A DNA stretch of 64,000 bases from Lactobacillus sp. Its GTDB lineage: Bacteria; Bacillota; Bacilli; Lactobacillales; Lactobacillaceae. Each line of letters opens with the position of its first letter. Positions within the stretch are counted from its first letter, which is position 1. Positions 1-64,000 of this stretch are shown here, one piece after another. The stretch lies in contig JALCQM010000012.1 in the NCBI GenBank assembly GCA_022651245.1, forward strand, positions 1 to 64,000, read 5' to 3'. A program made the position numbers and the translations under genes. Below the pieces are notes generated by a model, which saw only the letters and a program-made list of their open reading frames with translations, had not been told where the DNA came from and did not search any database.

Positions 1-177
1 AGCGATTTTGACGCCAAAAAGCGCACCTTGCAAGTCACGGCTGCGATCACCCGCTATGAATACCAAGCGGTAATCGGGACCTATAGCTCAGTCACCCAAT
101 TCGAAAACGTCTTAGCCAATCTCAAAGACGACTTCATGCGTGCACTCGAAGTGAAGGGGGACAAAGCCAATGCTTAA
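1..177 (+). CDS. C-terminal end of an unknown protein (partial)
   Basis: Frame 1 is open from the window edge to a TAA at 175-177 and encodes the last 58 residues of a protein. The piece is hydrophilic, contains ITRYEYQAVIGTYSSVTQ and has no membrane segment. Its stop overlaps the start of the next gene by 8 bases (ATGCTTAA), the arrangement of a translationally coupled pair, so both probably act together. I do not recognise the family, and the gene's start lies outside the window. Confidence 0.75.
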   Translation, partial: SDFDAKKRTLQVTAAITRYEYQAVIGTYSSVTQFENVLANLKDDFMRALEVKGDKANA

Positions 178-1228
178 CTACCGTGACCAAGCGCTACAAA
201 AAATCGCGACCAGCGCCTTATCTGCTCAAGACGCCCGCATTAAGATTACTGAACATTACGCCCACGCCTTCAACAAGCAACAAAATTCTGCTTTGTGGGC
301 CCAAAACGAGGCGGCGTTGGCCAACCTAACGACCAGCTATACGACCTTGCTCGCTGACAAATTGTATCAAGCCTTGAGCACCTTACCAGGCTTAGACAAA
401 GGCTTCGCCGAGCGCTTGTGGTTAGCGCCACAGATCCGCACCTCGGGTCACAGCCAGATCACCGTTTACTTAGCGTCTGCCGAAGACAACTTGGAACTAT
501 TGGTGATCGATTCCCCGCTGTTAGATTCCGCCGCCTTAGTGGCGCGCAACCTGCCCACTTTGCTGCAAGTCACCGCCAAAGAAGACGTCACCTTGCCTTT
601 TGACGATAATGAATTAGCCGCCTTAAGTGTCTTGATCAAGGGCTTGTACGACGCCGATTTCGCCTTCAAGACGGTCGATGAAACGGTGCTACAGCCAGTC
701 GACGGGCTGACCTTCCAGACCAAATACGACAACACGCGGGCCGTGACCACCACCAAGCTGGTCGAAGCCGCCGGTGAGTTGACCTTAGGCTTAGACCTCG
801 CTGGCGCCACCCCGCTCACCTTCCACGTCTTAGACGACGCGGGTCACGACTGGATGGATCTCGGGACCGAAGCCCAAGACGCCGACGCCTTTTCTTGGGC
901 CTCGACCACGATTCCAGAAGAACTCGTCGGCCACAAGTTGACCTTGCAAGTGCTGATCCACGCAGGCGAAAACGCCCCGGCTTTGGACGAGTTATTCGTC
1001 ATTGCTTCTAATCACGCCATCTTGATGCGCCAAGGCAAGCGGGCCGGCAGCTACGATCTGGCCTTGCCGAACCATCAATCCCTCAGCGTGATCACAAACA
1101 CTGACTCGGACACGATCACCTTACGCTACCCCGAAACCGACGTGCAGATCATGGAACTCAATCACCAATATCCGTTCATCGGCGAATGGCTGAAGACGAT
1201 CTTACCGCAAAAACGCGCTTTTAATTGA
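170..1228 (+). CDS. Unknown cytoplasmic protein, 352 aa
   Basis: An open frame of 352 residues with ATG overlapping the stop of the upstream gene. Codon use matches the neighbouring housekeeping genes. The product is acidic, rich in Leu, Ala, Asp and Thr, with no signal peptide, no membrane helix and no motif I know. Its N-terminal third looks helical (residues 1-75); the rest alternates short hydrophobic and polar stretches as in a beta-rich protein. The overlap suggests co-translation with the truncated upstream protein, so the pair may form a complex. Function not assigned. Confidence 0.8.
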   Translation: MLNYRDQALQKIATSALSAQDARIKITEHYAHAFNKQQNSALWAQNEAALANLTTSYTTLLADKLYQALSTLPGLDKGFAERLWLAPQIRTSGHSQITVYLASAEDNLELLVIDSPLLDSAALVARNLPTLLQVTAKEDVTLPFDDNELAALSVLIKGLYDADFAFKTVDETVLQPVDGLTFQTKYDNTRAVTTTKLVEAAGELTLGLDLAGATPLTFHVLDDAGHDWMDLGTEAQDADAFSWASTTIPEELVGHKLTLQVLIHAGENAPALDELFVIASNHAILMRQGKRAGSYDLALPNHQSLSVITNTDSDTITLRYPETDVQIMELNHQYPFIGEWLKTILPQKRAFN

Positions 1229-1288
1229 TTTCTCATCTTTTTGATAGTATTATCTAAGGAATTCCATTAAAAAAGAGGTTTTGTCTTT

Positions 1289-2110
1289 ATGGCAAATGAA
1301 TTTCCCCAAGTCTTAACAATCGCTGGCGTCGATTCCGACGGCTCTGCCGGCGCGCAAGCCGATCTGCACAGCTTCTTCATGCGCGGCACGTACGGGACCC
1401 TGGTCTTGACTGCCGCAGTCGCCGGTAATTCTTACGGGATCCACGACAGCATGGTGATGCCGCTCGAATTCATCGATCATCAATTCGCCGACCTCGCCCA
1501 AGACCTGCACATCCGCGCCAGCAAAACCGGCATGTTAGCCGATTCTGCCGTGATTCGGTGCGTGGTCAAAAATTACACCCAGTATGACTTTGGGCCGCTG
1601 GTCCTCGATCCTGTGATCTCAACGAAGCATGGCAACCTGCTACTGGAAACCGAGGCCTTTGAAACCCTCAAGGCCGAATTGATCCCGCTAGCCACCGTGA
1701 TCACGCCGAATTTCTACGAAGCCGAGCACCTCACCAACACGACGTTAGACTCGGACGACAAGATCATCGCCGCCGCGCACCAGATCCAAGACATGGGCGC
1801 CCAGAACGTGGTGCTCAAAGGCCGCCACGATTCCGAGGCGCAAACCACCGTCCGCGATTACGTGTTGTTAGCCTCTGGCCAGGCGTTTTGGCTGGAAGGC
1901 CCGTACTTTAACACCGACCGTAAAAACGGGACGGGGGATACATTAAGTGCGGTCATCACCGCCGAGTTGGCCAAAGGGCACGACGTCGAAACGGCGGTCC
2001 GCATCGCCAAGCAATTCGTCGATACCGCGATCAGCCACGAAATCGCCGTCGGTCACAAGTACGGCCCGATCAACCACTGGGCCAACCCGCTGACGCCACC
2101 AGAGTATTAA
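1289..2110 (+). CDS. PdxK/ThiD-family pyridoxal or hydroxymethylpyrimidine kinase
   Basis: A 273-residue ribokinase-fold kinase of the Gram-positive PdxK/ThiD type, which phosphorylates pyridoxal/pyridoxamine or hydroxymethylpyrimidine with ATP. Seen: the N-terminal substrate signature TIAGVDSDGSAGAQADL (residues 10-26), KTGMLAD near residue 78, DPVISTKHG near 107-115, a TPNFYEAEHL segment near 146 and the C-terminal anion-hole motif KNGTGDTLSA near 211-220. Length is normal for the family. RBS AAAGAGG lies about 9 bases before ATG. No thi or pdx genes adjoin it, so a salvage role for vitamin B6 is likelier than thiamine synthesis, but the two subfamilies cannot be separated by eye. Confidence 0.85.
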   Translation: MANEFPQVLTIAGVDSDGSAGAQADLHSFFMRGTYGTLVLTAAVAGNSYGIHDSMVMPLEFIDHQFADLAQDLHIRASKTGMLADSAVIRCVVKNYTQYDFGPLVLDPVISTKHGNLLLETEAFETLKAELIPLATVITPNFYEAEHLTNTTLDSDDKIIAAAHQIQDMGAQNVVLKGRHDSEAQTTVRDYVLLASGQAFWLEGPYFNTDRKNGTGDTLSAVITAELAKGHDVETAVRIAKQFVDTAISHEIAVGHKYGPINHWANPLTPPEY

Positions 2111-2122
2111 CCCAGCATCTAA

Positions 2123-2170
2123 AAAACGGCCCCTGCAAAACCCGAATTCGAGTTTTGCAGGGGCCGTTTT
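2123..2170. terminator. Bidirectional rho-independent terminator
   Basis: A near-perfect inverted repeat (AAAACGGCCCCTGCAAAAC ... GTTTTGCAGGGGCCGTTTT) with A and T tracts at its two ends. It sits between the converging kinase gene (+) and the HdeD-like gene (-), so it can stop transcription from both sides. Confidence 0.9.
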
Positions 2171-2223
2171 GCGTCTAGTCGTTGGATTATTAGCTTCAAA
2201 AAAACTGTCGGCGCCTATTTGGC

Positions 2224-2751
2224 CTAGTGCCGCCGCAACGCGGTGACCACTTCCATGACCGCCATCACGAGCATCATCGCGCCGGTCACCTGCACCAACA
2301 CGAGAATCGCGTGGAACGGGTTGAAGAGCAAGATCGCCCCGGCAACGATCACGACGACGCCGTAAAGGATCTGCGGGACCGCGCTGACATTGACGAACTG
2401 CTGATCCGACTTGGCCGTTGCGATCTTGTTCACACCGAACAAGATCACCAAGATCCCGATCATCACAGGTAATAGACTCATCACCGGTTTCAACAATGCC
2501 GCCACCAAAAGTGCCGCAACGAGCAAACTGATCCCGCGGGTCAACGCCCAACCGCTCGTCCCCGTTGCCCGCCGTTCTTTGAGGCCTTGGATCACAGCGG
2601 GAACCGCCATGACGACCAACCCGCCAACGAGGACCCACTTGATCACGGTATACACGGTTTGGGGCAATAATAAGAACCACAACCCGACTGCAATTAAGAT
2701 GAGGCTACGCGCTAATCCATTTTGAAAAACTCCGGTGACTTTTGTCCGCAT
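2224..2751 (-). CDS. HdeD-like (DUF308) small membrane protein
   Basis: 175 residues with about six hydrophobic segments arranged as repeated helix pairs, typical of DUF308/HdeD proteins associated with acid stress in enterics. Start ATG at 2751 is chosen because AAAGGAG lies 8 bases upstream; the longer open frame has no RBS. Segments ARSLILIAVGLWFLLLP and PVMSLLPVMIGILVILFG recur as similar units. It lies 79 bases beyond the mutY operon and may be read from it or from its own promoter. Function in acid or envelope stress is inference from family. Confidence 0.8.
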   Translation of the reverse strand: MRTKVTGVFQNGLARSLILIAVGLWFLLLPQTVYTVIKWVLVGGLVVMAVPAVIQGLKERRATGTSGWALTRGISLLVAALLVAALLKPVMSLLPVMIGILVILFGVNKIATAKSDQQFVNVSAVPQILYGVVVIVAGAILLFNPFHAILVLVQVTGAMMLVMAVMEVVTALRRH

Positions 2752-2830
2752 GACGTCCGACTCCTTTTTGATTATCTGCATTAAGCATACCGCGAACGCC
2801 AAGTCACGACCTCCGTCTTGAGGCGGGTCT

Positions 2831-3007
2831 TCACCACCGCTCGTGGTCCCAGGCGCGGCCATCAAGTTCGCCTTCTGCTTGCTCTAGCCGGGTGGCTTGC
2901 GCTTGAATAAAGTCGGCCAGCGCCAGCAATTGGGCCCGTTGCCCATAATCCGTCGCGGCGTCTGCGAGTTGTTGCGCCTGTTCGAGTAACCATTCCGTTT
3001 CAGTCAT
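2831..3007 (-). CDS. Small 58-residue alpha-helical protein in the mutY operon
   Basis: A short gene below common ORF cutoffs. ATG at 3007 is preceded by GGAGGTGAAAGGCG, an almost ideal RBS inside the end of the upstream gene, and the ATG overlaps that gene's TGA (ATGACTGA, 8-base overlap). The product begins MTETEWLLEQAQQLADAATD, is acidic, Gln/Ala/Leu-rich and probably a single amphipathic or coiled helix, ending in WDHERW. No family recognised. The RBS, overlap and uninterrupted codon use make it a real coding gene; a role with the flavodoxin-fold protein or MutY is only suggested by position. Confidence 0.75.
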   Translation of the reverse strand: MTETEWLLEQAQQLADAATDYGQRAQLLALADFIQAQATRLEQAEGELDGRAWDHERW

Positions 3008-3635
3008 CGCCTTTCACCTCCGCCAACGTCGCGCGCAAGCTCTCTAGCCGCGCTTGCCTGGTCGCTAAGGTCTCGGCTAGCAATGCTGCTTGCGGCTGTT
3101 GTGCTAACTGCGTCTGCCACCACGCGGCTTGGGCGCTGAAGCTGCTGGGTACGGTCAAGCCCAAGTATTGCTGGTATTGGACCAGCAGCCGCGCCCGCTG
3201 TGCGTCGATTTGATAAGCGAACTGTGCGATCGCTAGTGGTGGTAAAAGCGTCATCTTCGCCGTTTGGGCCAACGCCGCAAACGGTGACAACAGCGCATCC
3301 AAGCTCACACCGACCGCGCCACCGGGATGAAAATCTCGCAACGGCCGCCCCAAAGACACCACCACCCCCAGACTTTTACCCGCCAACTGTTGAGCAAAAC
3401 GCGTGGTCCAGACGGTGGCTAGCCATTCTTGAACCATTGCCGGTGCGGCGTACCAATAGAGGGGGAACTGGAGCACGATGCGCTCAGCCGCCAACAACGC
3501 CTGGCGCTCGGCTGCGACATTCAGCGTCAGCGGGTGCCACTGCGCCGTGGGGACACCGGCAGCACTGGCTTGTAAAAAGGCCTGGGTGCTCGACCCGTCA
3601 AGGTCTGGGTGTCCGACCACGATCAATGTTTTCAT
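3000..3635 (-). CDS. NAD(P)H-quinone oxidoreductase-like flavodoxin-fold protein
   Basis: 211 residues of the KefF/MdaB/DT-diaphorase-like family, which transfers electrons from NAD(P)H to quinones or azo compounds through bound FMN. Seen: N-terminal strand and phosphate loop LIVVGHPDLDGSSTQAF (residues 4-20), the substrate/flavin loop FPLYWYAAPAMVQEW (57-71), and LGVVVSLGRP before a GG-containing loop near 105. The C-terminus is an extended Gln/Ala-rich helix. It starts 4 bases inside mutY (ATGA) and overlaps the next small gene, so all three are one operon. Linking a reductase to MutY suggests an oxidative-stress theme, which is inference. Confidence 0.82.
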   Translation of the reverse strand: MKTLIVVGHPDLDGSSTQAFLQASAAGVPTAQWHPLTLNVAAERQALLAAERIVLQFPLYWYAAPAMVQEWLATVWTTRFAQQLAGKSLGVVVSLGRPLRDFHPGGAVGVSLDALLSPFAALAQTAKMTLLPPLAIAQFAYQIDAQRARLLVQYQQYLGLTVPSSFSAQAAWWQTQLAQQPQAALLAETLATRQARLESLRATLAEVKGDD

Positions 3636-4702
3636 TCTTGTACCCCCTGCAACAGCTTTTTTTGCACCGTCGGAATCGCGATCGTTGCCAAATCAGCGAC
3701 GGGTACCCAGCGTCCCGGCAGATAGTCTAAGGCAAACGCCGGACATTCCGCGGTCAACAACGTCAGCTGCCACTGTTGATGCGTGAACGTGTGCTTAACG
3801 ACCGGTAGTTCAGGATCAGCAAAGGCGACCTGGTGGCCGGCGCGCGCCGCAAAAACCACCGTCGCAGCCGCCAGGTTATCCGGCTCGAGTTCTTCACGAG
3901 CCACCAATGGGAACATCCACAAATTAGCCAGCATGCCACTGCTCGGCCGCTGGACGAACAAGTAGCCTTTGGGGCTGTGCACCGCCAAGGCGTAATACAG
4001 GACCGGCCGCGGCCGCTTTTTCTTCGTTTTGACCGGAAAATCCATGACCCGTCCCGTTTGCCACGATTCATCGAATTCGGCGACCGGCGAATGGGCCGGA
4101 TCAGGATCTTTGGCCGCCATGTAGCTGGAGCCGAGGTCCATGATCGCTTGGTTAAAGTCCCCTGGCCGCTTTGGGTCGATCACCTGCCGGATCAGCTGGT
4201 CAAACACCGCCCGCGTCTTAGGTTGGGCGATATCGTCCGGCACGCAAAACAAGCGGGCAAAAACGCGAAAGGCGTTGCCATCGATCGCCGGTTCAACTTG
4301 GTCAAAGGCAATACTGGCGATCGCCCCTGCCGTATACGGCCCGATTCCTGCCAACTCCTGTAGCGCTGTTGCCGTGTGCGGCCACTGGCCCCCGTGCTCG
4401 ACCATTAGCTGCTTCGCCGCTTTTTGCAAATTGCGTGCGCGCGAATAATAGCCTAACCCTTCCCAAGCTTTCATGACCTTGGCCTCCGGTGCAGCGGCCA
4501 AGGCCGCAACGGTAGGAAATTGGGCAATAAACCGCTGATAATAAGGGATCACGGTTTGGACCTGCGTTTGTTGGAGCATCAACTCACTGACCAACACATG
4601 ATACGGGTCGCGGTCCTTGCGCCAAGGTAAGTCGCGCTTGTTGGCGTCATACCAATCCAATAATGTGCGCCGAAACGCTTTGATTTTCTCTTCTTTCCAC
4701 AT
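3632..4702 (-). CDS. mutY: A/G-specific adenine glycosylase MutY, lacking the Fe-S cluster
   Basis: 356 residues. Removes adenine mispaired with 8-oxoguanine in base-excision repair. Catalytic Glu40 lies in SELMLQQTQV, the helix-hairpin-helix in ELAGIGPYTAGAIASIAF (116-133), and catalytic Asp141 in EPAIDGN. A C-terminal NUDIX-like 8-oxoG recognition domain carries the KHTFTHQQW loop. The region after NQAIMDLGSSYMAAK, which in most MutY proteins holds the four cysteines of a 4Fe-4S cluster, has none; the whole protein contains only two cysteines, both elsewhere. Clusterless MutY proteins have been described in some lactobacilli, so this is probably functional. First gene of an operon with the quinone-reductase-like gene. 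Confidence 0.93.
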   Translation of the reverse strand: MWKEEKIKAFRRTLLDWYDANKRDLPWRKDRDPYHVLVSELMLQQTQVQTVIPYYQRFIAQFPTVAALAAAPEAKVMKAWEGLGYYSRARNLQKAAKQLMVEHGGQWPHTATALQELAGIGPYTAGAIASIAFDQVEPAIDGNAFRVFARLFCVPDDIAQPKTRAVFDQLIRQVIDPKRPGDFNQAIMDLGSSYMAAKDPDPAHSPVAEFDESWQTGRVMDFPVKTKKKRPRPVLYYALAVHSPKGYLFVQRPSSGMLANLWMFPLVAREELEPDNLAAATVVFAARAGHQVAFADPELPVVKHTFTHQQWQLTLLTAECPAFALDYLPGRWVPVADLATIAIPTVQKKLLQGVQE

Positions 4703-4723
4703 GCCCTTATCCTACTGAAAAGT

Positions 4724-4740
4724 TGTGGTAAAATGCAACT
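4724..4740 (+). repeat. 17-bp direct repeat, copy 1 (extended -10-like)
   Basis: TGTGGTAAAATGCAACT occurs here and, identically, at 5329-5345. It contains TGGTAAAAT, an extended -10 promoter hexamer, reading rightward. This copy lies just upstream of mutY on the opposite strand and points into the candidate small-RNA region. Confidence 0.6.
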
Positions 4741-4805
4741 CTTCCAAAAGCCTATCATGCACACCCGCCACCAACCTCGACGAACGTATTTACGACCCGC
4801 TATAG

Positions 4806-4834
4806 TGTACAATCCGCCTGGCTCATGCTAGAAT
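4806..4834 (+). promoter_or_regulatory. Predicted promoter of a candidate small RNA
   Basis: -35 TGTACA (4806-4811), 17-base spacer, -10 TAGAAT (4829-4834). It would start transcription near 4841, about 20 bases before a strong terminator hairpin, with no coding frame between. Confidence 0.5.
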
Positions 4835-4837
4835 ACA

Positions 4838-4897
4838 TGTATCGAATGAATTCAAATCACCACCGCCGCATAGTCTGGTAGCTATGCGGTATTTTTT
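4838..4897 (+). ncRNA. Candidate small RNA with intrinsic terminator
   Basis: A roughly 57-nt transcript is predicted from about 4841 to the T-run ending near 4897. It holds the conserved stretch TGTATCGAATGAATTCAAAT followed by ACCACCGCC and a CGCATAG/CTATGCG stem with a seven-T tail. The first 35 bases recur, slightly altered, at 5050-5082 (copy 2 lacks an obvious terminator). No ORF or tRNA-like fold is visible. It could instead be the leader or end of a transcript from the promoter-like site at 4724. Expression is not shown. Confidence 0.4.
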
Positions 4898-5049
4898 TGG
4901 AATTAAAATAGACGCCACCTCTGGTAGAAGGCGACGCCCATGGTACCAACCGCGGCCGAACCTTGTCGCTACTTGTCCTTATCGTTGTGGTTCAGCCAGT
5001 ACTCGAACAGAAGTAGGAGCACTCCAACGATTAAGGGTGCGGTCACCGC

Positions 5050-5110
5050 TGTATCAAATGAATTCAAATCTACCACCACCTAACGGCGCGGTATCACGCT
5101 GGTAGGACGT
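5050..5110 (+). repeat. Degenerate second copy of the small-RNA sequence
   Basis: TGTATCAAATGAATTCAAAT followed by a TACCACCACC-type stretch repeats the core of 4838-4870, 212 bases downstream. The following stem is changed and has no T-run. The stretch from 5110 to 5280 holds nothing else I recognise. Confidence 0.5.
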
Positions 5111-5282
5111 AGCGACATCCCCAATCATACAGGACACCGGCGTCGATCGCTACCACATAAAAACGCCCACCCGCTAAGGTGACGCCAGACCCTGCCCGCA
5201 AGCTATGAAATGGTTAGTGTTTGCTAGTGATATTTATATCACCAGTAGCACATTTGGATAAGACGCCGTTTTTCAGAATGGC

Positions 5283-5310
5283 TTGATATAGCGGCCTTTG
5301 GCGTTATAAT
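5283..5310 (+). promoter_or_regulatory. Promoter of the glutamine amidotransferase gene
   Basis: -35 TTGATA (5283-5288), 16-base spacer, -10 TATAAT (5305-5310). A second extended -10 (TGGTAAAAT, 5331-5339, within the 17-bp repeat copy 5329-5345) follows. Both face the gene at 5405. Confidence 0.65.
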
Positions 5311-5404
5311 GCCTCCCGCTGGACCCCCTGTGGTAAAATGCAACTATCTTAGGTACTTGCAGGCGATACCTACTCCAACATTGCCGTCGACGGAAAGGAT
5401 CCTG

Positions 5405-6070
5405 ATGCGGATATCTGTCTTGCAACACACGCCTAGCGAAGGGCCTGGCGCGATCGCACTTTGGAGTCAAGCACACCAACACGAAATGACGATTTACCAC
5501 CCTTATCAATTTGGCCGCTTGCCTGAAGCCGCCGACACCGACTTGCTGGTTATTTTGGGCGGGCCCATGAGCCCTAATGATGACGCGCCGTGGATCCACC
5601 AAGAACGCGAGCTGATCCAAACCCTACTAGCGGCCAACAAGCCCATGTTCGGGGCTTGCTTCGGCGCCCAACAAATCGCTAAAACGTTAGGTTATGCCGT
5701 CACCGCCGCCGAAGCCAAGGAAGTTGGCTGGGCTAAGGTGTACCGCCAAGCGACCACCATCCCGGGGATCCCCGCCACCTTGACGGCACTGCATTGGCAC
5801 CAAGAGCAATTCGCCATTCCTGCTGACGCGCAGTGGCTTTTTTCTAGTGACCTAGTCCGGAATCAAGGCTTCGTGATGCGCCACAAGATCGTGGGTCTGC
5901 AATTTCACTTCGAGCCGCTAGCCGACGATGTGCGGACCATCGTCGCCAACGATGCCGCCTACACCAACGGCTCGGCTTTACACCAAACCCCGGCCGAGAT
6001 CCGCGAGCATCCCGTGCCCAAAGAAAACCAAACCGTGATGGCCGCCATCTTAGATTACATCACGGCGTAA
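5405..6070 (+). CDS. Class I glutamine amidotransferase domain protein
   Basis: 221 residues of the GuaA-type stand-alone glutamine amidotransferase family, which hydrolyses glutamine (or gamma-glutamyl compounds) to release ammonia. Seen: VILGGPMSPNDD (49-60), nucleophile Cys85 in GACFGAQQIAKTLG, and the His168/Glu170 dyad in GLQFHFEPL. The start at 5405 is chosen from GGAAAGGA 6 bases upstream and the family's usual N-terminus RISVLQHTP; the longer frame has no RBS. It is monocistronic with its own promoter. The acceptor or substrate cannot be told from sequence. Confidence 0.87.
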   Translation: MRISVLQHTPSEGPGAIALWSQAHQHEMTIYHPYQFGRLPEAADTDLLVILGGPMSPNDDAPWIHQERELIQTLLAANKPMFGACFGAQQIAKTLGYAVTAAEAKEVGWAKVYRQATTIPGIPATLTALHWHQEQFAIPADAQWLFSSDLVRNQGFVMRHKIVGLQFHFEPLADDVRTIVANDAAYTNGSALHQTPAEIREHPVPKENQTVMAAILDYITA

Positions 6071-6585
6071 ACTGCTCCTGTTGATGAAGGACCCCGCCAG
6101 TGCGCTCATCACGGCGCGCAAATGAGGCCCATGATGCAATTTGACGGTTAGGGACTCAAGCGCAAAAAAGAAAGGCTTAACGCTTACATTGTATTCGCTT
6201 ACATGGTAGCCTACAGTCATCGGCAAGCCATGGCTGGAAGGTCCGTTAACGGCGCCGTTGCGGTGAGCTCCTGTCCAGCTGACGAACAATTCCGATCGGT
6301 GTCTTTTGACACCGTGATTAGTCCACCCAGAAGGTCGACATGCTTTACTTCTCCCTAGGTACGTTTGCTGGGGACATCAGGGCGTTAATCGGAAACTTCG
6401 ATTTCGATCGAAGGTAAAAAGCACCACCTAAGCACGAAGGGGACGACCCTTGGGCTTATTCAAGTTGGCAATCACGCGGCTCCTAAATGAGTCGCAACAC
6501 AAGCCGCCAAGCAAGCGGCAAGGGGCACGAGCGGGAAACTGGTCGTGCTCTTTGTGTGCGCTCAAACCCGCCAACCTGATGGCAT
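6071..6585. other. Intergenic stretch without recognisable genes
   Basis: About 515 bases with only short, RBS-less frames. Two small perfect hairpins are visible: CGGTGTC-TTTT-GACACCG (6297-6314) and CTTCGAT-TTCG-ATCGAAG (6396-6413). Neither has a T-run. It probably marks the left boundary of the AT-richer accessory locus. Confidence 0.5.
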
Positions 6586-6628
6586 AAAAAAACGCCTCCA
6601 CAGGTAACACTATCCTGTGCGAAGCGTC
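6586..6628 (-). terminator. Rho-independent terminator (distal of a tandem pair)
   Basis: Read leftward, CGC-TTC-GCACAGG pairs with CCTGTG-GAGGCG around a nine-base loop and is followed by seven Ts. Downstream of the peptide 1 gene. Confidence 0.75.
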
Positions 6629-6638
6629 TTTCGTTTGT

Positions 6639-6667
6639 AAAAAACAGACGTCCTATACTTGGGCGTC
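6639..6667 (-). terminator. Rho-independent terminator (proximal of a tandem pair)
   Basis: Read leftward, GACGCC pairs with GGACGTC and is followed by TTTTTT. Weaker than the terminator just beyond it. Together they end the immunity-rhomboid-peptide transcript. Confidence 0.55.
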
Positions 6668-6781
6668 CGCCGCCGGCTATACATCGGGTCACTACTCCCA
6701 ATGCGGTGAATCAGTTGCCATTTTCTTCTCGAAAACAGTACTAAACATCTCGCCAGGCGATTGTAAAAACAGTGTTAAGTA

Positions 6782-6913
6782 CTAGTGTACAATGTATGTC
6801 TTGATGCCAAAAAACCTGTCGAACCAGTTAGTGTAACGGTAATTTTTCTTTTTCTTACCGCCAATGACTTCACTTAGTTCAATATCGTTCATCTGATAGA
6901 ATTTCTTGTTCAT
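6782..6913 (-). CDS. Double-glycine leader peptide 1 (bacteriocin or pheromone precursor)
   Basis: 43 residues. The leader MNKKFYQMNDIELSEVIGG is a textbook double-glycine leader (hydrophobic residues at -4, -7, -12; cleavage after GG). The predicted mature 24-mer starts KKKKNYRYTNWFDRFFG and is cationic and amphipathic, like class II bacteriocins or induction peptides. ATG at 6913 has GGAGG 8 bases upstream. The frame is also open to 6979, where an ATG overlaps the rhomboid stop behind AGGGGG, so a longer 65-residue form is possible. It is last in the immunity-like/rhomboid operon. No intact exporter is present in the window, so export would need another locus. Confidence 0.8.
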   Translation of the reverse strand: MNKKFYQMNDIELSEVIGGKKKKNYRYTNWFDRFFGIKTYIVH

Positions 6914-6978
6914 AAATATTTCCTCCAGTATAGTGAGACTAACGTGACAACTGTAAAAGACGACAAAAATTCGCTTCA

Positions 6979-7644
6979 TCAATCACCCCCTAAATGGAAT
7001 CTGGTAAGAATAAACCCAGAAATTCCACCCATTATGTGAGCTAAATCCGATCCATCTAGTGGCATTGTCAGTCGAATAACTGGTGAAAAAATAGACCCTC
7101 CTAATGTCACCACCGCTAAAATGATGATTGCCTGTCGTAATCGATTCTTACGCAATTTTCCTAATTCGCGAAATACTGTCACTCCGGCCACTGATACCCC
7201 GGCAATGGCGGTTGAAGCACCTAAACCAACTGCCAAATATGAACTCGCGTCTATCCATCTCCAATTTCGGCCAATCTTCCAGATTAGGGCCAATACGCCG
7301 TCTGTCAATAAATTTCCAATGATTCCAGACACGATATAAATCACTAAGAATCTTAAATGCCCAATCGTGACTTCAATCGCCCAGCCGACGGCTAATAAAA
7401 GAAGCACATTTGTTACCAGCGCCATGATATCAAAGTTTTCTAGCCATAACGCCGTAAAAATACGAAATACGCTACCACGCATCACAAGGTCGGCTTCATT
7501 TCCCAACAAATCAGCCGAATATGTAGCAACGTGAATTGACCGATTGAGTAATAAAAATATTAAAATAAGGCCGGAAACAATTGTGATTGTTACCATTGGT
7601 ATATTCTGAATGCGCCTAGCCATGTAAGTATTCCTAATCTCCAT
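6979..7644 (-). CDS. Rhomboid-family intramembrane serine protease
   Basis: 221 residues with about six membrane helices. The rhomboid active site is visible: RIFTALWLEN after the first loop (61-70), catalytic Ser144 in GLGASTAIAG, and His203 in SDLAHIMGGISG. Rhomboids cleave membrane helices of other proteins. ATG at 7644 overlaps the stop of the upstream gene and the stop overlaps a start codon ahead of peptide 1, so it is embedded in a peptide/immunity operon. Position suggests a part in processing or protection in the pheromone system, for which rhomboids are not usual components; this is inference. An internal ATG at 7623 is a possible alternative start. Confidence 0.85.
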   Translation of the reverse strand: MEIRNTYMARRIQNIPMVTITIVSGLILIFLLLNRSIHVATYSADLLGNEADLVMRGSVFRIFTALWLENFDIMALVTNVLLLLAVGWAIEVTIGHLRFLVIYIVSGIIGNLLTDGVLALIWKIGRNWRWIDASSYLAVGLGASTAIAGVSVAGVTVFRELGKLRKNRLRQAIIILAVVTLGGSIFSPVIRLTMPLDGSDLAHIMGGISGFILTRFHLGGD

Positions 7645-7924
7645 CTACAAAACCACCTGTGTGTTTCACAACGTCAAGTTTTAGTGAGGTGTATCCAGAG
7701 TCCTGAAGGTCTCTAAATAATGCGAATAACGGTGCATTTAATTTCAAATTTACCGCTTCAAACAATAAAATCGAGCCAACGTTTGCAGCGACTATACCGA
7801 CTTTAAGTCCCCGATTCAACTCTGTTCTGGCGTACGCAAGCTTTTTTCGCACGTCTGTCGGCGTCTCAGGATCACTTATCAACGTCTTCAATCGCACTAC
7901 AAATTCGAAATCAGTAATTTTCAC
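7634..7924 (-). CDS. Putative bacteriocin immunity protein (four-helix type)
   Basis: 96 residues from a GTG at 7924, nine bases after GGAGG; a TTG at 7930 is the alternative but lies too close to the RBS. The protein is helical, charged and without membrane segments, with LKTLISDPETPTDVRKKLAY early and a hydrophobic central helix GLKVGIVAANVGSILLFEAV. Size and pattern resemble cytoplasmic pediocin-type immunity proteins, and it lies beside double-glycine peptides, but no diagnostic motif is present. It overlaps the rhomboid gene by 11 bases. Confidence 0.5.
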   Translation of the reverse strand: MKITDFEFVVRLKTLISDPETPTDVRKKLAYARTELNRGLKVGIVAANVGSILLFEAVNLKLNAPLFALFRDLQDSGYTSLKLDVVKHTGGFVDGD

Positions 7925-7948
7925 AAACAAGTCCCTCCCATAGTTTGC

Positions 7949-8138
7949 CTATGCGCGAGCAAAGATACGATCGTATAAAGCCTGCCAATAAGTCTTCCTC
8001 GCTGTGATGATCGATGCTTCACCTGTTATCCCATAATGCAATTGCGTCGTTACCGTGGTCGGTATATTGGCTCGTGCAACCACCTGAAAATAGTTAGTCT
8101 TTCCTATCTTGTTCCGTTAATTCAATAAACTTTTTCAT
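7949..8138 (-). pseudogene. Deletion scar: peptide-leader start joined to the C-terminus of an exporter accessory protein
   Basis: Read leftward, an ATG at 8138 behind AGGTGGGAAGG begins MKKFIELTEQDRKD and stops at 8094-8096. That is the first part of a typical double-glycine leader. In another frame, from about 8102 to the TAG at 7949-7951, the DNA encodes TNYFQVVARANIPTTV... HYGITGEASIITARKTYW, matching the last 45 or so residues of HlyD-type accessory proteins of bacteriocin ABC exporters (LcnD/PlnH type). The structural part of the bacteriocin gene, the ABC exporter and most of the accessory gene are missing, so one deletion probably removed them. Confidence 0.65.
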
Positions 8139-8213
8139 AATGCCTTCCCACCTAAAGTTAACAATAATTTCACAATTCATGTTATCATTGCTTAGCAGAA
8201 ATGGTTCAATCCG

Positions 8214-8244
8214 TAAATTAACGCGCAAAAACGATAAATTAACG
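8214..8244 (-). promoter_or_regulatory. Phased direct repeats: predicted LytTR regulator binding site
   Basis: TAAATTAACG occurs at 8214-8223 and again at 8235-8244, exactly 21 bases (two helical turns) apart. On the minus strand each reads CGTTAATTTA, close to the ACGTTAAT-type repeats bound by PlnC/PlnD-like regulators of plantaricin operons. They lie between the divergent kinase gene and the leader remnant and face leftward, so they would drive the exporter-remnant/immunity/rhomboid/peptide 1 transcript. A GATAAC at 8181-8186 is a possible -10. Confidence 0.6.
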
Positions 8245-8290
8245 TCGTATCGTCATTGCTTTTGTGGATGTCTGACAGTCGAGGTGTAAC

Positions 8291-9581
8291 ATGTACGATG
8301 TTTCCGTTCCAAATTACCTTGTTATTATTATGCCGATGCTCCTTTGTTTGTTCTCGCTTCAATCGATCGTACTCTATCATAAAATTTATGTGAGCTACAT
8401 CATCCCAATTAGTATTGTGGCAACGGCTTTCTCTCTATTTTTTACCAGCGCTGGAGAAATCATCTTTGGCATCATTTATGGTGCATTTCTATTCCGGCGG
8501 CAGAGATTCGGTCTATTATGGTTTATTATCTCATGGGAAGCATACCTGCTTTTGGCTAACACGATGGTCGTGATTCTACAATTCGCGATATTCTTGAAAC
8601 CAAATGATCAATCAATGCTGCTATGGGTCATTCCGATCCTCTGGAATGGTTTACTGATACTGGCTACCTCCATCGGATTGCGCCATTTTCGGCAAAAGCC
8701 TATTCGCCAATTCACCGAAGCAACTGATACAATGTTTCTCAAAGTTATCATCTTCTACAGCAGTATTATCTGTGCATTGTCATACCTTATTCAAATCGTC
8801 TTTGAACATACTGGTACGCCCAAAACCTACCAAGCAATTGCAACTGGGATATTCATGTTGCTAGCTGCGTTAAATCTAGGAACCATTATTTACTTACAAC
8901 GCGTCAGCCGCACGATATACGAAAATCGACTACTGAAAGCCTCGGAAACAGCGCGAGAGACCTACTATAAAGAATTAGATCAACAACAAAGGCAAACTCG
9001 TCGGATTCCTTCATGACTATAAGAATCTACTTGCCACCATTTCTGTTTCTGTTGATTCCAATGTAATCGATGAAAAAACAACCCAACTGATTGCCCAAGC
9101 ACGTTCAGGTTTAGAACACGCAGCAGCCAATCAGAATACACTAAACATGATTCAGTCCATCCCTTTGAGAAGCCTGCTTTACTTGAAATGGACGGAAGCA
9201 AACGAACACCAGATCAACCTAACCATCAATACCAATGGTGACATCGCCTTGCCACCAACTATCGACATGATGGGCCTGATTCGCTGCTTAGGTATTTTGT
9301 TGGATAATGCCTTATTTGCCACACAGGAAATTCATTATCAAAAATTTGACCTCTTAGTAATGCAAGATCGAGGTACAATTCAATTTACCGTCAGCAATGC
9401 TGTTGGTAACGAATTCAACCTTCGCGACCTGATCCAAGATGGATTCTCTACTAAAGGGAGTGGCCACGGAAATGGATTGATGAATCTGCGGCAAATTATT
9501 GCCCACAACCCGCAATTCAGCTTTACTCAGCTCGTAGAAGATCACCAACTTTCAATGAGCATCATCATTCAGGGGGAATAG
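8291..9581 (+). pseudogene. HPK10-type histidine kinase of a peptide quorum-sensing system, frameshifted
   Basis: The first frame (8291-9016) encodes about six membrane helices and a cytoplasmic helix ending RQTRRIPS-stop. From 9006 the next frame continues FLHDYKNLLATISV through to 9581, containing the H-box (His codon 9012-9014), an N-box LGILLDNALFA and a G-box GSGHGNGLMNL. One extra base at 9005 separates the two: without it the protein reads TRRFLHDYKN as expected for PlnB/AgrC-like sensors. The break lies just before the phosphorylated histidine, so the sensor should be inactive unless the reading frame is restored or it is a sequencing error. RBS GAGGTG precedes 8291; the regulator follows by one base. 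Confidence 0.82.
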
Positions 9582-9582
9582 C

Positions 9583-10344
9583 ATGTTAGACCTTTATATT
9601 TTGGAAGATCAACCTGAACAGTTAGCGAATATTAAACATGAACTTGCCACTGCAATCATGATTGAAGACTATTCAGCCCAGATTCGAATGGCGACAGCTA
9701 ATCCAAATGAAATTACGCAAGCACTCGCAATCAATGGTTATGCCGATAGTTTATTTTTCTTAGACATCGAAATCGATAGCGCAGTTGGGAATGGCATTGA
9801 CCTTGCACAATCAATTCGTCAGCATACGCACACAGCAGACATCATCTTCATCACGAGTCATCCAGATGCAGCGTTAAAAATCGTTAATCATCAAATTACG
9901 CCTTTAGACCTGATTTCTAAAGGGAGTGCACCAAGCACCTTCCGGCAACAACTTCGCAATGATCTTGCCGAGTGTATCGATCGCGCCAATGATCGTAAAC
10001 TACATTCGCCGCAACTGCTCAGCTACATGATTGGAACAGATATTCGAACCGTCGACTTGACTAATGTTTTTAGTATTCAAACTGTTCCCGGTGATCCTGG
10101 TATGCTGTTGCTACAAGCCGATAAGGTTGACGCAAGCTTTCGTGGTAATCTCACGGACTTTGAACGCGAATACCCTTCGCTGTTTCGATGTCATAAAAGT
10201 GCACTGATCAATCCATCCCAAGTCACCGATTTCGATGTCAAGAAGCGGCTCCTTACATTACACAACGGCACCCAAGTACAAGTCAGCATTCGAAAAATTG
10301 CACAATTAAAACGATTACTCCTAAGAAAAACAGCAGACAAATAA
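9583..10344 (+). CDS. LytTR-type response regulator (PlnC/AgrA-like)
   Basis: 253 residues. N-terminal receiver with acidic pair Glu8/Asp9 and phospho-acceptor Asp61 in FFLDIEID; a Lys in SKGSAPS matches the receiver lysine region. The C-terminal LytTR DNA-binding domain (about 145-245) has the family's FRCHKSALINPSQV segment. It lies one base after the broken kinase frame, so the pair was translationally coupled. It should bind paired repeats such as those at 8214-8244 and activate peptide operons. Being intact while its kinase is broken, it may be phosphorylated by another kinase or be idle. Confidence 0.9.
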   Translation: MLDLYILEDQPEQLANIKHELATAIMIEDYSAQIRMATANPNEITQALAINGYADSLFFLDIEIDSAVGNGIDLAQSIRQHTHTADIIFITSHPDAALKIVNHQITPLDLISKGSAPSTFRQQLRNDLAECIDRANDRKLHSPQLLSYMIGTDIRTVDLTNVFSIQTVPGDPGMLLLQADKVDASFRGNLTDFEREYPSLFRCHKSALINPSQVTDFDVKKRLLTLHNGTQVQVSIRKIAQLKRLLLRKTADK

Positions 10345-10348
10345 CGTA

Positions 10349-10492
10349 GCTGAGACATAACTCTAGATTTCGGCACAGTTGCGTTCCATAAAGCAACGCC
10401 CAGGCATACAAATGCCCCTGTACCGCGGTTTAAAACCAAACCGTGGTACAGGAGCACTTGTATTTTGGGCTAAAACCGCTTTATGTCTCAGC
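10349..10492. repeat. Dispersed hairpin repeat, copy A (MITE/REP-like)
   Basis: A 144-bp element bounded by a perfect 12-bp inverted repeat GCTGAGACATAA / TTATGTCTCAGC. Inside is a long second stem, GCCCCTGTACCGCGGTTT pairing with AAACCGTGGTACAGGAGC. A closely related 133-bp copy lies at 62977-63109. Here it begins five bases after the regulator stop and lies between converging genes, so it can act as a transcription terminator. It encodes no protein. Confidence 0.85.
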
Positions 10493-10522
10493 CTCATAAA
10501 TTCATGAATTTCGCCAATCAGA

Positions 10523-11242
10523 TCATGCTAGCATCAGAAAGAAGGCGACGCTGTTGACCAGAACGTGAGCTAAACAGACAGGAATCAGATTATGGTTGCT
10601 CCATTCAAACGCGATGGCAAATAGCAAGACGTCTCCATAACTGATAAAAATCAAAAGTAGGATATCTGGTCTCATATTAATTTCTGATCCATGGTACAGA
10701 ATGAACAAAATAGTCGTACAGGCCACACTACCAATCCGTTGAAGGCTTTTCGAAAATTTTGAAAACACTGTTGGAAACAGAATTCCCTGAAAATAATACT
10801 GGAAAATCAGCTCTTCCGTGACCGGCAGAACCATCACACCAGTCACTACCAACATCGTCAATAATACTGGTGAATTTCTCAGCGTTGCAACTAAGCCCAT
10901 CGTTGTATTCTGATTGGCTGGCAACGGTAATTTCAGTAGACTGATGACCACATCGTATAGCAGACTACCACAGGCCACCAATATTCCCATGCCCCAAGTT
11001 TGTAGCTTTCCAAGGCTTTGGCGCCACTTGTGCCAATATGTCCTCGTAATCATCAGTAAAACGATCAGATAGAGCCAAATAATTCCAAGCTGAAGCGGTA
11101 CTAAAATGATCCGTCGCAAAGAAAAACCGACCTTAACCAATTGCATCAGCTTAGGAAGCACGAAAGTAATCACGCCTTCCATAAATACAAATATGATCAA
11201 TCCATATTTAAGTTGGCTCATTTTATCTAATCTATCAAACAT
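10523..11242 (-). CDS. CPBP (CAAX/Abi) family membrane protein
   Basis: About 239 residues with some seven membrane helices. The CPBP signatures are PVTEELIFQYYFQGIL, LFILYHGS and LAHVLVNSVAF; the usual arginine of EExxxR is Gln here, so proteolytic activity is uncertain. In bacteriocin loci such proteins (PlnI-like) give self-immunity, and this one lies downstream of peptide 2 on the same strand. The start is unsure: ATG 11242 follows GAGGAA closely, while a TTG at 11284 follows AAGGAAG too closely. Confidence 0.78.
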   Translation of the reverse strand: MFDRLDKMSQLKYGLIIFVFMEGVITFVLPKLMQLVKVGFSLRRIILVPLQLGIIWLYLIVLLMITRTYWHKWRQSLGKLQTWGMGILVACGSLLYDVVISLLKLPLPANQNTTMGLVATLRNSPVLLTMLVVTGVMVLPVTEELIFQYYFQGILFPTVFSKFSKSLQRIGSVACTTILFILYHGSEINMRPDILLLIFISYGDVLLFAIAFEWSNHNLIPVCLAHVLVNSVAFFLMLA

Positions 11243-11313
11243 TTCCTCATCGACTGCTTGTTGTGCGCGACACCAAACAATCAAACTTCCTTTCTGGTTT
11301 ATTCAGTAGATAC

Positions 11314-11355
11314 GAAATGGGACGGTACAGTGTCAATGCTGCGCCGTCCCATTTC
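11314..11355. terminator. Inverted repeat after peptide 2 (weak terminator or mRNA-processing hairpin)
   Basis: Perfect 12-bp stem GAAATGGGACGG / CCGTCCCATTTC with an 18-base loop, 11 bases beyond the peptide 2 stop. There is no T-run, so partial read-through into the CPBP gene is likely, giving high peptide and lower immunity expression. Confidence 0.6.
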
Positions 11356-11366
11356 ATATCATGTCA

Positions 11367-11489
11367 TTACAGAACAATCACAAACTTGCAATTGGTAAAA
11401 ATATTGAACGTAAAGCTACGCCCTTTTTTCTTTTTGCCCCCGACGATTTGCGATAAGTCCTGCGCGGATAACACTGCATAATTGTTCAT
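11367..11489 (-). CDS. Double-glycine leader peptide 2 (bacteriocin or pheromone precursor)
   Basis: 40 residues, shorter than common ORF cutoffs. The leader MNNYAVLSAQDLSQIVGG is a classical double-glycine leader. The predicted mature 22-mer begins KKKKGRSFTFNIFTNC, has a single cysteine and a hydrophobic end, and shares the four-lysine start with peptide 1. GGAGG lies 7 bases before the ATG at 11489; an in-frame ATG directly upstream (11492) is possible. It precedes the CPBP gene. It may be the induction peptide for the kinase/regulator pair or a small bacteriocin; neither activity is demonstrated. Confidence 0.8.
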   Translation of the reverse strand: MNNYAVLSAQDLSQIVGGKKKKGRSFTFNIFTNCKFVIVL

Positions 11490-11884
11490 CATGATTCCTC
11501 CATTTTTGATTAACCTAGTTTTGCGATAAGCCACATTGCGATCTAAATGCCACCAGTGAGTGCAGTTTGTGCAAGATCACAACACGATTTATTACAGGCC
11601 CTATCCTACCAAAGCTAAAAACGGATGAATGAAAAAAATATTACCGTTTGAAATCATTAAATCAACGTTGTCCATTTGAGACGTGTTACCCAGTTACCAT
11701 GGTAAAAATCGTCGGCCAGCTACGATTAGGCGCAAGGAATGACACACTTGCCTCTCTGCTGTCATAACCACGGCATACCGCATTGCCGATTGAAAAACTG
11801 CACCCAATCAGAAGTAGCCTTCCTGAAGTGAGCAATACACAATTGGCTTTCAGCAAGCAGACACATTGAAATCAAATTCAAAAT
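11490..11884. other. Intergenic stretch, right edge of the peptide locus
   Basis: About 395 AT-rich bases upstream of peptide 2. I found no coding frame with an RBS. It should hold the peptide 2 promoter (leftward), but I see no convincing pair of 21-bp-phased regulator repeats, only isolated ATTAAC/TTAACC-like words near 11510 and 11655. Confidence 0.45.
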
Positions 11885-11885
11885 A

Positions 11886-11914
11886 AAAAAACGCGGCCCT
11901 TTTACAGGTCGCGA
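11886..11914 (-). terminator. Rho-independent terminator after the sbcCD region
   Basis: Read leftward, CGCGACC pairs with GGGCCGCG (one mismatch) and is followed by seven Ts. It ends the small-gene/sbcCD transcript. Confidence 0.75.
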
Positions 11915-11926
11915 CAGACGGTGAGT

Positions 11927-12070
11927 TTAGTTTTCATTTTCCAACCGCTCGGCATCTTTGTCGATCGTGGCAAACCCTGACTCGGTCTTCTTCTTGGGAT
12001 GTTCCGCACGATCCTTTTCCGCTTGTTGGATCAGGGCCTTGCGTTCTTGCTTACTGAGCTTTCCTGCCAT
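11927..12070 (-). CDS. Small highly charged protein downstream of sbcC
   Basis: 47 residues beginning MAGKLSKQERKALIQQAEKD and ending KDAERLENEN. It is almost entirely Lys, Glu, Arg, Gln and Ala, probably disordered or a single helix. ATG 12070 is preceded by AGAGGCG; the longer 87-codon frame lacks an RBS. It lies about 110 bases after sbcC with a terminator just beyond. No family recognised beyond similarity to small charged proteins common in lactobacilli. Confidence 0.65.
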   Translation of the reverse strand: MAGKLSKQERKALIQQAEKDRAEHPKKKTESGFATIDKDAERLENEN

Positions 12071-12179
12071 ACTTCTCGCCTCTTCATCAATGATTTTGAG
12101 TTGAGGGCAACATGCTCCCGACAAATTAGTTATACCACTTTTTCTAACCATTAGCACACTAACTGCAAATTTGCTAAAT

Positions 12180-15100
12180 TTAGGCGCCAAGGTGGACCGG
12201 GGTGATGTGGCTGTCGCCGGCGCCGGTGGGAGTCACCCGCAATTGGTCAGGAATTCCGGTTTGTAGCGACTCGACATGGCTGATGATGCCGATCATGCGC
12301 GACTGGCCTTCGATGCTTTCCAGCGCTTCTAGGGCCACGTCGAGGCTGGTACTGTCCAACGAGCCGAAACCTTCGTCGATGAACAGCGCGTCGATCGTGA
12401 TCCCGCCAGCTTCTTGCTGGATCACCTCGCCTAACGCCAAGGCCAAACTCAAGGCGGCGATGAAAGACTCCCCGCCGGATAATGTGTGCACCGACCGTGT
12501 TTCCCCGACTTGATCATCATAGACATCAATTTCCAAACCAGAATCGTTGCGATAACTCCCCGGATCACTGTGCAACTGCAACTGATAGCGGCCATCGGAC
12601 AATCCTTCCAGCCGCTTATTGGCGACCACCAGCACTTGTTGCAAGTACGCCCGCAAGACATAGCGTTCCAAGCTGAGCTTTTGGTCGTTATTCCCATTGA
12701 CCACCGCCGCGAGGTCTTGCATCGCCACCGTTTCAGCCAAGGCTTTTTGGTTGGCCTGATAGTCATGTTGGACCGTTTCAAAAAGGCTTTGTGCCTGTTT
12801 CAAGGCGTGCGTGGTAGTCGCGACTTGTTCTGCAGCCGCGCTAGCCGCTTGCTCAGTAGCTTGACGTTGGGCTTGTAACGCCGTCATATCCGGAAGCGTG
12901 GCGGTTTTGATCTGGTCTTTAGCCGCCGCCAACAGCGCTTCTTGCCGGGCTTGCGCCTCACGCGCAGTTTGCAGCTGCTGCGTCAACACCGGGATCTCCG
13001 GCGCCGCCTGGACCCAGGCTGCAAAGGTGGCGGCAGTCGTCTGGCGGTGCGCCTGCAAGGCGGCCGCAAAGCGTGCTTCATCGCGTTTAAGTGTCTGGGT
13101 CAGCTGCGTTTGCTGGGCAGTCAAGTCACTAAAGGTGGTCTGCAAGCGTGTATGTTGCAGTTGCGCGGCTTGCAATGTCTTCGTCACCTGGGCGACGGTG
13201 TCATCATAGGTCTGGACCCGCTGCGTTAAGGTAGCCTTTTCGGCTTGCAAGTCCGCTAAGCTTGGGGCAGTCGCGGAAACGGCGGCCTGCGCGGCGCTTT
13301 GCTTGGCCGTGGCCGCCGCCGCTGCCACGGCTGCCGCTTGCGCCGCCTGCGTCGCGGCTTGTTTTTGTTGCGCCAGCTGCTGTTGCGCCTGTGTGAGCCG
13401 CAACGCGTCTGCTTGCAAGCGTTGCTGTTGCGCTTGCGCTTCTGTCACCGCCTGCTTCAATGTCGTGGCTTGCGTTTGCACCGCCGCCAGCGTCGCTTCC
13501 GCCGTTGCTTTGGCCGCTTGGCCTGCTTGGGTTTGGATCTGCGTTTTTGCCGCTTGCACATCCGCCTGTAGTTGTGTGGCTTGCGCCGTGAGCTGCGTGA
13601 CTTGCGCCTGTGCTTGCGCGACGGCTGCTTGCGCTTGATCGCGTGCCGTCGTCGCAGCCTCAAAATCAGCCGCGGTGACTGTCACTGCCGTCGGGGTCGC
13701 CGGGTGCGGGTGTTTGGTGCTGCCACACACAGGGCACGGCGCCCCGGGTGACAATTGTCCCACTAGTGTCGTGATCTGCGCCGCCAGCCGCCGGTCATTC
13801 AGTGCTGTGTAATCGGCACGGCGCGCGTCTAAGGTGGCTTGCGCTTGGGCGACGGCTGCCGTAGCCGTTTGTAGCTCGTTTTGAGTGGCCGTCAAGCGTT
13901 GCTGGGCCTGGTGTTGCTGCGCCGCAAACCCGGTCAACTGCGTCAACAACGTATTGGCCTCATGCCACGCGGCCGTTTGGTCGGCTTGCGCCAAGGCTTG
14001 TTGCGCCGCGGCTGTGGCCTTTTGCTGGGCTTCGCCAGCGGCTGCTGCGTGCTCGGCATCTTGCTGAGCGACGTGTGCTTGCTGGGCTGTGGCCGTCGCC
14101 TCCTTAGCCGCAGTCGTTGCGGTCGCCAAGGCTTTCAGCTGCGCTTCAAGCTGGGTCATCCCCGTCAACTGCTCCCGCGCTTCAGCAATCGGCACCGCCT
14201 GCACTTGCAAGGCCGCTTGCTGGGCTTGAGCATCGTCTAACGCCGCTGCCGCCGCATTCACTGCCACTTGGGTCTGGCGCCGTTGCTGCGCCAACTGCTC
14301 TCGTTGCTCGCGCTGCTTGGCGACGCCTTCAGCCACCGGTTGCCAGTCGTGCGCCCATTGCAGATCGGCCAGGCGTTGTGTTGCGGCCGCCTGCTGGTCA
14401 GCTTGCTTCGCCAGCGCATCGAGGGCCGCTTGCGCCTGATCGCGCTGGGCGTACGCTTGCGCCAAGGTGGCGCCGGTTTGGTAGTCCTCATTGGCTTGGT
14501 CATAGGCCGCCTTCGCCGTCTTCGCCGTGGCAGACTGCTGCTTCAACGTGGCCGTTTGCGCGGCTAACGCCTGTTGCATCAGCTGTAAGCGATCCGCTAA
14601 GGTGGCTTTGGCCGCAGGTGTCGCCTCGCCATAATCAAACTGAGCGGCCAATGTCTCTAGGCGCTCCGCTTGCTTTTGACTCGCCGCGGCTTGTTGCTTG
14701 GCCAAATTCTGTAAGGCCGCTTGCCAACTGGCATACGCTTCGGTGCCGAACAAATGGCGCAATAAAGCGCCTTTGGTATCAGAGTTTGCATCTAGGAACT
14801 GACGAAATTTACCTTGAGGTAACAATACCATTTGGCGAAATTGGTCGGCGTCCAAATGCAGTAAGTTTTCGATGCGCGCTTTCACTTGTTGGATCTTGGT
14901 CAACTCGGCTTCTTCTACGCCATCCTTGAAGACCTGCAGGCTCACCTTGGCACTCACGGTCGTCAGGCCATTGCCCCGTTTTTTCGCCAGCAATTGCTCT
15001 GGGGCGCGCGTGATACGATAATCGCGGCCACCATGACTGAAGGCCAACACGACCTTCGTCGGCTCTTCGGGGGTGGCAAAATTCGCGCGCATCTCCGCGC

Positions 15101-15284
15101 CGCTACGCTCACCGCCGGTTGTCGTGCCGTACAACGCAAACACCAAGGCGTCAAAAATCGTGGTTTTCCCGCTCCCGGTTTTACCGCTGATCAAAAACAC
15201 CGGCGTCGTCGCAAAATCAGTGAAGGCTACGACTTCATGGTGATAAGGCCCAAAGTTTTGCATTTCCAATTTTTCTAAGCGCAT
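12180..15284 (-). CDS. sbcC: Exonuclease SbcCD, ATPase subunit SbcC
   Basis: 1034 residues, Rad50-like. With SbcD it opens hairpins and trims protein-blocked DNA ends. Walker A SGKTGSGKTTIFDAL lies near residues 33-47, the zinc hook CPVC at 517-520 in the middle of two very long Ala/Gln-rich coiled coils, the ABC signature LSGGESFIAALSLALALG near 930, and Walker B IDALFIDEGFGSLD close behind. ATG 15284 overlaps the end of sbcD (TGAAATG) with GGAG inside sbcD, so the subunits are coupled. The Ala/Gln repeats create long open but meaningless frames on the opposite strand. Confidence 0.95.
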   Translation of the reverse strand: MRLEKLEMQNFGPYHHEVVAFTDFATTPVFLISGKTGSGKTTIFDALVFALYGTTTGGERSGAEMRANFATPEEPTKVVLAFSHGGRDYRITRAPEQLLAKKRGNGLTTVSAKVSLQVFKDGVEEAELTKIQQVKARIENLLHLDADQFRQMVLLPQGKFRQFLDANSDTKGALLRHLFGTEAYASWQAALQNLAKQQAAASQKQAERLETLAAQFDYGEATPAAKATLADRLQLMQQALAAQTATLKQQSATAKTAKAAYDQANEDYQTGATLAQAYAQRDQAQAALDALAKQADQQAAATQRLADLQWAHDWQPVAEGVAKQREQREQLAQQRRQTQVAVNAAAAALDDAQAQQAALQVQAVPIAEAREQLTGMTQLEAQLKALATATTAAKEATATAQQAHVAQQDAEHAAAAGEAQQKATAAAQQALAQADQTAAWHEANTLLTQLTGFAAQQHQAQQRLTATQNELQTATAAVAQAQATLDARRADYTALNDRRLAAQITTLVGQLSPGAPCPVCGSTKHPHPATPTAVTVTAADFEAATTARDQAQAAVAQAQAQVTQLTAQATQLQADVQAAKTQIQTQAGQAAKATAEATLAAVQTQATTLKQAVTEAQAQQQRLQADALRLTQAQQQLAQQKQAATQAAQAAAVAAAAATAKQSAAQAAVSATAPSLADLQAEKATLTQRVQTYDDTVAQVTKTLQAAQLQHTRLQTTFSDLTAQQTQLTQTLKRDEARFAAALQAHRQTTAATFAAWVQAAPEIPVLTQQLQTAREAQARQEALLAAAKDQIKTATLPDMTALQAQRQATEQAASAAAEQVATTTHALKQAQSLFETVQHDYQANQKALAETVAMQDLAAVVNGNNDQKLSLERYVLRAYLQQVLVVANKRLEGLSDGRYQLQLHSDPGSYRNDSGLEIDVYDDQVGETRSVHTLSGGESFIAALSLALALGEVIQQEAGGITIDALFIDEGFGSLDSTSLDVALEALESIEGQSRMIGIISHVESLQTGIPDQLRVTPTGAGDSHITPVHLGA

Positions 15285-15285
15285 T

Positions 15286-16401
15286 TCAAGACTCCTTTTG
15301 GCTGGCGGTCAAGGCTTGCTCGGCCCACGCCTGCTGCTGCGCCGACAGTTGCGTGCCCGTCGTCGCCTGGAAAAAATCTTGCAATAACGGCAGCGGGCCT
15401 AACTTGGCTGCTTGTACCTGCGGCGTCTGCGCCAGACGCACCCCATGCGCGCGATCTAAGCCGATCACCCGCGGGAAGATCTCGCGCAAACTCGCCATTA
15501 CGTTAGGGATCACCTGCGTGTCCGTCAAGGTGATTGCCGTATACGCTTCACGGTCTAGCCCTTGGTAGTAGTCAGGCGTCGCCAGGTGAGCATAGCGATC
15601 GGTCAGGTGTTGGACCTCATACTTCGGCGCTAAGGGCACGAACTCTCGAGTCATGGTGGCCGTATCCAGAATGTAGACCCCTTTTTCTTGGGCCACTTCT
15701 GACACCGAGTACTTCAACAACGCCCCGGAATACTGGATCTTCTCAGCATTCAGGGCATGGCGGTTGTGTAAATGGCCCAACGCCACATAGTCAAACGGCG
15801 CCAAGTCCCCGACTGCCACCGCGTCTAGGCCCCCGACGTTGACTCGGGTCTCCGAGTCTGAATGCGCGCTGCCCGCCGCAAAGAAATGCCCCACCAAAAC
15901 ATGACGCTTATCCGGCGCAAATAGCGTCTGCATCTTCGCCACTACCGGCACCATCGCCTTGGCGATGTTCGTCAGGCTTTCATCAGCGAAATACTGCCGC
16001 GCAGCCACCGGCTCAAAATATGGCAGCAAGAAAAATTGGGTCTCGCCCAACGTGACCGGCGTAAACGCTTGGTCCAAGCGGGTGTTCAGATACAGCTGCG
16101 TGCTTTGGTACCAATCGCGGCCCGTGTTCAAGCGGACCGCTGAATCATGGTTGCCAGAAACCACCAACAGCGGGTAGCCGAGCTCCCGATTGAGCCGAAA
16201 CAGCATGCGATTAACGACGGCGGTCGCCGCTTCACTCGGCAAGGCGCGGTCGTATAAGTCGCCGGCGATGATGATCGCATCGACTTGTTGCGCCTGCGCC
16301 ACCTGCACGAGCCGGGCAAATACCGCCTCTTGATCCGCTAATAAATCGAATCCTGCGAGTTTTTTACCGATATGCCAATCGGCCGTATGCAAAATTTTCA
16401 C
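15286..16401 (-). CDS. sbcD: Exonuclease SbcCD, nuclease subunit SbcD
   Basis: 371 residues, Mre11-like metallophosphoesterase. The start GTG 16401 follows GGAGG by 8 bases and gives the family's N-terminus KILHTADWHIGKK. Metal ligands are seen in HTADWH (Asp8, His10), AGDLYDRALP, SGNHDSAVRL, VGHFFAAG and ALGHLHNRHAL. A capping domain fills the C-terminal third. First gene of the sbcDC operon, divergent from the HAD gene with only about 55 bases between. Confidence 0.95.
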   Translation of the reverse strand: MKILHTADWHIGKKLAGFDLLADQEAVFARLVQVAQAQQVDAIIIAGDLYDRALPSEAATAVVNRMLFRLNRELGYPLLVVSGNHDSAVRLNTGRDWYQSTQLYLNTRLDQAFTPVTLGETQFFLLPYFEPVAARQYFADESLTNIAKAMVPVVAKMQTLFAPDKRHVLVGHFFAAGSAHSDSETRVNVGGLDAVAVGDLAPFDYVALGHLHNRHALNAEKIQYSGALLKYSVSEVAQEKGVYILDTATMTREFVPLAPKYEVQHLTDRYAHLATPDYYQGLDREAYTAITLTDTQVIPNVMASLREIFPRVIGLDRAHGVRLAQTPQVQAAKLGPLPLLQDFFQATTGTQLSAQQQAWAEQALTASQKES

Positions 16402-16457
16402 CTGCAATGCCTCCGTTCCTGTTATACTGAAGCCATCCACGAAAGGAGTGCTTCTGC

Positions 16458-17075
16458 TTGTCGACGTATATTTTTGATATTGATGGCACCTTGATCGATT
16501 CCGTGCCGATGTACTTACACGGCCTGCAAGACGCGTTACACGCCCGCGGCCGCGAGTTTGCTTTAGCTGACTTGACTTTCTCTAACGGGATCCCTTCTAG
16601 CGACACCGCAACGCGCCTCGGTTATCACGGGCAAGCGGCACAAACCATGATCGCCGAATGGGTCGAAGCCGCGAAGGCCTACGCGCCAACTGTCGGCTGG
16701 ATCCCCGGGATGACAGACACCTTGCGCCAATTGCGCCAAGCCGGTCATCGCCTCGGCATCGTCACCAGTAAAGCCGCACCGGAATACGCCTTAGACGACG
16801 CCCGCTTTCACTTCAGCCAGTACGTCGACACCGCCGTATTGGCCCATGACGCCAGGCGCAACAAACCCTTCGGCGACCCGCTCTTACTCGCCTTAAAGCG
16901 CCTGCAAGGCACGCGTGAGCACGCTGTTTATGTCGGCGATACCATCACCGATTCCAAGGCCGCCAACGACGCTCAAATCCCGTTTGCCTTAGCGACGTGG
17001 ACGACCGCCCCCAGCGGCGAACTCGCCCCGATCGCCTATGCCTTGAAGACGCCGGCAGCACTACTGTCATTATGA
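16458..17075 (+). CDS. HAD-superfamily phosphatase (PGP/PpaX-like)
   Basis: 205 residues. Motif I IFDIDGTLIDS with the two catalytic aspartates, motif II VTSKAA, motif III Lys in RRNKPFGDP and motif IV VGDTITDSKAA place it among small phosphatases such as phosphoglycolate phosphatase or pyrophosphatase PpaX. The start is TTG 16458, 7 bases after AAAGGAG; no ATG is near. Substrate unknown. Confidence 0.85.
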   Translation: MSTYIFDIDGTLIDSVPMYLHGLQDALHARGREFALADLTFSNGIPSSDTATRLGYHGQAAQTMIAEWVEAAKAYAPTVGWIPGMTDTLRQLRQAGHRLGIVTSKAAPEYALDDARFHFSQYVDTAVLAHDARRNKPFGDPLLLALKRLQGTREHAVYVGDTITDSKAANDAQIPFALATWTTAPSGELAPIAYALKTPAALLSL

Positions 17076-17175
17076 CACAAGCAGGCACCGGACTCCGGAA
17101 AAATCTGCCCACTCGACTTGAATCTGACAAAGCCGCAACGCGGTTTCCACCACCCAATTATATTCGCGCTAACGC

Positions 17176-17221
17176 CAAAATCCCCTGCGAAACCAAAAAT
17201 TCTGGTTTGCAGGGGATTTTG
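17176..17221. terminator. Bidirectional rho-independent terminator
   Basis: CAAAATCCCCTGC...GCAGGGGATTTTG with inner AAACCA/TGGTTT pairing, between the converging HAD and ABC-F genes. Confidence 0.9.
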
Positions 17222-17255
17222 ACGTGGCGCAAAACGCAACTTTTGGCGAATTCTC

Positions 17256-18878
17256 TTAGTAAAGGTCCGCGACTTGCTTTTGGGCCACGTCGTGCGCGAT
17301 GAATTCATCATAGGTGGTGTCGGCACGGTCGACGACACCTTTTGATCCCACTTCGATGATGTGGTTGGCAATCGTCTGGATGAATTGGTGGTCGTGACTG
17401 GTGAAGATCACGGCACCAGGAAAATCGATCAAGGCGTCGTTCAAGCTGGTGATCGATTCCAGATCCAAATGGTTCGTCGGGTCGTCTAGCAACAAGACGT
17501 TGGCCTTGGCCAACATCATCTTGGCCAAATATGAGCGGACCTTTTCGCCCCCAGATAAGACGGTGACTTTCTTCAACGGTTCGTCCCCACGGAACAGCAT
17601 CTGCCCCAAGAACCCGCGCAAGAAGGTGTTATCCGACTCTTCTTTGCTGGCGAACTGCCGCAGCCATTCGAGGATGTCGAAGCGCTCGTCGCTAAATTCT
17701 GGCGTCAGGTCTTTGGGCATGTAAGAACGGCTGGTGGTCACACCCCACGTCACGGTACCGGTATCGGGTTGTAAGGTGCCGGCGATTACTTGCATCAAGT
17801 AGCTGGTGGTGACATCAGAACGGGAGATGAACGCTGTTTTGTCACCCGGCCGCAAGATGAAAGAAACATTATCTAAGACCTTGTCGCCTTCAACAGTCAA
17901 CGACACGTTTTCGACCCGTAACAAATCATTACCGAGTTCACGTTCTGGCACGAACTTAATGAACGGGTACTTGCGCGAGCTCGGCTTGATGTCATCTAAG
18001 GTGATCTTCTCTAACTGCTTCTTACGGCTGGTGGCCTGCTTAGATTTCGAGGCGTTGGCCGAAAACCGGGCGACGAATTCTTGCAGCTGCTTGATCTGCT
18101 CTTCTTTCTTGGCGTTAGCGTTTGACCGCAGCTGTTGCGCCAACTTAGATGATTCCATCCAGAAATCGTAGTTACCGACGAACATTTCGATCTTACCGAA
18201 ATCAACGTCGCACATCATGGTGCACACGGCGTTCAAGAAGTGCCGGTCATGGCTGACGACTAAGACGGTGTTTTCATACCCCGCCAAGAAGTCTTCCAAC
18301 CACGCGATTGCCTGTGGGTCTAACCCGTTAGTCGGTTCGTCCAAAAGCAAAACGTCTGGCTTACCAAACATCGCTTGGGCCAATAAGACCTTGACCTTTT
18401 CGCCTTCTGGCAACTCTGCCATTAAGGTTTGGTGTTGGCTTTCAGGGATACCGACCGATTGCAAAAGCTGGCTGGCGTCAGACTCGGCGTTCCAGCCGTC
18501 CATTTCGGCGAATTCGCTTTCGAGTTCGGCGGCCTTGATGCCATCTTCTTCACTGAAATCAGGCTTGGCATACAGCGCGTCTTTTGCCGTCATCACCGCA
18601 AACAGCCGCTGATGGCCTTGCAAGACCGTATTCATCACGGTTTGGTCGTCGAAGGCGAAGTGATCCTGTTTCAAGCTGCTCATCCGCTCGTTGGGCCCCA
18701 TCGTCACGTTCCCGGTCGTCGGCGTCAGTTTGCCTTCGAGGATCTTCAAGAATGTCGACTTGCCCGCACCATTAGCGCCAATGATCCCGTAACAGTTCCC
18801 CGGGGTGAACTTTAAGTTAACGTTAGAATACAGGGTCCGGTCGGTGAACGTCATAGAGACATTATTAACTGTAAGCAA
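17256..18878 (-). CDS. ABC-F ATPase, YkpA/YbiT-like
   Basis: 540 residues, two ABC domains in one chain without membrane segments, the ABC-F pattern of ribosome-associated translation factors. Domain 1: Walker A GANGAGKSTFLK near 36-47, Walker B PDVLLLDEPTNGLDP, degenerate signature PEGEKVKVLLAQAMF. A charged linker (about 235-305) follows. Domain 2: signature LSGGEKVRSYLAKMM and NVLLLDDPTNHLDLE, but its P-loop is replaced by ISRSDVTTSYLMQ, so the second site may bind ATP poorly. This looks like the housekeeping subfamily, not an antibiotic-resistance type. Monocistronic. Confidence 0.88.
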   Translation of the reverse strand: MLTVNNVSMTFTDRTLYSNVNLKFTPGNCYGIIGANGAGKSTFLKILEGKLTPTTGNVTMGPNERMSSLKQDHFAFDDQTVMNTVLQGHQRLFAVMTAKDALYAKPDFSEEDGIKAAELESEFAEMDGWNAESDASQLLQSVGIPESQHQTLMAELPEGEKVKVLLAQAMFGKPDVLLLDEPTNGLDPQAIAWLEDFLAGYENTVLVVSHDRHFLNAVCTMMCDVDFGKIEMFVGNYDFWMESSKLAQQLRSNANAKKEEQIKQLQEFVARFSANASKSKQATSRKKQLEKITLDDIKPSSRKYPFIKFVPERELGNDLLRVENVSLTVEGDKVLDNVSFILRPGDKTAFISRSDVTTSYLMQVIAGTLQPDTGTVTWGVTTSRSYMPKDLTPEFSDERFDILEWLRQFASKEESDNTFLRGFLGQMLFRGDEPLKKVTVLSGGEKVRSYLAKMMLAKANVLLLDDPTNHLDLESITSLNDALIDFPGAVIFTSHDHQFIQTIANHIIEVGSKGVVDRADTTYDEFIAHDVAQKQVADLY

Positions 18879-19022
18879 TACCTTACCTCACTTTGTTTAG
18901 AAGTCGTCGTTGAACACATTGCCATACATATTATCAGAATTCGGCGCTTGGGGCAATCTATAGTAGAGAAGTTGCTTTTTGAGGACGATTCGCTAAACTG
19001 GATGCAGCAAGGGGGAAAATGC

Positions 19023-19817
19023 ATGCTCATCTTAGGACTCATCGTGCTTTTGGCCGGTATCGTGCTGTTGCTCGGCAAAGCACCACGCGCCAAGCGGGCC
19101 CGTACCCGGCGCCGCAAACAAGCCGCCAGCCTGATCGCAATCGGCTTGGCACTAGCCGGCGGCCAACAGGTCCAACAAAAAGTTTCCGGGCCCACCACAC
19201 AAGCACCTGCTAAAACGACGCACAACACCGCTCAGCCCGTCACGAAGCTCGCCCAGCTCACCTATAATGGGGATCAAGAGCTCACCATCAACAATAACGA
19301 CCCCGCCTTTTCAGAAGCCGACCTCAAGACCACCAACGGCGCCTGGACCCGCTTCAGCGACTTGGACACGCACAACCGCGTCGGGGTCGCTGAAGCCATG
19401 CTCAATCAGCGCCTGATGCCGACCCAAGAGCGCCAACCACTGACTTGGTCTCCTACCGGTTGGCACAACAAGCGTCTCCGTGGAGGCTGGCTGTATAACC
19501 GCAGCCATTTGATCGGGTTTCAGCTGTCCGGCGAAAACAACAACCCTAAGAACTTGATGACGGGTACGCGGGAGTTGAACTCGCCGCTGATGCAGGCGCA
19601 TGAAGACGACATCGCCCACTACCTCAAGCAAGATGCCAAGCATTTTGTCCGCTACGAGGTGACCCCCGTCTTTCGTGGCGACGAATTGCTCGCCCGCGGC
19701 GTCGCAATGCGTGCACAATCGATCGGGGATAATACGATCCGCTTCAACGTCTATATTTTCAACGTGCAACCAGGCGTGACGCTGAATTACGCTGATGGCA
19801 CCAGCCGCTTGCAATGA
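19023..19817 (+). CDS. Membrane-anchored DNA/RNA non-specific endonuclease (EndA/NucA-like)
   Basis: 264 residues. A hydrophobic N-terminal segment (MLILGLIVLLAGIVLLLGK) and a basic stretch anchor it outside the cell; residues about 150-260 form the beta-beta-alpha-metal nuclease domain with NRSHLIGFQLSGENNNPKNL, where His is the general base and the later Asn binds Mg. Start 19023 follows AAGGGGG. Related proteins act in DNA uptake (EndA) or nutrient scavenging. Usual family motif DRGH appears as NRSH, common in Gram-positive members. Confidence 0.87.
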   Translation: MLILGLIVLLAGIVLLLGKAPRAKRARTRRRKQAASLIAIGLALAGGQQVQQKVSGPTTQAPAKTTHNTAQPVTKLAQLTYNGDQELTINNNDPAFSEADLKTTNGAWTRFSDLDTHNRVGVAEAMLNQRLMPTQERQPLTWSPTGWHNKRLRGGWLYNRSHLIGFQLSGENNNPKNLMTGTRELNSPLMQAHEDDIAHYLKQDAKHFVRYEVTPVFRGDELLARGVAMRAQSIGDNTIRFNVYIFNVQPGVTLNYADGTSRLQ

Positions 19818-19892
19818 CCACTCGGTCCAGAGGCCGACGCCGAATCGATGCGAGGCGTGTATGGTTAAAGCAGAGACTTGCAGGGGGTACTT

Positions 19893-20573
19893 ATGGATAA
19901 ACTACAGATCTACGTCGACGGCCTATTCGCACATGGCGGCGACTTGACCCAGAAAAAAGCGGTGCTCGCCGCCATGCGCGCTGATTACGACGACGCCATC
20001 GCCACAGGGGAACCCGAAACAGACGCCTTGATCGCGGTGATGAGCGCTTATGCCGACGCGGCAAGTGCAGCCGGGCCACACCGCAGCATCGGCATCGACG
20101 CGGCCACTGCCAACAGTTTCTGGCGGCGCGCCGAATTCACCGCCCGCATGACCGCCTTAGGGGTGGCTATGTTAATCGCCGGGTTGGCGGCGCTACCTTT
20201 GACGGGATCGCGTGCCGGCGATTATGGTGTGGCTGCCTTTTTCGTCGCGCTCGCCTTGGGTGTCGTCTTGTTGCTGATCCCGCGACTACTGCGGCGCCAC
20301 AGTCACAAGGCGCGCCGCGTGCCGATCGCACCGGCGACGCAAGCGTTGGCCCAGCGCAAACTAGCCGCCTACCGCCAGCCATACGTGATCGGCTTGTGTA
20401 CCGGCATCGGCTTATGTATCGTGTCTGTCGCCCCAGCCATCGCATTAGGGCCGACGCTCGGTGCCAGCTTAATGTTCTTGTTGATCGCGATCGGCTGCTT
20501 CTTCATCATTTACGTCGCGATGATCCAGGCCAGCTACAAAAAACTGCAACGCCCTAAGGCCAAACTCAAGTAA
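19893..20573 (+). CDS. Membrane protein with cytoplasmic helical N-terminus (HAAS-like)
   Basis: 226 residues. ATG 19893 follows AGGGGG. Residues 1-75 form a soluble, helical region (MDKLQIYVDGLFAHGGDLTQ) resembling the HAAS regulatory domain found next to PadR regulators, and four membrane helices follow from about residue 85. No PadR or transporter gene is adjacent. Function unknown. Confidence 0.7.
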   Translation: MDKLQIYVDGLFAHGGDLTQKKAVLAAMRADYDDAIATGEPETDALIAVMSAYADAASAAGPHRSIGIDAATANSFWRRAEFTARMTALGVAMLIAGLAALPLTGSRAGDYGVAAFFVALALGVVLLLIPRLLRRHSHKARRVPIAPATQALAQRKLAAYRQPYVIGLCTGIGLCIVSVAPAIALGPTLGASLMFLLIAIGCFFIIYVAMIQASYKKLQRPKAKLK

Positions 20574-20629
20574 ATTCCAAACCCCGTCAATCGAATCTGT
20601 CACCTATCCTGACACGGGTAGACTTTTCT

Positions 20630-20655
20630 AAACGCCGTTACAACGGCGTTTTTTT
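20630..20655 (+). terminator. Rho-independent terminator
   Basis: AACGCCGTT/AACGGCGTT stem with a two-base loop and a T-run, 57 bases beyond the membrane-protein gene. Confidence 0.85.
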
Positions 20656-20697
20656 GTGGCTTCGGCCAAATGGTGCAAAATAAAGCGCTTACTACAA

Positions 20698-20725
20698 TTG
20701 GTACGGCCAAAATCGATGCTACAAT
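20698..20725 (+). promoter_or_regulatory. Promoter of the ammonium transporter gene
   Basis: -35 TTGGTA (20698-20703), 16-base spacer, -10 TACAAT (20720-20725), 30 bases before the ATG. Confidence 0.6.
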
Positions 20726-20755
20726 ATGCCCAATCATTTTTTGGGAGGGATCCAT

Positions 20756-22045
20756 ATGAACATCGCCAACACAGCCTTCGTCTTACTTGCCAGCGTCTTA
20801 GTGTGGTTTATGACCCCGGGACTCGCCTTTTTCTACGGCGGATTGGTCTCTAAGCGCAACGTCGTCAATACGATGCTTTCGGTATTTTACATCACCGGGA
20901 TCGCGATCTTATTGTGGGCCCTTTGCGGTTATGAGCTGTCCTTTGGCCCCGATCACTTCGGGCTGATCGGTTCCGTCCGCGGCTTGTTCATGAACGGGGT
21001 CGACCTCACCGCGCTGCGCCCTGACAAGCTACCAGAAGGGGCCTTCGCGCTGTTTCAGATGATGTTTGCGATCATCACGCCCGCCTTGTTCATCGGCGCC
21101 GTTGTCGGCCGGATCCGCTTCAGTTTTTTGACCTGGTTCATCGTGCTGTGGAGCGTCTTGATCTACTACCCATTGGTGCACCTCGTGTGGAGCCCGGATG
21201 GGTTAATGGCCGGCTGGGGGGTCTTAGACTTCGCCGGCGGCACCGTTATCCACATTAACGCCGGGATCACGGCACTGGTGTTATCCGGCTTCTTAGGCGC
21301 GCGCCGCGCCAAACAAAGCGAGCCCAGCAACCGGCCGTGGGTCTTATTAGGCACCGCGATCTTATGGATCGGCTGGTACGGGTTCAACGCCGGTTCGGCT
21401 TTGGCCGCCAACACCACCGCCGTTAACGCCGCGTTGACCACCAGCGTGGCGGCGGCCAGCGCGATGGTCGCCTGGATGGTTCTCGACGTCCGCCAGCACG
21501 GCAAGCCGACGCTTATCGGCACGTGTACCGGCGCCTTATGTGGCTTGGTTGGCGTGACGCCAGCTTGTGGGTATGTGACCTTGTTTGGTAGCTTCGTCAT
21601 CGGCATCGCCGCGACGGGGTGCTCCTATTGGTTCATCGAAAAACTCAAGCCGCGCCTGCACATCGACGATGCTCTAGACGCTTTTGGCTGCCACGGGGTC
21701 TCCGGCATTGTTGGTAGTGTCTTGACCGGCGCATTTGCCACCAAGGCGGCCAACCCGAGCATCGCCGAAAATGGCCTGCTGTACGGCGGTGGCTGGCATT
21801 TATTCTTAGTCCAAATCGGTGGGACCGCGGTGACGATCCTTTTGGTCGCGATCATGGCGACCCTGATCGTCCTCGGCTTACGCCACTTCATCCCGATGCG
21901 GGTCACGGCGCACGACGAAAAAATCGGCTTGGACTTATCCGAACACGGCGAAGTCGCCGAAGCCCAACCCGATATTAGCGATGTTTTACGCTATCCAGAC
22001 GAGTTTCAAGGGCAAATGCGCGGTTTTGATCCCCGTAACCCGTGA
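20756..22045 (+). CDS. amt: Ammonium transporter Amt
   Basis: 429 residues, eleven membrane helices, conducting ammonium into the cell. The Amt hallmarks are present: FYGGLVSKRNVVNTM (about 26-40), DFAGGTVIHINAGITALVLSG with the first pore histidine region, WIGWYGFNAGSALAAN, and DDALDAFGCHGVSGIVGSVLTGAFA with the second pore histidine. GGGAGGG lies 7 bases before ATG 20756. No glnK partner follows, unlike most bacterial amt genes; gating by PII is therefore uncertain. Confidence 0.93.
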   Translation: MNIANTAFVLLASVLVWFMTPGLAFFYGGLVSKRNVVNTMLSVFYITGIAILLWALCGYELSFGPDHFGLIGSVRGLFMNGVDLTALRPDKLPEGAFALFQMMFAIITPALFIGAVVGRIRFSFLTWFIVLWSVLIYYPLVHLVWSPDGLMAGWGVLDFAGGTVIHINAGITALVLSGFLGARRAKQSEPSNRPWVLLGTAILWIGWYGFNAGSALAANTTAVNAALTTSVAAASAMVAWMVLDVRQHGKPTLIGTCTGALCGLVGVTPACGYVTLFGSFVIGIAATGCSYWFIEKLKPRLHIDDALDAFGCHGVSGIVGSVLTGAFATKAANPSIAENGLLYGGGWHLFLVQIGGTAVTILLVAIMATLIVLGLRHFIPMRVTAHDEKIGLDLSEHGEVAEAQPDISDVLRYPDEFQGQMRGFDPRNP

Positions 22046-22142
22046 GGCCGCAAAACTTGTGAACTTAAAAGTTGCTTCCCCGCTCTTCGGTCTTCTACAA
22101 TGAAGCTGTTCCATTTGTCCGAGCTGAGAGGAGGAGTTTTTG

Positions 22143-23048
22143 ATGCAAGCATTCGGCCTTAATCACCCTGATGGTCCCTTTATTGCCGCTAACGTGCCAG
22201 ACTTACACCCGCACGCTGGCCAATTCACGGTGGCGCCGCTAGCCGTTGGCCTCAACAACCGCGACCGGATCGAGCGCATGACCGCCCCAGACGGCCGCTT
22301 CACGATTCCTGGTCACGACGTTGCTGGCCGGGTCATCGACCCAGGTACCACCGATTTCACGCCGGGGCAGCTGGTCCTCGCCCATACGGATCACGCCTAC
22401 GCTGAGCAGGTTCTGGCCACCCCTGATACCGCGCTCGCCTTACCTCCGGGCCTAGCGTTAGCTAAAGCAGCTGCCGTGATCACGCCAGGAATCACGGCAT
22501 GGCGGATCGTGCACCGCTTCGCCACCATCCAACCGGGTCAAACCGTGATCGTCAAAGGCGCTAACGGCGGCGTCGGCGCGCTGGTCGTGCAACTGGCGAC
22601 CGCCTTGGGCGCCGATGTGATCGGTATCGCCTCGGCGCGCCACCAAGAAGCGGTGGTCGCAGACGGGGCTTTGCGTGCCGTACCGTATGATAACGCTGAT
22701 CTCGTCACCGTTTTAGCCAACGCCGGCGATGTCGTGATCAACGTCGCGATGGACGGCATCGGCTTCACCGAAGACGCGGTGATGACCCGCCCGGGTGGCC
22801 AACTGGTCACCGTTGCCCACGTCGCCGGCCGCGCCGAGGACAAAAAGATCCAAGTCACCCACGTCCACCCGGCGAACACGCCTAGCGATGCGGTGGCCTT
22901 GGCGGCTTTGGCGCCAGCCGTTGCAGACGGTAGCTTGCGCCTGCACGTGGCCGACCCCTTGCCGTTCACTTTAGCCGGCCTCCAACGCGGGCACGAGTTG
23001 CTCGGCCAACCACATGACGGTCGCTTAGTCTTGGTTAAAGATCACTAA
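22143..23048 (+). CDS. Zinc-independent MDR/quinone oxidoreductase (medium-chain)
   Basis: 301 residues of the NADPH:quinone reductase-like medium-chain dehydrogenase family. Catalytic GroES-like half with IPGHDVAGRVIDPG near 57-70, and a Rossmann half with VIVKGANGGVGALVVQLA near 137-154. No zinc-binding cysteines are seen. Start ATG 22143 follows GGAGGAG. Probable role in reducing quinones or enones. Confidence 0.83.
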   Translation: MQAFGLNHPDGPFIAANVPDLHPHAGQFTVAPLAVGLNNRDRIERMTAPDGRFTIPGHDVAGRVIDPGTTDFTPGQLVLAHTDHAYAEQVLATPDTALALPPGLALAKAAAVITPGITAWRIVHRFATIQPGQTVIVKGANGGVGALVVQLATALGADVIGIASARHQEAVVADGALRAVPYDNADLVTVLANAGDVVINVAMDGIGFTEDAVMTRPGGQLVTVAHVAGRAEDKKIQVTHVHPANTPSDAVALAALAPAVADGSLRLHVADPLPFTLAGLQRGHELLGQPHDGRLVLVKDH

Positions 23049-23110
23049 AGTCGCCTTGCCAGACCACGGTAGCGCTTTTTCGGGCGTATAATAAGGATTG
23101 GAGGTGGACT

Positions 23111-23320
23111 ATGGCATTAAAATCATTCAAGCAAACCGCGACCAAACTTAAAGATGACACGCCGAAGCCGTCCATTGACGGCACCTTATATACGCTCGTT
23201 TTCGGTACCACCGCTGTCATTGGCCTTTTATCCTTCGGCGTCTACAAGCTACTTGCCCCTGAACGCTTAATCGCGCGCAAGGCTAAAGCAACGGTCACCA
23301 AACACCGACAGGCCCAATAG
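23111..23320 (+). CDS. Small single-pass membrane protein
   Basis: 69 residues: a Lys-rich N-terminus, one membrane helix (about 27-48, TLYTLVFGTTAVIGLLSFGV) and a basic tail ending KHRQAQ. GGAGGTGG lies 7 bases before ATG. A TATAAT at 23087-23092 just upstream may be its -10. No family recognised. Confidence 0.72.
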   Translation: MALKSFKQTATKLKDDTPKPSIDGTLYTLVFGTTAVIGLLSFGVYKLLAPERLIARKAKATVTKHRQAQ

Positions 23321-23354
23321 GCTTCGCTTTTAGTATCCGTGAAGGTTTCACCCT

Positions 23355-23415
23355 AACCCCAACGCTTTTACCCACTGATTCGTGCCTGGAATCACGGTGT
23401 GCTTGCGTTGGGGTT
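23355..23415 (+). terminator. Branched terminator with conserved inner hairpin, copy 1
   Basis: Outer stem AACCCCAACGC / GCGTTGGGGTT followed by TTTTGC; inside it lies GATTC-GTGCCTG-GAATC then ACGGTGTG. The inner part is shared with the terminator at 33797-33845 although the outer stems differ completely. Confidence 0.75.
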
Positions 23416-23486
23416 TTGCTGTGCCGAACTGCGCTTGACGCTGACGCGTATAATAGCTGTATCATGCCCGTTGAAAGGAGCTTTGT

Positions 23487-25235
23487 ATGTCCATTTTAGC
23501 TACCATCACGTCCCCCGCTGATCTGCGCCAGCATAGCATCGCCGAGCTGACCACCTTAGCCGCAGAAATCCGCACCGCTTTGCTGACGAAACTCAGCGCC
23601 ACCGGCGGTCACGTCGGGCCTAACCTCGGCGATGTCGAGTTGACCATCGCCTGGCACTATGTATTCGACTCACCACACGATAAAATCGTCTGGGATGTCT
23701 CCCACCAAAGTTATACGCACAAAATTTTGACCGGTCGCAAGCAGGCGTTCTTAGACCCCGCGCATTACCATGACGTGACCGGCTTCACCGAACCCCGCGA
23801 ATCGCCGCACGACTGGTTCACCATCGGCCACACGTCCACGGCGGTCGGGTTGGCGGCCGGCTTGGCACTGGCCCGAGACGCGGCGAAAACCACCGATCAC
23901 ATCACTGCTGTCGTCGGCGACGGCGCGCTGTCTGGCGGCTTGGCCTTTGAGGCGCTAAATAATGCGGCGGTTTTGAACCGGCAGCTCTTGATCGTGGTCA
24001 ACGACAATCAGTGGAGCATTGCCGAAAACCACGGCGGCTTATACCAAAACTTAAAGCTTCTACGAGACACCAATGGTCAAGCCGAGCGCAACGGCTTCAA
24101 AGCACTCGGACTTGACTATACTTACGTCGCAGCAGGCAACGACATCGCCACATTGATCCAGGCTTTCCAAGCCGCCAAAGACTGTGACCACCCGCTGGTC
24201 TTACACGTCAATACGCAAAAAGGCCGCGGGTTTGCCCCGGCTTTAGCCGACGAAGAAGCCTTCCATTGGCACGCACCTTTTCGACTCAGCGACGGCCAGC
24301 CCCTCCATCCGGCTAGCGGCGAAAATTACCCCGATATCATTCTGGCTGCCTTAGAGCGGCAGTTACAAGCAGGCACGCCGATCTATACGATCAACGCCGC
24401 GATTCCTGGTGGTTTTCACCTCAAAGACTGGCAAGCCAAGCACCCTGACCGCTACCTCGACGTGGGGATCGCAGAGCAAATGAGCATCACCCTCGCCGCC
24501 GGAATGGCCAAAGGCGGCTTACGCCCGGTCGTCTTCGAATCTGCCACCTTTTTACAGCGCGCCTACGACCAGCTCAGCCACGACTTAGGCATCAACGCAT
24601 TACCGGTTGTCATCTTGGTGCGCGGCGGGCAGATCACAGGAGGTGATCCCACACACCAAGCGGACCTGGATGCAGGCATGCTAAGCAACATCCCCAACCT
24701 CACCTACCTGACGCCGACCAGCAAAGAAGAACTCGTCGCCATGCTTGACTGGGCGCTCGGCCAACCACAAGGCCCGATCGCCATCCGCATTCCGAGCAAC
24801 GCCGTCCAGTCGGCTCCCTTAGCCGCCGACTGGCACCCCTTGCGCCAACACGTGATCCATCACGGCGAGCAAGTCGCGTTATTGGCCATTGGCTCCTTAC
24901 TGCCACTGGCTGAAGCCGTCGCCGCTCAGCTCTACCAGCACGGCATCAACGCCACATTGATCGACCCGCGCAACATGAACGCCTTGGACACCACTGGCCT
25001 CGACCAGCTACGCGGTTTTCATCAGCTGGTGGTCACCTTCGAAGAAAATAGCCTCGACGGCGGCTTCGGGCAAAAAGTGGCCGCCTACTTTGGCACCAGC
25101 GACGTGGCCGTCTTACCATTAGGGGCCAAGCGTGAATTCACCCACGACCAAACCCGCCAAGAACTGCTAGACGCCTACCAGCTGACACCAGAGCGCGCGA
25201 CGGCAGCGATCTTGGCCGCCTTATCACACCGCTAG
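23487..25235 (+). CDS. dxs: 1-deoxy-D-xylulose-5-phosphate synthase-like transketolase
   Basis: 582 residues. Condenses pyruvate and glyceraldehyde-3-phosphate with thiamine diphosphate to make DXP, a precursor of MEP-pathway isoprenoids, thiamine and pyridoxal. Seen: GGHVGPNLGDVELTIAWHYV (39-58), ThDP motif GDGALSGGLAFEALNNAAVLN (about 151-171), VGIAEQMSITLAAGMA and the C-terminal transketolase domain with DPRNMNALD. Slightly shorter than typical 620-residue Dxs. No other MEP genes are in the window; lactobacilli mostly use mevalonate, so this is probably an orphan serving another purpose. RBS AAAGGAG precedes it. Confidence 0.88.
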   Translation: MSILATITSPADLRQHSIAELTTLAAEIRTALLTKLSATGGHVGPNLGDVELTIAWHYVFDSPHDKIVWDVSHQSYTHKILTGRKQAFLDPAHYHDVTGFTEPRESPHDWFTIGHTSTAVGLAAGLALARDAAKTTDHITAVVGDGALSGGLAFEALNNAAVLNRQLLIVVNDNQWSIAENHGGLYQNLKLLRDTNGQAERNGFKALGLDYTYVAAGNDIATLIQAFQAAKDCDHPLVLHVNTQKGRGFAPALADEEAFHWHAPFRLSDGQPLHPASGENYPDIILAALERQLQAGTPIYTINAAIPGGFHLKDWQAKHPDRYLDVGIAEQMSITLAAGMAKGGLRPVVFESATFLQRAYDQLSHDLGINALPVVILVRGGQITGGDPTHQADLDAGMLSNIPNLTYLTPTSKEELVAMLDWALGQPQGPIAIRIPSNAVQSAPLAADWHPLRQHVIHHGEQVALLAIGSLLPLAEAVAAQLYQHGINATLIDPRNMNALDTTGLDQLRGFHQLVVTFEENSLDGGFGQKVAAYFGTSDVAVLPLGAKREFTHDQTRQELLDAYQLTPERATAAILAALSHR

Positions 25236-25244
25236 CACAAGCCC

Positions 25245-25297
25245 AAAATGACGCCTCTTATGCAGCCCGATGCGGGTTACATAAGAGGCGTCATTTT
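25245..25297. terminator. Bidirectional rho-independent terminator
   Basis: Perfect 18-bp stem AAAATGACGCCTCTTATG / CATAAGAGGCGTCATTTT between dxs (+) and the converging EIIC gene (-). Confidence 0.92.
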
Positions 25298-25458
25298 ACT
25301 GTCTGCAAACGATAGCCGTTGTTAAAATACAGAGGTTGGGCCGCCGTGACCAGTAGCACAAGTCAAAGGATCACTCTATTTAATTCTACTCAGCCTAAAA
25401 ATACTGATTTACTTGTCTCATCTTGATTCGGTACATGCAGCACCATAATAATCATCGA

Positions 25459-26718
25459 TTAAAAGATAGTGCCAATCTTTGTCACAATCCATCCGACCCA
25501 CGTTGTTGCACTACCAACAATGTTCGACATGCTGACAATACCCTTAGGCATCGGAATTTTGCTCATAACTGCAGCTTTAGTATAAAAGTTAGCTATGTCA
25601 GTACCAACGTAGAAAATACAGATAAGAATTAACGTTCCTGCAATAACCATTCGGAACATGTTCCGCTTGACGAACGGCGTTACCAAGGCCAGTAAAAACA
25701 TCAGCGAAGCTAGATCAACAAATGGTAACATCTTATTCCCTGGTAAAATGAACGCCAAAACAATCGCAATAGGAATTAAGATTAGCCCCGTAGCCAGAAC
25801 AGAAGGCTCGCCAATCAATAACGCTGTATCCATACCAATATAAAATTCTCGATTTGGAAACCACTTCTTCAATTGTTTTTCTACAGCATCCCTGACAAGG
25901 GTTAACCCCTGAACCAAAATATCAATCATTTTTGGCAACAAGACCATTGCGGCAGCAACATTGATGGCCAATGTTAACACTTTCGAGACGTCGTATCCGG
26001 CCATTAGCGCAATCGCAATTCCTAATATAAAACCCAAGGTTAGAGGTTCACCAAAAACCCCAAATCGCTTTTGAATTTTTTCAGGCTTCATATCAATCTT
26101 GTTAAGTCCAGGAATGTGTTCAACAAACCAATTTGTAAAGATTCCGAACGGTACCCAAGCCAGACAGGTTAAATGCGGAAATGAAATCCCTTTTAGATTT
26201 AAGGATGCGTACTGACGTTGAATCCAAGGAGCCGTCAAATCAGCTACAATTAGGGTTAGCCCAAACACGATCCAAGTCGTAATCGCTGTTGCCCAAAAAT
26301 TACCAGATGCAGCATACACAACTGCACCAAGCAACAGGAAAATCCAGTAATTAAAGATATCGATATCTACAGTTTTAGTTAGTTTAAATACTAACATTAA
26401 CGCGTTAATGACCAAAAATCCAATAACGATTGCGGGCATAATTGGCGTACCCCACCCGATAGTGGAAGCGGTTGGCCATCCGGTGTCAACAACTGTCAAG
26501 TGTAGCCCCATTCGCGTGACCATCGCCTTTGACGCAGGGCCAAGGTTGTCCAATAACAGTGTGATCACCATATTTACACCGGTAAAACCAATCCCAACTA
26601 GCATCCCGGCCTTGAAAGCCTTACCTACTGATAAGCGAAATAATAGTCCAACCAAGAAGAAGATGATTGGCATCATAACTGAGGCACCAAGGTTCACAAT
26701 GGTTTGAATGATTTGCAT
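25459..26718 (-). CDS. PTS galactitol-type EIIC permease (GatC family), no EIIA/EIIB partner
   Basis: 419 residues, around eleven membrane helices, of the galactitol (Gat) family EIIC. Seen: GASVMMPIIFFLVGLLFRL (13-31), LHLTVVDTGWPTASTIGWGTP (71-91) and NREFYIGMDTALLIGEPSV. Start ATG 26718 follows AGGTGA; a GTG at 26727 overlaps the RBS. A Gat PTS normally needs EIIA and EIIB genes, but neither lies in this operon or window. The operon does encode a sugar kinase, so uptake may be uncoupled from phosphorylation. Last gene of the operon; AT-richer than the flanks. Confidence 0.87.
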   Translation of the reverse strand: MQIIQTIVNLGASVMMPIIFFLVGLLFRLSVGKAFKAGMLVGIGFTGVNMVITLLLDNLGPASKAMVTRMGLHLTVVDTGWPTASTIGWGTPIMPAIVIGFLVINALMLVFKLTKTVDIDIFNYWIFLLLGAVVYAASGNFWATAITTWIVFGLTLIVADLTAPWIQRQYASLNLKGISFPHLTCLAWVPFGIFTNWFVEHIPGLNKIDMKPEKIQKRFGVFGEPLTLGFILGIAIALMAGYDVSKVLTLAINVAAAMVLLPKMIDILVQGLTLVRDAVEKQLKKWFPNREFYIGMDTALLIGEPSVLATGLILIPIAIVLAFILPGNKMLPFVDLASLMFLLALVTPFVKRNMFRMVIAGTLILICIFYVGTDIANFYTKAAVMSKIPMPKGIVSMSNIVGSATTWVGWIVTKIGTIF

Positions 26719-26748
26719 TTGAATCACCTACCTTTCCCCGTTGTCACC

Positions 26749-27747
26749 CTACTTACCTAGTTGTGCTAAGAAACGCTGCGCAAAAAGCTTAGGCGTGTTG
26801 CGAAACGCATCAGCTGTACTCCCAGCCAAGTGAGATGTCAGTGTGACGTTCTTCAACTTTAGAAATCGGCTATCATCTGGAAGCGGTTCATTGTTAAACG
26901 TATCAATTGCAGCGCCGGCAATTTTCCCTTGTTCAAGGGCATCGAGCAACGCATCTTCATCCACCAATTCAGCCCGTGCCGTGTTGATAAAATAGGCAGT
27001 TGGTTTCAATTCAGCAATCCGGCTAGCGTTGATAATATGCTCAGTTTCTGGGGTTACACGCATGTGCACACTCAAAACATCCGAACGACGAATAAGTTCG
27101 TCCAATGAATCAACCTTTTCAAATCCATCAACTTGTGGAACGTACTTATCGTAATAAATGACGTTAGCATCGAATCCCTTCAGGAATTGCGCTACCAACT
27201 GCCCAATATGTCCGAAGCCAGCAATACCGATGGTTTTACCACCAATTTCGGGAATATTATCTTGATTTGGAAAATCTTTAAGCCAGATATCTTTCAACAT
27301 TGCGGCATCGGTTCGACCAATATTACGCGTCTCTGCAAGAATCATTCCTACTGTGAACTCCGCAACAGCCCGAGCGTTGCGCCCAGCGGTATTCATGACC
27401 TTAATACCTTTCGACTCAGCATATTCTTTATCAACATTTTCAATACCACCACGTAATACACCAATATATTTTAATTTTTTTGCCCGATCGATAATTTTCT
27501 TTCCGATAGGCGTGAACTGCGTGATAATTAAATCAAATTGATCAATATCATCCAATAAATCATCTGAAACCTCTACAGCATTTGCACCCTGTTGTTCAAC
27601 TATCAGGTTATCTGCTTGTAGCAACTCAGTTGAAGCGTGTGACCAATCACGTACAGTGACATCGATATCGTTTTCCGCCAACGCTACTAAGCCTTGATTC
27701 AACATTGAAACGTCAATTAAATTATCTCCAAACGCAAGTGCTTTCAT
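26749..27747 (-). CDS. D-isomer-specific 2-hydroxyacid dehydrogenase
   Basis: 332 residues of the SerA-like family: oxidises or reduces a 2-hydroxy/2-keto acid with NAD(H). NAD-binding GIAGFGHIGQLVAQFL (about 174-189), catalytic Arg in INTARAELVDEDAL, Glu in FNNEPLP and His in LTSHLAGSTADAF. GGGGAGAAAG precedes the ATG. It lies between an SDR and EIIC; the acid handled is presumably an oxidised sugar derivative of this pathway rather than phosphoglycerate, but this is inference. Confidence 0.85.
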   Translation of the reverse strand: MKALAFGDNLIDVSMLNQGLVALAENDIDVTVRDWSHASTELLQADNLIVEQQGANAVEVSDDLLDDIDQFDLIITQFTPIGKKIIDRAKKLKYIGVLRGGIENVDKEYAESKGIKVMNTAGRNARAVAEFTVGMILAETRNIGRTDAAMLKDIWLKDFPNQDNIPEIGGKTIGIAGFGHIGQLVAQFLKGFDANVIYYDKYVPQVDGFEKVDSLDELIRRSDVLSVHMRVTPETEHIINASRIAELKPTAYFINTARAELVDEDALLDALEQGKIAGAAIDTFNNEPLPDDSRFLKLKNVTLTSHLAGSTADAFRNTPKLFAQRFLAQLGK

Positions 27748-27759
27748 TTCTTTCTCCCC

Positions 27760-28524
27760 TTATCTCATCAACATCCCGCCGGTTACATCAACTGTCGCAC
27801 CGGTCATATAACTGGCTGGTTCGGATGCCAGAAAGATACCAATTCGCGCAATTTCGTCCGGTTCTGCTACTCGTCCTTGAGGAATTCTATTAAGATAGTA
27901 ATTTGGATCTTTATCCAAATTTGCCTGAATCATTCTCGTATGCATAATCCCAACGGCAACATTATTCACATTAATCCCTGCTTTGGCGACTTCACGGGCC
28001 AACGAGATAGAAAATGCTATTAATCCTGCCTTGCTAGCTGCATAATGTGCATGCCCTGTTGTCGAACCATGAAACGCTGCCTGTGAGGTAACATTAACAA
28101 TATGACCTCGCCGCCCCGACTGAATTGCATAATTGACAAATTTCTGTGCCACTAAGAACGGCGCCCTCAGGTTCACTGCCATAGTTAAATCCCAATCCTT
28201 AACTGAGATGTCTTTGACCTGACCACTTAGCCAGATACCAGCATTATTGATGACAATATCGATGCTCCCCAACGCATCCAAAGCACTTTCGAAAAAGATG
28301 TCAATCTGATTTTCGTTAGCTAAATTCGTTAGAATCGGCACGGCCTTTATTTGAGGATTAATTTTCTTCACAGCGGCCACAGTCTTTTGGGGTTCTTCTC
28401 TTTCACTCATATAGGTGAAAGCAATATTAACGCCTTCACGCGCAAGTCCGAGAACAAATTGCTGTCCAAGTCCAGTCGCTCCGCCGGTCACAATAGCATT
28501 TTTGCCGCTAATTTCTAAATCCAT
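27760..28524 (-). CDS. Short-chain dehydrogenase/reductase
   Basis: 254 residues, classical SDR. Cofactor motif TGGATGLGQQF (14-24), NNAGIW near 94, catalytic Ser in VNVTSQAAF, and YAASK with catalytic Tyr and Lys. C-terminal MTGATVDVTGGMLMR is typical. Start ATG 28524 follows AGGAGG. Likely a polyol or sugar-acid oxidoreductase of the operon. Confidence 0.88.
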   Translation of the reverse strand: MDLEISGKNAIVTGGATGLGQQFVLGLAREGVNIAFTYMSEREEPQKTVAAVKKINPQIKAVPILTNLANENQIDIFFESALDALGSIDIVINNAGIWLSGQVKDISVKDWDLTMAVNLRAPFLVAQKFVNYAIQSGRRGHIVNVTSQAAFHGSTTGHAHYAASKAGLIAFSISLAREVAKAGINVNNVAVGIMHTRMIQANLDKDPNYYLNRIPQGRVAEPDEIARIGIFLASEPASYMTGATVDVTGGMLMR

Positions 28525-28547
28525 AATCAGCCTCCTAGGCTTCATAC

Positions 28548-30086
28548 TTATCTGGTAGCCTCTTCTTGAAGCTCACTCCAAACAGGCTCCATTCCATTTA
28601 CAATACGTTTATAATTCTCATACTTCCGTTGATAGATTGCCGCAGTTTCTCTTTGCGGGTCAATTACGCGGCTAATGTGTACCATATGCTTTGCCGCATC
28701 TTCGACACTATCAAAATCACCTGTCATTACACCCGCTGTCATTGCCGTTCCCAATGTGCCATTTTCCTTAACGTTGACCAACTCAAGCGGACGTTGCAAA
28801 ACATTTGCGAAAATCTGTAACCAGACAGTTGAATTTGTAATACCACCAGCAATACGCGCCGCACCGTCAAGATGGCCATCAATATGACGTAATTTCTCAA
28901 TGTGATACATATGAGAAAATACAACACCCTCATATACGGCTCGAACAAAGTACTTCAAATCATGAAACTTAGTTGCCCCAACAAAACCTGCGCTAGCATT
29001 AGGTACCGCATTCCCACCGAAAATAAATGGGAAAAATAATAGATCACTATCTTCTGGCTTTGTGCTAGCAACTAGCTTGTTGCAATAATCATAAATTGAA
29101 AAACCTGCATCCTCAGCCGCACGCTTCTCCTTTTGCATAAACGTGGAGATAAACCATTCGAGGTTGCTGGCAGAGGTCGGACTTGCTTCGGTAATAAGCC
29201 AACGATTAGCAATCGGGTAAATAGATGTCATGAACAGATCTTTAACAACTTTCGGCCGATCAGTAATATACTCATTAATTGACCAAGTCCCCGTCACAAT
29301 TCCCAGTTTATCTCGATGAACGAGGCCGGTAGATAACACAGAAGCTGCAATATCAAACACCCCTCCAGAACACGGCGTCCCCTCAGCTAGTCCAGTTAAC
29401 TCTGCTATCTGCTTCGTTACCCGACCACATTGGTCTATTGAATTGGCCAAAGGAGGTAACTTATCAAGCCACTTCTCAATGCCGAAAAATTTCAAGAGCT
29501 CGGGATCAAATTTCTTGCTCGTTAGATTAAGCATACTTGTGCCTGATGCATTAGTGATTTCAAAGTGGGGATCCCCTGTTAGCCAGTATCGAATTAGATC
29601 GGGAATCATAAAGATATACTTTGTCCGATCAAATACTTCAGGCTCATGATCTTGCAACCACGCCAATAACGCGACCGGTTGGGAAGACCAAACTGTCTGC
29701 ATTGTTTTGGGTCGAATATCGACTTCATACTTCGGATCAGCAAGCCAACGCTTCACGTAACTTGCTGCACGGTCATCAGTAGAAATAATGCCATTGCGAG
29801 TTGCTTTGCCATCTTCTCCAACTAAATACAAGCCATTGCCATGGCCTGTACAAGCAATCCCGACAATATCATGTGGATCAATATGTGCATCAGCAATTGT
29901 TTGCTTGATCACATAAACATTAGCCTTCCACAACTCATCCATATCTCGTTCGGTGAAAAAAGGATGAGGCGTCAACATCTTGGTATTGATTGTTGTCTTT
30001 TTCAGTTCACGCCCATTCATGTCATAAATAGCTGCTTTAGTACTAGTACCGCCATTGTCGATACCCATTAAATATCTGTTAATCAT
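28548..30086 (-). CDS. FGGY carbohydrate kinase, L-xylulokinase (LyxK)-like
   Basis: 512 residues. ATP-dependent phosphorylation of a ketopentose or related sugar. The sequence follows the LyxK pattern: MGIDNGGTSTKAAIYDMNG (phosphate 1 loop), PFFTERDMDELWK, STDDRAASYVKRW, ITEASPTSASNLEWF and AIYEGVVFSH-type VYEGVVFSHMYHIEKLR. Start ATG 30086 follows AAAGGGG; the longer frame overlaps the previous gene without RBS. It is the probable entry step of the operon because the EIIC has no phosphorylating partners. Exact sugar unknown. Confidence 0.85.
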   Translation of the reverse strand: MINRYLMGIDNGGTSTKAAIYDMNGRELKKTTINTKMLTPHPFFTERDMDELWKANVYVIKQTIADAHIDPHDIVGIACTGHGNGLYLVGEDGKATRNGIISTDDRAASYVKRWLADPKYEVDIRPKTMQTVWSSQPVALLAWLQDHEPEVFDRTKYIFMIPDLIRYWLTGDPHFEITNASGTSMLNLTSKKFDPELLKFFGIEKWLDKLPPLANSIDQCGRVTKQIAELTGLAEGTPCSGGVFDIAASVLSTGLVHRDKLGIVTGTWSINEYITDRPKVVKDLFMTSIYPIANRWLITEASPTSASNLEWFISTFMQKEKRAAEDAGFSIYDYCNKLVASTKPEDSDLLFFPFIFGGNAVPNASAGFVGATKFHDLKYFVRAVYEGVVFSHMYHIEKLRHIDGHLDGAARIAGGITNSTVWLQIFANVLQRPLELVNVKENGTLGTAMTAGVMTGDFDSVEDAAKHMVHISRVIDPQRETAAIYQRKYENYKRIVNGMEPVWSELQEEATR

Positions 30087-30109
30087 CACTACACCCCTTT
30101 CCCTGCTAT

Positions 30110-30658
30110 CTACTGCCAAAGTGCACAATCACTCGTTGTCACTCCAGCAAAACCAGCCTCGAAAATTTGCTTAATTTCTTCACGCGTTCGAACAAATCCC
30201 CCAGCAATTAAAGGCATTGAGCCAACATACTGACGGATATTCTCTACTTCAGACAATGCGTACGCGCTGGGAAGGATCTCCAATGCGGAGAATTCCCCAC
30301 CGTGTAAAACTCCAGCTGCTCGTTCGAGGGAACGTGAATCAAATAGGAATAATCTATAAACCGTTTCAAGTCCTAAGGCTTTAGCACGTGCAATGACGTG
30401 CATGTTGGTAGAGATAATGCCATCTAGATGATACATATTTTTCAGCAAACCAATCCCTATCTCATCTGGACGAAAGCCCCCGGTGATATCAACATGAACA
30501 AAAGCTTGCTTTTGCTGCTGATGAATGTACGAAACAAACTCAGCAAGATTTCCAATGTTTACTCCTGAAAGTAAAACAATATCCGATTCACATCGACATG
30601 CTTTTCTAAGATATTTCCCGTTCAATGACGAAGGTATAATGGTCTGTCTGCTTAACAT
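30110..30658 (-). CDS. GlpP-family transcription antiterminator
   Basis: 182 residues resembling the glycerol-3-phosphate-responsive antiterminator GlpP, a TIM-barrel-like mRNA-binding protein that prevents termination in leader RNAs. Seen: SDIVLLSGVNIGNL, VHVDITGGFRPDEIGIGLL, DGIISTNMHVIARAKALG, LFLFDSRSLE and LIAGGFVRTREEI. It is the second gene of an operon whose leader contains a strong terminator (31505-31546), so it is likely to control its own operon, sensing a phosphorylated intermediate. RBS AAGGAG precedes it. Confidence 0.83.
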   Translation of the reverse strand: MLSRQTIIPSSLNGKYLRKACRCESDIVLLSGVNIGNLAEFVSYIHQQQKQAFVHVDITGGFRPDEIGIGLLKNMYHLDGIISTNMHVIARAKALGLETVYRLFLFDSRSLERAAGVLHGGEFSALEILPSAYALSEVENIRQYVGSMPLIAGGFVRTREEIKQIFEAGFAGVTTSDCALWQ

Positions 30659-30674
30659 GTAATCACTCCTTCAA

Positions 30675-31472
30675 TTATTTAGTGTTTTGATATGCAGTAA
30701 ACGCTTCTTCAGGAGTACCATTCTGGTGAACTAAGACATTCAAACCCGCAACCATTCCGGCCGGGTTAGCATCTTGAGTAATATTACGACCAACTGCAAC
30801 CCCATGCGCACCAGCCTCTAGACAGTGTTTAACAAACTTGTAATACGTTAGGGTGTCCGTCTTGGGACCGCCAAGGGCCAAGACAGGGCGACTAGCGTTT
30901 TGAATGATTTCTTTGTCCGTATCTTCTCCACTTAGCCGAGTCTTGATAATATCGGCTCCAAATTCCGCACCTATGCGGGCGGCGGCGGAAATAAATTTAG
31001 GATCATTAGACTCTGCCGTTGTTACAGGGTATCCAAACGGCAAGGTTTCAGCGATTACTGGCATTCCCCACTCCTCACCTTGCTTGGCAAGGTGAGCCAG
31101 CATCTGGTGCGAGAACTGCTCGCGCGTACCTGCACCCGGAAAAGTCATACAAACAACACCAGAAGCACCAAGTTTAAGTGCATCCTCAACATCAAAGAAT
31201 TCATCAGTCTCAGGAACTGTCTTGTCATATACATTAATAGACGCATCAACACGCAATACAGTGGTAATCTTCGCTAATTGTTTTTCATAGGTTTTCGCCT
31301 GACCATAGGTGACTAGTGCTGCATCTAGACCATTATCGATTAATCGATCCAAATTTTCGCAAGTATAATCTACCCCAGCCGTGTTCATTGAAAACCCAAA
31401 ACCGTCTAATGCTGCAATAATTGCGTTACCATCAGAGCCCCAAATCTGTGCTAATCGGCGTGCTTTACTCAT
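30675..31472 (-). CDS. DhnA/LsrF-type class I aldolase
   Basis: 265 residues, TIM-barrel aldolase of the DeoC/FbaB/LsrF group (COG1830 type). A Schiff-base lysine is expected in GADIIKTRLSGE; DASINVYDK, VVCMTFPGAGTREQ and PVLALGGPKTDT, then GAHGVAVGRNI at the phosphate-binding end, fit the family. Start ATG 31472 follows AAAGGAGAG. First gene of the operon after the leader terminator. It probably cleaves the phosphorylated sugar made by the LyxK-like kinase. Confidence 0.82.
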   Translation of the reverse strand: MSKARRLAQIWGSDGNAIIAALDGFGFSMNTAGVDYTCENLDRLIDNGLDAALVTYGQAKTYEKQLAKITTVLRVDASINVYDKTVPETDEFFDVEDALKLGASGVVCMTFPGAGTREQFSHQMLAHLAKQGEEWGMPVIAETLPFGYPVTTAESNDPKFISAAARIGAEFGADIIKTRLSGEDTDKEIIQNASRPVLALGGPKTDTLTYYKFVKHCLEAGAHGVAVGRNITQDANPAGMVAGLNVLVHQNGTPEEAFTAYQNTK

Positions 31473-31504
31473 AACAAATCTCTCCTTTTTATGATTAAGT
31501 GCAC

Positions 31505-31546
31505 AAAAAGACGCCCGAAAATGAAATATTTCATCTTCGGGCGTCT
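31505..31546 (-). terminator. Leader terminator (attenuator) of the sugar operon
   Basis: Read leftward, AGACGCCCGAAGATGAAA pairs with TTTCATTTTCGGGCGTCT around a short loop and is followed by TTTTT. It lies between the predicted start of transcription (about 31579) and the aldolase RBS, so the operon can be expressed only if it is read through. The operon encodes a GlpP-like antiterminator. Confidence 0.85.
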
Positions 31547-31585
31547 CTATTCCTATGCCCATAACCTTATTTAGTTAACAACCAC

Positions 31586-31614
31586 ATAATAAATCCACAC
31601 ATTAGGTTTGTCAA
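31586..31614 (-). promoter_or_regulatory. Promoter of the sugar operon
   Basis: On the minus strand: -35 TTGACA (31609-31614), spacer of exactly 17, -10 TATTAT (31586-31591). A near-consensus promoter. Confidence 0.85.
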
Positions 31615-31623
31615 GCGCTTTCA
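31609..31623 (-). promoter_or_regulatory. cre-like CcpA site overlapping the -35 box
   Basis: Minus strand TGAAAGCGCTTGACA: the left ten bases match the cre consensus fully and the right part deviates because it is also the -35 TTGACA. Position predicts carbon catabolite repression of the operon. Confidence 0.6.
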
Positions 31624-31814
31624 AAAATGTTTCTTCACTCACAAATAGAATGAGCCTTATATTTAATTACTTGTACATACTTTTCGAAAGAGCCGTATCA
31701 TATTTATCCAAATTTTCAAAACAAGTATTCAGCTTTTATATAGCCAACAAATACTAAAATTTTTAAACAAGAACCACTATGCAACGACAACATTCTATAT
31801 AAAATAGATATCGC

Positions 31815-32642
31815 TTATTCTCGTCTCCGCAGACCCTTTGCTTTGGCCATCAACCGTTGTAACTTAGTACGCGTCATTTGATCACCGGCATCTTCGAACA
31901 CGACGTACTGACCAGTTCCAGGAAGCGCCAAGACGGTCTCAATCAGGTATAGTTCGCCAACCTCACGATTAGTCAGCAATAAGTGCTGTGTCTTGAAGTC
32001 GGACACCACCAGCGTGTCCCACGCCGCCGAAAATATCGCGTCTGTTTTCACCGCCTCAAACAGCTGAAACAAAAACTGAGCGTCCGCCGCTTCACTATAG
32101 CGCTTGCGGAACACTGCCGTGACGTATCGCGCATATTGGTCCCACCCTGACAGACGCTGCCGGAAACAATCGCTGTTGAACGTCCGCCATACCCAGTTGC
32201 GCGTCAATGGTGATTGCCGCTCCCAATTACCATACAGCTGTTGAAAACTCTGGTTGGTAGCCACGAGCGTCAGGTTACGATCCATGATGAACGCCGGCAG
32301 CGGCTCGCGGGAGGCAATCAACGCCAACGCCGTACTGCTGACCTCTTGCTGGGCGACACGCGGCGGCGCCAGGCTGACCAAGTTAAACGCGTATTCGCTT
32401 TCTGAGCGCGTGAAACGCAACACGCGACACAGCGCTGCTAAAACGTCTGCCGATGGCGTCGCGCGACTGCGCCCTTGCTCGATCCGTGTGTACCAATCAA
32501 CGCTGACATGCGCCATGCTAGCGACTTCATCGCGGCTCAGTCCTGGCGTCCGCCGCTTGCGTTCAGGGACAATTGCGTACGCCGCTAGGTCGACGTGTTC
32601 CCGCTTGTACCGTAGAAAATGACCTAAAACTTTTTCGTTCAC
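31815..32642 (-). CDS. XRE-type regulator with MmyB ligand-binding domain
   Basis: 275 residues. N-terminal helix-turn-helix (about 30-90) with TPGLSRDEVASMAHVSVDWY and TRIEQGRS, then an MmyB-like PAS-type domain with PAFIMDRNLTLVATNQSFQQ and NWVWRTFNSD. Members often control a neighbouring dehydrogenase gene. GTG start at 32642 follows GGAGGG. It is divergent from gap with about 114 bases between, so gap may be its target; inference only. Confidence 0.87.
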   Translation of the reverse strand: MNEKVLGHFLRYKREHVDLAAYAIVPERKRRTPGLSRDEVASMAHVSVDWYTRIEQGRSRATPSADVLAALCRVLRFTRSESEYAFNLVSLAPPRVAQQEVSSTALALIASREPLPAFIMDRNLTLVATNQSFQQLYGNWERQSPLTRNWVWRTFNSDCFRQRLSGWDQYARYVTAVFRKRYSEAADAQFLFQLFEAVKTDAIFSAAWDTLVVSDFKTQHLLLTNREVGELYLIETVLALPGTGQYVVFEDAGDQMTRTKLQRLMAKAKGLRRRE

Positions 32643-32756
32643 GCTAACCCTCCAAGGTAGGACAAACTATCCCCCGATAAACGCGGTCTTACTCATCCAT
32701 ATCATTCCTTGCATACTATAACTGTTCAAGAGAAACCCAACAAGGAGGACATTTTG

Positions 32757-33785
32757 ATGACAGTAAAAATTGGGATTAACGGGTTTGGTCGTATCGGACG
32801 CTTGGCTTTCCGGCGCATTTTGCAGTTGAACAATGACTCGGCCAACATTGCCGTCGTGGCGATCAACGACTTAACCAGCCCGGCAATGTTGGCGCACCTA
32901 CTCAAATGCGACAGCACCCACGGCACTTTAGACGCGACGGTGAGTGCCACTGCGGATGCCATCGTGGTTGACGGCCGGACATATCATGTTTACGCCGAAC
33001 CAGACGCGGCCAAAATCCCTTGGGTCGCCAATGATGGCGTTGACTTTGTACTCGAATGTACCGGCTTCTACACCTCGGCGGCAAAATCCCAAGCGCACCT
33101 GGCTGCCGGGGTCAAGCGCGTTTTGATCTCTGCACCTGCGGGCAAAGACGTCAAGACCGTCGTGTACAATGTCAATGACGACATCTTGACGGCAGCCGAT
33201 CAAATCGTCTCGGCCGGTTCGTGCACGACGAATTGCTTGGCACCCATGGCCGACGCCTTAGACCGTGAATTCGGGGTCGTTGCCGGCACCATGACCACCG
33301 TGCACGCCTACACAGGGACCCAGATGCTCCTTGACGGTCCCGTACGCGGCGGCAATTTGCGCGCCGCGCGCTCTGCAGCCGTTAGCACCATTCCGCATTC
33401 TTCTGGTGCCGCCAAGGCGATCGGCTTGGTCCTGCCGCACTTGAACGGCAAACTACAAGGTCACGCCCAGCGCGTCCCGGTACCTGACGGGTCCCTCACC
33501 GAACTGGTAACGGTTCTTAATACCAAAAACGTGACGGCCAACGACGTGAACGCCCACATCAAGCCGTATACCAACGCTAACGCCAGCTTTGGCTGGAATG
33601 AAGACCATATCGGCTCTGCTGACATCGTCAATACCACCTACGGCTCGGTCTTTGATCCCACCCAGACAGAAGTCGTGACCGCCCGCGATACCCAACTGGT
33701 CAAAACCGTCGCTTGGTATGATAACGAATACGGCTTTACCTGTCAGATGATTCGCACCCTTTTAAAGTTTGCCGATCTGCATTAA
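32757..33785 (+). CDS. gap: Glyceraldehyde-3-phosphate dehydrogenase, stand-alone
   Basis: 342 residues. Oxidises glyceraldehyde-3-phosphate with phosphate and NAD(P). Rossmann motif [14 protein letters not shown] (7-20), catalytic Cys156 in [12 protein letters not shown], His183 in [10 protein letters not shown], and [12 protein letters not shown] at the C-terminus. ATG 32757 follows AAGGAGGA; the upstream in-frame ATG has none. It is not followed by pgk or tpiA, so this may be a second, specialised gap regulated by the divergent MmyB-type protein. Confidence 0.93.
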
Positions 33786-33796
33786 CGCTCACAGAC

Positions 33797-33845
33797 CGCG
33801 CCCTCGTGTCACGATTCGTTCCCTGAATCGCGGTATGAGGGCGCT
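33797..33845 (+). terminator. Branched terminator with conserved inner hairpin, copy 2
   Basis: Outer stem GCGCCCTC / GAGGGCGC and inner CGATTC-GTTCCCT-GAATCG followed by CGGTATG. The inner module matches that at 23373-23400 while the outer stem is unrelated. It follows gap directly. Confidence 0.75.
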
Positions 33846-33988
33846 GGCGTTTCTAGGTGTTGGAATGCGACCAGCCCCCTGGTTTGCGATGCGGATTGAC
33901 AATGGTCGGCGTGCCATTAGGGACGTTTAAACCATTATTTTCATATTTGTGTATAATCAATACCATCAATGGAAATGAGGCGTCAAGC

Positions 33989-34522
33989 ATGGTTGGTATC
34001 ATTGTATTAGTCATAGGCGTGTTGATTTTTACCCGCAACGCCTTTCGACTGGAGAAAATTTCGCGTTGGGAAGCAATCCTGATCCCAGTTTATAGTTTAG
34101 TCATGGGTATTCAGACATTGACCCGGGAACGGCCTCCCGTGGTATTAGTAATGGTGACGGTGGTGGTAGGGCTTTTGGCTGCCGGCTTGCAGGCCGTCGG
34201 GGCGCAATTGCAAGTCACCGATGACTGCGATCGACATGGCCGGCCGGTGGTGAAGTTGCGCCGTGGTTGGTGGTATTTGCTCGGCTGGGTCCTGATCTTT
34301 GCCTATGGCATCGGCATGGCCATGTTGCTTGGGGAACACGTGAACCTGATGCATGAAGTTGAGCTTGAAATTATGAAAGACCTCTTTAGCTTCCGTAACT
34401 TTACAACGGTGGCGAGCTGGAACATCTACTTACAATCAGGAATCGCTAGCTTGGGATACACCTGGTTATTGATCCGCCGAGAACCCACCGTTCGCCAAGC
34501 TGTACGGCATAAAAAGCGTTAA
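33989..34522 (+). CDS. Membrane protein of unknown function, 177 aa
   Basis: Start ATG 33989 with TGAGG 9 bases upstream. Four to five hydrophobic segments, beginning MVGIIVLVIGVLIFTRNAFR, with a basic C-terminus (RQAVRHKKR). The hydrophilic patch VTDDCDRHGRPVVKLRRG lies mid-protein. I do not recognise a family; the layout resembles CcdC-like or DUF small membrane proteins. Confidence 0.65.
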   Translation: MVGIIVLVIGVLIFTRNAFRLEKISRWEAILIPVYSLVMGIQTLTRERPPVVLVMVTVVVGLLAAGLQAVGAQLQVTDDCDRHGRPVVKLRRGWWYLLGWVLIFAYGIGMAMLLGEHVNLMHEVELEIMKDLFSFRNFTTVASWNIYLQSGIASLGYTWLLIRREPTVRQAVRHKKR

Positions 34523-34694
34523 CGCGGTCTGGCGGCTAAGGCTGTTCTGATCAAAGTGCAGCCAGCCGTGTCTCTGGGCATTATTTCCCGGGTAATTTAG
34601 GGATGCCAAGGAACTTGTCGTTAATTTTGCTGGCCTTGCAAGATGTTTGCTTGGATAATTGCGGGTGAACCCACAGATTGAGTTGGAGGACACC

Positions 34695-35291
34695 ATGAAC
34701 ATTAACGAACAATTGCAGCAAGCCAGAAAACAACACCAACTTACCCAGCAAGCCGTTGCAGATACACTGCACGTGACGCGACAAACGATTTCCAACTGGG
34801 AAACCGGACGCAGTTTGCCGGATATTGATGCCTGCATGTTGCTCAGTGATTTTTATGGCGTATCCTTAGATCAATTACTGAGGAGTGGGGATATCATGGC
34901 CCAATTACATGCACAAGAAAAAGTTCAGATTCAAGCGCGGCGAGCGTATCGGTTAAATTTACTACTGGATGCCGTGTTGATCGTCAGCTGGTTCAGCCCG
35001 CGGCTTGGCTACGGAAGTGGGCTTTCAGGCACCGCATTGCTGGTCGTATTGTTGATCGTGAACTTAGTCACACTCAAAGATGCGCGTCAGCGGAGTTGGC
35101 AGGTCAACCAGCATCATTTTAGCTTAACCGTACAAAATAGCCGGATCATCACGGGAACGGTAGGCATCATGGTTACCATTGGCGTAATTTTAACTCGCTC
35201 GGTGACGGCTTTTGATATCGGTTATGGTATCGGGACTGGTTTCATTGTGGGGTTGTTTCTTTGGGGGCTATTACCAACTCGCGCTGAGTAG
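34695..35291 (+). CDS. XRE-family regulator with membrane-spanning C-terminus
   Basis: 198 residues. Residues 1-65 are a helix-turn-helix domain (LTQQAVADTLHVTRQTISNW, ENGRS-like ETGRSLPDIDACMLLSDFYG). Residues 95-195 contain four hydrophobic helices, so the protein is a membrane-tethered regulator of a type common beside small transporters. ATG 34695 follows GGAGG. Target unknown. Confidence 0.82.
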   Translation: MNINEQLQQARKQHQLTQQAVADTLHVTRQTISNWETGRSLPDIDACMLLSDFYGVSLDQLLRSGDIMAQLHAQEKVQIQARRAYRLNLLLDAVLIVSWFSPRLGYGSGLSGTALLVVLLIVNLVTLKDARQRSWQVNQHHFSLTVQNSRIITGTVGIMVTIGVILTRSVTAFDIGYGIGTGFIVGLFLWGLLPTRAE

Positions 35292-35589
35292 TTGGCATTC
35301 AGCGTCAAAGGCATGGTGCTGAATAATCGCAACGAAGCCGGGTATCGAGGCGCGAAACTCACGATAGAAACTCGTCTATTCCATCGCAATACGCCCTAAT
35401 ACGTCCACAACGACCGCCCCGTAAAGTCACCAAAGATGGCTTTGTGCGCCGGTCGCTTTGTATGACCACAAGCCACTGGCTCGATCACCTCGCGTACCCT
35501 ATTTTCCGGGAAATTTTTTTCGCAACCAGACCGTGCGCGTATTTCCGACGCAAAACTGCTATGGTAAACAAAGATTGAAGCTGCACCTG
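35292..35589. other. Intergenic stretch without recognisable genes
   Basis: About 300 bases. No RBS-supported frame and no strong hairpin seen; a short GCAAAACTGCTATGGTA (near 35550) could be the -10 region of the broken XRE gene. Confidence 0.4.
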
Positions 35590-35748
35590 ATGATCAACTG
35601 CCAAATTCGTACGTTGCGTCAACAGCGCCACTGGACGCAACAGGTCCTTGCCGACCGCCTACATATTTCCCGCCAAGCCATTTCACGCTGAGAAAACGAT
35701 ACTGCCTTACCCACATTTGACGACACATTAAAAGGAGTTTGCTTTTGA
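35590..35748 (+). pseudogene. XRE-type regulator fragment broken by a nonsense codon
   Basis: ATG 35590 begins MINCQIRTLRQQRHWTQQVL with HISRQAISR, then TGA at 35689-35691 where the family has TGG (Trp of SRWEN). The same frame continues ENDTALPTFDDTLKG before a second stop at 35746. It is therefore the N-terminal half of an HTH protein with Trp changed to stop and the C-terminal part lost. It touches the start of the CPBP gene. Confidence 0.75.
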
Positions 35749-36488
35749 CTAATTGGCATCCGGTCGCACATCTTGGCCGCAAAACGTTTCTCAGCTACCT
35801 CTTCGCCTTCCTGATCGGCTTTGCGCTGATGGTGCCCGTTTACGGCATCTTCAATCTTAGTGAAGATGCTTTCGGTAACCTTTTTACCCTTGTGATTGCC
35901 GCCATCTTGTGGCTATTCACCTGGCGTTGGCTGCACTTGCCGCTATTTGCCCGGCCCCAAAACGCCAAGCTCGGCTGGCTGGCGGTCGCCGCAATCATCG
36001 CCTCAAATTGCTTAGATCTCGGTCCCTTACCGGCACCGACCGTTGCTCGGCTAGGCAACGCCTTCATCAACGGCTTCGCACCAGGTTTCAGTGAAGAGCT
36101 TCTATTCCGGGGTCCACTTTTATGGTGGCTATGGACGAAAACCCCGAAGAAATGGGATTCCTACTGGTGGACAAGCATCACCACTGCGTTGGCCTTCGGT
36201 GCCATCCATTTTAGCAACCTCAGCATCCAGCCTGACCTCGTCCAAACGACCCTGCAAGTGGGTTATGCTGCCGTGCTAGGTTTTGCCGCTGCGGCGATTT
36301 TTTTTACCACCCATAACTTGTGGTTCACGATCGTGATGCACAGCTTATTCGATGCCGTCGCCGCCTATGGCGATCCGGCGATGGTCTCGCAAGTCGGCTT
36401 CGACTGGTGGTCACTGACCAGCTTAGCGATCATGATTATGGTCGAATTAGCCATCGGTATCGTCTACTTGCGCCGCTTACCGCGGTAG
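35745..36488 (+). CDS. CPBP family intramembrane metalloprotease
   Basis: 247 residues, about seven membrane helices. All three CPBP motifs are intact: FSEELLFRGPLLWWLW (EExxxR), AFGAIHFSNL and VMHSLFDAVA. TTG 35745 is the likely start, 7 bases after AAAGGAG; there is no nearby ATG. Its upstream regulator has decayed. Possible roles are prenyl-protein-type processing or bacteriocin self-protection; not determined. Confidence 0.85.
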   Translation: MTNWHPVAHLGRKTFLSYLFAFLIGFALMVPVYGIFNLSEDAFGNLFTLVIAAILWLFTWRWLHLPLFARPQNAKLGWLAVAAIIASNCLDLGPLPAPTVARLGNAFINGFAPGFSEELLFRGPLLWWLWTKTPKKWDSYWWTSITTALAFGAIHFSNLSIQPDLVQTTLQVGYAAVLGFAAAAIFFTTHNLWFTIVMHSLFDAVAAYGDPAMVSQVGFDWWSLTSLAIMIMVELAIGIVYLRRLPR

Positions 36489-36517
36489 CCCCTGTGCCCA
36501 GTCACGCCATCACCACC

Positions 36518-36556
36518 AAAAAGACCGCCTCACAAATTGTGACGCGGCCTTTTTGA
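36518..36556. terminator. Bidirectional rho-independent terminator
   Basis: AAAAAGACCGCCTCAC...GTGACGCGGCCTTTTTG, an imperfect stem between converging CPBP and lipoprotein genes. Confidence 0.75.
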
Positions 36557-36576
36557 TTCGACGCTTCCAGTAAAAT

Positions 36577-37443
36577 TTAGTCATTGAAATTTGTCGCTAC
36601 GACGACGGGTTCTCCGGTGTCAGAATTCCCATTGAGCGCTTGAAACATCGCCATGCCAGCGTTCCCCATATCTGCTACGGCCAGCTCACCATCACTTGTG
36701 ATGGTGAATTCGGCAACCGTCGGGGCCACATTGGGGTCGAGATCCGCCCCATGCGCGTTCGCATAGTCGTGATTTTCACTGACATGGACCACCAACTGGC
36801 CTTGGTCATCATGACTATAATTCCAGCCAAACATATTGGGATCATCATAGGTGTAGGTATCCGGCGTATATTTTTCCAGATTACGGATGACCCAGTCTTG
36901 TACTTGCGCCGTTGACAGATTTTTCATATCAACGCTTGCCGTACTGCTGGCACTCGCACGACTAGCACTGGTACTACTGGCTTCTGTCGCTGACGCCTGT
37001 GCACTGGCTTGCGTCGTGGCGCTAGCAGCGCTTTGCGCCGCCTTTTCCTGACGTTTACCGCGCTGCAAAGCCTCATCATAGGCCGCTCGATGCACTTTGA
37101 GTTGTTTGCGCAAAGTGGCCTTCGCATAAGTCGTCGTCTTTCCAGCAGCGTCTGTCGCCTGTACTTGCTGTTGGCGACTCGTAAAAACCGTTCCCTGAGT
37201 ATCACTATCTTGATCTCCAATGAAAAGCCCATCGGAACGGGTCAATACCCGCAATTGTGCGCTTGTGATTCCCTGCTTACCCTTGGCCTGACTAAAGGCT
37301 GCCATCGCGTACTCTTCATCCGAATAGACGACAGCCTGCGTCGCTGACTCAGCCGATTTTTTGGCAGTAGAGGTAGCGGTATGCCCACAGCCACTCAAGG
37401 CTAACGCCACGAGTACACTGACTCCCAGAATCTTTTTCATCAT
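36577..37443 (-). CDS. Secreted lipoprotein with Ser/Ala-rich linker
   Basis: 288 residues. Signal peptide with lipobox LALSGC (lipid-modified Cys near 19). A first folded part (about 40-130), a low-complexity Ser/Ala/Thr linker (138-175) and a C-terminal domain with VQDWVIRNLEKYTPDTYTYD. Start is either of two adjacent ATGs (37443 or 37440) after GGGAG. It lies ten bases after another lipoprotein gene, so the two are an operon. C-terminal domain resembles DUF4767-like regions of lactobacillar lipoproteins; low certainty. Confidence 0.8.
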   Translation of the reverse strand: MMKKILGVSVLVALALSGCGHTATSTAKKSAESATQAVVYSDEEYAMAAFSQAKGKQGITSAQLRVLTRSDGLFIGDQDSDTQGTVFTSRQQQVQATDAAGKTTTYAKATLRKQLKVHRAAYDEALQRGKRQEKAAQSAASATTQASAQASATEASSTSASRASASSTASVDMKNLSTAQVQDWVIRNLEKYTPDTYTYDDPNMFGWNYSHDDQGQLVVHVSENHDYANAHGADLDPNVAPTVAEFTITSDGELAVADMGNAGMAMFQALNGNSDTGEPVVVATNFND

Positions 37444-37452
37444 TACTGCTCC

Positions 37453-38394
37453 CTATTCCCGATTGAACTTACCATAGTAGTTAATGGCCGTCGAGCGTAA
37501 CGTGTAGGTCTGATCATTGATGATATCGATCGTCATCTTGATCTCCTTGGCACCCCCGTATTCGCGACCGGTGATAGCAAAAATCTGCCCGCCTGCATTG
37601 TCGGGCCCGGAATAGGTGTAATCAACAAGGCGATACTCGTACTTCATCGCCCCGTCACCTTGATGATGTGCTTCCCACAACAGCTCGCCATCTTGCTCAA
37701 AAAAACTAGTCCGTTGCGCGCTGCCGTCGCTGATCGTCGAATCGTCTTCAATATAGCTTCCCTTGGCCTGATTAAGTGCCGTTTCCGGGTCAGCACTGAT
37801 ACCATTCTCCGAAACGCTGCTGGTGGCAGCGGCCTGATCATCTTCGCCCCCTTGTGGTGACGCACTGACTGGCAACAAAGCCGCTAACTTCGCGACATCC
37901 ACACTTTGAAAATGCTTCTGCCACAGGTCGTGCACGTTCACATTAAACCCATGCTGCTGAATGTAGGTATACGGCACCGGGCTTTGCGCGGCAAATAAGT
38001 ACGCCTGATCACCCGTCAACACCACTAATGGCGTCAAGTGCTCATGCTGTTGCGTTAACGTGTACACCGTGGCACCAGACGGCGTCCCAGGAACCTGATT
38101 GCTGGCAGGGTACGCCGTATTTTGCGTCCCGTTAGCCAATAATTGACTGCCAGTCGGCGACCAGGCCTCAGCACCTGTCGCAAGTAATAGTAACGCTATC
38201 TGTTCAGATGCAGTCGCCGTCCGCGTTGGCGTACTGCTGGCACTGGTATGACTGACCGGCGACTTAGCGACCGCTGATTGCGACACGGTTGCACTGGCCG
38301 ACTGCTTCTTCGGCGCTGCCTGTTGCCCGCAAGCGGCGAGCCCTGCCATAAAAGGCACGACGACTGCGACGATGGCCCAAGAATTTCTCCCCAT
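37453..38394 (-). CDS. Secreted lipoprotein, DUF4767-like
   Basis: 313 residues. Signal peptide and lipobox GLAAC (Cys near 22), Ser/Thr-rich spacer to about residue 65, then a globular domain. The last 100 residues (GSYIEDDSTISDG..., KYEYRLVDYTYSGPDNAGG) look like the extracellular DUF4767 type fold. First gene of the two-lipoprotein operon; the second resembles it in layout only. Function unknown. Confidence 0.8.
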   Translation of the reverse strand: MGRNSWAIVAVVVPFMAGLAACGQQAAPKKQSASATVSQSAVAKSPVSHTSASSTPTRTATASEQIALLLLATGAEAWSPTGSQLLANGTQNTAYPASNQVPGTPSGATVYTLTQQHEHLTPLVVLTGDQAYLFAAQSPVPYTYIQQHGFNVNVHDLWQKHFQSVDVAKLAALLPVSASPQGGEDDQAAATSSVSENGISADPETALNQAKGSYIEDDSTISDGSAQRTSFFEQDGELLWEAHHQGDGAMKYEYRLVDYTYSGPDNAGGQIFAITGREYGGAKEIKMTIDIINDQTYTLRSTAINYYGKFNRE

Positions 38395-38476
38395 GCTTTC
38401 ACTCTCCTATGTCACTGTGCAAACAAACCCTACCCTGGCATAGTTTGCCCAGTTTGTGCTAATTAAAGCATACCCG

Positions 38477-39370
38477 TCACCTTTCATCAGGATACAAGCG
38501 CTGCACGATTGCCGCGACCGGCTCGATTTTAGCGATGCGGCCCGCGATCTGCCCCGCCATTAAGGTGCCGTGCGTCACATCCCCGGCGATCGCCTTGGCC
38601 AAGCTGCCATCTAATAAGGCGTGCAAGTCTTCGGGCGTGGCCCCTTGCTGCTCAGCCGCAAAGTACGCGTCGGTCAACGGGTTGTGCAAACAGCGCACCG
38701 CATCCCCAAGCGCATGGCCGGTCACCACCGTACTGGTATCGCTAGCCGCCACCAAGGCTTGTTGATACGCCGGGCTGATCGGAGTTTCTTCGGCGGCCAA
38801 AAAGGCGGTCCCGACTTGCACACCGACAGCCCCTAAGGCTTCGGCAGCACGCACTCCGGCGACATCATAGATCCCGCCGGCTGCAAACACTGGGACGTCA
38901 ACGGCGGCGGTGACTTGTTGCACCAGGGCCATCGTCGTCAAGGTGCCAATGTGACCGCCTGATTCCATCCCTTCGGCAACCAGCGCATCCACCCCAAGTG
39001 CGGCCATTTTCTGGGCCACCTTGACCGATGGGATCACTGCCACGACTTGGGTCCCCACGGCTTGTAGCTGCGTCACAAAACGCTTCGGCGACCCAGCGCT
39101 GGTGGTGACCACCGGCACAGGGTGTGCCAATAAGTAAGCGAGTAGCTCGGGGATATTCGCCTGTTGCAACATCAAATTGACCGCAAACGGGGCCGCCGTT
39201 TGCGTGCGCACCGCAGCGATCTGCGCGGCCAGCCCGTCCTCGTCCAGTCCTGTCGTGGTCAATACCCCTAAGCCACCGGCCTTGCTGACTGCCACCACCA
39301 AGCCTGCCGTTGAGATCTGCGCCAACGCCCCTTGAATCAAGGGTAAGCGTGTCTTTAATACCGTCGTCAT
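38477..39370 (-). CDS. FabK/nitronate monooxygenase-like flavoprotein
   Basis: 297 residues, FMN-binding TIM barrel of the NPD/2-nitropropane dioxygenase family. Seen: RLPLIQGALAQISTAGLVVAV near the N-terminus, AEGMESGGHIG (flavin phosphate and catalytic region), VPVFAAGGIYD and AVGVQVGTAFLAAEE. Start ATG 39370 follows AAGGGAG. It is not in a fab cluster, so a nitronate monooxygenase or detoxifying role is likelier than enoyl-ACP reduction, though not certain. Confidence 0.83.
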   Translation of the reverse strand: MTTVLKTRLPLIQGALAQISTAGLVVAVSKAGGLGVLTTTGLDEDGLAAQIAAVRTQTAAPFAVNLMLQQANIPELLAYLLAHPVPVVTTSAGSPKRFVTQLQAVGTQVVAVIPSVKVAQKMAALGVDALVAEGMESGGHIGTLTTMALVQQVTAAVDVPVFAAGGIYDVAGVRAAEALGAVGVQVGTAFLAAEETPISPAYQQALVAASDTSTVVTGHALGDAVRCLHNPLTDAYFAAEQQGATPEDLHALLDGSLAKAIAGDVTHGTLMAGQIAGRIAKIEPVAAIVQRLYPDER

Positions 39371-39591
39371 CTTCCCACTCCCTTTTATACCGTGGCCACT
39401 GCCGGCCACATCCTATCACCAGCCTACCTGTTTTAATTTGAAAACGCCACCACTTTAATTAGTGTCTACAAATATCGTGCAAGTGTTTGCCAATCACGAA
39501 TAAGACGCGTAATATGTAGTCTGTTGTTTTGTAAATTAAAGTAACATGAGAAAAAGCACTACTAGCTTATTAACCTAAGGAGCCAGCTACA

Positions 39592-40941
39592 ATGGAACGA
39601 AAACTCAGCGCACGCCATATGCAAATGATCGCCTTAGGCGGCACGATCGGCGTCGGCTTATTCATGGGGGCGACGTCTACGATCAAGTGGACCGGTCCTT
39701 CCGTGCTGCTCGCCTACACGATCGCGGGTGTGTTTTTATACTTAATCATGCGCGCCCTCGGCGAAATGCTTTACGTTGATCCCGCGACCGGCTCGTTTGC
39801 CAAGTTTGCGACCGAATACATGCATCCGGTCTTCGGCTACCTCACCGCTTGGAGCAACGTCTTCCAGTTCGTTGTCGTCGGCATGTCAGAAATGATCGCG
39901 ATCGGAGAATATTTCCAGTTTTGGTGGCCGCACCTCCCAGGATGGTTGCCCGGCCTCGTCGCGATCACCTTCTTAGTGATCGCAAACCTGATTTCGGTGC
40001 GCATGTTCGGCGAGCTCGAATTCTGGTTTGCCTTGATCAAAGTGGTCACGATCGTCTTGATGATTATCGCCGGGTTAGGCGTCATCTTGTTTGGCTTCGG
40101 GAACGGCGGTCACCCAATGGGGATCAGTAACCTTTGGACCCACGGCGGTTTCTTCACCGGCGGCGTCAAGGGCTTCTTCTTCGCTTTAGCGATCGTCTTG
40201 GGATCGTATCAAGGCGTCGAACTCTTAGGAATCACCGCTGGGGAAGCGGAAAACCCGCAACCGACCATCGTCAAAGCAGTCAAAGAAACCGTCGGCCGGA
40301 TCTTGATTTTCTACGTCGGCGCGATTTTCGTGATCGTTGCGATCTACCCATGGAACCAACTGTCCGCGATCGGGTCACCCTTCGTGCAGACGTTCGCCAA
40401 AATCGGGATCACTTTCGCCGCAGCTTTGGTCAACTTCGTGGTGATCACCGCCGCGTTATCTGGGGCCAATTCCGGGATCTACTCGGCCAGCCGGATGCTG
40501 TACACCTTGGCGGACGAAGGCCAACTGCCTAAGAAGTTTAAGCTGCTTAACCGTCACGGGGTTCCACTATACCCTGTTTTACTGATCGGGTTAGGCATCG
40601 GGTTAGGCGTTTTACTCAACGCCTTATTGCCGATCATCGCCCCCGCAGCCGGTAATATTTTCGTCATGGTATATTCCAGCTCCGTCTTACCGGGGATGGT
40701 GCCTTGGGTCGTGATCTTGATCTCCGAGACCCACTTCCGCAAGCAACACGCGGATAAGATGCCTGACCACCCCTTCAAAATGCCGGGCGCACCGTATACC
40801 AACTACCTGACACTTGGCTTTTTAGCGATCACCTTGATCTTCATGCTGCTCAACCCTGAAACCCGCATCAGCTTGGGCATCGGGATCATTTACCTGGCGC
40901 TCATGACCGTGATCTATTTCGTCAAACACCGCACTAACTAA
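39592..40941 (+). CDS. APC-family amino acid permease (AAT subfamily)
   Basis: 449 residues, twelve membrane helices. The N-terminal [20 protein letters not shown] signature defines amino acid:H+ symporters of the AAT group. Further: [41 protein letters not shown] and [26 protein letters not shown] lies upstream. Substrate unknown (members take aromatic amino acids, proline, GABA, or others). Confidence 0.92.
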
Positions 40942-40967
40942 CCCGAACATACCGAGACCACGACGTG

Positions 40968-41013
40968 AAGGCGCCAGCGATATCCAGAAGCGGATTTCGC
41001 TGGCGCCTTTTTA
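40968..41013. terminator. Bidirectional rho-independent terminator
   Basis: AAGGCGCCAGCGATATCC / GGATTTCGCTGGCGCCTT stem with T-run, between converging permease and AIM24-like genes. Confidence 0.9.
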
Positions 41014-41023
41014 TGGCTCTCAC

Positions 41024-41728
41024 TTATGATTGCTTACTTGGCACGTAAGGCACGATCAGCTTGGCCAAGGCCTCAACGTTGCGCGTCTGAATATAGACCC
41101 GGCCGCGACCAGAGAAGCGGTTGACCAGCCCTTCTCCGGTCGTGAATCCCAGCACCCCACTGGCGGCCTCGATGTGGTAGTCCAGGGTATCGGCCCACGC
41201 CACCACATGGCTATTGTCGACGACATAGTCATGTGTGCCATCGAGATCCAGCGCCAACATGTCCCCGTAGGCGCTCACCAGCATCTCGCCAGCCCCTGCC
41301 GTATGCATAATGAAAAAGCCACCGGTGCCCCCGAACAAGGCGCCACCGACATGTTGGCTGACCATGCTGTAGCTTGTCGTTGCTTCACCGGCCAAAAAGG
41401 CCCCAGTATTCAGGTACCACTGGTGGGTCGCGTCTAATGTCAACGCCTTGATCGCCCCGGGGTTCCCTGGGGCGATCCCCAGCTCACCACCGGCGGTCGT
41501 GCCGGTAGCTGTGGTAATAAAGAAACTTTCACCACTGGTCACGCTACGCCCGATCGCACTCATTAAGCCGCCCAACCCTTTTTTACCATTGCTGTTCATT
41601 TTTCCGGTCAACGTCACGTCGCCGTTATGATAGATCATCGCCCCAGATTCGATTTGGACACTTTGCCTTGCCGTTAACGGCAACACAACAATTGGAAACG
41701 TGTCACTACCTTGCAATGTGTATTCCAT
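41024..41728 (-). CDS. AIM24/TIGR00266 family protein
   Basis: 234 residues, beta-rich, no membrane segment. Typical features are VQIESGAMIYHNGDVTLTGK near 25-44, glycine-rich GGLMSAIGRSVTSGESFF, NTGAFLAGEATTSY and FSGRGRVYIQTRN near the C-terminus. The family's biochemical function is unclear. RBS AAGGTGAGGG precedes the ATG. Confidence 0.87.
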   Translation of the reverse strand: MEYTLQGSDTFPIVVLPLTARQSVQIESGAMIYHNGDVTLTGKMNSNGKKGLGGLMSAIGRSVTSGESFFITTATGTTAGGELGIAPGNPGAIKALTLDATHQWYLNTGAFLAGEATTSYSMVSQHVGGALFGGTGGFFIMHTAGAGEMLVSAYGDMLALDLDGTHDYVVDNSHVVAWADTLDYHIEAASGVLGFTTGEGLVNRFSGRGRVYIQTRNVEALAKLIVPYVPSKQS

Positions 41729-41873
41729 CTTTTTCCCTCACCTTCTCGCTGACATGCGCCACTTGAGGCCCACTACTATTGTGATAGCGGTCACACGATT
41801 GTCTTTATTATACCCGCTTGACTGGCGTGATGGCCATTTTGTCAGCATTTATGGTAGCGGTGGTCAGCCCACG

Positions 41874-41903
41874 TTTAACATTCGCAACCGCTTCCCTTAT
41901 AAT
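41874..41903 (+). promoter_or_regulatory. Promoter of the aldo/keto reductase gene
   Basis: -35 TTTAAC (41874-41879), 18-base spacer, -10 TATAAT (41898-41903), 37 bases before the ATG. Confidence 0.6.
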
Positions 41904-41940
41904 AAAGGCACACAAGCGAAAGTAAAGTAGGTGAGTAAGG

Positions 41941-42786
41941 ATGCAAACTATCAAACTAGCTGGAACCAAAGTGCCGGCGCTCGGTATGGGAACTTGGTAT
42001 CTTGGTGAAGGTAGCACTACGCGCAGTGAACAAGAGATCCAAAGCATCCGCTACGGTCTTGATCACGGGCTAACCGTGATCGATACCGCCGAGATGTATG
42101 GGGAAGGCGCATCAGAAACGTTAGTCGGCCAAGCGATCAAACCGTATTCCCGGCAACAACTCTACTTGATTTCCAAATTCTACCCTTGGCACGCCACCGC
42201 GCGCCAAATGCGCAAGGCCTTGGAGAACTCGCTAGAACGCTTAGGTACCGACTACCTCGACCTTTACTTGTACCATTGGCGCGGCAACACGCCTTTGAAG
42301 GAGACATTGGCGGGGATGCAGGCACTGAAAAAAGCAGGACTGATCAAAGCCTACGGGGTCTCCAACTTCGATGTCGCCGATCTCGAAGAAGCCGCGGCCT
42401 TCCCTGGCGGCCAAGACATCGCTGCCAACGAAGTGCTGTACAACCTTAGCGCCCGGGGGATCGATTACGATCTCCGGCCGTATCAACGCGAGCATCATCA
42501 AACCTTGATCGGTTATTCGCCGTTCAACTCCGGCGCCGGGCAAAGCATTCGCGTTCCCCGCGCCCTCAAGGACTTAGCCAAGGCCAAAGGCATCACGGAA
42601 CACCAACTCTTGCTGGCCTGGACGATGCGCGACCACGACGTTTTTCCAATTCCTAAAGCGGCTAATGCCAAGCACATGGCCGCCAACATCGACGCCATGA
42701 CCATCACTTTCACCCCAGATGAACTTGCGCTTATTGATACGGCCTTTCCAGCACCGACGCGCAAGCAGCCACTCGGGATGATCTAA
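41941..42786 (+). CDS. Aldo/keto reductase
   Basis: 281 residues, NADPH-dependent TIM-barrel reductase. Catalytic tetrad Asp48, Tyr53 (VIDTAEMYGEGASE), Lys79 (YLISKFYPW) and His112 (LYLYHWRG). TAGGTGAG precedes ATG. The next gene follows in 19 bases, so both are probably one stress/detoxification operon. Confidence 0.92.
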   Translation: MQTIKLAGTKVPALGMGTWYLGEGSTTRSEQEIQSIRYGLDHGLTVIDTAEMYGEGASETLVGQAIKPYSRQQLYLISKFYPWHATARQMRKALENSLERLGTDYLDLYLYHWRGNTPLKETLAGMQALKKAGLIKAYGVSNFDVADLEEAAAFPGGQDIAANEVLYNLSARGIDYDLRPYQREHHQTLIGYSPFNSGAGQSIRVPRALKDLAKAKGITEHQLLLAWTMRDHDVFPIPKAANAKHMAANIDAMTITFTPDELALIDTAFPAPTRKQPLGMI

Positions 42787-42805
42787 CCCCCAAGGAGGGA
42801 TTTTT

Positions 42806-43423
42806 ATGCAAATTTTCGTTATTGGTGCCCACGGTCAAGTGGGGCAACATGTCGTCGCGACCTTACTCGAAAACGACTACAAAGTCGTCGCTGGCTACCG
42901 TGACCCCCAAACGCAAGCGCGGCCGGCGACTGCGGAATATCGGCCGGTGACCTTCGACCTCACCGCCAGCATCGCGACCTTAGCGACCGCGATGGCCGGT
43001 AGCGATGCCGTGATCAACGCTTCCGGCTCGCAAGGTAAGGCATTGTTGGCCGTCGATCTCGACGGGGCGATCAAAGCAATGACTGCTGCACAACGCGCCG
43101 GGATTCCCCGCTTCATTCAACTCAGTTCTTTGAACGCTGAGATCCGAGAAAAATGGCCGGCCAGCCTGCACGACTATTACATCGCCAAATACTATGCCGA
43201 TGAATGGCTGCAACACCGCACGACCCTGGACTACGTGATCGTCCAGCCCACCACTTTGACGAACACCGCCCCTACCGGACAGATCAGCCTCGACCCAAAG
43301 GCCGACAGTACGATTTCCCGACAAGACGTTGCCACCGTCTTAGTGGAAGCCATCGAGTCCGACCAACACCGCAACACGATCAAGATCGCCAGCGGCAATT
43401 TACCAATCGCCCAGGCCTTGTGA
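42806..43423 (+). CDS. NAD(P)-binding atypical SDR (NmrA/YwnB-like)
   Basis: 205 residues. N-terminal cofactor motif IFVIGAHGQVGQHVV with NAD(P)-binding GxxGxxG, SSLNAEIREKWPASLHDYYIAK region with a possible Tyr/Lys pair, and YVIVQPTTL. Such atypical SDRs often act as epimerase-like or redox-sensing proteins. AAGGAGG precedes ATG. Terminator at 43441-43473 (AAAAAGCGC/GCGCTTTTT) follows. Confidence 0.88.
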   Translation: MQIFVIGAHGQVGQHVVATLLENDYKVVAGYRDPQTQARPATAEYRPVTFDLTASIATLATAMAGSDAVINASGSQGKALLAVDLDGAIKAMTAAQRAGIPRFIQLSSLNAEIREKWPASLHDYYIAKYYADEWLQHRTTLDYVIVQPTTLTNTAPTGQISLDPKADSTISRQDVATVLVEAIESDQHRNTIKIASGNLPIAQAL

Positions 43424-43440
43424 CCAACAGGCCTGCACAG

Positions 43441-43473
43441 TAAAAAGCGCACCCCAACCGGCGCGCTTTTTAC
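43441..43473 (+). terminator. Rho-independent terminator
   Basis: AAAAAGCGC / GCGCTTTTT stem with a 12-base loop, 18 bases after the atypical SDR gene. Confidence 0.8.
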
Positions 43474-43631
43474 TTGCCGCCAGGTTTGTGGTCATCGCCG
43501 GCTAGAAGGCAGCCACTAAAGAATTGGCCTAGGGCAGCGTGTTCTAGGGTATTGCGCGTCAGGTCACAGCTTTCCCTTCCGCAAACGTAAGCGGTATACT
43601 GATCCTGACTTAACTAAGGAGGACGCCCATT

Positions 43632-44681
43632 ATGTTTTTGATCGATACATCTCGTAACGGGAAACCCGTTTATGACCCAATCGTGAACCAATCGTTAGAT
43701 AATTACTTAGTCAATGACCTCAAGCTCCCGGGACACGGGTTGATCGTCTACGTTAATCAACCCGCCGTCATCATCGGCGTCAACCAGAATGCTTACGCCG
43801 AGGTTGACTTGCCTTACCTCAAAGCGCATGCCATCAAGTTAGTCCGCCGAACTTCTGGCGGCGGGGCCGTGTACCACGACTTCGGCAACTTGATTTTTGA
43901 AAACATCGTGATCGACGATGACCAGCACTTCGGCGACTACGGTTATTTTGCCCAGCCGATCCTCGATGCCATCCACCACATGGGGGCCACTGATGCCGAG
44001 CTTCGCGGCCGCAACGATATGGTGGTCAACGACCAAAAATTCTCCGGCATGACCATGTTCAAAGTCGGCCACTCTTTTGCCGCAGGTGGCACCTTACTAT
44101 TCGACTTGGATCAAGACGCCGCAACGCGCGTGTTGACGCCTGACAAGGCCAAACTCGCCTCCAAAGGTGTGCGCTCTGTCAAGGCGCGGGTCACTAACCT
44201 CAAGCCATTCTTACAGGCCCCGTACTCGGCCTATGACATCGAACAGTTCAAAGAAGCGTTACTCAAAGAACTGTTCCATGTCGACGATGTAAAAGACATT
44301 CAGACTTATCACCTCACAGAGAAGGATTGGGCAGTGATCGATGCCCGCCTGGCCGGTAAGTACGACACAGACACCTGGAACTACGGCACCAACCCTGGGT
44401 TCGACTACTACGTAAGCCGACATTTCGACATCGGGACTGTCAGTTTCAATTATTCCTTGAACACTGGCCGCATCAACCGCATCAAACTGTATGGCGACTT
44501 CATCACCGGCGGCGACATCACGCTGGTGGAAAAGGCACTGTCAGGCTGTAACTTCACGCGCGACGCGCTCATCGCCGCCTTGAGCGGCGTTGATTTGGCC
44601 GCCAACTTAGGAGCCATTTCTGCTGAAACGCTGGCCGACTTGCTCCTCGAAAAGACCCCGACGAAAAAGCACACTTACTGA
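43632..44681 (+). CDS. lplA: Lipoate-protein ligase
   Basis: 349 residues. Activates lipoate with ATP and attaches it to lipoyl domains of 2-oxoacid dehydrogenases or GcvH. The lipoate-binding loop RRTSGGGAVYHDFGNLIFE (about 74-92), GRNDMVVNDQKFSGMTMF and HGGTLLFD-like AAGGTLLFDLDQ are clear, and a C-terminal accessory domain follows (about 245-340). AAGGAGGA precedes ATG. Consistent with lipoate scavenging rather than synthesis. Confidence 0.94.
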   Translation: MFLIDTSRNGKPVYDPIVNQSLDNYLVNDLKLPGHGLIVYVNQPAVIIGVNQNAYAEVDLPYLKAHAIKLVRRTSGGGAVYHDFGNLIFENIVIDDDQHFGDYGYFAQPILDAIHHMGATDAELRGRNDMVVNDQKFSGMTMFKVGHSFAAGGTLLFDLDQDAATRVLTPDKAKLASKGVRSVKARVTNLKPFLQAPYSAYDIEQFKEALLKELFHVDDVKDIQTYHLTEKDWAVIDARLAGKYDTDTWNYGTNPGFDYYVSRHFDIGTVSFNYSLNTGRINRIKLYGDFITGGDITLVEKALSGCNFTRDALIAALSGVDLAANLGAISAETLADLLLEKTPTKKHTY

Positions 44682-44688
44682 TTGGGGC

Positions 44689-44718
44689 TTGACAGCGACC
44701 GAGTGCTAGTGCTATCTT
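44689..44718 (+). promoter_or_regulatory. Promoter of the ABC-F leader
   Basis: -35 TTGACA (44689-44694), 18-base spacer, -10 TATCTT (44713-44718). Transcription would begin near 44725, about 210 bases before the ABC-F start, leaving a long leader. Confidence 0.75.
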
Positions 44719-44724
44719 GTGAAC

Positions 44725-44882
44725 AACAATTAATGAAACGGAAGTGAAGCCCTTGAAGTAAGCCCTTTGACGAATTTGTTCCTGACCCTGAACGCATTGG
44801 CGTGGTCTCGACATTTTTGGCAATGGGCTTACCTCGGGGAAATCACCTGAGGTCTAGTTGGCAAACGCCACTAGGCCTTTTT
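44725..44882 (+). promoter_or_regulatory. Attenuator-like leader of the Lsa-type ABC-F gene
   Basis: The leader holds very short frames near its 5' end (ATG AAA CGG AAG TGA at 44734, and TTG AAG TAA about 8 bases after GGAAG), a stem GTAAGCCC (44758-44765) / GGGCTTAC (44825-44832), and a terminator AGGTCTAGTTGGC / GCCACTAGGCCT with T-run (44850-44882). TGGCGT (44798-44803) can pair with ACGCCA (44865-44870) of the terminator's right arm, an antiterminator candidate. The pattern fits ribosome-mediated attenuation known for ABC-F resistance genes. Not tested. Confidence 0.6.
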
Positions 44883-44935
44883 GCATGCCATCACCGCCAC
44901 CGTTAGGGTCATCCACCGACAGGAGATGACCGCAT

Positions 44936-46426
44936 ATGTCCACAATTTCACTGCAACACCTTAGCTTCAATTACGACGGCCAGGCGCCATTATTCACCGA
45001 CGTCGACCTGAACCTCGATACGACTTGGCACCTCGGTTTAGTCGGACGCAATGGCCGCGGTAAAACCACGCTGATGCGCCTGCTACAAGACCAACTCGAC
45101 TACACCGGCCAGGTCCAAGTGCCTGTGCCACTCACGTATTTTCCCCAGCCATTAGCCGATCCCAGCCAGTTGACGCTGTACGCCTTACAAGCGGCCAACG
45201 ACTTCGAGCAATGGCAGCTTGAACGCGAAATGACGCTGATGGGCCTCGATTTGGACTTGCTGTGGCGCCCTTATCAAGACTTGTCCGGCGGCGAGCAAAC
45301 CAAGGTCCGCTTGGCCTTGTTGTTCACGGACACCACCGCGTTCGCCTTGATCGACGAACCAACGAATCACCTCGACAAGGCGTCGCGCCAGATCGTTGCC
45401 ACCTACCTCAAGCAAAAATCTGGCTTCATCGTGATCAGCCACGATCGTGATTTCCTCGATGCGACCTGTGATCACACCTTGGCCTTAGACCGGCAGCAGA
45501 TCAGCCTGTACCAAGGTAATTACAGCGTATACGCCCAGGCGAAGGCCCAACAAGACGCCAGCGAGCAAGCCGAAGACCAAAAGCTTCGCAAAGACATTCA
45601 TCGTCTTGAACGCACGGCGGCCCAAAAAGCACGCTGGTCACAATCCCGTGAGCGCGACAAATACGGGGATCGCCACATCAAAGGTTCTGGTGCAGTTTAC
45701 GATACCGGTTTTATCGGCGCGCGTGCCGCTCGGGTGATGCAAAAACGCAAAAACCTCGAGCGCCGCATGGACCGCGAACTCGAAGCGAAGCAAGATTTGT
45801 TGCAAAACATTGAAACCGTCGCTCCACTGCAGATCAATACGCTGCCCGACCATCATCCCGTCTTTGTCCACGCCGACCGCGTGCAACTCGGTTACGACGA
45901 CCAACCCTTGTTCGCGCCGGTCAGCTTCGATGTGCGTCCTGGCGACCGGATCGCCTTAGTCGGCCCTAACGGTATCGGCAAGTCCTCGCTGCTACATGCC
46001 TTAGCAGGACACTTCGACGGCAGCCACAACGGCACCCTCACCCACCCGGAACTACGTATCAGCTGGTTAGCACAACAAAATCAAGCCCAAGGCAGCTTGA
46101 ACGCTTTTGCCACCAAACACCAGCTCGATTTTCAAGCTTTACTGAACAACCTCAAAAAGCTGGGGCTCGACCGCGCAAGCTTCACGACACCGATCGAACA
46201 CCTGAGTATGGGCCAACAAAAAAAGGTCGCCTTGGCCGCCGCCTTAGTCACCCCGGCTAACCTCTGTGTTTGGGACGAACCACTGAACTACTTGGACCTG
46301 TACAACCAAGACCAGCTCGCCGATAGCATCTTGAGCTCTCAGCCAACGATGTTGTTCGTCGAACATGATCAGGCCTTCATCGACCGCGTGGCTACCAAGA
46401 TCGTGACCTTGACCCCACCACGCTGA
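44936..46426 (+). CDS. Lsa-type ABC-F ribosomal protection protein
   Basis: 496 residues, twin ABC domains without membrane segments. It follows the Enterococcus Lsa(A) pattern: VGRNGRGKTTLMRLLQ, LWRPYQDLSGGEQTKVRLALLF, IDEPTNHLDKASRQ, linker with GSGAVYDTGFIGARAARVMQ (about 251-270), second P-loop GPNGIGKSSLLH, EHLSMGQQKKVALAAAL, WDEPLNYLD and TMLFVEHDQAF. Lsa proteins displace lincosamides, streptogramin A and pleuromutilins from the ribosome. RBS AGGAGATG overlaps the region just before ATG. The long attenuator-like leader supports antibiotic-inducible expression. Actual resistance is untested. Confidence 0.87.
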   Translation: MSTISLQHLSFNYDGQAPLFTDVDLNLDTTWHLGLVGRNGRGKTTLMRLLQDQLDYTGQVQVPVPLTYFPQPLADPSQLTLYALQAANDFEQWQLEREMTLMGLDLDLLWRPYQDLSGGEQTKVRLALLFTDTTAFALIDEPTNHLDKASRQIVATYLKQKSGFIVISHDRDFLDATCDHTLALDRQQISLYQGNYSVYAQAKAQQDASEQAEDQKLRKDIHRLERTAAQKARWSQSRERDKYGDRHIKGSGAVYDTGFIGARAARVMQKRKNLERRMDRELEAKQDLLQNIETVAPLQINTLPDHHPVFVHADRVQLGYDDQPLFAPVSFDVRPGDRIALVGPNGIGKSSLLHALAGHFDGSHNGTLTHPELRISWLAQQNQAQGSLNAFATKHQLDFQALLNNLKKLGLDRASFTTPIEHLSMGQQKKVALAAALVTPANLCVWDEPLNYLDLYNQDQLADSILSSQPTMLFVEHDQAFIDRVATKIVTLTPPR

Positions 46427-46439
46427 AAGACTATTGCCC

Positions 46440-46842
46440 ACGAAGAGTCTTTATCACACCTTTGCCGCTAACGCCCGGAACCAGTTTTATCGATGTTCCT
46501 GAAGACCTACAGCTCGGGGTTTCAAGTCCGTTGACCCCAGCACCTGGCACGAATCCGGAACAACTGCTCGGCTTGGCGCTGCCCACCTGCTTAAAGGCCA
46601 CCTTACGCCTGATCGAACAACGTCAACACGCGCCTTTAGATTCGGTGGTTCGGGGGCGCGTCGATATGGGTGATCAATTCACCTTGACCGCCCAAGTGCG
46701 CCTCACCCAGCATACACCTGAAACCGCGGTGGTTTTGCTGGCGCAAGCGCAACGCGAATGTCCTGTGGCGAAGCTGGTACAAGCCAACGCTAACGTCAAG
46801 GTCCGCTTAGTGACAGTTTTTAGCGACGACAGCGCCTTTTGA
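46440..46842 (+). pseudogene. Decayed OsmC-family paralogue
   Basis: From 46462 a frame of 126 codons reads PGTSFIDVPEDLQLGVSSPL and retains both OsmC cysteines (LPTCLKATLR, QRECPVAKLV), closely matching the intact OsmC gene 490 bases downstream. The missing N-terminus is visible one frame away: KSLYHTFAAN at 46443-46472 aligns with QSLYHTYIQN of the intact copy, but its start codon position is ACG (46440) and a one-base shift near 46473 separates it from the rest. No good RBS serves the TTG at 46462. Probably a dying tandem duplicate; a short translated form cannot be excluded. Confidence 0.7.
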
Positions 46843-46932
46843 CCTGACAATTCCGGTCATCCGTGGTACGCTGAAAACGACTACAAAATAACGTCGTCCG
46901 CGCGTGGGGACGCGACACAAGGGGGAGTTTCT

Positions 46933-47367
46933 ATGCAGTCGCTGTACCATACCTATATTCAAAATCACAATGGACTCACCGGTACCAGCTTCGTCGAAGG
47001 CGACGAAGGTCTCGCACTAGGCGTCTCCAGTTCCTTGATCCAGGCTCCCGGCACTAATCCGGAGCAATTCATCGGCTTTGCTTTGGCCACATGCTTCAAC
47101 GCGACGATTCGCATCGTCCAACAACGCCAACACCAGCCGGCTAATTCGCAGATGCGCGTGCGTGTTGATATCACGCACGATGACCCCGGCTACCAGTTTT
47201 TGGTCACCGCTCAGATCAAAATGCCTGACTACGATGATGCCGCAGCGCAAGCGATCATCGCCACCGCATTGGACGAATGCCCGGTCGCCAAGCTCTTGAA
47301 AGAGAATCCCAACGTCGTCTTCCAACTCGTCGATGATTTCACCGATGAGCCCGCGTTCGGCGAGTAA
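46933..47367 (+). CDS. OsmC/Ohr-family peroxide reductase
   Basis: 144 residues. Reduces organic hydroperoxides using two cysteines: one in FALATCFNATIRIV (about 57) and one in LDECPVAKLLKEN (about 119). GTNPEQFIGFA precedes the first, as in Ohr/OsmC proteins. AAGGGGGAG lies 6 bases before ATG. The next gene begins 6 bases after its stop. Confidence 0.9.
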   Translation: MQSLYHTYIQNHNGLTGTSFVEGDEGLALGVSSSLIQAPGTNPEQFIGFALATCFNATIRIVQQRQHQPANSQMRVRVDITHDDPGYQFLVTAQIKMPDYDDAAAQAIIATALDECPVAKLLKENPNVVFQLVDDFTDEPAFGE

Positions 47368-47373
47368 TTTTTG

Positions 47374-47967
47374 ATGAAAGCAGGTGGCGCCTTGGCGTCA
47401 ACAACTCAATCATCATGGCGGTGGCTGTGTAGCCTCGCCGTGATTTTCATTGGCGTCTTCGTCGCTACGCGCTATCTGGTCGCCAACGATATCGTTGCCG
47501 GCAACTCGATGCAGCCAACGTTAGAATCGGGCCAGCGCCTGATCTCACTCAAGCAAAAACAGCCGCAACGGTTCGACATCATTGTTTTAGACGCCCCGGA
47601 TGCGCCCGGGGCACTCTACATAAAACGCGTGATTGGCATGCCTGGGGACCGCATCGCCGTCAAAGACGATCACCTGTACCTTAACGGTAAAAAGCAAACG
47701 GAACCCTACCTCAACACGGCTTTTGCCAAGCGCGAGCTCCGCGCTTACGCCAAGGCAGATAAGGCGAACAGCTTCACCACGAGCTTCTCACTGCAATCAC
47801 TCAAAGCAACGCAAGCGAACACGGTACCGGCCGGCCACTATTTCGTGATGGGTGATAACCGCCTAGTTTCCCACGACGGCCGCGCGTTCGGCTTCATCAC
47901 CACTAAGGAAGTGCAGTCCGTGGTTGTCTGGCGCTATTGGCCCCTCGATCATATGAAAACCTTCTGA
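47374..47967 (+). CDS. lepB: Signal peptidase I
   Basis: 197 residues. Cleaves signal peptides from exported proteins on the outer face of the membrane. One N-terminal membrane helix (about 16-36), nucleophile Ser45 in AGNSMQPTLE, general base Lys84 in YIKRVIGMPGD, and box E GDNRLVSHDGRAFGFI. ATG 47374 is in frame with a TTG just before it; the RBS GGCGAG lies in the end of the OsmC gene, so translation may be coupled. Confidence 0.92.
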   Translation: MKAGGALASTTQSSWRWLCSLAVIFIGVFVATRYLVANDIVAGNSMQPTLESGQRLISLKQKQPQRFDIIVLDAPDAPGALYIKRVIGMPGDRIAVKDDHLYLNGKKQTEPYLNTAFAKRELRAYAKADKANSFTTSFSLQSLKATQANTVPAGHYFVMGDNRLVSHDGRAFGFITTKEVQSVVVWRYWPLDHMKTF

Positions 47968-47972
47968 TCAAC

Positions 47973-48025
47973 AAAAATGGCACCCAGTCCATCCCGAAAC
48001 CACAGGAGGACTAGGTGTCATTTTT
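47973..48025. terminator. Bidirectional rho-independent terminator
   Basis: AAAAATGGCACCCAGTCC / GGACTAGGTGTCATTTTT stem between lepB (+) and the permease gene (-). Confidence 0.9.
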
Positions 48026-48041
48026 AGAGTGCTCGTTGCGA

Positions 48042-50654
48042 TTAGTCCGTAGCTTTCAGCGCGGAAACCATATCAACACGCTGTAGCCGCCGGTGGGTGA
48101 CGAGCATCACGACGCCGGTAAACACGGCCATCAAACAGGCGGCGGCAACGTAACCTGGCCAATGGATCGTCAGCGGAAACATCACCTGTGCCGTCGTTGC
48201 CTGCTGCAAGATGTACCAGGTCAAAGCGTTCCCCACCCCGTAGCCGACCACGATCCCGGCCAGAGTCAAGACGATATTCTCCCGCATCACGTACATCGTC
48301 ACTTCACGGTCGTAAAAACCCAACACCTTGACCGTCGACAGTTCCCGAATCCGTTCAGACACGTTGATGTTCGTCAGGTTGTACATGACAACGAATGATA
48401 ACAGGCCCGACATTACGATGAAGATCACGACCACTGGATCTAACGTGCTCGACATCGCGTCGATCGTTTGTTTTTGATCCGCCGTATAGCTGGTGCCCAA
48501 CACCGCCTGAGACTGTAGCAAGCGGTGCGCCAAGGCATTGCGCTGTTTAACGGTTTGGTGATCCAGCCGCACGAGCAGCGCATTACGCGTCGCCGACTGT
48601 CCCCAAACCGCGCGGTAAGCTTGCGGACTCAAGTACAGGTAATCCCCGATATAATTTTGGGTGAGCGCGGCAATCTTAACCTTGACGCGCTTGCCGCCAG
48701 TGAGGCTAACGCTGATGCGATCACCCGCTTGAGCGCCCAGTAACTTCGCCGTCTTTTGGCTGATCACTGCCCCGCGTCGCGGTAAGGTCAACTTACTGCC
48801 ATCCGTTCGACTGAGGCGCAGATAGCGGTTAAAATCAGTGCTTTGTGGCGTGAAGACATTGACCGCATCCACGCTTTCATCCCCGAGCCGCAGCTTGGCA
48901 GTATTGGCCGCCACCGCTGTACTACTGCGATACTGCGCGTTTTGTCGCAAGACCCGCTGCGCTTGGCTAGGCTGCGCCCCATCTTTTAGCTGAACGACCG
49001 CTTGATAACGCACGATTTCGCCATACTGCCGCGTCCCCGATGCGATGATCGAATCGCGGATCCCAAACCCGCATAAGATCAGCGCACAGCCCCCCGCGAT
49101 GCCGACGATCGACATCACCATGCGACTCTTATACCGAAACAAGTTGCGGTACGACACTTTTTGGTTAAAATTCAGCCGCGACCATAACGGTGTCAGCTTC
49201 TCTAGCAGGATCCGCTTAGCAGACTTCGGCGCCTTAGGTAACATCAAAGCCGCTGGCCCTTCTGCGAGTTCACGCCGCACGACAAACGCCGCAGCACCAA
49301 CCGTCGCCAGCAAGGAGAAGCCGACTGCTAACGCCGCCGAGCCCCACTGCAATCGCACCGTCGCCGTCAGCGGGATGCACTGGTGGTATAAGGCGATGAT
49401 AAAGCGCGGCAAGCTCAAGTTCCCCGCAACGCTACCGACAACACCGCCAACGACCGCCGCGAGCAACGCGTAGCCCAAATAGTTCTTGGCGATCGCCCAT
49501 TTGCCGTACCCTAGCGCCTTGAACGTGCCGATTTGTCCGCGGGCCTCTTCCACCATACGTGTGATCGTGGTGAACGTAATCAACGCGGCGATCAAGAAGA
49601 AGAAAACCGGGAAAACGTTGGCGATGGCGGCGATCCGCTCACTAGACTCCCCATAGGCCGAAAAGCCTGGCAAGTCTGAGCGGTCCTGCCATGTGTAATG
49701 GGTCACCGCCGCTGCATGCGCTTGTTTGCGCGCCGCAGTCAACTTTGCTTGGGCAGCCGCTAATTGTTGCTGCTGCGCCGCTAACGCTGGTGTTGTGGCC
49801 TGCGTTTGACCGGTCGCCTGGGCCATTTGGGCAGCTGCCGCTTGCAGTTGCTTTTGCCTGGCATCCAGCTGTGCTTGCGGTGCGGCAAGTTGGCGGTCTG
49901 CTTTAGCCACGAGCGCCTGCGTCTGCGCCTGGCCGCGCACTTTGAAGACTTGCTTGAGTTGCTTGAGCTTCTGGTTGCGCGCATGCTGATAGCTCGCAGC
50001 GTATGTATTCGTCGCTTGCAGCTTGGCAAAGCGCACGTTCAAAAGCGTCGCGACGGCCAACTTCAGCTGTGTTTTGGGTACATAGGCAAAAAAGCGCACG
50101 GTACCATCCCCGACATTCGCCGAACCGCGCAAGCCGTTATCGATGTATTGCGGGGAATCCGCAAACCCCACGATCGTGAAACGGCGGCGTTTCACCTGGG
50201 CGTCTTCGCTAAAGGTGAACGTCTGGCCCAGCTTGTAGCCGTAATCGGCCTTTGCCTTTTGGTCCAAAACAATTTGATCAGCCTGGCGCGGGAGATGGCC
50301 ACTGCGCAACGACAACCGATTCAACGTCTGCTGCCGGTCATACCCATACACGGCGACGGCCAGTGCATTTTTACCGCCAGTCGCATAGGTGAACTTCACC
50401 GTTTCAGCCTTAGCCCCTGCCACTTGCTCGGCTGTTTTGACGTCTTGGTGCGTGAAACCGGTGGTGCTCATCAGCTGCACGTCAGCCAGATGCAACTGTT
50501 GCACGGTGGTGGTCAGTGACTCGTTGAGGCCAGGCCCTGCGGCGCGCACCCCGACGAAAATCAAACACCCCATCAAGATGATCAAAATAATGGCGATGAA
50601 GCGGCCGCGACTGGCACGGATCTCTCGCCACATGTTCTTTGTCATTGGTGTCAT
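48042..50654 (-). CDS. FtsX-type ABC transporter permease with coiled-coil extracellular domain
   Basis: 870 residues. One N-terminal helix (SRGRFIAIILIILMGCLIFVGV), a large extracellular region containing an MacB-like domain and a long Gln/Ala coiled coil (about 245-320, QAQLDARQKQLQAAAAQMAQ), three helices, a cytoplasmic link (FNQKVSYRNLFRYKSRMVMS), a second extracellular domain and three final helices. Such permeases with one ATPase export or sense lipids and antimicrobial peptides. The start is uncertain among ATGs at 50654 and 50645 or GTG 50666; it overlaps the ATPase stop region. Co-transcribed with the ATPase. Confidence 0.87.
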   Translation of the reverse strand: MTPMTKNMWREIRASRGRFIAIILIILMGCLIFVGVRAAGPGLNESLTTTVQQLHLADVQLMSTTGFTHQDVKTAEQVAGAKAETVKFTYATGGKNALAVAVYGYDRQQTLNRLSLRSGHLPRQADQIVLDQKAKADYGYKLGQTFTFSEDAQVKRRRFTIVGFADSPQYIDNGLRGSANVGDGTVRFFAYVPKTQLKLAVATLLNVRFAKLQATNTYAASYQHARNQKLKQLKQVFKVRGQAQTQALVAKADRQLAAPQAQLDARQKQLQAAAAQMAQATGQTQATTPALAAQQQQLAAAQAKLTAARKQAHAAAVTHYTWQDRSDLPGFSAYGESSERIAAIANVFPVFFFLIAALITFTTITRMVEEARGQIGTFKALGYGKWAIAKNYLGYALLAAVVGGVVGSVAGNLSLPRFIIALYHQCIPLTATVRLQWGSAALAVGFSLLATVGAAAFVVRRELAEGPAALMLPKAPKSAKRILLEKLTPLWSRLNFNQKVSYRNLFRYKSRMVMSIVGIAGGCALILCGFGIRDSIIASGTRQYGEIVRYQAVVQLKDGAQPSQAQRVLRQNAQYRSSTAVAANTAKLRLGDESVDAVNVFTPQSTDFNRYLRLSRTDGSKLTLPRRGAVISQKTAKLLGAQAGDRISVSLTGGKRVKVKIAALTQNYIGDYLYLSPQAYRAVWGQSATRNALLVRLDHQTVKQRNALAHRLLQSQAVLGTSYTADQKQTIDAMSSTLDPVVVIFIVMSGLLSFVVMYNLTNINVSERIRELSTVKVLGFYDREVTMYVMRENIVLTLAGIVVGYGVGNALTWYILQQATTAQVMFPLTIHWPGYVAAACLMAVFTGVVMLVTHRRLQRVDMVSALKATD

Positions 50655-50659
50655 CGTGC

Positions 50660-51361
50660 TCACCACTCGATCTCAGCGACTGGCGTCGGGGTAGTATTAT
50701 CCACCACGTCCCGCACCCGCGCATCATTGATATGGATCACCCGGTCCGCCATTTTGGCCAAGGCCGCATTATGGGTGATGATCAGCACGGTCTTGTTGTC
50801 CTTGCGTGAGGCGTCTTGCAGTAGCTGTAGGACCTGTTTACCCGTTTCGTAGTCTAATGCCCCTGTGGGTTCATCACACAACAAGAGCTTAGGATTCTTA
50901 GCCAACGCCCGCGCGATGGCCACCCGCTGTTGCTCCCCGCCGGAGAGTTGCGACGGAAAATTATCCAGACGCGCACCCAAACCCACTTGGCGCAGCGTCT
51001 TTTCAGCATCTAAGGCATCCGGTACGATCGAATTGGCCAGTTCCACATTTTCCTTAGTGGTTAAATTCGGCACCAAGTTATAAAACTGAAACACAAACCC
51101 CACTTGGTTACGCCGGTATTCGGTCAACTGCTTATCCGTGAACTGCGCAATGTCTACGCCGTCGATCAAAACCGCGCCACTCGTTGGCGTATCCATTCCC
51201 CCTAGGATGTTCAAGACGGTCGACTTGCCCGCCCCAGAAGGTCCCAAGATCACCGTCAATTGTCCTTGTTCGCATTCAAAACTAAGATCATGGTTCGCAT
51301 CGATCTTCGTTTCTCCCATTTGATAAGTCTTGTACTCGTTTTTCACTTCAATATAAGCCAC
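50660..51361 (-). CDS. ABC transporter ATP-binding protein (MacB/LolD type)
   Basis: 233 residues. Walker [14 protein letters not shown] near 41-53, Q-loop [16 protein letters not shown], signature [32 protein letters not shown] with Walker B, and H-loop ITHNAALAK. Drives the adjacent FtsX-type permease. AAAGGGGAACGC precedes the ATG. A TetR-family gene is divergent and probably controls the pair. Confidence 0.93.
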
Positions 51362-51506
51362 ATGCGTTCCCCTTTGGTGGGGTGAAAAGTTCTCCCCTCG
51401 ATTGCTAATATTATCTCCCTATGGCAAAATGACCTCAACGACAAAAAAACATCATCTCGTTATTAATTGGACAATAATGTTTATTATGTTCGAAAGAAGG
51501 TTTCCC

Positions 51507-52049
51507 ATGGTTGGCGTTAAGAATAACCGTCGCGTTCAATACACGCGTGAACAGCTCCGCAATGCCTTGATTGTTTTGCTGCAAGAACAGCCCCTCGCCC
51601 AAATTACCGTCACCGCAATTTGCCAAGCCGCCGACGTTAATCGCGGTACGTTTTACGCCCACTACGACAATCCAGCCGCCTTGTTTGCGTCGATCGAAGG
51701 CGACTTAGCCGCTCAAATCCAACCGTTGATCGGTGACGAAACCAACGTCATGGCCTGGCTACCCGAAGTCTTGCGCGTAATTCAAGACGCCGATGCCGCG
51801 ACGGCGATCATCTTGCAAAACATCAAAACCAGTTCGGTCTTAGAAGCGATTTTACGGCCATTGCGGACCCAAACTAAACAACGCTATCGCCAACGCTTCG
51901 GTGTCAGTGACCCTGCGCTGTTAGATTATTATTTCGAGTTTTTCTGTAGCGGCGCCATTCAAGTCATCACAAACTGGCTAGCACGGGGCGCCCAAGAGTC
52001 TCCAGAAACCATCGCGACGATCATCGCTAATGTTACGGAGCTGGGCTGA
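51507..52049 (+). CDS. TetR-family transcriptional regulator
   Basis: 180 residues. N-terminal HTH QYTREQLRNALIVLLQEQPL ... ITVTAICQAADVNRGTFYAHY, as in TetR proteins of the TetR/AcrR C-terminal type found in Lactobacillales. ATG 51507 follows AGAAGG. Divergent from the ABC exporter operon, so likely its repressor. The 145-base intergenic region is AT-rich. Confidence 0.9.
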   Translation: MVGVKNNRRVQYTREQLRNALIVLLQEQPLAQITVTAICQAADVNRGTFYAHYDNPAALFASIEGDLAAQIQPLIGDETNVMAWLPEVLRVIQDADAATAIILQNIKTSSVLEAILRPLRTQTKQRYRQRFGVSDPALLDYYFEFFCSGAIQVITNWLARGAQESPETIATIIANVTELG

Positions 52050-52167
52050 ACGCACCGGCCAATGACACTGTTCGTCTAAGCATTCATGCTAGCAGTTATC
52101 CTGACCACTGTTCATGATTTCCTTTTCGATTCGCTTTCTCCCCAGTTCATGCCCATGGCAACCAAAA

Positions 52168-52212
52168 TGTCCCCCAACGACCGGCTAATGTACGCCGAAT
52201 CATTGGGGGACA
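52168..52212 (-). terminator. Rho-independent terminator of the deo operon
   Basis: TGTCCCCCAA / TTGGGGGACA stem, 25 bases past the deoxyribokinase stop, with AAAA on the left giving Ts in the leftward transcript. Confidence 0.85.
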
Positions 52213-52236
52213 GCTTAGTTTATTGCATATAACCGC

Positions 52237-53154
52237 TTATTCAGCTTGCTTCAATGCAGCTAATTCTTCGGCTGTTGGGTAAGCTTTTTGCGTGCCGCGC
52301 CGAGTGACAGTCACAGCGGCATATTCATTGGCATGACGCAACGCCGTGGCCACATCCTCGCCTTGCGTATAGTAATGGGCAAAGCTACCGATAAACGAAT
52401 CGCCAGCGCCAGTAGTGTCAATAGCATGCACCTTCTTGCCTGGGACGATTTCGGCATGCCCTTTGGTGACCCACAAGGCCCCTTTACTGCCTAGTGTAAT
52501 GATCAAGTTGCCCACACCAAGCGCAATCAGATGGTTAGCAGCAGCCTTAATCTCGTCTAGTGTATCCGTTGGCATACCCGTCAGCGTTGCCAATTCCGTT
52601 TCATTTGGGGTGAAGAAAGCGACTTTAGACACTTCTTCGATATTCAAATGCGCATTAGCCGGTGCTGGATTCAGCAACACGGGCACCCCATACTGTGCCC
52701 CGAGAGCAATCGCATGATAATTTGTTTCTAACGCAATTTCTTGCTGCAAGACGATCAGTTTCGATCCCTTGATCAGATCCACTTTAGCGTCTAAAACTGC
52801 CGGTGTCAGTTGCTTGTTGGCCCCTTTGATAATCAAAATACGGTTGTCCCCTGTCGGATCCACAAAAATCGGTGCAACCCCACTCGTCCCTTGACCGACA
52901 CCGATACCTTCTGGGCGAATTTTGTTAGCGCGATAGTTGGCCAACTGTTGCTCACCAAAACTATCATCCCCCACCATCGTAATGAAGTTTACATCAGACC
53001 CTAAGCGCGCGGCTGCAATGGCCTGATTCGCGCCTTTACCACCAAAACCCATCTCGAATTCTGGTGCTTCTAGGGTTTCCCCTTGGACCGGCATACGGTC
53101 AACATACGTGGTCAGTTCAAACATGTTAGAACCAATAACTGTGATATCTGCCAT
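52237..53154 (-). CDS. deoK: Deoxyribokinase (ribokinase family)
   Basis: 305 residues, PfkB family. Seen: GSNMFELTTYVDRMPVQGET (residues 8-27), GFGGKGANQAIAAARLGSDV, NPAPA, TPNETELATLTG and the catalytic DTTGAGDSFIGSFAHY. The fold alone says ribokinase, but the operon (deoC, FucP-like permease, DUF4432 protein, deoR) points to 2-deoxyribose as substrate, as in Salmonella DeoK. The first residues GSNMFEL differ from typical ribokinase GSINMDL. ATG 53154 follows AGGAGG. Last gene before the operon terminator. Confidence 0.85.
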   Translation of the reverse strand: MADITVIGSNMFELTTYVDRMPVQGETLEAPEFEMGFGGKGANQAIAAARLGSDVNFITMVGDDSFGEQQLANYRANKIRPEGIGVGQGTSGVAPIFVDPTGDNRILIIKGANKQLTPAVLDAKVDLIKGSKLIVLQQEIALETNYHAIALGAQYGVPVLLNPAPANAHLNIEEVSKVAFFTPNETELATLTGMPTDTLDEIKAAANHLIALGVGNLIITLGSKGALWVTKGHAEIVPGKKVHAIDTTGAGDSFIGSFAHYYTQGEDVATALRHANEYAAVTVTRRGTQKAYPTAEELAALKQAE

Positions 53155-53167
53155 TATGATTAGCCTC

Positions 53168-54184
53168 CTATTGCTCCAAGCCGGTGGTGACACTGAATTG
53201 GCGCTTCTCTAACGGTTGTAACATGATCAAGGTACCTGCCTTAGTCGCAGCCGCTTTACCTTCCGGCGTACTGGTCCCTGGCAAAGCAAAGGCCGCCACT
53301 TGTTGGTCTGGGTTGAACAAAATCCACCGCGTCACAATTGGGAACTGTGCGGTCTTAAATGTCGTTAAGAAATTGTGCTGATCATTGAGGTGCAGCCGGA
53401 ACTCTGCTTGCTCGGTATAAGCCGTCAGATTTTTAGAGAAAAATACGATTTCAGGATCATAATGATCAGGATCATCGAGGTCATTGATCAACTTACCGCT
53501 GGCCTTAAGCGCTTCATTATAAGCGGACCATTCTGGTGTTGGGTGCACGTGAGCCGGTACCGTCTGCCGCAATTGGAAGGCTGTATCCGGTAAGTTTTGT
53601 TCAATGTGACCACCTTCAGCGTAAGCATAATTCATGTGGCACATATATTGCAGCGGCATCGGCTGATATTGCGACAGGTTCGTGACGCTTAAGTTAATAT
53701 CAAACAGGCCCGAATCAGCACGCATCATCACAGAAGGTTCACTAAGATAATGGTCCCCAAAACCTTTGACATACTCGTAATCTGCATGCACGGTCACCGT
53801 GTCCGTATCAATAGTCAAATACGCGTGGTCCATTTTGCTAGTGGGAAACTCACCATGTAATTGATAATCGTCTTCCGGTGCCGGCGTCCCATTACCTAAC
53901 AGCCCCGACGTGAACTGGAAGCAACCATACGTGTCTGCGATTCCTGGCCCTGGCAATGGTTGGGAAAACATATCCTTCATCTTCAATGAGATGCCTTCAA
54001 ATACTGCGTCCCAGATAATCAAGCCCTTGAATGGTAAAACAACCAGGTAGCCTTTGTGATTGTCGATGCGTAATCCTTCAACGCCTGAAGGATAGGTGAA
54101 CGTCGTCGCTTTGAAGTGGTCGTCTTGATACAAAACGAATTCGGCATCGGTAAACATGGCATGGTTCAAATTAAATTTCTTCAT
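53168..54184 (-). CDS. Aldose epimerase-like protein (DUF4432), deoxyribose mutarotase candidate
   Basis: 338 residues, galactose-mutarotase-like beta-sandwich family DUF4432. Seen: LRIDNHKGYLVVLPFKGLIIW, MPLQYMCHMNYAYAEGG (with probable catalytic His) and a conserved WILFNPDQQVAAFALPGTSTPEG. It corresponds in position to DeoX/DeoM of Salmonella deoxyribose clusters, which interconverts anomers of deoxyribose. RBS AAGGAGCG. Between the permease and kinase genes. Confidence 0.8.
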   Translation of the reverse strand: MKKFNLNHAMFTDAEFVLYQDDHFKATTFTYPSGVEGLRIDNHKGYLVVLPFKGLIIWDAVFEGISLKMKDMFSQPLPGPGIADTYGCFQFTSGLLGNGTPAPEDDYQLHGEFPTSKMDHAYLTIDTDTVTVHADYEYVKGFGDHYLSEPSVMMRADSGLFDINLSVTNLSQYQPMPLQYMCHMNYAYAEGGHIEQNLPDTAFQLRQTVPAHVHPTPEWSAYNEALKASGKLINDLDDPDHYDPEIVFFSKNLTAYTEQAEFRLHLNDQHNFLTTFKTAQFPIVTRWILFNPDQQVAAFALPGTSTPEGKAAATKAGTLIMLQPLEKRQFSVTTGLEQ

Positions 54185-54203
54185 GAGAACGCTCCTTTTT
54201 AGA

Positions 54204-55553
54204 TCACTTCTGCAGTTTCAACTCACGTAGCTTGAAGGTCGAATAGATTGCCACGACAGCAAAGCACACAACGTTGACCACAAACGACAGTGACATGTTG
54301 CTAATATCAGCAACATAACCTTGGGCCAGCGGAATGAAGGCGCCACCAATAATGGACATAACAATGATGGCTCCTGCAGTTTCGGTGTGGCGCTTATCCG
54401 TCACAGTATCTAGCGTCTGTGAGTAAATCGTTGCCCAGCATGGGCCAAACAAACCACTGATCAGAATCAAGCTATATACCGCCGTCATGTTGTGGACGAA
54501 CATGACGTACACCAGTGCGATGATGCCCAAGACAGAAAACAGTTGCATCACCCGAGACGGCTGCATCGCCTTCATCATGAAGTTGGCAATCATTTTGCCG
54601 ATGAAGAATGCGGCATAACTGAAGATCATGAAGGTCGATGCGCTACGTTCGTTGATTTGGCTGTTGAGATCCATCGCTAATCGAATCGTGAATGACCACA
54701 CTGCGGTTTGCATCCCAACATACATAAATTCGGTAAAAATCCCTTGCAGGAACTTTTTGTTGTGCGCAAGGTACGAAACAGTTTCCGAAATTTTTGCCTG
54801 TGCCTGTTGCTTGGTCGCATCGATTTTCGGCTTGCCGCTTGGGAACTGCGTCAAGGCGAAAATCACTAAAGCAACCAGCAGGACCATGATGATATATTTG
54901 TACGGTAATAAGGTGTGCTGTAAGGCCCGTTCCCCAAAAGCGATACGCTGAGCGCCAGTCATACCTGCCATTTGCTTCTCAAGACTATCGCCAGCCCCAA
55001 AAATCAGGTACTTCCCCATCAAGATCCCAGAAATTGCCCCAATTGGGTAGAAGGTCTGGGAAATATTCAACCGTAGGGTCGACGATTTCTTCGGCCCCAT
55101 CAAGGAACTATAGGTATTCGCCGAAGTCTCCAAGAAGCTCAATCCACAGGCTAAGGCGAACAAGGCCACCAAGAAGAAGCCGTAAGTTGCCATCCGTGAA
55201 GCCGGAAAGAAAATCGCCGAGCCGATGGTATACACGGACAACCCGAGCATGATCGCGATTTTATAAGACGTCTTCTTGATGATCAATGACGCCGGGATCG
55301 CAATCAAAAAATACCCGAGGTAAAACGCCGTTTGCACAAATGCACTCGCAACATTAGAAAGCGTGAAAATCGTCTTGAACTGCGTGATCAAAATATCATT
55401 GAGACTAGCGGCCATTGCCCACATCGGGAACAGCAAAGATAACAAGATATATTGAAACATCGGCGTGCGGTCCAGATAGCCATCGTCGAGCTCTTTGGCG
55501 CGTAATTTGAAGAGATGGAAACCGCCGGCTGATTTCGTCGCTGTTTTTTCCAT
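54204..55553 (-). CDS. FucP-type MFS sugar permease, probable deoxyribose transporter
   Basis: 449 residues, twelve helices, FHS family of the major facilitator superfamily (fucose/galactose/deoxyribose:H+ symport). Seen: LLFPMWAMAASLNDILITQF, LGYFLIAIPASLIIKKTSYK, LSFLETSANTYSSLMGP and RLNISQTFYPIGAISG, all typical of FucP/DeoP. Operon context with deoC and deoK indicates 2-deoxyribose. RBS GGGAGG precedes ATG. A cre-like site and hairpin lie between it and deoC. Confidence 0.87.
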   Translation of the reverse strand: MEKTATKSAGGFHLFKLRAKELDDGYLDRTPMFQYILLSLLFPMWAMAASLNDILITQFKTIFTLSNVASAFVQTAFYLGYFLIAIPASLIIKKTSYKIAIMLGLSVYTIGSAIFFPASRMATYGFFLVALFALACGLSFLETSANTYSSLMGPKKSSTLRLNISQTFYPIGAISGILMGKYLIFGAGDSLEKQMAGMTGAQRIAFGERALQHTLLPYKYIIMVLLVALVIFALTQFPSGKPKIDATKQQAQAKISETVSYLAHNKKFLQGIFTEFMYVGMQTAVWSFTIRLAMDLNSQINERSASTFMIFSYAAFFIGKMIANFMMKAMQPSRVMQLFSVLGIIALVYVMFVHNMTAVYSLILISGLFGPCWATIYSQTLDTVTDKRHTETAGAIIVMSIIGGAFIPLAQGYVADISNMSLSFVVNVVCFAVVAIYSTFKLRELKLQK

Positions 55554-55574
55554 AATATCCTCCCTATAAATATC

Positions 55575-55588
55575 TTTTAGCGCTTACA
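55575..55588 (-). promoter_or_regulatory. cre-like CcpA site inside the deo operon
   Basis: Minus strand TGTAAGCGCTAAAA, one mismatch to TGWNANCGNTNWCA. It lies between deoC and the permease gene, so CcpA could block elongation or an internal promoter. Confidence 0.55.
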
Positions 55589-55605
55589 TTTTTGAATAAT
55601 AGCAA

Positions 55606-55623
55606 CGGCCGGTTTCCCGGCCG
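55606..55623 (-). other. Intercistronic GNRA-type hairpin between deoC and the permease gene
   Basis: Minus strand CGGCCGG-GAAA-CCGGCCG, a seven-base GC stem closed by a GAAA tetraloop, without a T-run. Likely an mRNA-stability or partial-termination element setting the ratio of deoC to downstream products. Confidence 0.6.
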
Positions 55624-55645
55624 AAAAATTGGGTATCCGTCTAAC

Positions 55646-56296
55646 TTAAGCTTTACCGATAATTTTCATGCTGGCACTAACGCCGAGTCTTTGCGCGCCG
55701 GCATCGATCATAGCCTGTGCCTCTTGTGCCGAGTGAATGCCACCGCTAGCCTTAACCTTGATGCGGTCGCCGACGGCTGCCTTCATCAGCTCAACATCAT
55801 GCACAGATGCGCCGCGCGTCGAAAATCCGGTTGAGGTCTTAACAAAGTCGGCCTTGGCATCAGCAACAATCTCGCTTGCCTTGGTAATTTCATCATCCGT
55901 TAACAGCGCAGTTTCGATGATGACCTTGACGATCTTACCGGCTGCATGGCCAGCTTCAACCACTGCCTCGATGTCTTGTTGCACAGCGGCATAGTGCTTG
56001 CCCTTGAGTTCGCCGATGTTCAAAACCATATCCAATTCATCAACGCCATCAGCAATCGCTTGCTTGGCTTCAGCCACTTTGATGGCAGTGGTGTTAGCTC
56101 CCAGCGGGAAGCCAATAACGCATGCCGTTGCGACGTCTGAACCAGCCAGTAAAGCGTGAACGTGTTTGACCCAATATGGGTTGACCATTACTGAGAAGAA
56201 GTGATTGTCTAACGCCTCATGCGTCACTTGGTCAATTTGGGCTTCGGTTGCTTCAGGTTTGAGTAAGGTGTGATCGAGATAACGATTCAATGCCAT
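55646..56296 (-). CDS. deoC: Deoxyribose-phosphate aldolase
   Basis: 216 residues. Splits 2-deoxyribose-5-phosphate to glyceraldehyde-3-phosphate and acetaldehyde. Schiff-base Lys153 in VKTSTGFST, proton-relay Lys182 in VKASGG and Asp90 in ELDMVLNIG are present. GAAAGGGG precedes ATG. First gene of the operon, transcribed from the promoter at 56328-56356. Confidence 0.96.
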
Positions 56297-56327
56297 AATG
56301 TGGAACCCCTTTCTTGTTTACGGATAT

Positions 56328-56356
56328 ATCATAACCAGTTCTTGAACATTTGTAAA
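56328..56356 (-). promoter_or_regulatory. Promoter of the deo operon
   Basis: Minus strand -35 TTTACA (56351-56356), 17-base spacer, -10 TATGAT (56328-56333). A DeoR half-site TTGAACA (56342-56348, plus strand) lies in the spacer. Confidence 0.75.
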
Positions 56357-56364
56357 CCTGTAAT

Positions 56365-56380
56365 TTGAAATTTTGTTCAA
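56365..56380. promoter_or_regulatory. DeoR operator
   Basis: Minus strand TTGAACAAAATTTCAA, an imperfect palindrome identical in its 16-base core to the operator I recall for Bacillus subtilis DeoR. It overlaps the -35 of deoR and lies just upstream of the deo promoter, predicting repression of both genes, relieved by deoxyribose-5-phosphate. Confidence 0.8.
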
Positions 56381-56400
56381 CACGTTGGTTGTGCTATAAT
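56373..56400 (+). promoter_or_regulatory. Promoter of deoR
   Basis: -35 TTGTTC (56373-56378), 16-base spacer, extended -10 TGCTATAAT (hexamer 56395-56400). The operator overlaps it, so autoregulation is likely. Confidence 0.65.
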
Positions 56401-56437
56401 TCAACTGCGCATAAAATAATCAGTAGGAGCCAGAACA

Positions 56438-57391
56438 ATGGCCGATAAATCAGCACCTCTCAGTAAAGTCGCCTTGGCGCTAAAAGTTTGCCATCTGTAT
56501 TACGAAGATGGCCGTAGCCAAAGTGAAATTGCGAAACAACTCCAACTCTCCCGGCCAACAATTTCACGCTTACTTCAATTCGCACGTGATCAGGGCCTTG
56601 TCCGCATCGAAATCGCCGATCCACTCGACGCCATTGACAATCTCGCGACGCGCCTAGAAACCAAATACCAGCTACAAAAATGTCTAATCGTTTATGATGC
56701 GTCAAATGACGGCGCAGTTATTAACGACAAGCTTGGGGAACTGACCGCCGATTACCTCGATACCATCGTGCAAAACAATGATAGTATCGGCATCAGCTGG
56801 GGGCGAACCCTTGAAGCCGTCGCCAATCATCTGCATCCCAGCGAACGCACCGGTATCTCGGTCATTCAACTCAAGGGCAGCGTCCCTGCAAGCGACATGA
56901 ATAATTTTGCGAATGATATCAGCACCAAATTCGGGAACGCCTTTCACACTACTGCGTTAAATCTCCCGCTGCCTGTTATTTTCGACTCGGCAATTACCAA
57001 AGATATCGTTTTAAAAGACCGCTTCATCAAAACCATCATCGATGCAGGTGCCAACACTGACATCGCACTATTCACTAGCGGCACAGTCCGCGATGATGCG
57101 ATGTTGTTCAAGCTGGGCTATCTCAGCCCTAGCGAAATCTCACGGCTACAAGCTAGTTCGGTCGGCGATATCGTCTCACGGTTCTTAACCGCTGATGGTG
57201 CTGTCGCCGAGACCGACATTAATGATCGCACCGTCGGAATTTCCTTGGAAGAACTACGCCACAAGCGCTACTCAATTTTGATTTCTGGTTCAACCAAGAA
57301 AGTCGCTTCGATTCACGGCGCTTTACTCGGTGGCTTTGCAAATGTCTTGATCACTGACTCAGCATCAGCCACGGCCCTTTTACAAATGTGA
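56438..57391 (+). CDS. deoR: Deoxyribonucleoside regulator DeoR (SorC family)
   Basis: 317 residues. N-terminal HTH ALKVCHLYYEDGRSQSEIAK...LSRPTISRLLQFARDQGLV, then a SorC-type sugar-phosphate-binding domain with GISWGRTLEAVANHL, VIQLKGSVPAS and a C-terminal GALLGGFANVLITDSASA. Same architecture as Bacillus DeoR. Divergent from deoC with the matching operator between them. Confidence 0.9.
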   Translation: MADKSAPLSKVALALKVCHLYYEDGRSQSEIAKQLQLSRPTISRLLQFARDQGLVRIEIADPLDAIDNLATRLETKYQLQKCLIVYDASNDGAVINDKLGELTADYLDTIVQNNDSIGISWGRTLEAVANHLHPSERTGISVIQLKGSVPASDMNNFANDISTKFGNAFHTTALNLPLPVIFDSAITKDIVLKDRFIKTIIDAGANTDIALFTSGTVRDDAMLFKLGYLSPSEISRLQASSVGDIVSRFLTADGAVAETDINDRTVGISLEELRHKRYSILISGSTKKVASIHGALLGGFANVLITDSASATALLQM

Positions 57392-57395
57392 ATCA

Positions 57396-57453
57396 ACAAA
57401 GAAACAGTCAGCACACAATGCCAAGTATGGCCTGCGTGCTGACTGTTTCTTTG
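57396..57453. terminator. Bidirectional terminator after deoR
   Basis: CAAAGAAACAGTCAGCAC / GTGCTGACTGTTTCTTTG stem with a 21-base inner region. Confidence 0.85.
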
Positions 57454-57476
57454 TTTGCTGAGTTTTATTTTTATAC

Positions 57477-57513
57477 TAAAAAAACCGCCTCAGCAAACGC
57501 TGAGACGGTTTTT
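57477..57513 (-). terminator. Terminator of the cold-shock gene
   Basis: TAAAAAAACCGCCTCAGC / GCTGAGACGGTTTTTA stem with an AAAC loop, 20 bases beyond the csp stop; T-run in the leftward transcript. Confidence 0.9.
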
Positions 57514-57532
57514 AAGTTAATAAGCGGTAAGA

Positions 57533-57733
57533 TTACAGCTTGTTAACGTTAGCAGCCTGAGGCCCACGATCGGATTGTTCGATGTCGTAGGAAACAGCTT
57601 GGCCTTCGTCAAGAGACTTGTAGCCTTCGCCTTGGATAGCGGAGAAGTGTACGAATACGTCTTGGCCATCTTGACCTGTAATGAAGCCGTAGCCTTTGTC
57701 TGCATTAAACCATTTAACTGTGCCTTGTTGCAT
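57533..57733 (-). CDS. csp: Cold shock protein
   Basis: 66 residues, single OB-fold domain that binds single-stranded RNA and DNA. RNP1 KGYGFITGQ (about 16-24) and RNP2 VFVHFSAIQ (29-37) are intact. ATG 57733 follows AAAGGAG. It has its own terminator and a leader of about 100 nt, as usual for cold-inducible csp genes. Confidence 0.96.
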
Positions 57734-57848
57734 GTGATGAATCTCCTTTATAAAAAACATAGTGACAAACAACGGTAATCTCGAAAGGAAAATTCATTAT
57801 GCATGACACAATAATTCTCGCTTCTGTTAATTACTTGAGATTAGTATA
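57734..57848 (-). promoter_or_regulatory. csp promoter and long 5' leader
   Basis: Minus strand extended -10 TGGTATACT (TATACT at 57843-57848) predicts a start near 57836 and an untranslated leader of about 103 nt before the csp ATG. Long structured leaders control csp mRNA stability with temperature. The -35 is not clear. Confidence 0.6.
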
Positions 57849-58036
57849 CCACAGCCGTTCAACAAAACCTAATCTTTTACGGCTAAGTGTCCAAGTTCCC
57901 TAAACTTGCACATAAACGCCTAATCTATCACGATTAGACGAATTTATTATCCAACCACCAGCCCTGATACAGGGGTGATTTTTAAAAGAGCCGATAACGT
58001 TTTTTTGACTGCGATATAAAATAGACGGTCAGTATT

Positions 58037-58285
58037 AGTCGAGCGACTCAAGGACATCGCGAGTCCAAAATAATACCACCGGGGGCGTGCGGCTTTCGCC
58101 ACCCACCACCAGTGGCAGTTATTTAGTCTCGCTAAAACCGTCCTTGCTTTGCTCTGTTTTTTTAGTCGAGCGACGAGGCCTATGGGCGAACGCTCTAACC
58201 GGTCCCGTCAGCGTGTGGCTGTCGCCACCCACTACCAAGCCCTGTTGGCCCGTCACCCATAACCGTGCCTCTTTGCTCTGTTTTT

Positions 58286-58287
<2 letters not shown>
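58037..58287. repeat. Imperfect tandem noncoding duplication, unit about 125 bp
   Basis: Two adjacent units, 58037-58163 and 58164-58287, each start AGTCGAGCGAC, carry GTGCGGCTTTCGCCACCCA (58087) or GTGTGGCTGTCGCCACCCA (58213), and end TTTGCTCTGTTTTTTT. The last T-run runs into the gdhA stop codon on the other strand. No coding frame with RBS. The T-tracts could end small plus-strand RNAs, or the region could be the gdhA 3' end. Stretch 57850-58036 holds one hairpin CTAATC-TATCAC-GATTAG (57921-57938) and nothing else. Confidence 0.65.
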
Positions 58288-59659
<1,372 letters not shown>

Positions 59660-59755
59660 CTATGATAGTTTAGCACAAAATATTAAAACTCGATGAGTAT
59701 ATACGGAAAATTGCAAGTAATCCGATAGCTAGGCACAAGGGCCATTTGTAGTATA

Positions 59756-61192
59756 CTACTTTTTCTTTTCCAATACCGAATGATGCATCCCATAAGCCAG
59801 ATAAACGATCACCCCGATCACAAACCACGCACCAGAGTATAGCTTTGCCTGGATGTCTAAACCTAAAAAGACGATCAAGGCGCCCAAAAAGGCTAACGCC
59901 GGCATCACCGGATAAAATGGCATCTTGAACGCCGGATCGATAATATCCTTACCTTCGCGCGGCCGCAACCGATAAATCCCAAGACTAACGAACATGAAAG
60001 CGATCAAGGTCCCCGCCGAAATCAATTGCGATAGGAAATCAAAAGGGAAAAAGGCCCCAATGATGACCCCAATGATTGCTAAAGCCAGTAATGCGTTATT
60101 CGGTAAACCTTTGTCTTTTGTCAGCTTACCCAACGGCTTTGGCAACATGCCATCCCGTCCAAAACTATACAGCAGGCGGCTGCCGGCCATCATCATTCCG
60201 ATCAAGGCGGTGAACATCCCGATCACCGCCACCGATTCGATCACCGTTGCGGCTAATGGATGGCCTGAATGGCGCAATGCCCAACCGACAGGCTCCGCAT
60301 TGCCCGCATACAATGGGTAATGGAACATCCCGACTAAAACCAGCGAAACCGCCATGAATAAGATCACGGCAATGATCAAGCTGCCAATGATCCCACGTGG
60401 CATCGTTTTTTCTGGGTCTTTTGCTTCGGCAGAGTTGGCCGCGATCGAATCAAAGCCGATATAGGCCAAGAAAATCGTGCTCATCCCCGCATAGATCCCT
60501 TTCCAGCCCCCGAACGCCGTCCCGTCTGCATTGACGTGGTACGCCGGAATGAACGGGCTGTAATTTTGCCAGTGGATCGCCGTCAACCCGATGGCGATGA
60601 ATGCCAAGATGGCTAAGACCTTCAGCACCACCAACACGTTTTCGACCCGGGCGGCTTCGCTGACCCCACGCGACAATAATACGGCGACTAAAATGATCGC
60701 AATCGTCGCAATCAGATCCATTACCCCGCCATTGTGTCCGAAAGGATTAGCCAGCGCATCAGGGACCACCAAGCCAAAACTGGCGAGCAGCCCGCGTAGA
60801 TTAGCCGACAACCCCGACGCGACGAAGGCCACGGCAATGAAATATTCCGCAAGCAGTGCCCAGCCGGCGATCCAGCCAAAAACTTCACCAAAAACAACGT
60901 TGATCCAAGAATAGGCTGAACCGGCAAACGGCATCGCGGCCGACATTTCAGCATAAGCAAAGGCCACCAGACCGGCAACGATTGCTGCCCCCAAGCACGA
61001 AAGCGCCACCGCTGGGCCTGCGTGGTCGGCAGCGACAACGCCAGGTAACGTAAAAATCGTGGTCGAAACGATCGTCCCGACCCCTAAGGCTAAGAAGTCC
61101 CTAACCTTTAACACCCGCGGCAAATGCGAGTCTTTATCCTCATAAACACTAGGGTCTTCCTTTTGCGTCATCCGTTTGAAAAGCGCGCGCAT
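59756..61192 (-). CDS. APC-family amino acid permease (CAT/YfnA-like)
   Basis: 478 residues, twelve to fourteen helices. The N-terminus LPRVLKVRDFLALGVGTIVSTTIFTLPG is the cationic amino acid transporter-like signature; FAYAEMSAAMPFAGSAYSWI, GFDSIAANSAEAKDPEKTMP and GSRLLYSFGRDGMLP follow. RBS AGGAGG. Substrate not determined. Located directly upstream of nothing related; gdhA follows 126 bases on. Confidence 0.92.
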   Translation of the reverse strand: MRALFKRMTQKEDPSVYEDKDSHLPRVLKVRDFLALGVGTIVSTTIFTLPGVVAADHAGPAVALSCLGAAIVAGLVAFAYAEMSAAMPFAGSAYSWINVVFGEVFGWIAGWALLAEYFIAVAFVASGLSANLRGLLASFGLVVPDALANPFGHNGGVMDLIATIAIILVAVLLSRGVSEAARVENVLVVLKVLAILAFIAIGLTAIHWQNYSPFIPAYHVNADGTAFGGWKGIYAGMSTIFLAYIGFDSIAANSAEAKDPEKTMPRGIIGSLIIAVILFMAVSLVLVGMFHYPLYAGNAEPVGWALRHSGHPLAATVIESVAVIGMFTALIGMMMAGSRLLYSFGRDGMLPKPLGKLTKDKGLPNNALLALAIIGVIIGAFFPFDFLSQLISAGTLIAFMFVSLGIYRLRPREGKDIIDPAFKMPFYPVMPALAFLGALIVFLGLDIQAKLYSGAWFVIGVIVYLAYGMHHSVLEKKK

Positions 61193-61347
61193 CGTAGTCC
61201 TCCTATGTAAGTATTAACGATAATTAAGAAAATGAGAAACACCCTAAATATTCTGCCGTTAATCCTTAGCATTGTCAACCAGCAAAACGGCGCACGTCAT
61301 TTATGCCGCCAAAAAAGGAGGCTAAGACCTGCGCCATGCCAAAGTAA

Positions 61348-61399
61348 AAGAGGTGGCCCCAATGAAACCTAAATTCAGGTTTCATAGGGGCCACCTCTT
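61348..61399. terminator. Rho-independent terminator before the permease gene
   Basis: AGAGGTGGCCCC...GGGGCCACCTCT with inner ATGAAACCT/AGGTTTCAT pairing, downstream of sstT on the leftward strand. Confidence 0.9.
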
Positions 61400-61499
61400 A
61401 TCTATCCAGGGCGTTGCTTTAGGGCGCTACTCTGGAATCGTCGTATCTCAAACATAAAACGTGATTAATATCTAAACCCTATGCAGGAGTGGCTTAGGG

Positions 61500-62795
61500 C
61501 TAGGCTTCTGCACTAACGGGTTCCTCAACCGTTGTCCGTGATGCCTCTTTATGACTGGCCGCGCGAACAGCAGCGTGGATGTCCACTTTTTGACCCGTTT
61601 GTTTTTGCACGTCATGATACTCTGCCGCCGCCGCAAACAATAGGTCGGACGCGGAATTGACCGCCGTTTCCACCGAGTCTTGGATGACTCCGATGATGAA
61701 GCCGATCCCAACGACTTGCATCGCAATATCGTTGGAGATTCCGAAGATCGATGCCGCCATTGGAATGATCAGCAAGGAACCACCAGCGATCCCAGACGCG
61801 CCAGTAGCCGCCAATGCGGTCAACACGCACAAGATGATGGCTAAGAAGAAGGACACGTGGATGCCCAAGGTCGAACATGCCGCTAAAGTCATGACCGACA
61901 CGGTGATCGCCGCGCCGCCGGAATTCGCCGACCCCCCTAACGTGATCGAAACCGCATAAGACTCCTTGTTCAGCCCCAGATCCTCGCAGGCCTGTAAATT
62001 GATTGGAATGTTGACCGCAGAACTACGGGTGAAAAATGCAGGGATTCCTGACACCTTCAGTGTCCACAAGGTCAGCGGGTACGGATTTTGCCCGGTCATC
62101 AAGAACACCATCAGCGGGTACAATACGAGGTAAACGGCCGCCATGGTCCCGACCAGCAAGACTACCAGTTGGCCATACTTCGCCACGCTGGCAAAACCAG
62201 TTTCAGAAATGGAGGTATAAACTAAGCCTGCGATCCCAAATGGGGCAAATTCAATCACTAATTGCGCCACGCGGATGATCGCGTTAGTGACATCCGTGAT
62301 CACAGCTCGGGTCTGCTTCGACGCCAAGCGTAGCGCGAAACCGATTAATAGCGCCCAAAATAAGATGGACAAGTAGTTGGCATTGACGATCGCATCCAAT
62401 GGGTTCCCCACCGCATTGACCAGCAGGTTTTCGATGACTTTTCCTAAGCTTTTGGGGGCGGAAGCAGCAACCTTCACGCTCTTAGGAAACGCCAACTTCA
62501 ACGGGAACAACCATGAGGCTGCCACCGCCGCAAACGCCGATAACAACGTTGCTGACAGGTACAACTTGATTACGGAACCAAAGTGATTCTCCCCACCTTC
62601 GTGGAAGGCGGAAATCGCCGACAGGATCAAGAAGAACACCATGACCGGTGCGATCCCTTTCAACGCCCCAACGAACAACTGCCCTAAAACGCCGATAAAT
62701 GACGCCTTAGGGACGATCACTGCCAACAACGCCCCAACGACCAGGCCGATCACGATACGCAAGATCAGGCTGACCGAACGATATTTTGCAAACAT
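61500..62795 (-). CDS. sstT: Serine/threonine:Na+ symporter SstT
   Basis: 431 residues, DAACS-family sodium-driven carrier, eight helices plus two re-entrant loops. Seen: PFGIAGLVYTSISETGFAS, SGIPAFFTRSSAVNIPINL (re-entrant, Na-binding), GGSANSGGAAITVSVM and GIGFIIGVIQDSVETAVNSASD. AGGAGG lies upstream of ATG. A second paralogue follows upstream on the same strand. Confidence 0.92.
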   Translation of the reverse strand: MFAKYRSVSLILRIVIGLVVGALLAVIVPKASFIGVLGQLFVGALKGIAPVMVFFLILSAISAFHEGGENHFGSVIKLYLSATLLSAFAAVAASWLFPLKLAFPKSVKVAASAPKSLGKVIENLLVNAVGNPLDAIVNANYLSILFWALLIGFALRLASKQTRAVITDVTNAIIRVAQLVIEFAPFGIAGLVYTSISETGFASVAKYGQLVVLLVGTMAAVYLVLYPLMVFLMTGQNPYPLTLWTLKVSGIPAFFTRSSAVNIPINLQACEDLGLNKESYAVSITLGGSANSGGAAITVSVMTLAACSTLGIHVSFFLAIILCVLTALAATGASGIAGGSLLIIPMAASIFGISNDIAMQVVGIGFIIGVIQDSVETAVNSASDLLFAAAAEYHDVQKQTGQKVDIHAAVRAASHKEASRTTVEEPVSAEA

Positions 62796-62976
62796 AAGCC
62801 ACTCCTCCTAGAGATACACGTGCCACTCCCCTAGAGTGCCACATATCGGTTAAGTTGATGTTGACTATAGTACACGATTTTAAAACACTTGTCTACGCTT
62901 TTTGCACAATAAAATTAACTTTTACTTAGATTATCATGACAACCCGTTCATTAAGCACTAACCCCATGAAAAAGCG

Positions 62977-63109
62977 CCCGAGCCATAATTCTAGATTTCG
63001 GCACAGTTACGCTGTTCAGGCATACAAATGCCCCTGTACCGCGGTTTAAAAACCAAACCATGGCACAGGGGCACTTGTATTTTGGGCTAAAACCGCTTGA
63101 TGTCTCAGC
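62977..63109. repeat. Dispersed hairpin repeat, copy B (MITE/REP-like)
   Basis: 133-bp relative of the element at 10349-10492, same orientation. Shared blocks include CTAGATTTCGGCACAGTT, GGCATACAAATGCCCCTGTA and CACTTGTATTTTGGGCTAAA. The outer ends (GCCCGAGCCATAA / TGATGTCTCAGC) are less perfect and 11 bases of the left arm are missing. It ends 14 bases before the stop of the second sstT, so it may terminate that transcript. Confidence 0.85.
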
Positions 63110-63122
63110 CTTCTACTTGCGG

Positions 63123-64000
63123 CTATTCTTTGGCTTTCGCCTTGCGCACCGCGGCGCGCATATCGACGGGATGGCCCGCCTTTTTCAAATCATGATATTC
63201 CGCCGTCGCGGTGAACAACAAGTCCGAAGCCGAGTTGACCGCCGTTTCGACCGAATCTTGAATCACCCCGATAATGAAGCCGATCCCCACGACTTGCATC
63301 GCGATATCGTTGGAAATACCAAACAAACTGGCTGCCATCGGAATAATCAACAACGAGCCCCCGGCGATCCCCGAGACACCTGTCGATGCTAACGCCGTCA
63401 AGAAGCACAAGATCAAGGCGAGCGGGAAGCTGACTTGAATCCCTAAGGTGAAGCACGTCGCCAACGTCATGATCGAGATCGTGATCGCCGCACCGCCGGA
63501 ATTGGCCGACCCGCCTAAGGGAATCGACACCGCATACGAGGCCTTGTTTAACCCCAGGTCCTCGCTAGCGCGCAAGTTGATCGGAATATTGACCGCCCCA
63601 CTACGCGTGAAAAAGGCCGGTATGCCCGAGACTTTTAGCGTCCATAACGTTAACGGATACGGATTTTGCCCAGTCATCACCCACGTCATGAAAGGGTACA
63701 CGACCAAATAAACGAATGCCATGGTCCCCACGAGCAGCACCACCAGTTGGGCGTACTTGGCAACACCAGAAAAGCCGGTTTCGCTAATCGTCGAAAACAT
63801 CAACCCGACAATCCCAAACGGCGCCAATTCGATCACTAATTGCGCCACCGCGGTGACTGCTTGTGAAACATCTGCGATCACCGCTCGTGTCTGGTGACTG
63901 GTCATCCGCAACGCAAAGCCGATCATCAACGCCCAAAACAAGATCGACAAGTAATTCGCATCGACAATTGCCTGTACCGGATTACCCACGGCATTGACCA
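63123..64000 (-). CDS. Second SstT-like serine/threonine symporter (5' end outside window)
   Basis: At least 292 residues of the C-terminal part, open to the window edge. Closely related to the complete SstT at 61500-62795: SGIPAFFTRSGAVNIPINLR, GGSANSGGAAITISIM and GIGFIIGVIQDSVETAVNS are nearly identical. Differences cluster in the N-terminal side and the C-tail (MRAAVRKAKAKE). A tandem duplication of the carrier, separated by the hairpin repeat. The frame is open past 63989, so the start lies beyond 64000. Confidence 0.88.
   Translation of the reverse strand, partial: VNAVGNPVQAIVDANYLSILFWALMIGFALRMTSHQTRAVIADVSQAVTAVAQLVIELAPFGIVGLMFSTISETGFSGVAKYAQLVVLLVGTMAFVYLVVYPFMTWVMTGQNPYPLTLWTLKVSGIPAFFTRSGAVNIPINLRASEDLGLNKASYAVSIPLGGSANSGGAAITISIMTLATCFTLGIQVSFPLALILCFLTALASTGVSGIAGGSLLIIPMAASLFGISNDIAMQVVGIGFIIGVIQDSVETAVNSASDLLFTATAEYHDLKKAGHPVDMRAAVRKAKAKE

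Follow-up and report, generated by a model that had tools for sequence, protein, structure and literature searches.

We analyzed a 64,000-nt stretch of Lactobacillus sp. DNA, called the window here (GCA_022651245.1, contig JALCQM010000012.1, positions 1 to 64,000, forward strand), from an assembly that is 90.25% complete and consists of 73 contigs. Two short open reading frames on the minus strand, which a first-pass annotation had placed correctly, encode peptides with double-glycine (GG) leaders and mature parts beginning with KKKK. The precursor of peptide A (43 aa; 6782 to 6913) consists of a 19-aa leader, MNKKFYQMNDIELSEVIGG, and, after GG, a 24-aa mature part, KKKKNYRYTNWFDRFFGIKTYIVH, with a calculated monoisotopic mass of 3151.69, a calculated net charge of +5.8, and no Cys. 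That of peptide B (40 or 41 aa; 11367 to 11492) consists of an 18- or 19-aa leader, MNNYAVLSAQDLSQIVGG, and a 22-aa mature part, KKKKGRSFTFNIFTNCKFVIVL, with a calculated monoisotopic mass of 2617.49, a calculated net charge of +5.7, and one Cys at position 16; one ATG gives 11367 to 11489, and a second lies one codon upstream (11492). Both genes are preceded by a GGAGG ribosome-binding site. A strict GG-leader scan of the window returned A and B and no others, against a chance rate of 0.025 such frames per 64 kb (1 match in 40 third-order Markov shuffles). The mature parts had been described as otherwise unrelated, and a comparison without KKKK agreed (shuffle p = 0.54), and on this basis we rejected A and B as paralogues. 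A hairpin with a terminal T7 run lies 3' of A, at about 6640 to 6585. Scanning the locus for sigma-70 promoters and terminators gave counts not above those of shuffled sequence.

The rhomboid, CPBP, kinase, and regulator genes named by the first-pass annotation are confirmed. Next to A, on the same strand, lies a gene for a rhomboid-family protein (6979 to 7644; PF01694, E 1e-14, and alignment), with both residues of the catalytic dyad present, Ser144 (GAST) and His203 (DLAH). It is preceded by a minus-strand gene for a 98-aa protein (7634 to 7930), possibly an immunity protein of the EntA type, as weak homologue and profile evidence suggests: genome G015 encodes a 103-aa protein to which it is 30% identical (E 1e-6), and an hhalign comparison with six immunity-like proteins of related loci gave an E-value of 0.0017 with a probability of only 15.7. 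It has no Pfam match to any immunity family, EntA_Immun included, and its single-sequence structure model shows four helices at a pLDDT of 64.5, with no PDB match at E <= 0.001. Downstream of B, a minus-strand gene encodes a CPBP/Rce1-like membrane protein (10523 to 11242; PF02517, E 3e-9) that carries the conserved motifs expected of a CPBP immunity protein, namely, EELIFQ, FxxxH, and HxxxN, although the Arg of the EExxxR-type motif is replaced by Gln.

Between these two groups, on the plus strand, are an intact LytTR-family response regulator (9583 to 10344; LytTR, 4e-13; Response_reg, 4e-7), 38 to 43% identical to eight regulators of related loci, and a broken HPK10-type histidine kinase (8291 to 9581). 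The membrane part of the kinase occupies 8291 to 9016, and its H-box (FLHDYKN) and GHKL part (Pfam E 4e-10) continue to 9581 in the next frame; the frameshift falls near 9000, ahead of the H-box. In related loci, the gene divergent from the kinase, with a regulator repeat pair ahead of its start codon, occupies what we call the pheromone slot, and the family of this gene is labeled bacteriocin-like by NCBI. The same place in the window is held by a 14-codon minus-strand remnant (8094 to 8138; MKKFIELTEQDRKD, then a stop), which agrees with the slot gene of related loci in position, strand, and promoter and appears to be the leader of the original pheromone gene. It overlaps the last 48 codons of an HlyD/ComB-type exporter accessory protein (7949 to 8095, minus strand), which align by reading with the C-termini of the intact HlyD proteins of three related loci (L031, L032, and L036). 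Apparently, a deletion joined the pheromone leader to the HlyD end. These remnants, together with the kinase frameshift, bear out the view of the segment as a decayed quorum-sensing and bacteriocin locus.

The statement that no exporter remains also holds, since the assembly, at 90% completeness, yielded no Peptidase_C39 match, whereas the same search was positive in 8 of 14 control genomes. The HlyD remnant is all that is left, in the locus or the assembly, of the dedicated C39 ABC exporter expected of a class II bacteriocin. Thus, the general picture of a quorum-sensing locus with two GG peptides and no exporter stands, but the proposal that A and B are a pheromone and a bacteriocin, or a diverging pair of pheromones, is less well supported, because the slot holds a third gene. 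Judging from its slot position, this gene, rather than A or B, probably encoded the pheromone.

Regulator sites of the PlnC type consist of two 9-bp repeats near TACGTTAAT with a 12-bp spacer (PMC2714321), and we found two predicted sites of this form on the minus strand of the locus. One precedes the pheromone remnant (8217 to 8246; GACGTTAAT-N12-CGCGTTAAT, with 8/9 and 7/9 matches to the consensus), and the other lies upstream of B (11640 to 11669; AACGTTGAT-N12-AACGGTAAT, 7/9 and 7/9). They were the two best sites (15/16 and 14/16) in an 8-mer scan of both strands of the 64 kb at spacings of 20 to 22, where chance should produce a score of 14 at spacing 21 about 0.01 times in 5.2 kb. The published 9-mer gave a third site, scoring 15/18, at 28604 within a coding sequence, which indicates a background of about one per window. 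Similar repeat pairs stand ahead of the slot gene in all four related loci compared (L030, L032, L035, and L036), 104 to 120 nt from the start codon; the distance in the window is 108 nt.

Taken together, these features suggest, with a probability that we put at roughly 0.6, that the segment is a relic of a plantaricin-type three-component bacteriocin locus and that A and B are among its short cationic class II bacteriocin precursors, with the GG leader and ribosome-binding site of that class. The original locus would have comprised the pheromone, the HPK10 kinase, the LytTR regulator, and a C39 ABC exporter with HlyD, and the regulator would have activated the former pheromone promoter and the B promoter through the TACGTTAAT-like repeats spaced 21 bp apart. 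A and B would be two former products, with the exporter cleaving each one after GG. The lysine-rich start may attract the mature peptide to a negatively charged envelope, and the hydrophobic and aromatic C-terminal part may contact the membrane or a receptor, both as proposed for bactofencin A. The CPBP protein would be the likely immunity protein of B, and A would now be the final gene of a presumably cotranscribed series of the 98-aa immunity-like protein, the rhomboid, and A that begins at the former pheromone promoter. The deletion would have taken the pheromone core, all of the ABC transporter, and the greater part of HlyD. With the kinase frameshift in addition, neither secretion nor induction should work any longer in the living strain, while the peptide and immunity-type genes are still open. 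A single deletion can thus take the signal and the exporter together, which points to a decay route for pheromone-regulated bacteriocin loci. For most readers, the locus will be an ordinary relic, and what is new is the two short peptide genes.

Plantaricin (pln) loci combine an HPK10 kinase with GG peptides, as the window does. They also share the LytTR regulator and the two 9-bp repeats with a 12-bp spacer (PMC2714321). The window differs from them in that the pheromone gene is a truncated leader, the kinase is no longer intact, the exporter is destroyed, only one regulator is present, and a rhomboid lies beside a peptide gene. A closer match in gene order is provided by the LSEI_2386-family (NF046113) loci of Lacticaseibacillus, e.g., L. 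zeae and L. chiayiensis, which have the same order of peptide, kinase, and regulator, the same divergent exporter/HlyD, and the same box position. However, the window regulator is only 38 to 43% identical to theirs, the exporter is deleted, and A and B score below the family cut-off (15.1 and 22.6 bits against 40), mostly through the leader. Two partial parallels come from other operons. The caseicin (Cas1/Cas2) operons, which occur in L. zeae and L. casei, are reported to include a rhomboid protease as well as an immunity protein (PMC12634818), a likeness in gene content within the same genus as the window and a published precedent for the rhomboid in the putative A operon, but caseicin, as described there, is a YGNGV bacteriocin of class IIa whose core has 46 aa, and the account gives no regulator genes. 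In the Sil quorum-sensing bacteriocin locus, the CAAX protease SilX is likewise of the CPBP type; its description connects it with the signal peptide rather than with immunity (PMC9298176), whereas the window CPBP gene comes after a peptide gene that has a box of its own.

The closest parallel for the peptides themselves is bactofencin A (class IId; NF038163), a 22-aa peptide starting with KRKK whose N-terminal truncation is reported to reduce activity and whose start has been described as unique among known class II sequences (PMC6081437). An immunity gene homologous to dltB is a further feature of the bactofencin family. A and B share with bactofencin A the GG leader and the cationic block, KKKK against KRKK, at the start of a mature part of about 22 aa. 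They resemble it in architecture but are not family members: they score 18.8 and 16.4 bits against a cut-off of 35, the model matches only the leader and the basic block, and the Cys7-Cys22 disulfide loop is absent, as A has no Cys and B a single one. Their neighbors, in contrast to those of bactofencin A, are CPBP or immunity-like genes. Indeed, A and B fall under the cut-off of every family match that has one. In searches of plasmids, A gave a single chance match (E 7) inside an RHS gene, and B a single match (E 0.8) to a bactofencin relative with a mature start of KRKK, which was matched via the leader and basic start and is not a B orthologue.

The shared cationic start with divergent tails had been called unusual. 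GGKKKK occurs at 21 sites in 397 Lactobacillaceae genomes, and by reading only five are GG-leader frames, namely, A, B, and three others; the start is therefore rare, but with the KRKK of the plasmid-borne relative it is not unique. All three of the other frames adjoin exporters (C39 by Pfam in two and by reading in the third), two are near CPBP genes, and one is beside an EntA_Immun-like protein just under the cut-off. Neither A nor B showed significant similarity to these three peptides or to one KSKKK peptide of genome G129 (lowest p, 0.058). A and B would thus join the few bacteriocin-like peptides whose N-terminus carries a basic block.

Homologues in related genomes were found for B, but not for A, whose mature part was conserved in none of the 29 other genomes of the genus. 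The B homologue, in G129, which belongs to another genus, is distant: its 22-aa mature part aligns without gaps with 9 of 22 residues identical (shuffle p 2e-4, or 0.0035 omitting the first four residues). Since the B search gives E-values for each genome separately, an E of 0.0012 corresponds to about half a chance match over 397 genomes, and we counted the match on the strength of the adjacent CPBP gene. On the same strand, downstream of the homologue, is a CPBP frame, and its product shares 31% identity with the window CPBP over 127 aa (E 2e-12). This copy is decayed, as the peptide frame lacks a usual start codon and the CPBP frame is broken, and no convincing repeat boxes were found near it. 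The recurrence of the pair is more in keeping with a bacteriocin and an adjoining immunity gene than with a pheromone.

A second reading, less probable than the bacteriocin relic but compatible with it, is that selection keeps only the 98-aa protein, CPBP, and perhaps the rhomboid as protection against the bacteriocins of relatives, with A and B as intact passengers. It would explain why the frames of the regulator and the immunity-type genes have stayed open when the signal, exporter, and kinase are broken, and in two related species repeat boxes precede immunity-like genes at kinase/regulator loci where no GG leader was recognized nearby. However, the frameshifted kinase makes regulated expression of immunity doubtful too, and the reading frames and ribosome-binding sites of A and B and the box of B are all intact.

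Rather unlikely, in our estimate, is that A, B, or both are pheromone paralogues, i.e., extra induction peptides read by the kinase. Their mature lengths (24 and 22 aa) match those of four putative Lacticaseibacillus pheromones (21, 22, 24, and 24 aa), although the basic tetrapeptide start is missing from all four. NWFDRFFG of A aligns with NWLTSIFG, RWFDGLFK, and NWIGELF of these pheromones (best p 0.028, sum p 0.014), and FTFNIFTN of B with FTFNKFKN of one of them (best p 0.009, sum p 0.087), but all of these p values are uncorrected. Both peptides match NF046113 below threshold, again mostly through the leader. The box of B looks more pheromone-like, since the four related loci have a clear box at the slot gene and at none of the nine other GG genes examined; this result and the per-genome E-values of the B search weaken the bacteriocin reading and strengthen its pheromone rival. 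On the other hand, one locus of genome G232 (L189) has boxes before two GG peptides outside the slot, a KKKK peptide among them, the slot of the window is occupied by a different, truncated gene, and B and its G129 homologue both lie upstream of a CPBP gene. The idea that the frameshift is a sequencing error in a system that is still inducible and exports via an unassembled transporter draws on the incomplete, fragmented assembly and on the single step between two otherwise open frames, but it is very improbable, as base-calling error does not account for the fusion of the pheromone leader to the HlyD end and C39 was not found.

Returning to the bacteriocin relic, the presence of one rhomboid and one CPBP in the window raises the testable possibility that intramembrane proteases play a part in such regulons. 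That the two, which belong to unrelated protease families, are interchangeable partners of GG peptides, acting on the peptide, the receptor, or self-immunity, is an improbable proposition. A locus of Lapidilactobacillus wuchangensis (L070) has two CPBP genes with a regulator box, divergent from a kinase/regulator pair. A general link between rhomboids and GG peptides was rejected, as a true GG leader was present only at the window's own locus among 45 rhomboid loci with 1.5-kb flanks (the window's own and 44 others returned by searches); one further regex match, at L079, reads as a membrane protein. No literature naming both "rhomboid protease" and "bacteriocin immunity" was found. Wider flanks, fetched for four places (L174 and L175, both in G181, L176, and L177), revealed a kinase/regulator locus by reading at L174 alone, where the closest relative of the window rhomboid in the 397 genomes belongs to a tandem pair within a kinase, regulator, GG-peptide, and HlyD locus. 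No direct repeats at the box spacing precede the L174 rhomboids. The 20 kb read around the second closest rhomboid, L175, shows neither a kinase nor a regulator, which weakens the interchangeable-protease reading. Within the genus of G181, a rhomboid at E <= 1e-8 occurs in two of eight genomes.

The two peptide ORFs of the first-pass annotation, each with a mature part starting KKKK after a double-glycine (GG) leader, were real and exactly placed, A at 6782-6913 and B at 11367-11489/11492, both on the minus strand. A strict scan of the 64 kb (ATG, AGGAG or GGAGG upstream, a spaced hydrophobic leader ending in GG, and a mature part of at least 15 aa) found these as its sole matches; in 40 shuffled versions of the window (third-order Markov), it matched only once in total. 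Pfam bore out the neighbors that the annotation had named: a rhomboid (6979-7644, minus), a CPBP/Rce1-like protein (10523-11242, minus), a LytTR regulator (9583-10344, plus), and the GHKL half of a kinase whose broken gene spans 8291-9581 (plus). Family matches of A and B were all sub-threshold and chiefly due to the leader, with E values of 0.0015 and 0.008 for bactofencin_A, 0.018 and 8e-5 for the LSEI_2386 family, and 0.076 and 0.052 for Bacteriocin_IIc, respectively. Overall, this is a decayed locus of an ordinary kind, in which the two short cationic bacteriocin-like genes are new.

The ordinary arrangement is that of the related loci L032 and L036, with HlyD, ABC, and GG-peptide genes on one strand and the kinase and regulator genes on the other. 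The listed genes of two more, L030 and L035, match this order, but their exporter genes are interrupted (exporters of all four loci were assigned by reading). From its position divergent from the kinase, we infer that the GG peptide in this slot is a pheromone. The window retains the geometry, with only two fragments left between the kinase gene and a 98-aa gene (7634-7930, minus): a pheromone-leader remnant (8138-8094, minus), in which a start codon with an RBS is followed by the leader-like MKKFIELTEQDRKD, and the last 48 codons of HlyD (8095-7949, minus), aligned by reading to the C-terminal ends of the unbroken HlyD proteins in L031, L032, and L036. Because only these fragments remain, a deletion seems, judging from the sequence, to have taken out the exporter along with the core of the pheromone and the greater part of HlyD. 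The kinase gene runs in one frame up to 9016, and its reading continues one frame over, directly before the H-box FLHDYKN, in the next frame. Consistent with the earlier statement that no exporter remains, no Peptidase_C39 was found in the assembly of this genome (2.77 Mb, 73 contigs, 90% complete), whereas this search was positive in 8 of 14 control genomes.

The binding site of the regulators PlnC and PlnD consists of two 9-bp repeats of the consensus TACGTTAAT, separated by a 12-bp spacer (PMC2714321). When both strands of the 64 kb were scanned for ACGTTAAT pairs at a spacing of 20 to 22, the top two sites were 8245 (15/16), upstream of the pheromone remnant, and 11668 (14/16), upstream of B, both with a spacing of 21; dinucleotide Markov controls gave 0.01 score-14 sites per 5.2 kb. 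A further 9-mer site at 28604 (15/18) lies within a coding sequence and was taken as chance. The 9-mer pair begins 108 nt before the slot-gene remnant in the window; for the similar pairs of L030, L032, L035, and L036, the distances to the slot gene are 107, 105, 104, and 120 nt, respectively. Nine other GG genes of these four loci had no such repeat pair upstream, which counts against the bacteriocin reading; A, B, or both may be pheromones. In genome G232, by contrast, three GG genes have a pair upstream, at 112, 96, and 254 nt, and the first and third of these genes are outside the slot by reading. We keep the pheromone alternative for both peptides because of the box pattern and of alignments with five pheromone-position GG peptides (four from the genus Lacticaseibacillus and a longer one from Latilactobacillus fuchuensis), in which the mature part of A beat its own shuffles (best P = 0.028, sum P = 0.014) and that of B gave a best P of 0.009 and a sum P of 0.087, although these values are uncorrected and the peptides are short and aromatic-rich.

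No box lies directly upstream of A, which is the last gene of a minus-strand series running from the 98-aa gene through the rhomboid gene. The three would be transcribed together from what was once the pheromone promoter, since a terminator scanner, itself no better than shuffles, lists none within the series and a stable hairpin ending in T7 comes after A. Separately, a very long hairpin at 10350-10505 (calculated at -72 kcal/mol), between the regulator and CPBP genes, resembles a bidirectional terminator or small repeat element, and a stable one that separates B from the CPBP gene (11285-11365, -35 kcal/mol) and has no T run may cause partial termination or RNA processing.

Bactofencin A has 22 aa and a KRKK start, and its stepwise N-terminal truncation lowers activity (PMC6081437). 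A and B have this architecture in common with it but lack its Cys7-Cys22 loop, and they are not members of its family. The sole plasmid match of B (E = 0.8) was a gene beside a C39 exporter on plasmid pL1277-4 of Lactiplantibacillus plantarum (NZ_CP017367.1; 3502-3645 of stretch L188), and its product is related to bactofencin A (NF038163, E = 1.2e-22). This gene has no feature in the PLSDB gene table, which is known to be incomplete, and the C39 exporter gene beside it is cut by an IS3-family element.

The genome search for GG-KKKK peptides that the first-pass annotation had proposed gave three leader ORFs besides A and B in 397 Lactobacillaceae genomes. The GGKKKK DNA pattern occurred 21 times in 20 of these genomes, against 10 occurrences of the reversed control pattern. 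By reading, 5 of the 21 sites were GG-leader ORFs, namely A and B plus single ones in G232, G124, and G139. Each of these last three lies next to a peptide exporter, which Pfam identifies as C39 in two cases and which was recognized in the third, L191, by reading ABC and HlyD genes there; CPBP genes lie within ~1.5 kb of two, and one adjoins an EntA_Immun-like protein, whose 19.8 bits fall short of the cut-off (22.1). With B as the query, the same set gave matches at E ≤ 0.1 in four other genomes, and A was recovered as well (E = 0.098). The best match, in G129 of another genus (E = 0.0012), encodes ...LITDELVSIAGG|KSKKRGGIHITIFNHCKFYFVF; its mature part has 22 aa as in B, of which 9 are identical without gaps (shuffle P = 2e-4, or 0.0035 without the first four residues). 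E values here are per genome, and this peptide match alone is not significant across 397 genomes. It is nonetheless credible because of a common CPBP neighbor: an open CPBP frame follows ~0.25 kb downstream in the same orientation, its product 31% identical to that of the window (E = 2e-12). The G129 copy is a relic too, since its peptide ORF is without a usual start codon and the first part of its CPBP gene is broken. The matches in the remaining three genomes had no leader ORF. G129 also gave a second, weaker match, to a KSKKK peptide whose locus includes an exporter. The G129 bacteriocin locus at 9482-15656 of L187 holds a C39 exporter by Pfam and, by reading, HlyD, a regulator, a kinase, and a number of GG peptides with mature parts that begin KSKKK, KRKS, and KSRF; basic starts may be commoner than the KKKK pattern reveals.

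The window rhomboid has both its catalytic Ser and His and is only remotely related to other rhomboids of the genus, the best match reaching 34% (E = 1.4e-12). Its closest relatives in the 397 genomes were two in G181 (E = 9e-28 and 1e-19). The first is one of a tandem pair (Pfam, 5e-19 and 2e-10) neighboring an HlyD fragment (Pfam, 9e-8), a GG peptide, and, by reading, a kinase and LytTR-like regulator; the second had neither kinase nor regulator in the 20 kb read. In Lapidilactobacillus wuchangensis, two CPBP genes (Pfam, 7e-18 and 6e-17) lie opposite a kinase/regulator pair whose regulator is 40% identical to that of the window, and a box begins 91 nt ahead of the first ORF on the CPBP side. 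Rhomboid genes in bacteriocin operons of Lacticaseibacillus are already published for caseicin, with no function given there (PMC12634818, section 18), and for CPBP proteins there are published arguments for a role in immunity and for one in signal processing (PMC9298176). For these reasons, we only hypothesize that the rhomboid is a CPBP-like partner of GG peptides.

From mutY (assigned by reading) to the conserved small ORF before sbcC, the interval is ~0.5 kb in G018 versus ~7.2 kb in the window, where it contains a GATase-like gene and the peptide locus. In the nearest relative by SbcC, G002 (83%), sbcC and the GATase homologue sit at the ends of two contigs, and no match to the regulator was found at E ≤ 0.001. 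One G002 contig (C15) starts, at the site where the window carries the peptide locus, with what we take to be an IS30-type transposase end (L131, 1-80). Because of the interval difference, these contig breaks, and the missing regulator match, the locus appears to be an island sitting at a variable site.

Lacticaseibacillus porcinae (G019), L. manihotivorans (G012), L. chiayiensis (G006), and L. zeae (G028) belong to the same genus as this genome. Kinase/regulator loci of L. porcinae (L028, 8130-11128) and L. manihotivorans (L029, 8377-12279) have immunity-like genes behind boxes at 8575 and 10681 and at 8269, 9707, and 11820, respectively. A regex scan found no true GG leader in either, their ORF lists are without an exporter, and they are possible eavesdropping, immunity-only loci. 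The window's own genome has a second, open kinase/LytTR-like regulator pair (contig C37; L039, 7534-10309), with nothing readable as a GG leader in 20 kb. It lies behind two small membrane-protein genes, and one of the products looks, on inspection by eye, similar to a protein of 63 aa from the bacteriocin locus of L. zeae.
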